From the IMG/VR virus record IMGVR_UViG_3300047382_000765, positions 1 through 22,864 of that record: DNA of 22,864 nt; one strand, given 5' to 3'. Positions 1 through 22,864 of the stretch are shown piece after piece; positions within the stretch are counted from its first letter, which is position 1, and each line of letters begins with the position of its first letter. Origin of the DNA: a virus. A program made the position numbers and the translations under genes. The notes below the pieces were generated by a model. It saw only the letters and a program-made list of their open reading frames with translations, had not been told where the DNA came from and did no database searches.

Positions 1-1
1 G

Positions 2-790
2 TGGGATGGGTCTAATTGGAACGAATACTTCTACGACAGTCAAATAGACCCTCTATTTGCAGCTAATCAGTTAGGTTACAGTGGTGGTTTATTTAGTAGT
101 ACTGATTACAACATTTCAGTGCAACCTATCATGCACTTTGACGCTGCCATTTTAGATGGTTCGGACCAAGCCAACAACCCAAGCAGCGGATCAGCTGTAA
201 GTGCTTGGGGGGATCGCAGTGGACAAGCTACAAACTACGATGCTTCTCAAGCTACAGGTTCTGCACAACCTACTTTTAATGTTAGTGGTGACGATAAGTA
301 TGTGAGTTTTGATGGCGGAGATTTACTAGATTTAGCTACTTCCGCTAGTTACGCAAGCACTGTAGATTGGACTTTAATTCAAGTTGGTAAAGCTGCCTCA
401 ACCTCCGTGTATTACCACCCGGCACCCAGTGAATCTGGAGGAGGTAGTGTGCAGTTAGGTAAGTTAGTGACAGGACAGTGGAAAACTTACGGTGCTGCTT
501 TAACGGCTACGGGTCAGGATTATACTGCTCTTAATGTAGTGACTGTCACAAGAAACTCATCGAACTTAGTTACTTTGTATAGAGATGGTAATAACTCTCA
601 AGGTACAGCTACAAAAACAAGTACATATATCTATGAAGCTATAGGTTCTTCAGGAACCACAAAGACAACAGGAGACTATTACGAGTGTTTACTTTTCGAC
701 TCAGTACTTAGCACTTCTGATCTAAATACTATTAATAGTTATTTATCGAATAAGTATAGCGGACTTCCTTCACTTGCAACTTGGAGTTAA
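2..790 (+). CDS. LamG-like adhesin or tail-fibre protein, 5' end outside the window
   Basis: The frame is open from base 2 with no stop, so this is the C-terminal 262 residues of a longer protein. A GTG at 119 lies inside the frame and is unlikely to be the start. From about residue 40 the sequence follows the concanavalin A-like/LamG pattern seen in phage and bacterial surface adhesins: HFDAAILDGSD, then WGDRSGQ, then YVSFDGGDLLDL, and a late LLFDSVLSTSDLNTINSYLS segment typical of the last strands of this fold. Such domains usually bind carbohydrate. The neighbours are other fibre-like genes, so a role in host recognition is inferred. It ends just before a small gene at 799. The fold is assigned by eye from motif order; the exact ligand cannot be told. 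Confidence 0.75.
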   Translation, partial: WDGSNWNEYFYDSQIDPLFAANQLGYSGGLFSSTDYNISVQPIMHFDAAILDGSDQANNPSSGSAVSAWGDRSGQATNYDASQATGSAQPTFNVSGDDKYVSFDGGDLLDLATSASYASTVDWTLIQVGKAASTSVYYHPAPSESGGGSVQLGKLVTGQWKTYGAALTATGQDYTALNVVTVTRNSSNLVTLYRDGNNSQGTATKTSTYIYEAIGSSGTTKTTGDYYECLLFDSVLSTSDLNTINSYLSNKYSGLPSLATWS

Positions 791-798
791 TACTATTT

Positions 799-1023
799 AT
801 GAAATATTCAGTACATTCTACAGAAGCCGAAGCACAAGAAGAAATAGCTCGCATCGAAGCATATTTAGGCATTCCAGCTGTTGGCACTATTAAATACGCA
901 GCCGCCGAAGAAGTTGACGGTCAGTGGGGGTTTCGTGTTAAAGATAGTGGTCCTTGGAAATGCGACCATGTCGCAGCCAATGTTCAATTTATTGAAGAAG
1001 ATGTCTTAGAGATAGAGGTATAA
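799..1023 (+). CDS. small acidic hypothetical protein (74 aa)
   Basis: This is a 74-residue protein rich in Glu and Ala near the N-terminus (STEAEAQEEIARIEAYLGI) with a probable short helix followed by beta-rich sequence (GQWGFRVKDSGPWK). I do not recognise the family. The frame also allows a TTG at 781 that overlaps the adhesin stop, but the ATG at 799 is preferred: it has a GGAG at 783-786, although 12 bases away. It lies 8 bases after the adhesin gene and probably shares its transcript, so an accessory role for that adhesin, such as a chaperone or a capping protein, is possible but unproven. Confidence 0.6.
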   Translation: MKYSVHSTEAEAQEEIARIEAYLGIPAVGTIKYAAAEEVDGQWGFRVKDSGPWKCDHVAANVQFIEEDVLEIEV

Positions 1024-1043
1024 AACAAACCTCTTTTTATCGA

Positions 1044-1250
1044 TCAAGAAACAATATCTATCGCTCCCCAGGAGCTGGATCCGAGATAGATATATAGCTT
1101 ATTGGTATCGCTCGATAGAGCGATCGAGCCAATAGGATCATTCTCCCGGGCAAGTATATTTGCTTCTGTATCTACTACTTTAACCAATCCACGGTTGTAC
1201 TCATTTGAGCTGCGAACCGCGGATCCGATAGCGCTGGCCAGGTTACTCAA
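1044..1250 (-). CDS. mini fibre-like protein (68 aa), opposite strand
   Basis: The 68-residue product starts MSNLASAIGSAV and continues KVVDTEANILAREND, then PIGSIALSSDTNKLYIYLGS and WGAIDI. The second half follows a pattern common in phage fibre and neck-fibre proteins, where a short beta domain reads like 'P.GSIA...DTNKLYIY.GS.W'. The N-terminus resembles that of the large coiled-coil fibre at 1596 (MSNILSQIGASV), which supports the TTG start at 1250 and suggests a common origin. The start overlaps the stop of the helix-turn-helix gene by 8 bases, so the two are probably translated together. No Shine-Dalgarno sequence is visible. The opposite-strand frame over the same DNA has no recognisable content. 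Confidence 0.6.
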   Translation of the reverse strand: MSNLASAIGSAVRSSNEYNRGLVKVVDTEANILARENDPIGSIALSSDTNKLYIYLGSSSWGAIDIVS

Positions 1251-1425
1251 AGGATACCCCCAGACTATTTTCTACATCGCTGGCGAGATATCGGATGACG
1301 CGGGAGTTTACTAGTTTACGCTCCCACCCGTACTGTTTCGCCCATCGACGAACCGTGCCGGATGATACATCCATACGATCCCTAATCATTCTTGGTGAAA
1401 GGTAGCGAATTTCTTTTGCGACCAT
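1243..1425 (-). CDS. small helix-turn-helix DNA-binding protein (60 aa), excisionase/MerR-like
   Basis: The 60-residue protein contains LSPRMIRDRMDVSSGTVRRW, a clear helix-turn-helix, followed by a basic wing and RYLASDVENSL, the arrangement of small winged-helix excisionase or MerR-type proteins. It reads leftward in the middle of a rightward fibre region and is the first gene of a two-gene unit with the mini fibre protein. The 170-base gap to its right separates it from the divergent fibre gene at 1596 and contains an inverted repeat (1462-1484) that could be its operator. It could be a local repressor or activator of fibre genes, or an excisionase, although the integrase is 15 kb away. The fold is well supported; the target is inference. 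Confidence 0.65.
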   Translation of the reverse strand: MVAKEIRYLSPRMIRDRMDVSSGTVRRWAKQYGWERKLVNSRVIRYLASDVENSLGVSFE

Positions 1426-1461
1426 TTCCGATTAGTAACGGTCATGAGCGCTTCTTGCGAC

Positions 1462-1484
1462 CGGTTGGAAATAGGTATCAACCG
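1462..1484. promoter_or_regulatory. inverted repeat, possible operator between divergent genes
   Basis: CGGTTG at 1462-1467 and CAACCG at 1479-1484 form a 6-bp inverted repeat with an 11-base spacer in the divergent intergenic region. A related palindrome, AACCGGTT, lies at 3541-3548 just upstream of the scaffold-like gene. The size suits a small dimeric regulator such as the adjacent helix-turn-helix protein, but this is only a positional argument. Confidence 0.3.
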
Positions 1485-1584
1485 ATTGAGAAAGCGAGCA
1501 AGTAAGCGGAGTATAGGAAATACAAAATAGGGAAAGGAAGATTCTACAGCCTTTCAAATAAACCCAAATTATTAACCCAGAATA

Positions 1585-1590
1585 TATAAT
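1585..1590 (+). promoter_or_regulatory. possible -10 box immediately upstream of the coiled-coil fibre gene
   Basis: A perfect TATAAT ends five bases before the ATG at 1596. No good -35 box is present at the usual distance. If used, transcription would begin at about the start codon, giving a leaderless mRNA. There is no Shine-Dalgarno sequence in front of this gene, which agrees with that idea but does not prove it, because the region is AT-rich. Confidence 0.3.
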
Positions 1591-1595
1591 AGACT

Positions 1596-2720
1596 ATGTC
1601 CAACATTCTTTCACAAATCGGTGCATCCGTAAAAACTAAGGTCGATGGCGTTCAAGCTAATGTCGAGGCTGAAGCAACCGCTAGAGAAGCAGCAATCGCT
1701 GCAGAAGCAGCGGCACGCGGAACTGCAAACACCACATTACAAGCAAACATCGACGCAGAGGCTACCACCGCGCGTGCAGCTGAAGCAGCAAATGCTACCG
1801 CTATATCGGGCGAAGTTTCCGATCGCGAAGCTGCAGTTACTGCAGAAGCAACCGCTCGCTCATCCGCTGATACTACTCTTCAAGGTAACATTGATACCGA
1901 AGAAGCCGCTCGTATCGCTGCTGACTCCACCCTTACCAGCAATCTTAACACCGAGATCAGCGACAGAGAAACCGCAGTTTCCGGTGAAGCTACCGCAAGA
2001 GCTGCTGCTGATACCACCCTTCAAGGTAACATTGATACCGAAGAAGCTGCTCGTATCGCTGCTGATTCTACTCTGACCACCAATCTTAACCAAGAGGTTA
2101 CTGATCGTCAGGCTGCTGTATCCGGAGAGGCTACCACCCGTGCCGCTGCTGATACCACTCTTCAAGGTAATATTGATACTGAAGAAGCTGCTCGTATTGC
2201 TGCTGATAACACCCTTACCACTAACCTTACTCAAGAGATCTCCGATCGTCAGACTGCTGTATCTTCCGAAGCTACTTTGCGTGCAAACGCTGACTCAGCA
2301 TTGGAAACCAATAAAGCAAATCTTTCCGGAGCAGCTTTCACTGGCGATGTTTCTGGTACCAACTTGACCCTTAGCGGAAACCTTACCGTTCAAGGTACCA
2401 CCACCAGTCTCGAAACCGTTAACTCCCAAGTTAAAGACTCTCTGATGCTCTTAAATGACGGAGCAGCAAGCAGCGCTAACAATGCTAATGACCTCGGTCT
2501 TATCATGGAGCGTGGATCTTCTGACGACGGAAATGTTGCTATCGTATACGACGAAGGAATCGACAAGTTCGCATTGTACAAAACCAGTGCAGCAGCAACT
2601 TCTACCGATATCTCCGGAGACGACTCAAGCGCAGCTCTGATGGACATCAAGGTAAACGATGTATTCATCGGTAACGACAACCTCGGTTCCTTGGCAGAAT
2701 TTGTAGCCGCACTTGGCTAA
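1596..2720 (+). CDS. coiled-coil tail-fibre or capsid-fibre protein with 47-residue repeats
   Basis: The 374-residue protein has three parts. Residues 1-90 are Ala/Glu-rich heptad sequence. Residues 91-235 carry a 47-residue repeat (ADTTLQGNIDTEEAARIAAD, then a TEISDR-like stretch), a long probable trimeric coiled coil. From about residue 240 the motifs GNLTVQGTTTSLETVNSQV, then LMLLNDGAAS and DLGLIMERGSSDDGNVAIVY appear; a similar segment recurs in fibre-like virion proteins of marine T4-like phages. The codon choice (many GGT, CGT and ACC) resembles that of the capsid gene, which suggests strong expression. A terminator follows at once, so the gene appears to be monocistronic. A fibre role is well supported; whether it sits on tail or capsid is unknown. 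Confidence 0.8.
   Translation: MSNILSQIGASVKTKVDGVQANVEAEATAREAAIAAEAAARGTANTTLQANIDAEATTARAAEAANATAISGEVSDREAAVTAEATARSSADTTLQGNIDTEEAARIAADSTLTSNLNTEISDRETAVSGEATARAAADTTLQGNIDTEEAARIAADSTLTTNLNQEVTDRQAAVSGEATTRAAADTTLQGNIDTEEAARIAADNTLTTNLTQEISDRQTAVSSEATLRANADSALETNKANLSGAAFTGDVSGTNLTLSGNLTVQGTTTSLETVNSQVKDSLMLLNDGAASSANNANDLGLIMERGSSDDGNVAIVYDEGIDKFALYKTSAAATSTDISGDDSSAALMDIKVNDVFIGNDNLGSLAEFVAALG
1869..2291 (+). repeat. three tandem 141-bp coding repeats
   Basis: Units begin at 1869, 2010 and 2151, each exactly 141 bp (47 codons), and a degenerate further unit starts at 2292. They encode the coiled-coil shaft of the fibre. The exact spacing and high base identity suggest duplication by unequal recombination, a way of changing shaft length in 47-residue steps. 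Confidence 0.9.
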
Positions 2721-2759
2721 TCTTCCTCCCTACACTACCAGACATTCATGACCTGAACG

Positions 2760-2791
2760 GGGGCTGGAGGCACTGTCTTCCAGCCCCTTTT
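2760..2791 (+). terminator. rho-independent terminator after the coiled-coil fibre gene
   Basis: GGGGCTGGA at 2760-2768 pairs with TCCAGCCCC at 2779-2787 (nine pairs, with possible extension into the loop), followed by TTTT. It lies 40 bases after the fibre stop and only a few bases before the next start codon at 2797. Confidence 0.88.
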
Positions 2792-2796
2792 CATCT

Positions 2797-3234
2797 ATGC
2801 GTTTAGTATTTACAGTTTGCGTTTTACTTTTGATAGCTGCTCTTGCTTGCTTGGCCTCTTCCTGCAGCCCGAAGACCTTTGCCCCAACAGCTTTGGGTGC
2901 AGTCGGTGGGGCAGCAGGCTCTCTTGGTGGGCCGGGCGGAGCATTTGCTGGGGCTGGTCTAGGAGCAGCCGCTGGGCAGATTATAAAAGAGAGCGATAAA
3001 GTACAGTCGCAAGCAGAGAAGATAAAAGCATTGAGCGAGGGTGATGTCGCGAAGCTGGTAGAGCTTAAACTTAAAGAAGAAAGAGGATGGTTCGAGAAGA
3101 CGATAGATGGGGTGTACGACATCCTAATGATCGCAGCACTAGCCATGGGATTACACATGGTATTCAATTTCTGGCAAGGGCGGAAGCTCGCGCAAAATCT
3201 AAAGAGAAGACCAGGACACTTTTTCGATATATGA
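2797..3234 (+). CDS. lipoprotein-like membrane protein, probable lysis cluster
   Basis: The 145-residue product starts with a signal peptide (MRLVFTVCVLLLIAALACLA) followed by ASSC, a plausible lipobox with Cys23 as the lipidated residue. Residues 34-60 are a Gly/Ala-rich stretch like a glycine zipper. A charged helix follows, then a second hydrophobic segment at about 106-126 (ILMIAALAMGLHMVF) and a basic tail. Its stop overlaps the start of a holin-like gene (ATGA), so it may belong to a lysis set, for example as a spanin-like or membrane-anchoring protein. That role is inferred from position. The start lies nine bases after the terminator stem, leaving no room for a Shine-Dalgarno sequence, yet the signal peptide begins exactly here. 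Confidence 0.65.
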   Translation: MRLVFTVCVLLLIAALACLASSCSPKTFAPTALGAVGGAAGSLGGPGGAFAGAGLGAAAGQIIKESDKVQSQAEKIKALSEGDVAKLVELKLKEERGWFEKTIDGVYDILMIAALAMGLHMVFNFWQGRKLAQNLKRRPGHFFDI

Positions 3235-3395
3235 TACAAATGATTACGGATAACGCAGCAATACTAGGATGGACCGGCACAGTTGCCACAATTTCGATTG
3301 GCCAATGGAACGAGGCAGTCGCTTGCGTGTGCGGAGTTGTGACCACAGTATACATGGTGATAAAACTTATTAATTTATTACGGAGGAAAAAATAA
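3231..3395 (+). CDS. small holin-like membrane protein (54 aa)
   Basis: The ATG at 3231 overlaps the preceding stop (ATGA). The frame is open further upstream, but that part reads across the lipoprotein gene and looks like shadow sequence. The 54 residues hold one or two hydrophobic stretches (AAILGWTGTVATISI and AVACVCGVVTTVYMVIKLI) and a strongly basic tail (LLRRKK), a pattern common in small phage holins. No endolysin is found in the window to confirm a lysis cassette. Holin is the best guess by size, topology and neighbour. Confidence 0.6.
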   Translation: MIQMITDNAAILGWTGTVATISIGQWNEAVACVCGVVTTVYMVIKLINLLRRKK

Positions 3396-3535
3396 TGGCA
3401 TTTAAACATTGCGAAGGTTGCCCAGAGAAAAAGAAAGCTCTGTGCGAAAAGTTCAAGACTTGCTTGGCTGAGAAACCAAAAGGTTCAGCTAAGAAAGGCG
3501 AGAAAAAGCCTGTTAAAAAAGGCACATACGGATAA
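3395..3535 (+). CDS. tiny Cys/Lys-rich protein (46 aa)
   Basis: The ATG overlaps the previous stop (TAATG) and has a good Shine-Dalgarno sequence, GGAGG at 3382-3386. The product is 46 residues. It has four cysteines in the pattern CxxC-x7-C-x6-C (HCEGC, ALC, KTC), then a lysine-rich tail (KKGEKKPVKKG). The spacing could form a small zinc site. The basic tail suggests binding to nucleic acid or to an acidic partner such as the scaffold-like protein encoded next, but no family is recognised. The strong ribosome site and coupled start make it a real gene despite its size. Confidence 0.65.
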   Translation: MAFKHCEGCPEKKKALCEKFKTCLAEKPKGSAKKGEKKPVKKGTYG

Positions 3536-3540
3536 GTTCC

Positions 3541-3548
3541 AACCGGTT
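3541..3548. promoter_or_regulatory. AACCGGTT palindrome upstream of the head genes
   Basis: A perfect 8-bp palindrome sits in the 46-base gap between the tiny Cys-rich gene and the scaffold-like gene. It shares CAACCG with the inverted repeat at 1462-1484. It could be a regulator site for the head genes; the evidence is only the repetition and the intergenic position. Confidence 0.25.
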
Positions 3549-3581
3549 ACATTTTTGTAGCCCAATGTATATCTTCGCGGT

Positions 3582-4652
3582 ATGGAAACATCTACCGCGG
3601 AGGTTGAATCCCCGCAAACTACAGAGGAACAGTTCAGCATTGAGAACGCGTCAACTGACGATATTCGTAATGCATTAGGAGTAACGCCGGAGACTCACGA
3701 CCATCAGCCCGAGCCCGTAGCCGAGGAGCAAATCCCGGAGACTGAAGAGCCACAGGCCGAAAGCCTAGAGTCGCAATCCGAAGGTCAAGAGCCGGAGGCA
3801 GCAGCCCCCGAGACCGAGGAGGACGAGGAGAAGCTCGGTAAGAGAAGAATCCGTCCAAGAAACGAACTGGATCAGCAAGTCATCGATCTTTACAGATCTG
3901 AAGGATTTAGCGGATCATTCGCCGACGCATCCCGAATCATTTACGGACAAAGTGCAGAACCAGCCCCTCAATCTATTTCGCCCAATCAGGAGCAAGTCGA
4001 GGCGACCGAGCCCGACCCAATCAGTGGCATAGATAAAGAAGCTGACGACATTCGCGCATCCATTTTGGAGCTTGAAGGAAAAGTCGAGAAAGCAGCAGAA
4101 GACCTGGAGACCACAGAAGCCTTACGGCTTCAGCGTGAGATCATGAAGCAGGAACTTCAGTTGCAAAACTTGACTCTCCGTAAACAGCAAGTGGAGCAAG
4201 AAAGAGAGCAGCAAGTTTATCAATCCCATCGTAGTAAAGCGATGGAAAGCCGCGACCGAGTCTACGAAAGATTTCCTCAGCTGCAGGATAAGCAATCCGT
4301 TTATCGTAAGCAGTTTGATGATTTCGTATCGCAGGCTCAGTCCGACCCCGACTACGCCGCAGTCTTTGAATCACCACGATGGCCAGAACTCATAGCAAGC
4401 GAATTTGCTTCGATTAATCCGATGCAGCAGGCGCAACAAGCTCAGCCCGAGCCCGCTCCCGCTCCTCAGGTTCCTCAGCAAACCGCTCCGCAAATGGGTA
4501 CACAGGCCAAAGTATTGACGACTGGGACTACGGCACAACCTGTAAACACCCCCGCTACTCCCGAGGGCTTACTTCAACAGCTTCCCAATATGAATACTAA
4601 AGATATTTATTCACTCCTGGGATCTCCTGGTGGAGCACAGCCTTTAAGATAA
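3582..4652 (+). CDS. probable capsid scaffolding protein
   Basis: The 356-residue protein lies directly before the capsid gene, the usual place for a scaffold. Residues 1-90 are very acidic and rich in Glu, Pro and Gln. Residues 92-125 form a small ordered part (LDQQVIDLYRSEGFSGSF). Residues 155-225 are a charged heptad helix (DDIRASILELEGKVEKAAED and following), a probable coiled coil. A Gln/Pro/Ala-rich linker leads to a short C-terminal helix (NMNTKDIYSLLG) that could bind the capsid protein. No protease motif is visible, so a separate protease or none is implied. The function comes from composition and position rather than from sequence family. There is no clear Shine-Dalgarno sequence. 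Confidence 0.65.
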   Translation: METSTAEVESPQTTEEQFSIENASTDDIRNALGVTPETHDHQPEPVAEEQIPETEEPQAESLESQSEGQEPEAAAPETEEDEEKLGKRRIRPRNELDQQVIDLYRSEGFSGSFADASRIIYGQSAEPAPQSISPNQEQVEATEPDPISGIDKEADDIRASILELEGKVEKAAEDLETTEALRLQREIMKQELQLQNLTLRKQQVEQEREQQVYQSHRSKAMESRDRVYERFPQLQDKQSVYRKQFDDFVSQAQSDPDYAAVFESPRWPELIASEFASINPMQQAQQAQPEPAPAPQVPQQTAPQMGTQAKVLTTGTTAQPVNTPATPEGLLQQLPNMNTKDIYSLLGSPGGAQPLR

Positions 4653-4686
4653 GCGGGGCAATATAACCCTTAATTAACTTAATAAA

Positions 4687-6141
4687 ATGGCAGAAAAACA
4701 AATCCCAGCATCTCCAAACCCATTCAGCAGCCCAGCTGCTAATGTTGATTTGGTATCTAACACTACTTCCTATCAAGGACTTCTTGATGGCCCTAATTCC
4801 GACTTGCGTTCACGCCTCTGGTCCGAGCTTGTTTCTCGCGACGCTAGAGAGAAAAATGTATTCGCAAAATTCATCGGTGGCGAAGGAAGCGGAAAACCTA
4901 TTACTGAAAAACGCGACCTCTCCGCAGGCGGATCCGACAAGGTGACTTTCACCACTGTTGCTCCTATCCGTGGACAAGGTGTACGCGGTGAAGAAATCCT
5001 CAAGAACTCAACCGAGACTCTTGATTTCGGAACCTTCTCCGTTGAAATCGACCTCGTTCGTCACGCAGTTTCCTGGACTCAGGTTCTCAAGCTTATGAGA
5101 TTCACCGGCAAGACCATCGACCAGCTTTCAGCTGAAGTCATGTCCGAGTGGATGAGCCGCACCGAGCAAGACCAGATCCAATACGCATTGCGTCAGATCT
5201 GTTCCGCAAAGGCTACCTCCAATGTTATTTCCGCATACGGAACCGGCGCAAGCGGAGCTCTTAAATATGTTGACGGATTAAGCACCGACATCATCCAAGA
5301 AGCAAAGCAAGCACTTATCGCTAACGGCGCTGAGCCAATGAACACTGGTGGAGACGAAAACCAAGAAATTCCTGGTTACTTGTTCTTCGCACCAGACGCA
5401 TGCTTACGCCCTCTGCGTTCCGACCCTGACTACCTTGAGGCTATTACTCAAGCTGACAGCCGTGGCCCAGACAACAAATTGTTCTCCGGAAGCTATGCTA
5501 AATGGGACAACAACATCATCGCTAACCACAATGTTCTGATCGACACCGCTCGTGGACGCCAAGGTTCGCCATTACTTCCTACCTTCTACAACTTCGACGC
5601 TATCGTTGACGCGACTGCTGGAATTGGTGGAACCGGTCCTGAAGACTACATGGCTAACTTCCGTGGTGTATCGATCCGTATCCCTGGTGGCGGAGGAGAA
5701 ACCTTCGCAGCAGACAGCGGAACTTACCACATCCTCGGTATCGACGCAGCTACCGGCGAATACCGTTTGTACAGCTACGAAGCATCCGCAACTACTGTTA
5801 ACAGCACCGGCGCATTGACCGCTACTGGATTCGGAACTAAATCGGACGACGCGTTCTCCGCAGGATCCTTATTCGTACAAGCTAATGAAATCGGTACTCC
5901 TATCGGTTACGCATTGGCGATGGGTAAAGACGCTATGTACTTCGCTAAAGGTAAGATCTACGGTGAGCAAATCTTCCATTACGACGACTTCGCAAACAGC
6001 GGAAACGAGGCACACCTCTCCGCTGTTGGTGTTCAGTCCGTCTATGGTATGGCTGCTCGCAAGGACACTCGCGGTCGCGTTCCTGCGGTACAACTTATCG
6101 AAGTTGTTCGTCAGGTTCCTGGCTTGTCCCTCGCGCAATAG
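4687..6141 (+). CDS. major capsid protein, N4-gp56/DUF4043-like
   Basis: The 484-residue protein has the features of the N4-gp56 (DUF4043) capsid family: LRSRLWSELVSRDAREKNVFAKFIG near the N-terminus, then GGSDKVTFTTVAPIRGQGVRG, LDFGTFSVEIDLVRHAVSWTQ and a long helix MSEWMSRTEQDQIQYALRQI. These correspond to the N-arm, E-loop region and spine helix of an HK97-type fold (inference). The C-terminal third holds YALAMGKDAMYFAKGKIYGEQIFHYDD and ends near VQLIEVVRQVPGL. Codon use is strongly biased to GGT, CGT, AAC and TTC, as expected of a very abundant protein. It follows the scaffold-like gene and has its own terminator. No Shine-Dalgarno sequence precedes the ATG; the leader is AT-rich (TTAATTAACTTAATAAA). 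Confidence 0.85.
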   Translation: MAEKQIPASPNPFSSPAANVDLVSNTTSYQGLLDGPNSDLRSRLWSELVSRDAREKNVFAKFIGGEGSGKPITEKRDLSAGGSDKVTFTTVAPIRGQGVRGEEILKNSTETLDFGTFSVEIDLVRHAVSWTQVLKLMRFTGKTIDQLSAEVMSEWMSRTEQDQIQYALRQICSAKATSNVISAYGTGASGALKYVDGLSTDIIQEAKQALIANGAEPMNTGGDENQEIPGYLFFAPDACLRPLRSDPDYLEAITQADSRGPDNKLFSGSYAKWDNNIIANHNVLIDTARGRQGSPLLPTFYNFDAIVDATAGIGGTGPEDYMANFRGVSIRIPGGGGETFAADSGTYHILGIDAATGEYRLYSYEASATTVNSTGALTATGFGTKSDDAFSAGSLFVQANEIGTPIGYALAMGKDAMYFAKGKIYGEQIFHYDDFANSGNEAHLSAVGVQSVYGMAARKDTRGRVPAVQLIEVVRQVPGLSLAQ

Positions 6142-6191
6142 TCAGATCTATGCCGGCTAGGATTTCCCTACAAATCCAACCCTAAAACTTG

Positions 6192-6225
6192 GCCTCTCCT
6201 CTGCGTAGCGGGGGAGAGGCTTTTT
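6192..6225 (+). terminator. rho-independent terminator after the capsid gene
   Basis: GCCTCTCC at 6192-6199 pairs with GGAGAGGC at 6213-6220, followed by TTTTT. It lies 50 bases after the capsid stop and would separate strong capsid expression from the downstream tail genes. Confidence 0.9.
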
Positions 6226-6247
6226 ATATAAAAATAAACCTAATGTC

Positions 6248-6592
6248 ATGAAAATTATAATTATTGGTAAGAGAGATCAGATGGGTACAACACCCGCAAT
6301 CCGTGTAAAAGGAATGAGCCAAGTCCGGTACAATTTCATATGGGACAAGGAAATTAGACACTATGCCTATGAGCCAAAGAATCAGAAAGAGGTAGATGAT
6401 ATCTTTAGGACTCAGGGAAAACTTTATAAAACTATGTTCTTCTCCGTCTGGCTGGAGCCGGAAATTCCGGAATCTAGGCTCGTAAAAGAAGGAATGATTA
6501 AGCAATCCACGGACGAGGCAGAGGCCAAAACTAAAAAGCCAAAGGCCAAAGGCCGAAAGCAACCGGTAGAGAAAGAAATACAGCCTGCGTAA
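6248..6592 (+). CDS. hypothetical head-region protein (114 aa)
   Basis: The protein starts MKIIIIGKRDQMGTTPAIRVKG, with a beta-rich first part and WFFS/VWLEPEIPE-like aromatic segments (FFSVWLEPEIPESRLVKEG) in the middle. The last 30 residues are Lys-rich and low-complexity (KTKKPKAKGRKQPVEKE). I do not recognise the family. Between the capsid and adaptor genes, phages often encode small head-completion or decoration proteins, so that kind of role is possible. There is no Shine-Dalgarno sequence. It lies just after the terminator and stops 9 bases before the next gene. Confidence 0.6.
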   Translation: MKIIIIGKRDQMGTTPAIRVKGMSQVRYNFIWDKEIRHYAYEPKNQKEVDDIFRTQGKLYKTMFFSVWLEPEIPESRLVKEGMIKQSTDEAEAKTKKPKAKGRKQPVEKEIQPA

Positions 6593-6601
6593 TATGTTAC
6601 A

Positions 6602-7354
6602 ATGGCCGCCATTACATATTTAGATCTCAAAGATCAGCTTGCGTCCATGCTGGGTGCGAGCGAAGTTGCTGATCTCCCACCTATTGATCAGAAGCGTATC
6701 GGTATGTGCATCAATCAAGCATATCGGGAATGCTATCTTCCAATCGATGGGAAGCGTCCAATGTGGGCGCAAAAACGGTTCGAAGTATCGTTCGCAGCTG
6801 AAACTCCTGGTGTAGAACTATCATCGGAAATCGTTTCGGTTGATAAGATTCCAGAGCTCTTAGGCGAGGGCCCGCTTTCTCCAATGAAAGGACCGGAGGA
6901 TGAGATTCGTGCGCGTGCTATATTTAGCTGGGACTTTAAAGCACCTAGTGGAAGAGGCTTAAACTTTCCGCATTTCAAGGACAACGAGCCAGAAGTTGGT
7001 CGCCCGATCTGGTACTATTTAGATAGCCGAAATCAGGGTGAGGATGGAAAAGTAGTCCCTCGATTATTTCTCTATCCGATCCCTGACAAGGCTTATGAGG
7101 TTGAATTCTTCGCTAATGTTCTACCTGCAGACCTTGAGCTTGATACCGATGAACCCAGGATGCCGTCTGATACCGTGTGGGATATATTATTTCCTATCGC
7201 CCAGGGCAAGATGCTTGCAGATCCTCGGTACAACGGTGACAACCGTGAAATTCTTATGCGCATTGCTGAGGAAGCGAGAAAAAGACTTAGGACTCTGGTC
7301 TCACCTCAAAAGCACAAAGGGTCTCTCCGTTTAACCAAGCGCCCAGGCTGGTAA
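6602..7354 (+). CDS. probable head-tail adaptor protein
   Basis: The 250-residue protein begins ITYLDLKDQLASMLG and continues DQKRIGMCINQAYRECYLPI, a helical start like that of adaptor (tail tubular A-like) proteins, which pack helices under the portal. The middle is beta-rich and includes RLFLYPIPDKAYEVEFFAN, and the end returns to helix: VWDILFPIAQGKMLADPRYNGDN and AEEARKRLRTL. This order, helix bundle then beta region with a 'P.P...Y.VE' strand then C-terminal helix, is typical of podovirus adaptors, and position after the capsid gene supports it. The call rests on pattern and position only. It precedes the giant repeat protein by 4 bases. Confidence 0.6.
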   Translation: MAAITYLDLKDQLASMLGASEVADLPPIDQKRIGMCINQAYRECYLPIDGKRPMWAQKRFEVSFAAETPGVELSSEIVSVDKIPELLGEGPLSPMKGPEDEIRARAIFSWDFKAPSGRGLNFPHFKDNEPEVGRPIWYYLDSRNQGEDGKVVPRLFLYPIPDKAYEVEFFANVLPADLELDTDEPRMPSDTVWDILFPIAQGKMLADPRYNGDNREILMRIAEEARKRLRTLVSPQKHKGSLRLTKRPGW

Positions 7355-7358
7355 TTAT

Positions 7359-10300
7359 ATGAGCAGAGACCTGACAATCAGGCTGCTCGGCCGCCCGCAG
7401 GTATTATCTGACGGGAGTACGGGCTTTAGAAAAATGTCACGGAAGTATGTTGTGCAAGGTCCGCGCGCCACGCTTTCGGGAATTTTAGATAGCAGCAACC
7501 CGCTTTTTTTGGATGTCGGAACTCCTGATGAGGAGTTCACTGAATACTATTTAATTGATCAGAAGTTAAGCCCGGCTAGTGACACATTAGATAAGGCCTA
7601 TCTTGTTCGCGAATATATAGAGGCAACTAGAATCCCCGTTACTGAAAGTTTTTCTCAAGCCGACGGGACAATTAGTATTCGTAAAAAGTTTACTGTTTTA
7701 AGAACTGCTGACAACACACTTGGTTATGGGTCTAGATGGGGTAAACACCCAAGCCAAAAAACTAACCCTAATACTGATGCGTGGCAGTACATTCCTGAAT
7801 GGGTTGAATCTGAAATACCTGAGACTTATACGGTTTCTGGTACTGAATCGACAGGTTCTTGGAGGAAGGGATCCGTTAGTGTCAATCAGGTAGGCGAGGG
7901 CTTAGATGTTTGGAGTGTAGAATACATAAACATTAAGCTTTTAGGTAGGCCAGAAGTTACGACAGATAAGCAAACAGGATTTCGTAAAATAGTTAGAAAG
8001 TATGTTGTTGAAGGCCCTCAAACAACTTACAGCAGTGTTTTAGATAGCAGTAACCCTCTATTCTTACCTGTCGGAACTGCAGACTCGGATTTTTCAGGCT
8101 TCTATCTAGTTGACCAGAAGCTATCTAAGTCTGATGAAAAACTGGATAAAGCGTATCTAGTTCAGGAGTATTTAGAGGTTACAAACATACCTACTACAGA
8201 AAACTTTTCTCAGTCTGACGGGACTATCAGTATCCGTAAAAAGTTTACAGTTTTAAGGACTAATGATGCTGCCTTAGGTTATGGATCTAGATGGAATAAG
8301 CATCCAAGCCAAAAAACTACTGCTAATACAGATTCTTGGGAGTATATACCATCTTGGGTTGAATCTGAAATACCTGAGACTTATACGGTTTCTGGTACTG
8401 AATCTACAGGAAGTTGGAAGGAGGGTTCTGTTAGCGTAACTCAGCTAGGAGAGGGCCTAGATGTTTGGAGTGTAGAATTCATAAACATAAAGCTTTTAGG
8501 CCGCCCTGAGGTTACGACAGATAAGCAAACAGGATTTCGTAAAATAGCGCGAAAGTATGTTGTTGAAGGTTCCAACGCTACATTTAACGGGGTCTTAAAC
8601 TCTGCTAGTCCTTTATTCCTACCTGTCGGAACTGCTGACTCAGATTTCACTACTTTTTACTTAGTCGAACAAAAACTTACTAAGCCTGACGAAAAGCTGG
8701 ATAAAGCCTATTTGATTCGAGAATATTTAGAGGTTACAAATATACCTACCACAGAAAACTTTTCTCAATCCAACGGAACTGTTAGTATCCGTAAAAAGTT
8801 TACAGTTTTAAGAACTAATGATGCTGCCTTAGGTTATGGGTCTAGATGGAGTAAGCACCCAAGTCAAAAAACTAGCGCTAATACAGATTCTTGGGAGTAT
8901 ATACCTTCATGGGTTGAATCTGAAATACCTGAAGTTTACACGGTTTCTGGTACTGAATCTACAGGAAGCTGGAAGGAAGGCTCTGTTAGCGTAACCCAGC
9001 TAGGTGAAGGTTTAGATGTTTGGAGCGTAGAACATATAAACATAAAGCTTTTAGGACGAGCGGAGGTTACAACTGACAAGAGAACAGGCTTTAATAAGAT
9101 ATCAAGGCGGTATGTCGTTGAAGGCCCCAGGGCTACATTTGATGGTGTATTTGGTGCTACGAACCCTTTGTTTTTACCTGTAGGTACTAGTGACTCAGAT
9201 TTTACAACCTACCGACTAACAGATCAAAAACTCTCTAGGTCTGATGAAAAGCTGGATAAAGCATATCTTGTTCGCGAGTATTTAGAGATCAGTGCAAGAG
9301 CGATTCAGGAAGCATATACACAGACCAATGATTTGATTCGTGTACGCAAACGGTTCGCTGTTCTTCGCAATGATGATGCGACCATAGGATATGGAACCTT
9401 GTGGGCTAATCATCCTAGCCAAGCTACTACCTATGCGGAAGATCCATGGGAATATGCACCTGCATGGATTAAATCGGCTACGCCAGGATCCAAGAATTAT
9501 ACTGTCGATAATGCGGACGATGGCACACAGCATGGTTTTGCAGATACGCCTCAGGTCGGATCGGATAGCCTTGGAACATTTGCCGCGACCCATGCAAGCT
9601 CTGGAGATTGGATGGAGGGATATTCTGTAATGACCCAGGCAGGTTCCGGTCTGGATGTATGGACAGTTGAATGGGTTACCCATGCCGCACCATACTGGGT
9701 GCTCGGAACGGGCAGGGGTGGTCGGAGTAGAACTTCTTCTGTTAATGTAGTTTCTTTTGACAACACCGGGTTGTTTACTACTGAGTCAATAGCATCTTCT
9801 GGAAGTGTTTCTTACACAACTCGGTCGATGACTTATAACTTTTTTGTGCGGGCTAGTTCGATTCCTTCGCAACTTGCTCAAATAGGTGGTGGGTCTGCAT
9901 CTGTATCTTTTAGCCCAACCGTCAGTGTGGATTATTCGGTTACTGATTCTGAGGGTAGAACTCGCCACGAGCGTAGTTTGATTAAAAATGCTGTGTGGGA
10001 CGGGTCAAATGATTTCGAACTAACTGATCAAGGTGGTACTTCACGAACTTTGGGTACCATATCCGGGAATAAGATGACATTTGATTGGGCGACAGAAAAA
10101 GAACCTATACCAGACAGCGTTGGTAATGAGCAAAAAGACAGTGAAGGTAACACGATTATAGACTGGGTGCCTTCAAAATTAATAGATTTCAGGGGAGCCT
10201 TAATAACCGCCATAAAAGGTAACATTTCCTGGACCATGACCAAAACCAGTTATAGCTGGTCCTCCAGCTCAGGTACTTTCGGCCAAACAAAAACAGCAAT

Positions 10301-10367
10301 CGCTCCAATATTTTCAAAAGGGTCTGAGAAGATCTGGAAAGTAGCTATTACCTATGTTGGAGGATGA
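7359..10367 (+). CDS. large virion protein with four ~185-residue tandem domains
   Basis: The 1002-residue protein is mostly one domain repeated four times: residues 9-193, 194-378, 379-563 and 564-776, the last with about 28 extra residues. Each begins LLGRPEVTTDKQTGF-like, then RKYVVEG, NPLFLPVGT, DKAYLVREYLE, IRKKFTVLR, GYGSRW, HPSQKT and ends EGLDVWSVE. Residues 777-1002 are a different domain, rich in Ser, Thr and aromatics (for example SWTMTKTSYSWSSSSG). I do not recognise the repeat; it appears beta-rich. The gene sits among tail genes and overlaps the next gene by 14 bases, so a tail or spike component is likely. Length and repetition suggest an extended structure. There is no Shine-Dalgarno sequence before the ATG. 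Confidence 0.75.
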   Translation: MSRDLTIRLLGRPQVLSDGSTGFRKMSRKYVVQGPRATLSGILDSSNPLFLDVGTPDEEFTEYYLIDQKLSPASDTLDKAYLVREYIEATRIPVTESFSQADGTISIRKKFTVLRTADNTLGYGSRWGKHPSQKTNPNTDAWQYIPEWVESEIPETYTVSGTESTGSWRKGSVSVNQVGEGLDVWSVEYINIKLLGRPEVTTDKQTGFRKIVRKYVVEGPQTTYSSVLDSSNPLFLPVGTADSDFSGFYLVDQKLSKSDEKLDKAYLVQEYLEVTNIPTTENFSQSDGTISIRKKFTVLRTNDAALGYGSRWNKHPSQKTTANTDSWEYIPSWVESEIPETYTVSGTESTGSWKEGSVSVTQLGEGLDVWSVEFINIKLLGRPEVTTDKQTGFRKIARKYVVEGSNATFNGVLNSASPLFLPVGTADSDFTTFYLVEQKLTKPDEKLDKAYLIREYLEVTNIPTTENFSQSNGTVSIRKKFTVLRTNDAALGYGSRWSKHPSQKTSANTDSWEYIPSWVESEIPEVYTVSGTESTGSWKEGSVSVTQLGEGLDVWSVEHINIKLLGRAEVTTDKRTGFNKISRRYVVEGPRATFDGVFGATNPLFLPVGTSDSDFTTYRLTDQKLSRSDEKLDKAYLVREYLEISARAIQEAYTQTNDLIRVRKRFAVLRNDDATIGYGTLWANHPSQATTYAEDPWEYAPAWIKSATPGSKNYTVDNADDGTQHGFADTPQVGSDSLGTFAATHASSGDWMEGYSVMTQAGSGLDVWTVEWVTHAAPYWVLGTGRGGRSRTSSVNVVSFDNTGLFTTESIASSGSVSYTTRSMTYNFFVRASSIPSQLAQIGGGSASVSFSPTVSVDYSVTDSEGRTRHERSLIKNAVWDGSNDFELTDQGGTSRTLGTISGNKMTFDWATEKEPIPDSVGNEQKDSEGNTIIDWVPSKLIDFRGALITAIKGNISWTMTKTSYSWSSSSGTFGQTKTAIAPIFSKGSEKIWKVAITYVGG
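7383..9686 (+). repeat. four tandem coding repeats, period 555 bp (last 639 bp)
   Basis: Units start at 7383, 7938, 8493 and 9048. The first three are exactly 555 bp. Units 2 and 3 share long identical DNA tracts, for example around 7960-7990 and 8515-8545, showing recent duplication or gene conversion. Unit 4 is the most diverged and carries an 84-bp insertion. Confidence 0.9.
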
Positions 10368-12222
10368 TCAAAGGTTTGAAGAGCTAGAGTCAAAGCTCGC
10401 AGCCTTAAGCTCGCAGGTTGAGAGCCTGGAGCTAGATACCGAAGTAGATCCGTTCTTTGAAGACGATGTGCGCAGGGTCATAGACGATTTTAAAAGTCGT
10501 GAGCTCGCAGGTCTTGAGTCGGAGGATTTTGATGGTGACGATGATGATTCGTCCAGCTCGGATGATTTTATATCTGTTCAAACAACTGGCGGTCCAAGCT
10601 TTAAGACGCACTGGATATCTCCAGCATCCTGCGATAATATGACCCGCGACCTTGCGCGTGATGCCTTTGTCCAAGGAGCAGCGGATAGGTATGGTACCAG
10701 TCGGCAAGTAAACAACGGAGATGTTCTTATTTTATTGTGCCGGGAACCTGTAGCGGAGGGCAGCGAGCCAGCGGAGCCTCAGGCTCCCAGAGAAATATGC
10801 AGGTATATTGGGTTGGCGTATAATACGCTCGTTCATCCAGCCTCTGCCGAGCCTACTAATTCATCAGAAGAAAGTATTTCAGCACCCGTTGGAAACTATG
10901 AAATATTTGTATGGAGCTCTTGTGAATGTACCAGTGAAAGCCCTAAAACGGTTACTCTCCCTTCAGTATTCAAAGAAAATAAAAGTGCCTCAGTCACCCA
11001 CGGCTCTTACAGTAGTATTGGAGATGACATATCACCTGATACTTCAACAGCTTCAAGTCTACTTACCAGTGCGTCCTTAAGAAAAGACAGCGCCACTGGA
11101 AAAGTAGATGTAGCTAAGGGACTGAGCGACACAGTCACAATTACAAGCAATAAGTCTGGCTACAAAACAGATTTAGTTACCTTATCCAAAGATTTAGTGG
11201 AGTTCTATTTAGATACAGAGGCTCAAGATCTTACATTTAAGGGTGCAAAGAAAAATTTAAACGCTCACTTATTTTCCTCAGATAACTATGTATCTAAGGA
11301 CCTAACACTGTCGAACGAAGAGTGTTTGAACTTATATACAGTAAGTATGGGCAGTGTGTTCGACTTAAGCTTGCTTAGAGAAGGTGCTGGATCTTTTGGC
11401 AGCACTTTTTTAACAGACGCATCGGTAAGTTTAGGGGTCGTTACTGAGTTGGAGAGCGCATTGGCAATTGAAACTTATGATTTTAATTCCGACGCTGTTA
11501 CAACTACACCTGTAGGTGATCAGGTATTTCTACCTGTTATATCAAACGAAAAAGCAGATTTAATATCTAAAACAATATCGGATTTTCTACCGCTTACGGA
11601 GTTTGATGTGACGATAGAAGCTTCGTATAATGTTGTCTACGAAGATGAGTCTAAAGGCGACGCAGAGTACAGATTCTATAAACAAAAAAAGGTGCTTACT
11701 AAATTAGAATGGGCCTCCGGTCTTTTAGTAGATTATGAAGAAGGTGAGCTTAGCGAAAAAGAACTTATTGGAGTAATAAGAGTAAGTAAAATTCCTATAA
11801 CTTACTCCTGCGATCCTGTATACGGCTGCATGCCAGACCCTGCTGGTCATTACCGGAACGAGAACTGTGATAATTTATGTACTTATGGTACTTATCTTTT
11901 TCCAGTACCCTCAGAGGCCAGAACTGTTTATTTATACTTAGGAAGTTACCAGGAAACAGGAGTTCAGGATAATATAGATTTAACTGCGGGCGGAGTGGGA
12001 TATAAATTTGTAAGCGGTGGCGTAGAAGAGTTTACACTAGAACCTGACGGTGTTTTATACGGAAGCGTAACTGTGCCGAATGGCGCCTCCTTACCATACT
12101 TTGATAATGGAAATTATGTTTCCCATTCAAATTTGCCTGGATGGGTCAGCGATTATAATGGAAACGCAGATATTAATACAGGGGAGCTTATATCCCCTGA
12201 AGACATAATAGTTTTTAATTAA
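10354..12222 (+). CDS. virion protein with coiled-coil N-terminus and acidic linker (622 aa)
   Basis: The start overlaps the previous gene by 14 bases. Residues 1-30 form a coiled coil (FEELESKLAALSSQVESLEL), a likely trimer or partner contact. Residues 40-75 are an acidic, Ser-rich linker (DFDGDDDDSSSSDDF). The large remainder looks beta-rich, with no domain I recognise. Two Cys clusters stand out: WSSCEC near residue 192, and CDPVYGCMPDPAGHYRNENC followed by DNLC near 488-511, resembling the Cys-rich tail protein further along. Position between the 185-residue repeat protein and the Ig-like protein suggests a tail or baseplate component. Function unknown. Confidence 0.65.
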   Translation: MLEDDQRFEELESKLAALSSQVESLELDTEVDPFFEDDVRRVIDDFKSRELAGLESEDFDGDDDDSSSSDDFISVQTTGGPSFKTHWISPASCDNMTRDLARDAFVQGAADRYGTSRQVNNGDVLILLCREPVAEGSEPAEPQAPREICRYIGLAYNTLVHPASAEPTNSSEESISAPVGNYEIFVWSSCECTSESPKTVTLPSVFKENKSASVTHGSYSSIGDDISPDTSTASSLLTSASLRKDSATGKVDVAKGLSDTVTITSNKSGYKTDLVTLSKDLVEFYLDTEAQDLTFKGAKKNLNAHLFSSDNYVSKDLTLSNEECLNLYTVSMGSVFDLSLLREGAGSFGSTFLTDASVSLGVVTELESALAIETYDFNSDAVTTTPVGDQVFLPVISNEKADLISKTISDFLPLTEFDVTIEASYNVVYEDESKGDAEYRFYKQKKVLTKLEWASGLLVDYEEGELSEKELIGVIRVSKIPITYSCDPVYGCMPDPAGHYRNENCDNLCTYGTYLFPVPSEARTVYLYLGSYQETGVQDNIDLTAGGVGYKFVSGGVEEFTLEPDGVLYGSVTVPNGASLPYFDNGNYVSHSNLPGWVSDYNGNADINTGELISPEDIIVFN

Positions 12223-12223
12223 A

Positions 12224-12967
12224 ATGAACGAAACTATATATGTTGGTGATACCTACGAGGAAAAGGGGGCCACAGTCCCTGAAGGTTACACTTTATACAT
12301 ATCGGGGAGCGTAGATACTAGCACTCCTGGCGATTACACAATAACTTACAGAGCTGTAGAAATCGAAACAGGGCAGAATGTAACACGCACGAAAAAAATC
12401 ACCGTATTAGAGGTGCCACAGTCTACACCCAATATAACCTTAGTTGGTGAATCTGTGGTTACTGTAGATCTTGCGGATGCTCTTTCTTATGTAGATTCAG
12501 GTGCTACCTCTACCGCGGAAACCGTTTACGCTACCGGGCCGAGCGGAACACAAGATATCACATCTGGAAGTTTCACAGGCGTTCCTCAAACACTTGGCAG
12601 CTATACTATCATATACCACACAAAAACCGGAGGTGCTTACGCGACAAGAACAATCCATGTAATAGACCCCGATTCAGGAACGGGCGGGACAGGCGGAACC
12701 GGCGGAACCGGCGGGACGGATACAAAACCTTCAGTCGGGTATCCGGTTGTAAGCATAAGCACGAGCGCAGGAACCGGAGGGACGGATACAAAACCTTCAG
12801 TCGGGTATCCGGTTGTAAGTATAAGCACGAGCACAGGAACCGGAGGGACAGACACAAAACCTTCAGTCGGGTATCCGGTTGTAAGCATAAGCACGAGCGC
12901 AGGAACCGGCGGGACTGACACAAAACCTTCAGTCGGGTATCCGGTTGTAAGCATGTCGTCTACTTAG
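12224..12967 (+). CDS. Ig-like virion protein with C-terminal 22-residue repeats
   Basis: The 247-residue protein begins with two bacterial Ig-like domains. The first (residues 1-65) has GDTYEEKGATVPEGYTLYIS, then STPGDYTITYRA and TRTKKITV, the DUF5011 pattern of surface and phage proteins. The second (about 68-147) repeats the plan, with LGSYTIIYHTKTGG. A Gly-Thr linker (SGTGGTGGTGGTGGT) leads to four 22-residue repeats (TDTKPSVGYPVVSISTS) that run to the stop. Ig-like domains on virions usually give weak binding to cell-surface sugars. The gene starts 2 bases after the previous stop. The domain type is well supported, the ligand is unknown. Confidence 0.75.
   Translation: MNETIYVGDTYEEKGATVPEGYTLYISGSVDTSTPGDYTITYRAVEIETGQNVTRTKKITVLEVPQSTPNITLVGESVVTVDLADALSYVDSGATSTAETVYATGPSGTQDITSGSFTGVPQTLGSYTIIYHTKTGGAYATRTIHVIDPDSGTGGTGGTGGTGGTDTKPSVGYPVVSISTSAGTGGTDTKPSVGYPVVSISTSTGTGGTDTKPSVGYPVVSISTSAGTGGTDTKPSVGYPVVSMSST
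12704..12967 (+). repeat. four tandem 66-bp coding repeats
   Basis: Units of exactly 66 bp start at 12704, 12770, 12836 and 12902. Differences between them are few and mostly silent (GAT/GAC, GGC/GGA). The last unit diverges in its final codons and contains the stop. Because 66 is a multiple of three, other frames also stay open here. Confidence 0.92.
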
Positions 12968-13010
12968 CAAGCGATTGTTTCATGGCGTATAACCTTGTAA
13001 AACTAATACT

Positions 13011-15719
13011 GTGAGGTTTTTCCGGATACCATCCTTCACCGGGATCGAGGCGCATCGCGATGACGCCGATCGCGGCTCCCTTCGTATGGTCGAAGGCTGC
13101 TTACCGCACGGGCCGGGCGGTTTGCGCAGCGGTCCTGTGTGGGAAAAAATTGGTGAGGTTTCTAAATACTCAACAACTGAAACTAACCATGTAACCGCAG
13201 CAGACGATGGGCAGGGTAACTCCCTACTATTCGTTTCCAGGAACTGTAAAATTCATGACCTTGCGGTAATCTCAGAAGAAAATACTCAGCTTAAACAGTT
13301 CGGGGATTCTTATGATGTAGCAATCCCGGAATCGTCTCTCTATAACGATGGTCTGGCCAATCTCACACCCATTGGAAACCGCATATATGCGGTCGGAGAT
13401 GGAAGCTCCGAAGCTATGTTTGTAGGGAAAGGACCTGATGATACTTTCGAGGTGTTCCCAGATGAAGACTTGTACAGTCAAGAGTGGTCAAGATTTCCTA
13501 AATGCCAGTATTTTGTTCAAGGACCTAAGAAAACAATTTTTGCGGCAGGGAACCCCGCCAAACCGCTTACGGTCTACATCTCGGAGCCCGCAGGCCTTAC
13601 TTCTCCTTATAGGGACACTCCTTACAGTACAGAGGATACAACATATAACCAAGGCGTGCTATCAACAGTAGATATTTTAGGGTCCAACGCATCTAAGATA
13701 ACTGCGCTTTCTACCAGAGGAGATCAGGTAGTAGTGCATACCGACAAAGGCTGCCACCTTCTATACGCTCCCTCTCCAGATCAAGCGAGTACCGGGTATC
13801 GTGTAGAACAAGCACCTGCTACCAACTTTTCTGCTGCGGTAAACTCAAAGGTCGTTTCCCGTGCGTCCGGAGCTTTGACCTATTGGGTAGGGCATGATGG
13901 GCAAGTATACAAGGATGAGGCCGCAAGCCGTGGGTCGGAGGACTTAAGAAGCCGGGCGGACGAGGATCAGGCGAATTGGAAAAGTAAAGGTGTGTGGGAG
14001 CATGAACACCCCACCGACTTATCCCAATCTTTTGCTGTATACTCCCCGCAATCTGGTGACTATATATTTTTTATTGAAACGGAAGAGTACGAAAGTTTTG
14101 AAGTGCCTGAGCCCCCAACAAACTTGCGGGTCGTTGAACCGTTCGGGCCTAATCAAGTGTACTGGCGTAAGAATACCTATACACCCTGTGAAGATGCGGA
14201 TCCAGATATTAATTATTATTGCTGCGATCCGACATTCACTCAGACCGATTTTACCTACACATCGTTTAAAGAGTGTTCAACCTCTGCCGATAGTTACGAA
14301 ATCGCGTTGTGTAACGATATAACACCCGACGGTTGCCGGCAGTGTGCAGCTGGTGAATATCACATATCTGATGATTGTACATGCTACAGGCATAATCAAG
14401 AGGGGTGCGTTCCCGGGTTTTTCACCCTGGAGTCGTGTGAAGCCTTCCTAGAGATTCAAGCGGGCGGCGAACCTGGTGATCGTTGCACTCGTTGGGCAAA
14501 AGAAGGCTGTCAATGTGTTCGAGGCAGCTCTGGCCCGTTTACAAGTTCTGAATCTTGCCAAGCAGCAATTGATGCGGACGAGAATTGTGTTTCTCGATAC
14601 GATATAAGCTCTAACAACCTTTGCGAATGCGTACTTTCGACTTACGGTACTTACGAAAACAAGGAATCGTGCGAAACTGCTCTTCCAGAAGAGTGCAAAT
14701 CTAAATACCGTCTAGAGAATGGTTGCAACTGTGTGCCCGACTCTGAGGGAGAGTACGAAAACAGATATCTGTGTGAAGAAAATATTGTAGCTGGTTGCGG
14801 TGAAAACTATCTCTATGAACTTGTAGATTGCGACTGTGTTAAGACTGAAACAGGTACGCTATCTGAAAGTCAGTGCTTAGCTAGAAAAACCGTAAGCCCT
14901 TTATGTTTTACAGGTGCGGGAACCTGTTGTGATGACTGGGAAGCTCTAGGTTTTAACTCAGTTGAGGAGTGTAAAGGCAGCTCGTTTTATTATAGTGAAA
15001 CTCATTCTTACTGCAGCACTAATGGAGGTTATGATACTTACAGCGACTGCGACGAAGATGGTATTCCCTCAGATTATCGATATGACTGCAATTCCGAGGA
15101 CGGTAGTTGCTCAGAGTGCCCCGAACTTGTTTGGGAGATATCTAATTGCTCCTGTACCACCGTTCTTAGCGACGAAGCGGTAGGCACTACATATGAAACT
15201 GAGTCTGATTGCCAACAAGCACTAACTAGCGAACCGGGTTGCACTTTATATCTGCTAGATACCAGCACCTGTTCATGCAGCTCGATTGTGTCTTCAGCGG
15301 ATCCAGATAATGTCACAACTTTTGCAAATTTAAGTTCTTGCGAAGCAGCTATGGATCTAGGCACGCAGTGCCAAAAGTACGCCATACAAGATTGCCAATG
15401 CGTAGAAGATCCCCTTGGGGCTTACCGAGGAATCACTAATTGTGCAATGGCACTATCTACAAATCCGGACTGCTCACCGCACTGGTTAGTAAACTGCAAC
15501 TGTACGGCGACCGATCCGGCAGACGGTACACCATCTTTCCCTGATTTGACCGCATGCATCGAAGCATTAACCGTATCTGTCGAGTGTAACTGCGATAGTT
15601 CGGATCGAAGGTATGAGCTTTTAGTAGATACCGGAGACTCGTTTTGTTTAGACCAGGGAAGCGGTTCAGGAACTTTTACAGAATGCGAATGTATAGAACT
15701 AGGCTACACAATAACATAA
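13011..15719 (+). CDS. tail protein: propeller-like N-terminus fused to a Cys-rich repeat region
   Basis: The 902-residue protein starts at a GTG; an in-frame stop 18 bases upstream leaves no other start before Met26. Residues 1-365 resemble the beta-propeller of podovirus tail stabilisation proteins: an RFFRIPSFTGIEAHRDDADRG start, then LPHGPGGLRSGP, ITALSTRGDQVVVHTDKGCH and ALTYWVGHDGQVYKDE. At about 368 a fibronectin-like strand begins (PTNLRVVEPFGPNQVYW). From about 385 to the end the protein has over 50 cysteines in a loose 36-40-residue repeat: C-x(7-10)-C-x(8-11)-CxC-x(8-20)-C, with aromatic and Gly positions between. I know no phage family with this. The rest of the propeller protein may be encoded at 16245. 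No Shine-Dalgarno sequence is visible. Confidence 0.65.
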   Translation: MRFFRIPSFTGIEAHRDDADRGSLRMVEGCLPHGPGGLRSGPVWEKIGEVSKYSTTETNHVTAADDGQGNSLLFVSRNCKIHDLAVISEENTQLKQFGDSYDVAIPESSLYNDGLANLTPIGNRIYAVGDGSSEAMFVGKGPDDTFEVFPDEDLYSQEWSRFPKCQYFVQGPKKTIFAAGNPAKPLTVYISEPAGLTSPYRDTPYSTEDTTYNQGVLSTVDILGSNASKITALSTRGDQVVVHTDKGCHLLYAPSPDQASTGYRVEQAPATNFSAAVNSKVVSRASGALTYWVGHDGQVYKDEAASRGSEDLRSRADEDQANWKSKGVWEHEHPTDLSQSFAVYSPQSGDYIFFIETEEYESFEVPEPPTNLRVVEPFGPNQVYWRKNTYTPCEDADPDINYYCCDPTFTQTDFTYTSFKECSTSADSYEIALCNDITPDGCRQCAAGEYHISDDCTCYRHNQEGCVPGFFTLESCEAFLEIQAGGEPGDRCTRWAKEGCQCVRGSSGPFTSSESCQAAIDADENCVSRYDISSNNLCECVLSTYGTYENKESCETALPEECKSKYRLENGCNCVPDSEGEYENRYLCEENIVAGCGENYLYELVDCDCVKTETGTLSESQCLARKTVSPLCFTGAGTCCDDWEALGFNSVEECKGSSFYYSETHSYCSTNGGYDTYSDCDEDGIPSDYRYDCNSEDGSCSECPELVWEISNCSCTTVLSDEAVGTTYETESDCQQALTSEPGCTLYLLDTSTCSCSSIVSSADPDNVTTFANLSSCEAAMDLGTQCQKYAIQDCQCVEDPLGAYRGITNCAMALSTNPDCSPHWLVNCNCTATDPADGTPSFPDLTACIEALTVSVECNCDSSDRRYELLVDTGDSFCLDQGSGSGTFTECECIELGYTIT

Positions 15720-15970
15720 TGAAAACTGACACTGAAATTGAATTAGAACAAATGCTTGCCCTTTTTAATACAAGAAAGCTAACGGAAGAAGAAAACACTA
15801 CGCTTAAAGAACTGTACGCAAAGCGAGAAGCTGAGTGGAAAGCGTCCGGTCAAAAATCTAGTGGGGTAGGGGACACCATTAAAAAAGTAACAGACAAGCT
15901 AGGCATAAAACAATGCGGTGGGTGCAAGAGAAGGCAGGCTATTCTCAATCAAATGTTTCCTTATAAATGA
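15719..15970 (+). CDS. small protein with conserved-looking CGGCKRR motif (83 aa)
   Basis: The ATG overlaps the upstream stop (TAATG). The N-terminal half is an acidic helix (IELEQMLALFNTRKLTEEEN). The C-terminal end has DTIKKVTDKLGIKQCGGCKR followed by RQAILNQMFPYK. An ending of this kind, 'K..G.K.CGGC..R...LN..FP', recurs in short proteins of many phages and mobile elements; its function is not established as far as I know. The paired Cys residues could bind metal or form a disulphide. It lies between parts of the putative split tail protein and is coupled to the next gene by an ATGA overlap. Confidence 0.7.
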   Translation: MKTDTEIELEQMLALFNTRKLTEEENTTLKELYAKREAEWKASGQKSSGVGDTIKKVTDKLGIKQCGGCKRRQAILNQMFPYK

Positions 15971-16248
15971 CTGACTCTCCAACAGAAAAACAAGTTATAC
16001 TAGCTTGGGATCATTTTAAACAGTGCTCGACTGAGCCTGAGTCCTTTAATTTGTACAGGTTAGAAGGTATAGAAAACGACGGTTTTAATATTATGAAGCA
16101 AGGTCAATATGTCGGAAAGGTTCTACCTGATACGCTTTTTATTGAAACATTCGATCTCTCGCACGAAGCAGTATACAGCTACACAGCGACTGCAGTTAAT
16201 AAAAATGGAGAAAGCGACCCGTGTCTCGGTGTTGCGGTTATAGTATGA
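15967..16248 (+). CDS. single fibronectin type III-like domain protein (93 aa)
   Basis: The start overlaps the previous stop (ATGA) and the stop overlaps the next start in the same way, so three genes are translationally chained. The 93 residues form about one FN3 domain: VILAWDHFKQC (strand B), SFNLYRLEG (strand C), then LFIETFDLSHEAVYSYTATA and VNKNGESDP, the typical F-G strand 'Y.Y...AVN..GES' ending. FN3 domains are common on tail proteins. The DNA position matches the place where a fibronectin-like strand begins in the 13011 product, which suggests a domain set split across genes. Confidence 0.7.
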   Translation: MTDSPTEKQVILAWDHFKQCSTEPESFNLYRLEGIENDGFNIMKQGQYVGKVLPDTLFIETFDLSHEAVYSYTATAVNKNGESDPCLGVAVIV

Positions 16249-16907
16249 AAAGTAAAGCTGGAGTATCTAAAAAGTATGTTTTTAATGAAAGATCCAATTC
16301 TTTGGCCGGACCTTTTGACTCAGACATAACAGCAATAGCACTAAGAGAAAATTCTTCAGAAATTTTAGCTGTTAATAAAGAGTGTGAAATTTTAAAGACC
16401 GATTTACTTGACCTTAACAACCCGTCGTTTTCGAAAGTAAGCCCCTTTCCAATTGATGTTACTCAAACCTTTAGCGGTAACGAAAACGGTATTGTTGGTT
16501 CAAAAGATGGGGAGTTTTTATACCGACTCAAGCACTTAAAATCGCCCTTTGATAAGCCTGTGCTCGGTTCAGGCGATATTTCTGATCCTTTATATTTTAA
16601 AGACTGCTACCTATCGATCGCAGAAACAAACTGGATGCATTTCGGATCAGAAGCTGCGGAGAAGGAAGTATACCGAATCGATCTATCCTTTCATACAAAC
16701 TCAATCGGTCATCTCTGGCTATATATTCAAAACGACACAGGCAAAGTATCCGGGCAGTACAAAGGAGCGATCAAAGAAACGGTGAAAGTATTCACCAATC
16801 TCAGAGGCCGCAGATTTAAAATAAAGATGTTTGTCGCCACCCATGAAGATTACCCATGGGCAATGCGCGAAATGGCTGTCGGATATAATATCGGAAAATC
16901 GTTCTAA
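16245..16907 (+). CDS. C-terminal part of a tail stabilisation-like protein (220 aa)
   Basis: The ATG at 16245 (ATGA overlap) is preferred over a GTG at 16221 inside the preceding gene. Residues 25-135 contain propeller-like strands (ITAIALRENSSEILAVNKEC and GIVGSKDGEFLYRL). Residues 135-220 hold IDLSFHTNSIGHLWLYIQND, then GRRFKIKMFVATHEDYPWAM followed by REMAVGYNIGKSF, which resembles the C-terminal domain of podovirus tail stabilisation proteins as I recall them. Together with the 13011 product it would complete such a protein. The gene ends one base from the stop of the convergent integrase. I am fairly sure it is a tail protein; the exact family needs a profile search. Confidence 0.65.
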   Translation: MKSKAGVSKKYVFNERSNSLAGPFDSDITAIALRENSSEILAVNKECEILKTDLLDLNNPSFSKVSPFPIDVTQTFSGNENGIVGSKDGEFLYRLKHLKSPFDKPVLGSGDISDPLYFKDCYLSIAETNWMHFGSEAAEKEVYRIDLSFHTNSIGHLWLYIQNDTGKVSGQYKGAIKETVKVFTNLRGRRFKIKMFVATHEDYPWAMREMAVGYNIGKSF

Positions 16908-16908
16908 T

Positions 16909-18099
16909 CTAAGCCGCCCATAGCTTCTTAATCTTATCGTTTGCCATAATGTCGGCATAGCTATCGTTGGTTGTGCTCGCATCGGCATGCCGCAAGAATT
17001 TTTGGGACATGTAAATCCCTTCGGTTGTAGCAACATAGGATCCGAACAGCTTCCGCAGCTCATGCAATGGATTTGGTCTGTCCCATCCGATCGAGCGGAG
17101 CTGCTTGATCAAACCGTCAAACAGTACGCGTCCATAATCCGCACGGGTTGTAATTAATAAATCATCGCCCGACGCTTTATTAAGAATAGATTTAGCGATG
17201 ACCTTGCTCCCAAGAGTAAACCCTTCATGACCACCCTTCGGCCTGAAACCTCCGTCCGCAGCAATATTGATTCTGGCTCGCTCCTCGCAAAGATCGAACC
17301 AATCCCTTCGGCAATGAAATGCTTCACTTCTGCGCAATCCAAAGTGCAGGCTTAGCCCGAGCATGGTATATAGATCACCTTCCGACTCTGCGAATAGATC
17401 AAATGTTTTCTTGATCAAATCTTCAGCGGGTAGTCTGTACTGTTTCTTTAACTTTTTATAGAACTCTTCCGCTCGTATGATCTCGGCAAAGTCCATATCA
17501 TAGTCCTTAAATATTTTCGGCCTTGAGAATATCGCTTTTACCTGACGCATACGACTATTGATCGAACGCTTACGACTCGCGATCTTTGCCTCATCGCTCA
17601 AGCCTGTAAGCTCTTGGTTTTTATATTTTCTTAAAAACTCTTCGTTTATCAGCGATAGATCAAAGCTATCGTCCGGAGTCTTACCTATTACTTTCTTAAT
17701 CAATCCGGTAATCGATTGCTTATATCCGCGCAAGGTTGTGTCCGTAATCCCTGCAGATATTTGATTCTGCTCTAAGGCCTCAAGACATTGGCCTAAGGTC
17801 GGAGGTTTTGGCTTATCTAATGCGAATGCTTTTTTATTAAACATCTCTTGAACTTCCCGAAATGGATGAAGGACTAGATGAGCTCGTATTTGATCTGCCA
17901 GATCGAGCGCTTTTGATTTATCAAACCCGAGAGGGAAATATCTAGATTTCCCAGCTACCTGGGCCTTATAATTCCAACCTCCGTTTTGGCTGCGTTTATA
18001 GATTCGAGTGCCTGTTTTAGATTTGGCTCTCAGAGATGTACCTGATTTGTACCTGCGTGGTGTGTGATTCATATCACTACATTTTGTGTCTTTATGCAT
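16909..18099 (-). CDS. int: tyrosine-type site-specific integrase
   Basis: The 396-residue protein has the full phage-integrase plan: an N-terminal arm-binding region (residues about 15-80, YKSGTSLRAKSKTGTRIYKR and WNYKAQVAGKSRYFPLG), a core-binding helical domain (about 100-200), and a catalytic domain with Arg256 (GLRRSEA), a likely Lys288, His346-x-x-Arg349 (LHELRK), His371 (LRHADAS) and the nucleophile Tyr381 (NDSYAD). All key residues are present, so it should be active in phage integration and excision. It reads leftward beside the putative attP. The ATG at 18099 lies in an inverted repeat; another Met at 18072 is possible. No Shine-Dalgarno sequence is visible. It is convergent with the tail gene at its left. 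Confidence 0.93.
   Translation of the reverse strand: MHKDTKCSDMNHTPRRYKSGTSLRAKSKTGTRIYKRSQNGGWNYKAQVAGKSRYFPLGFDKSKALDLADQIRAHLVLHPFREVQEMFNKKAFALDKPKPPTLGQCLEALEQNQISAGITDTTLRGYKQSITGLIKKVIGKTPDDSFDLSLINEEFLRKYKNQELTGLSDEAKIASRKRSINSRMRQVKAIFSRPKIFKDYDMDFAEIIRAEEFYKKLKKQYRLPAEDLIKKTFDLFAESEGDLYTMLGLSLHFGLRRSEAFHCRRDWFDLCEERARINIAADGGFRPKGGHEGFTLGSKVIAKSILNKASGDDLLITTRADYGRVLFDGLIKQLRSIGWDRPNPLHELRKLFGSYVATTEGIYMSQKFLRHADASTTNDSYADIMANDKIKKLWAA
18035..18054 (+). repeat. 20-bp direct repeat copy 1, probable integrase arm site
   Basis: GATGTACCTGATTTGTACCT here is identical to 18255-18274. Each copy holds two TGTACCT boxes 11 bp apart (18037 and 18048). This copy lies inside the 5' end of the integrase coding sequence. 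The pair flanks the tRNA half at equal distances, as expected of arm-type binding sites. Confidence 0.6.
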
Positions 18100-18122
18100 T
18101 TTGTCTAGGAGTTTTGCATAAA
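18091..18122. repeat. inverted repeat at the integrase start codon
   Basis: TTTATGCA at 18091-18098 and TGCATAAA at 18115-18122 form an 8-bp inverted repeat with a 16-base spacer. The left arm covers the integrase start codon (complement of 18097-18099). It could be an operator or a site for a recombination factor. Confidence 0.45.
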
Positions 18123-18145
18123 CACCCTACAACTAGTGCCTTACA

Positions 18146-18157
18146 TCAAAATTTTGA
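18146..18157. other. 12-bp palindrome, probable attP core centre
   Basis: TCAAAATTTTGA is a perfect palindrome that spans the point where identity to tRNA-Leu stops. Half of it is the tRNA anticodon loop. Tyrosine recombinases bind inverted core sites around a short crossover region, so this is the best candidate for the strand-exchange site. Confidence 0.55.
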
Positions 18158-18190
18158 ATCCAGCGCGTCTACCAATTCCGCCATCCGGGC
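18151..18190 (-). other. 5' half of tRNA-Leu (anticodon CAA), putative attP identity block
   Basis: Read on the minus strand, this 40-base segment begins GCCCGGATGGCGGAATTGGT and continues through a complete D-arm, the 5' anticodon stem (CTGGA) and the loop TTCAAAA, with anticodon CAA at 18156-18154. It then stops matching: the 3' anticodon stem, variable arm, T-arm and acceptor 3' strand are all absent. It is thus not a working tRNA but a fragment such as phages carry as the part of attP identical to the host attB. It lies next to the integrase gene and between two identical arm-like repeats. Confidence 0.8.
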
Positions 18191-18199
18191 AAGTTGTTG

Positions 18200-18227
18200 A
18201 TTATCAGCAAGTTGACATGCGTGTCAT
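18200..18227 (-). promoter_or_regulatory. leftward promoter toward the tRNA half and integrase
   Basis: On the minus strand, ATGACA (-35, 18227-18222) is followed after 16 bases by GATAAT (-10, 18205-18200). Each matches the sigma-70 consensus at five of six places. The start of transcription would be at about 18193, three or so bases before the tRNA 5' end at 18190. It would drive the integrase through a leader of about 95 bases and, after integration, the rebuilt host tRNA. Confidence 0.55.
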
Positions 18228-18240
18228 GCGTTGTTATACT
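18212..18240 (+). promoter_or_regulatory. rightward sigma-70 promoter with consensus boxes
   Basis: TTGACA at 18212-18217 and TATACT at 18235-18240 with a 17-base spacer is close to a perfect sigma-70 promoter. Transcription would begin near 18247 and read the two small genes at 18299 and 18558. Confidence 0.75.
18213..18226. promoter_or_regulatory. palindromic operator containing both -35 boxes
   Basis: TGACA-TGCG-TGTCA is a perfect inverted repeat. Its left arm is part of the rightward -35 box and its right arm is part of the leftward -35 box. One repressor dimer here would block both promoters, and polymerase at one promoter would exclude the other. Confidence 0.6.
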
Positions 18241-18254
18241 GTTAAAAATCGCAT

Positions 18255-18274
18255 GATGTACCTGATTTGTACCT
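18255..18274 (+). repeat. 20-bp direct repeat copy 2, probable integrase arm site
   Basis: Identical to 18035-18054, shifted by 220 bp, again with two TGTACCT boxes (18257 and 18268). It lies in the leader of the rightward transcript, just after the predicted start, so a bound protein could also affect that promoter. Confidence 0.6.
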
Positions 18275-18298
18275 ACTGCAACAAAAATGGAGGGAAAT

Positions 18299-18565
18299 AT
18301 GAAAGAGTGGTTGGAGGCCCAAAAGGCTAGTGAAAGTGACATGTTAAACGCTGTATCTGTGCAGGCAAAAGACATTGCGGAGGAGCTTATTCCGCAGGTT
18401 AGATTGTGTGCCCTGGAGAATGAAATGAGTGCGACTATTTCGTTCCGTGTACATTTCGAGTTTGATGAAAAAAATACTGATATCTGGTCAGAGGGAATCG
18501 TAGAATTTCCTCCGAAGCAATCTGTATCTCAATGCTTTCGTATAGAGCCTAAGAAAAGTGACTAG
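18299..18565 (+). CDS. small acidic hypothetical protein (88 aa), first gene of rightward control unit
   Basis: The ATG at 18299 follows a strong Shine-Dalgarno sequence (GGAGGG, 18289-18294); an in-frame ATG at 18287 lies before that site and is less likely. The protein starts MKEWLEAQKASESDMLNAVS, a helix, and later has strand-like sequence (SATISFRVHFEFDEKN and GIVEFPP). I do not recognise a family. It is the first gene behind the consensus rightward promoter, coupled by an 8-base overlap to a helix-turn-helix gene. In temperate phages this place often holds lysogeny or early regulatory genes, so a regulatory or anti-repressor-like role is possible. Confidence 0.65.
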   Translation: MKEWLEAQKASESDMLNAVSVQAKDIAEELIPQVRLCALENEMSATISFRVHFEFDEKNTDIWSEGIVEFPPKQSVSQCFRIEPKKSD

Positions 18566-18875
18566 GCCAAAGAAGAAAAAAGCTCCTCAGCCACATAGCA
18601 AAGTACTAGACAGTCTCGGGCTTACCCGAGAAGAAGTGCGTGCGGCGTTTAGTATACCAACGCCAGAAGCCGAGAAGCCTACTTCAAAAGGTTATCTCTT
18701 CCTGCATGAGCAAAGGAAGATGAAAAAGCGAATGAAGCTTTACTCAAATATGATCTTCGCAAGATTCGAGGCCGGTATCAGTCCAACTATCATAGCTGGC
18801 GTGCTCGGAGTCTCCGAAGAGACCGTGCGAGTCCGTTTGCGTCGTGACGGTTACTTCGGTGAAACCAGTAAGTAA
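18558..18875 (+). CDS. helix-turn-helix protein (105 aa), probable regulator
   Basis: It starts at GTG 18558, overlapping the previous stop. The first 20 residues are basic (TRPKKKKAPQPHSK), residues 20-50 contain LGLTREEVRAAF, and the C-terminal part has a clear helix-turn-helix: GISPTIIAGVLGVSEETVRV followed by RLRRDGYFG. This resembles helix-turn-helix segments of sigma-region-4 or resolvase type. A role as repressor or activator acting on the nearby operator at 18213-18226 is attractive but unproven. Its last 132 bases overlap the 3' end of the leftward nuclease gene on the other strand, and they encode most of the DNA-binding motif. Confidence 0.7.
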   Translation: MTRPKKKKAPQPHSKVLDSLGLTREEVRAAFSIPTPEAEKPTSKGYLFLHEQRKMKKRMKLYSNMIFARFEAGISPTIIAGVLGVSEETVRVRLRRDGYFGETSK

Positions 18876-19277
18876 ATCCCAACGATCGCGAAAGCGTTCG
18901 TACTGACCCACACTGTTTTCATCGTAAGGGTATAGCCATACCGAGACGGCCTTTAATGCCGGGCAGGGTATAATGTACCACACATCCGGATCGACATGTG
19001 CGACCACGATATCTATTCGCTCGCAGTCGATCGCTTTCTTGCTGCTGTTTCCCGTACCCGCGGTGACCTTGTATCGTGGGGTCTTCCATTGATTAACAGC
19101 GGTTTTAGTACCTTTGATTTGTACCCTTACGACCTCGTTCGCGGGGTTCATGACCAATAGGTCTTGAGGCAAACCCTCCTCGATCGGACTGAATGGGTGA
19201 AGCCCGTGCTCAAGACATTTGAGCACGAACCTCTGCTCGAACAAAGTGCCGAGCGCTTTCATTTCAGATTTAGCCAT
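18744..19277 (-). CDS. PD-(D/E)XK family endonuclease-like protein
   Basis: I chose the ATG at 19277, which overlaps the primase-helicase stop by 8 bases (ATGGCTAA); a TTG at 19283 is also possible. The 177-residue product has the nuclease core MKALGTLFEQRFVLKCLEHG with Glu14, then DLLVMNP with Asp39, and VRVQIKGTK with Gln53 and Lys55, the D...(E/Q)xK pattern of PD-(D/E)XK nucleases, close to PDDEXK_5-type proteins of phages and archaea. It probably cuts DNA in replication or recombination, for example branched DNA, as its position at the end of the replication operon suggests. The last 40 residues are Ser/Thr/Asp-rich and overlap the opposite-strand regulator, so they may be a recent extension. 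Confidence 0.75.
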   Translation of the reverse strand: MAKSEMKALGTLFEQRFVLKCLEHGLHPFSPIEEGLPQDLLVMNPANEVVRVQIKGTKTAVNQWKTPRYKVTAGTGNSSKKAIDCERIDIVVAHVDPDVWYIIPCPALKAVSVWLYPYDENSVGQYERFRDRWDLLTGFTEVTVTTQTDSHGLFGDSEHASYDSWTDTGLESCEDHI

Positions 19278-21366
19278 TCCCAAATATCTTCCAGCCGTAT
19301 TGAACCTTCTCGCTGCGACCGACCCATGAAAATCCTTTGGAGGACATGTGACTCAAACCCCAGCCTAGCTTCTTCGGGTTGAGCTCCTTTAAGAGAACGC
19401 GATTATTCTCATTAGCAGAAAGTACTACCATAAGCTCTGAACATGTCCCTTCCCACGCATCATCGCCAAGAGTTTCCCGAAACATCGCCAGGATCTCGAT
19501 GATGTGACTATAACGACTATCCGCTTTGGCTAATGCTTCAAGTCCAGGGTTGATATAGGCTTGGACACCAAAGCGTAGATCAAATCTCTCTTGTGGAATC
19601 TCGTAGTCCAAAAGCCAACGGGCGAAGGCCGAAAGCTCCTTAGCGATTACATCCTTGATTCCGGTATAGAAATTATACCCGTCCTGGCATCTAAATACCA
19701 TGAGCTTATCCTTAATGCTCATATCGAGATCGGGTAGAAGCCTCAAGGATACCGGGTCGTCATTCAAAGTGCAGCTAATCCGGCCGCGCCAAAATACACG
19801 CCCAGACTTTTTGAACTTACCATTGATTAGAAATGTATCGTTCGCAATATGCTCCTTTAGCTTTGCGGTAAACGCTGTGTGCATCGCATTGCTCGCACTA
19901 GGTGCCTCATCGTCAACTAACCATGCACCATACTCAAACAGGTGCTCCGTCCATTCTGATTTACCGGTTAAATAATCTGATGCTTTTATCCCGCCTCCGA
20001 ATAACTTGCCGAGCACTTGCGTATTGAAAAATGTCTTTCCGCAATTAGGTGGGCCAACAAGAAAGTGTGCGTGCCCACGCTTCGGCTTTCCCTCATATGC
20101 ATTTTTGTATGCGTAGGATAGCCAATCGAGCTCGTGCTTAATTTGCTCGTCTCCCAGCATATGGTTCATCCATTTCCAGATTTCGGGAAAATCCTTTTCA
20201 GGTTCAGTCTCAAAATCTGACGGAGTAATCGGTTGTACCCTCGCGGTATTGAAATATTTACGATTTTCATGCGTAACAATAGGTGATTTTATAAAGCAAA
20301 AAGGAAGCCCCGCTTCGACACGCTTGCTTGTAATAATCGAGTGCAGTGCTCGCTTACTTTCAGATACATTTTCGTTTCGGCCGGGCCGTGAGCTAAGATC
20401 ATTTCGGCACTGTAGATCAAGCAAGCACTCGTCCTTGGTATTAACAAAGAACCCGCCGGAACCGTCCTGAACATAGTAATTCTTACCATCGAACCAATAG
20501 CCCTCGATCGCTTTACCAATACGGCCGACTTCAAACTGTCTGACAAACGCAGGGCTCAGAACTTCAGCCCAGGTATAAAAACCTTTGGGCATGTTGAATA
20601 CTTGCATGCCAGTATCTCGCACAATCGCAGAGTTGGTAGTCTTATGCTGCCCGCCCGGATCCCAAAAGGTTGGGCCGCGAGATCCTTCGACAAAATCACC
20701 AGGCCATTGATGGTCAGGCCAAGCACGCTCAACCTCTTCGAATACTGTGTTCAATGGAATCTCTGGTCCTTGTCCACGAAAGTCTGCTGACTTCGATGTC
20801 TCATACTGCCAGAAATGTAACATGTCTGAACTGATACGAGCTTTCGGGCTGACCGGTCTCCAATCTCCACCATGCAAAAGGTAGTGCTGCTTCTCGAAGT
20901 TTCCTAGATCAAACCCGCGTGCAATTGCATCCCGGCCCTCAAGCTTCATCTCTTTCGCAAGGCGCTTAAGAAATCGTGTATTGCTCTGAGATCCATGCAT
21001 GAACAAGGGGGTCTCGAAAAACCAAACCGCATGGATCCCGCCCGAATAGCTTCGGCTGATATAATTGACCGGATATTCATGATCAATCAATCGGCGTACA
21101 ATCTCTTCAAACTGTTCATCAGTAAACCTAGCATCCCAATCAGCAGATACGCCGTGTAAATACCGTACAGGATTGTTGCTCGATACACGCTGGTTCGGAT
21201 CAACGCCCTCGCATGTACTATAAGCTAGATACCTTGTGCTCGGCCTAGCTGCCCACTGTTTATATTCATTTGAATCTCTAAACTCGGGAAGGTCAAAATC
21301 AACCTCCCATGGCCTCTGCTTTGATACTTGGCTCGCGCTTAAATTAGGTATTGTAAATAAGTCCAT
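19270..21366 (-). CDS. primase-polymerase (AEP-like) fused to SF3 helicase
   Basis: The 698-residue protein combines two activities for phage DNA replication. The N-terminal part has archaeo-eukaryotic primase signs: SADWDA with Asp76 and Asp78 (metal binding), SGGIHAVWFF with Ser108-x3-His112, and a likely third acidic residue at Asp154. The C-terminal part is a superfamily 3 helicase: Walker A GPPNCGKT (438-445), Walker B WLVDDEA (482-488), motif C SCTLNDD with Asn535, and an arginine-rich SIKDKLMVFR segment after it. It starts at 21366 with GAGGTGG as Shine-Dalgarno sequence and overlaps the dNMP kinase by 23 bases. It probably unwinds and primes at the phage origin together with the polymerase encoded upstream. 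Confidence 0.85.
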   Translation of the reverse strand: MDLFTIPNLSASQVSKQRPWEVDFDLPEFRDSNEYKQWAARPSTRYLAYSTCEGVDPNQRVSSNNPVRYLHGVSADWDARFTDEQFEEIVRRLIDHEYPVNYISRSYSGGIHAVWFFETPLFMHGSQSNTRFLKRLAKEMKLEGRDAIARGFDLGNFEKQHYLLHGGDWRPVSPKARISSDMLHFWQYETSKSADFRGQGPEIPLNTVFEEVERAWPDHQWPGDFVEGSRGPTFWDPGGQHKTTNSAIVRDTGMQVFNMPKGFYTWAEVLSPAFVRQFEVGRIGKAIEGYWFDGKNYYVQDGSGGFFVNTKDECLLDLQCRNDLSSRPGRNENVSESKRALHSIITSKRVEAGLPFCFIKSPIVTHENRKYFNTARVQPITPSDFETEPEKDFPEIWKWMNHMLGDEQIKHELDWLSYAYKNAYEGKPKRGHAHFLVGPPNCGKTFFNTQVLGKLFGGGIKASDYLTGKSEWTEHLFEYGAWLVDDEAPSASNAMHTAFTAKLKEHIANDTFLINGKFKKSGRVFWRGRISCTLNDDPVSLRLLPDLDMSIKDKLMVFRCQDGYNFYTGIKDVIAKELSAFARWLLDYEIPQERFDLRFGVQAYINPGLEALAKADSRYSHIIEILAMFRETLGDDAWEGTCSELMVVLSANENNRVLLKELNPKKLGWGLSHMSSKGFSWVGRSEKVQYGWKIFGNG

Positions 21367-21892
21367 ATGTTTCCACCTCTTCTATCTTTCTGTCTACTTC
21401 CAATTCGAGATCGGTCTCGTAACAGCTAATATTGTTAATTTTTCCGTGTATAAATCCGTCTGAAATGCCCGCCTCGGATATGTGCGTGTCATTATTGCCG
21501 TCCAACTGGGTTCTCTGAACCTCCAAGATTGTACCGCCCATTTCCCGTATAAACCCCGCCTCGTTATCAAACCGTACATCATCGATAACCGTTTTTACAT
21601 GCGGGTTTATTCGTCTGCGCATCGCTGTAATCCATACATCCTGCGCGATCATATTCCTCGCAAATTCAGTACCAAGAAGTTGCATGATTTCACGCGGGCT
21701 CTTGCCATATTCATCGAGCTTGATCTCTTTAAGCACAGGATCATTAAGCTCAGAATCCCGCAGGCCCATAGCTTTGAGCATTTCCTTAATAGGGCTCGCG
21801 AAGCTCAGAATCTCGTATCCGTATTTTCTTTCAAGTATCCGTGCGACAGAACTTTTGCCGCACCCTTTTCCACCAGTAAGCCCTATAATCAT
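21344..21892 (-). CDS. deoxynucleoside monophosphate kinase
   Basis: The start at 21892 overlaps the polymerase stop (ATGA). An upstream Met in the same frame at 21949 reads through polymerase sequence and is rejected. The 182-residue protein begins MIIGLTGGKGCGKSSVARIL, with the Walker A P-loop at residues 7-14, and continues YGYEILSFASPIKEML, SPREIMQLLGTEFAR and VIDDVRFDNEAGFIREMGG, all typical of the phage dNMP kinase family (T4 gp1-like). It phosphorylates dNMPs to dNDPs for phage DNA synthesis. It sits between polymerase and primase-helicase genes, which fits. Confidence 0.87.
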   Translation of the reverse strand: MIIGLTGGKGCGKSSVARILERKYGYEILSFASPIKEMLKAMGLRDSELNDPVLKEIKLDEYGKSPREIMQLLGTEFARNMIAQDVWITAMRRRINPHVKTVIDDVRFDNEAGFIREMGGTILEVQRTQLDGNNDTHISEAGISDGFIHGKINNISCYETDLELEVDRKIEEVETYGLIYNT

Positions 21893-22864
21893 TTCGTGTA
21901 CTCCTTTGATATGATCGCTTCGGAACTGAGCGGGACATCTTTCATCCACTCTGGCCCAGTCATCATGATCTGTTGAATCTCGTTTTTTATCTCTTCAGCT
22001 TTCTCCTCTTCTACCTCTACGACCACTTCGTCGTGTACATGAAGCACTACATCATATCCACCATCGTAGAGATTTTTTAGAATGAACCCGAAGCAGTCCC
22101 TCGCAAGCGCTTGGACACTGTTCTGAAACAAATTCGCGCCGTACATTTTGGTCCGCCTGATGCTCCCAAGCTGCGTGGCGCAGGTCACACCATCGGGCTC
22201 ATGGCGACACCTGAAATATTTTAAAGTTCTACCGCTCGGTATATCGATCTCGAATGTACCACCCTCATTTGCGACGGCTTTTAAATCGCGATCAAGAGCT
22301 TTCCAAGACGATGTAATCTTTGGATTCTTGTCCCGAAAATCCTGCACCTGTATAAATGCATTTACCCATTGGCGGCGCTCTTCAGTCGGTAAATTAGAAT
22401 AGGCTGAGAACTTACCGGGCTGATATTTCTTGGCAAATTCCTGAAATCTCAGTTCATCCTGACGGCTAAAGCTGGAATCTAGAATCTGTGTCTGTCCATA
22501 TGCCTTAACTGTCTCTGCAAATTTGAACCATCCACTCCCGTACCCAAGCTGAAGAACACGAACCTTAGACAATAAATAGAGCTCAGGATCTTCGTCTTTC
22601 AACTTCCCGCCTGTCCATCCCATTGTCTGCCTTGCGTGTGCCTCATACGGGCTCATCCCTTCGGCCACAAGTCGCAGGAAATCATTATCGCCCGCAAGGA
22701 ATGCAGTTAATCTCGGCTCGATCTGAGACAAATCAGATATGATCAATGTCTTTCCTTCGCCCGGGCTAACGACATTACGAATATTAACCCCGTACTTAGT
22801 GTCCCGTGGCATGTTCTGTACATTAAACCCAGCGTCTCCGCTCCATCTTCCGGTAGCATCAGCC
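21889..22864 (-). CDS. family A DNA polymerase, N-terminal part outside the window
   Basis: The frame runs open to the window end, so the gene starts beyond it; the visible part is the polymerase palm and fingers (about 325 residues). It starts with ATGRWSGDAGFNVQNMPRD, the conserved 'TGRWS...N.QN.PR' element. Motif A is LIISDLSQIEPRL. In the fingers helix, LLSKVRVLQLGYGSG aligns Lys with Pol I Lys758 and Leu with position 762 (Phe in E. coli, Tyr in T7). Motif C is LHVHDEVVVEV. The residue usually Arg754 is Tyr here. Leu762 has been linked to temperate phages in studies of marine viral polymerases. This is the phage replicative polymerase, first visible gene of the leftward replication operon. 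Confidence 0.92.
   Translation of the reverse strand, partial: ADATGRWSGDAGFNVQNMPRDTKYGVNIRNVVSPGEGKTLIISDLSQIEPRLTAFLAGDNDFLRLVAEGMSPYEAHARQTMGWTGGKLKDEDPELYLLSKVRVLQLGYGSGWFKFAETVKAYGQTQILDSSFSRQDELRFQEFAKKYQPGKFSAYSNLPTEERRQWVNAFIQVQDFRDKNPKITSSWKALDRDLKAVANEGGTFEIDIPSGRTLKYFRCRHEPDGVTCATQLGSIRRTKMYGANLFQNSVQALARDCFGFILKNLYDGGYDVVLHVHDEVVVEVEEEKAEEIKNEIQQIMMTGPEWMKDVPLSSEAIISKEYTK

Follow-up and report, generated by a model that had tools for sequence, protein, structure and literature searches.

The viral DNA stretch analysed here (22,864 nucleotides; referred to as the window) contains a tyrosine integrase gene (positions 16909–18099, minus strand) that may start at either of two ATG codons, 18072 (MNHTP) or 18099 (MHKDT). 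The gene is complete, as the preliminary description of the sequence had stated, and its product (P0001) exhibits the R..HELR..H..Y signature, with the catalytic residues R246/R247, HELR 336–339, H361 and Y371 being invariant in its nine closest homologues. Comparison with PHROGs matched the protein to phrog_1 (integrase; E 1.7e-19), and a sequence search of the PDB with the integrase profile gave no match at E 0.01. In the AlphaFold model (mean pLDDT 75.9, with the last 43 residues poorly modelled), the N-terminus consists of strands 22–25, 32–38 and 41–48 followed by helix 51–67, i.e. a β-β-β-α arrangement spanning residues 22–67, and the top Foldseek match of the model was the full-length lambda Int bound to core DNA (1z1b, E 7e-7). 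The Pfam family of the lambda arm-binding domain (PF09003) was weakly matched in three of 20 integrase members. The protein is predicted to be a lambda-type (bivalent) integrase that carries both the catalytic tetrad and an N-terminal arm-binding domain (residues ~13–57), the latter followed by the core-binding and catalytic domains.

Divergent from the integrase gene lies a small conserved ORF (18299–18565, plus strand; 88 aa from ATG 18299 or 92 aa from ATG 18287), which has no family match and is located beside attP in relatives as well. A 105-aa ORF (18558–18875, plus strand) contains a helix-turn-helix-like segment with weak matches to Sigma70_r4 and HTH_23, and represents a candidate regulator. 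Elsewhere in the window, positions 12224–12967 and 7359–10367 encode predicted proteins whose sequences are strongly repetitive internally (units TDTKPSVGYPVVSISTS; LGRPEVTTDKQTGFRKI), and a 902-aa cysteine-rich repetitive protein with no PHROG match is encoded at 13011–15719, beside the small genes preceding int.

The preliminary description had recognized an attP-like layout next to the integrase gene, and its main elements were recovered exactly. Two 100% identical 20-bp repeats (GATGTACCTGATTTGTACCT), at 18035–18054 and 18255–18274, are spaced by 220 bp, and the chance expectation for such a pair was 0.00, even allowing three mismatches. Each repeat contains two TGTACCT boxes 11 bp apart, four in total at attP, and a single further copy of this box occurs in the window, at 601. 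At the putative P-side arm site (18255–18274, plus strand), whose position is kept in relatives, boxes 18257–18263 and 18268–18274 read AGGTACA-AATC-AGGTACA on the minus strand. The putative P′-side (int-side) arm site (18035–18054, plus strand; boxes 18037–18043 and 18048–18054) is located at the 5′ end of the integrase frame, within the first codons of the ORF (RRYKSGTS), a point absent from the earlier description. The midpoint of the box pairs, 18155.5 (18037 plus 18274, halved), had been correctly placed on the CAA anticodon (18154–18156) of a 40-nt tRNA-Leu 5′ half that runs from 18190 to 18151 on the minus strand. ARAGORN found no complete tRNA in the whole window.

The proposed attP core (18151–18192, minus strand) is a 42-bp block that reads TTGCCCGGATGGCGGAATTGGTAGACGCGCTGGATTCAAAAT from 18192 to 18151 and matches the start of the host tRNA-Leu(CAA) gene exactly, with the leader TT included. 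An IHF-consensus-like site (AATCAACAACTTG; 18190–18202, minus strand) abuts the core (WATCAANNNNTTR), and the DNA may be bent there; at least eight of its nine specified bases are found in 20 of 24 distinct attP sites, the motif partly overlapping the constrained tRNA leader. Between the core and the P arm, a σ70-like promoter, TTGACA-17-TATACT (18212–18240, plus strand), is predicted to drive the divergent small-ORF operon, and its TGTCAA...GTATAA elements are recognizable in most relatives. Between the core and the P′ arm, an imperfect inverted repeat (18075–18138) with 24-bp arms at 18075–18098 and 18115–18138 (CACTACATTTTGTGTC.. / ..GTGTTTATGC) is partly conserved across the attP relatives and constitutes a candidate Xis site or operator region. 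The 12-bp palindrome TCAAAATTTTGA (18146–18157), which had been counted as part of the layout, is present, but it is kept only in the window and in one relative (L003) and broken in the others; it is therefore regarded as incidental and was rejected as a functional element. The region is very probably a complete lambda-type attP of ~240 bp, served by a bivalent integrase and incorporating a tRNA-Leu 5′ half.

The attP family and the proposed position of strand exchange

Relatives were gathered through integrase matches in viral contigs, and many further ones through the tRNA stretch and its stem variant. The same attP layout was found in at least 37 distinct contigs (those counted being the window, L002–L008, L010–L014, L018, L023, L028, L030–L033, L039, L041–L045, L047 and L079–L088). 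The integrase relatives in viral contigs are 80–94% identical, and a tblastn search of the integrase against GenBank phages gave no match. Across the family, the arm repeats are always separated by 219–222 bp with the anticodon at their midpoint, the first integrase codons contain the int-side arm, and the integrase begins directly past the core in every contig covering that part. The tRNA block is invariant in all attP relatives except for one anticodon-stem base, T or C (GCGCTGG or GCGCCGG), and the GCGCCGG variant is shared by the hosts L060 and L065 and 11 attP contigs, where it lies in the core.

Strand exchange had been proposed to occur in the anticodon loop. Both junctions of an integrated relative (see below) fall within the 42-bp block, which bounds strand exchange, and homology there stops one base beyond the anticodon loop. 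Strand exchange would take place in or beside the loop, with TTCAAAA (18152–18158, minus strand) as the putative 7-bp overlap, because in all attP phages the invariant block stops one base beyond the loop, because the 5′ stem base of the phages tracks the host tRNA variants (L060, L065), and because the stem-loop of the anticodon is what is classically described as the anticodon subsite (PMC4383910). A crossover elsewhere in the tRNA block, in the D arm or the anticodon stem, would fit the fact that the 42-bp identical block is common to both junctions, which makes the exact point unreadable from sequence, and the lack of conservation to the right of the loop, where the core half-site (after AAAAT) varies between phages and a classical C′ site is not visible. 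We nevertheless consider such a position unlikely: no tRNA resemblance is required of the DNA to the right of the crossover, and the block stops just past the loop everywhere; the tracking of host variants implies that the 5′ strand of the stem enters the restored tRNA; at the end of the block, only the anticodon stem-loop is an inverted repeat with a centre of 7 bp; and anticodon-centred attachment is a common class (PMC4383910).

Arm sequences and the integrase N-terminus

The arm sequence is hypervariable between phages and mostly matched within each phage. Arm types include AGGTACAAATCAGGTACA, GTCACAAAGTCGCTACA and CCCGTCACAAATCCGTGAC, as well as TATGCGTCAATTAGGCG, AGGTGCCAATTAGGTGC and GATACACATTCGCCACA, and most of them consist of two half-boxes ~11 bp apart. 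The P and P′ arms of the same phage matched at 15.7 of 18 positions, versus 11.9 when the pairing was exchanged across phages (0 of 20,000 permutations), and when only eight mutually dissimilar representatives were used the values were 16.4 and 12.0 (1 of 50,000 permutations). Moreover, the distance between non-coding P arms correlated with that between arm-binding domains (r 0.75), also when the remainder of Int was corrected for (partial r 0.58; 0 of 5000 label permutations); shared ancestry is not fully removed from these arm-match and distance tests, and two close pairs of phages are independent of it.

In the first of these pairs, L004 and L006, the neighbouring ORF region is 99% identical, the core-binding/catalytic part 96% and the core 100%, whereas identity falls to 65% in the P arm, 68% in the P′ arm and 71% in the arm-binding domain. 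In the second, the window and L003, the corresponding values are 85%, 89% and 100% for the similar parts versus 64%, 68% and 75% for the switched ones. The converse was observed between the window and L004, which share 91–95% identity in the arms and the arm-binding domain versus 76% in the rest of Int. Since two independent close pairs have switched both arms together with the arm-binding domain, these comparisons provide strong evidence for arm sites, not operators. The concerted change of both repeats with this domain thus supports the original reading of the repeats, and Int would bind to the TGTACCT boxes. Statistically, the arms co-vary with the arm-binding domain as exchangeable specificity modules, with the spacing and the core fixed.

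The location of the repeats could also be explained if they were operators for a phage repressor or another regulator, as the P repeat, just downstream of the conserved σ70-like promoter, overlaps the divergent operon's leader and the P′ repeat falls at the beginning of int, so that a bound protein could regulate both int and the operon. This explanation is very improbable, given that both repeats switch between L004 and L006 while the small-ORF region is nearly unchanged and only the Int arm-binding domain differs, that repeat distance correlates with this domain beyond the rest of Int, and that a constant 220-bp spacing with the anticodon at its centre agrees with an intasome. The near identity of that region across the arm switch likewise disfavours a role of the repeats as operators of the neighbouring small ORFs. 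A dual use of the arm sites, involving autoregulation by Int, is possible.

Poorly matched P and P′ arms (11–13 of 18) were observed in L011, L018 and L039, in which the int-side arm is identical to the L003 type; these may represent recent one-sided arm switches.

A tentative and rather doubtful interpretation of the arm variability is that the arms and the arm-binding domain form a module under diversifying selection, in which phages competing for one tRNA-Leu attB keep switching arm type so that the integrase of a relative cannot excise or hijack the prophage. If this were true, the data would yield a readable protein–DNA code for arm recognition.

An integrated relative and the empty site in Opitutales

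A genome-wide scan revealed an integrase relative in the single-cell genome AH-709-J17 of Opitutales (Verrucomicrobiota), on contig C27 of G001 (L046). The integrated element is 14.3 kb long and its int is ~50% identical to that of the window; the element is not the window phage itself. At one end, a half tRNA-Leu (2261–2300, within the 42-bp block 2259–2300) is located directly before int and, at the other end, a complete tRNA-Leu(CAA) was detected on the same strand (16526–16612, ARAGORN). The sequence upstream of the left half resembles the host tRNA promoter of sister genomes (TTGCCA/TTGCAA element), and the complete tRNA is preceded by the phage P side, with a homologue of the small ORF and the phage leader TCAACACTTTGCCC.

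In the sister genomes the tRNA-Leu is uninterrupted and has the same right neighbour gene as in G001. The left flank of G001 aligned as DNA with nothing in the sister genomes, and a translated search showed that L062 shares the left neighbour gene of G001. Of 373 genomes from the Opitutales order, G001 alone has the half tRNA, and it alone has a complete tRNA preceded directly by the phage leader; a search of these genomes by integrase and junction patterns found no further integrated copies. Junctions elsewhere in integrated relatives would have contradicted the preliminary description, and in G001 both lie exactly in the tRNA-Leu block. With a complete tRNA at one end, a displaced fragment at the other and an empty site in relatives, the G001 element has the features of a tRNA-targeted integrating element (tDNA island).

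The element contains few phage-like genes, and codon 4 of its small-ORF homologue is a stop, which indicates a decayed prophage or island. Its arms are poorly matched (13/18). The genes at 3681–11747 of the same contig, among them one for a 931-aa Kelch-like surface protein and others for proteins with repeated YENGQK-type motifs, are unlike those of the window phage and may represent cargo or accretion.

The view that the tRNA half is a roleless fragment, either tRNA-derived debris or a defence decoy, and that integration uses another site draws on other marine phages (L015 and similar) that carry similar tRNA-Leu 5′ stretches with no detectable relative integrase, but it is hardly tenable in the face of an element with both junctions in the block beside a related int and an empty site in sister genomes.

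In L015, which belongs to a different phage group, the tRNA-Leu stretch occurs twice (47–77 and 1139–1169), 1092 bp apart (upstream GCGGGTGT). The copies enclose an ORF with a methyltransferase-like TSPPY motif and are followed by one that resembles a phage RNA polymerase. The stretch is also present in L022, L024, L026, L029, L034, L035 and L037, and the same two-copy spacing was observed in G269:C88. No relative of the window integrase was found at the L015-group loci, where the tRNA half may possibly have a second attachment or a regulatory use.

Proposed mechanism and comparison with known systems

According to the model that we propose, the N-terminal arm-binding domain of the integrase would hold the paired 11-bp-spaced boxes on each side, and the core-binding and catalytic domains would act on a core in which the phage carries a 5′ half of tRNA-Leu(CAA), a gene of the host. 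Recombination at the anticodon loop, or just beside it, would join the phage 5′ half to the host 3′ half. This would restore a complete tRNA-Leu at the P end and leave the resident 5′ half, with its promoter, beside int at the opposite end; both outcomes are seen in one integrated relative, G001. Since the phage supplies the tRNA 5′ half, the restored tRNA stands behind phage DNA and not behind its native promoter. The window and L003 have a strong-looking phage promoter candidate (ATGACA-16-GATAAT) from which the restored tRNA could be transcribed, and its score of 9.48 is attained in only 1–2% of shuffles; a strong-looking candidate also occurs in L023; no such promoter conserved across the attP family was found.

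The lambda Int/attP system provides the model of a bivalent tyrosine integrase acting on an att site of 240 bp that contains IHF sites besides the arm-type and core-type ones (PMC4880445). The system described here resembles it in its predicted arm-binding, core-binding and catalytic domains, the paired arm sites flanking the core, a candidate IHF site and a length of ~240 bp. In contrast to lambda, the core is a host tRNA 5′ half, there are only two arm pairs, symmetric about the proposed crossover, one arm lies within the int reading frame, and the arm sequence varies widely among close relatives.

In the Cluster K mycobacteriophages CrimD, Anaya and Adephagia the arm consensus differs together with N-terminal substitutions, and Pixie and Tweety share a common attB and have different arm sequences (PMC3203893). 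Paired 11-bp arm sites around a tRNA/tmRNA core, with an arm consensus that differs jointly with the integrase N-terminus, are common to Cluster K and the present family. However, the K1 differences concern one or two positions, whereas here at least eight dissimilar arm types occur at a fixed spacing and both arms and the domain have undergone two near-clean switches.

Partial tRNA-Leu sequences serving as attP beside an integrase are also found in other marine phages. The T7-like cyanophages P-SSP7 and S-TIP37 have their attP in tRNA-Leu, and integration in cyanobacteria was shown by PCR (PMC8776855); the marine group G11 was linked to a Verrucomicrobia single-cell genome, as inferred by att identity (PMC3861242). 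Unlike in those cases, both integrated junctions and the empty site are available here, in Opitutales.

Islands with a displaced 5′ tRNA fragment form a minority class, 159 of 3919 in Islander (PMC4383910), and the archaeal pTN3-like integrases act at the 5′ half of tRNA genes (PMC8371274). As in those elements, the tRNA 5′ part is supplied by the element, the crossover would lie in the anticodon region and the tRNA is regenerated. Most integrants, as that account reports citing Williams 2002, keep the native tRNA promoter (PMC8371274); here it is displaced. In the tRNA-dependent lysogeny of mycobacteriophages, integration does not rebuild the tRNA, for which the phage encodes a complete replacement (PMC10865867). 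That system likewise has a tyrosine integrase target within a tRNA gene and a prophage that must keep tRNA function, but the phage family described here does not belong to it: a complete tRNA-Leu is rebuilt at the G001 junction and the window carries no tRNA.

As its individual features have precedents, the site is not a new kind of system. Its unusual part is the interchangeable module of arms and arm-binding domain, which is far more extensive than in Cluster K. The junction evidence fixes the host group (marine Opitutales) and the integration site of an uncultured phage family beyond sequence resemblance, and reveals a prophage whose insertion restores a host tRNA and parts it from the native promoter. 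Furthermore, the family offers a natural set of at least eight matched specificities of arm site and arm-binding domain, two near-isogenic switches among them, in which neither core nor spacing varies; such a set is what is needed to learn how lambda-type integrases choose their arm sites and why relatives diverge.
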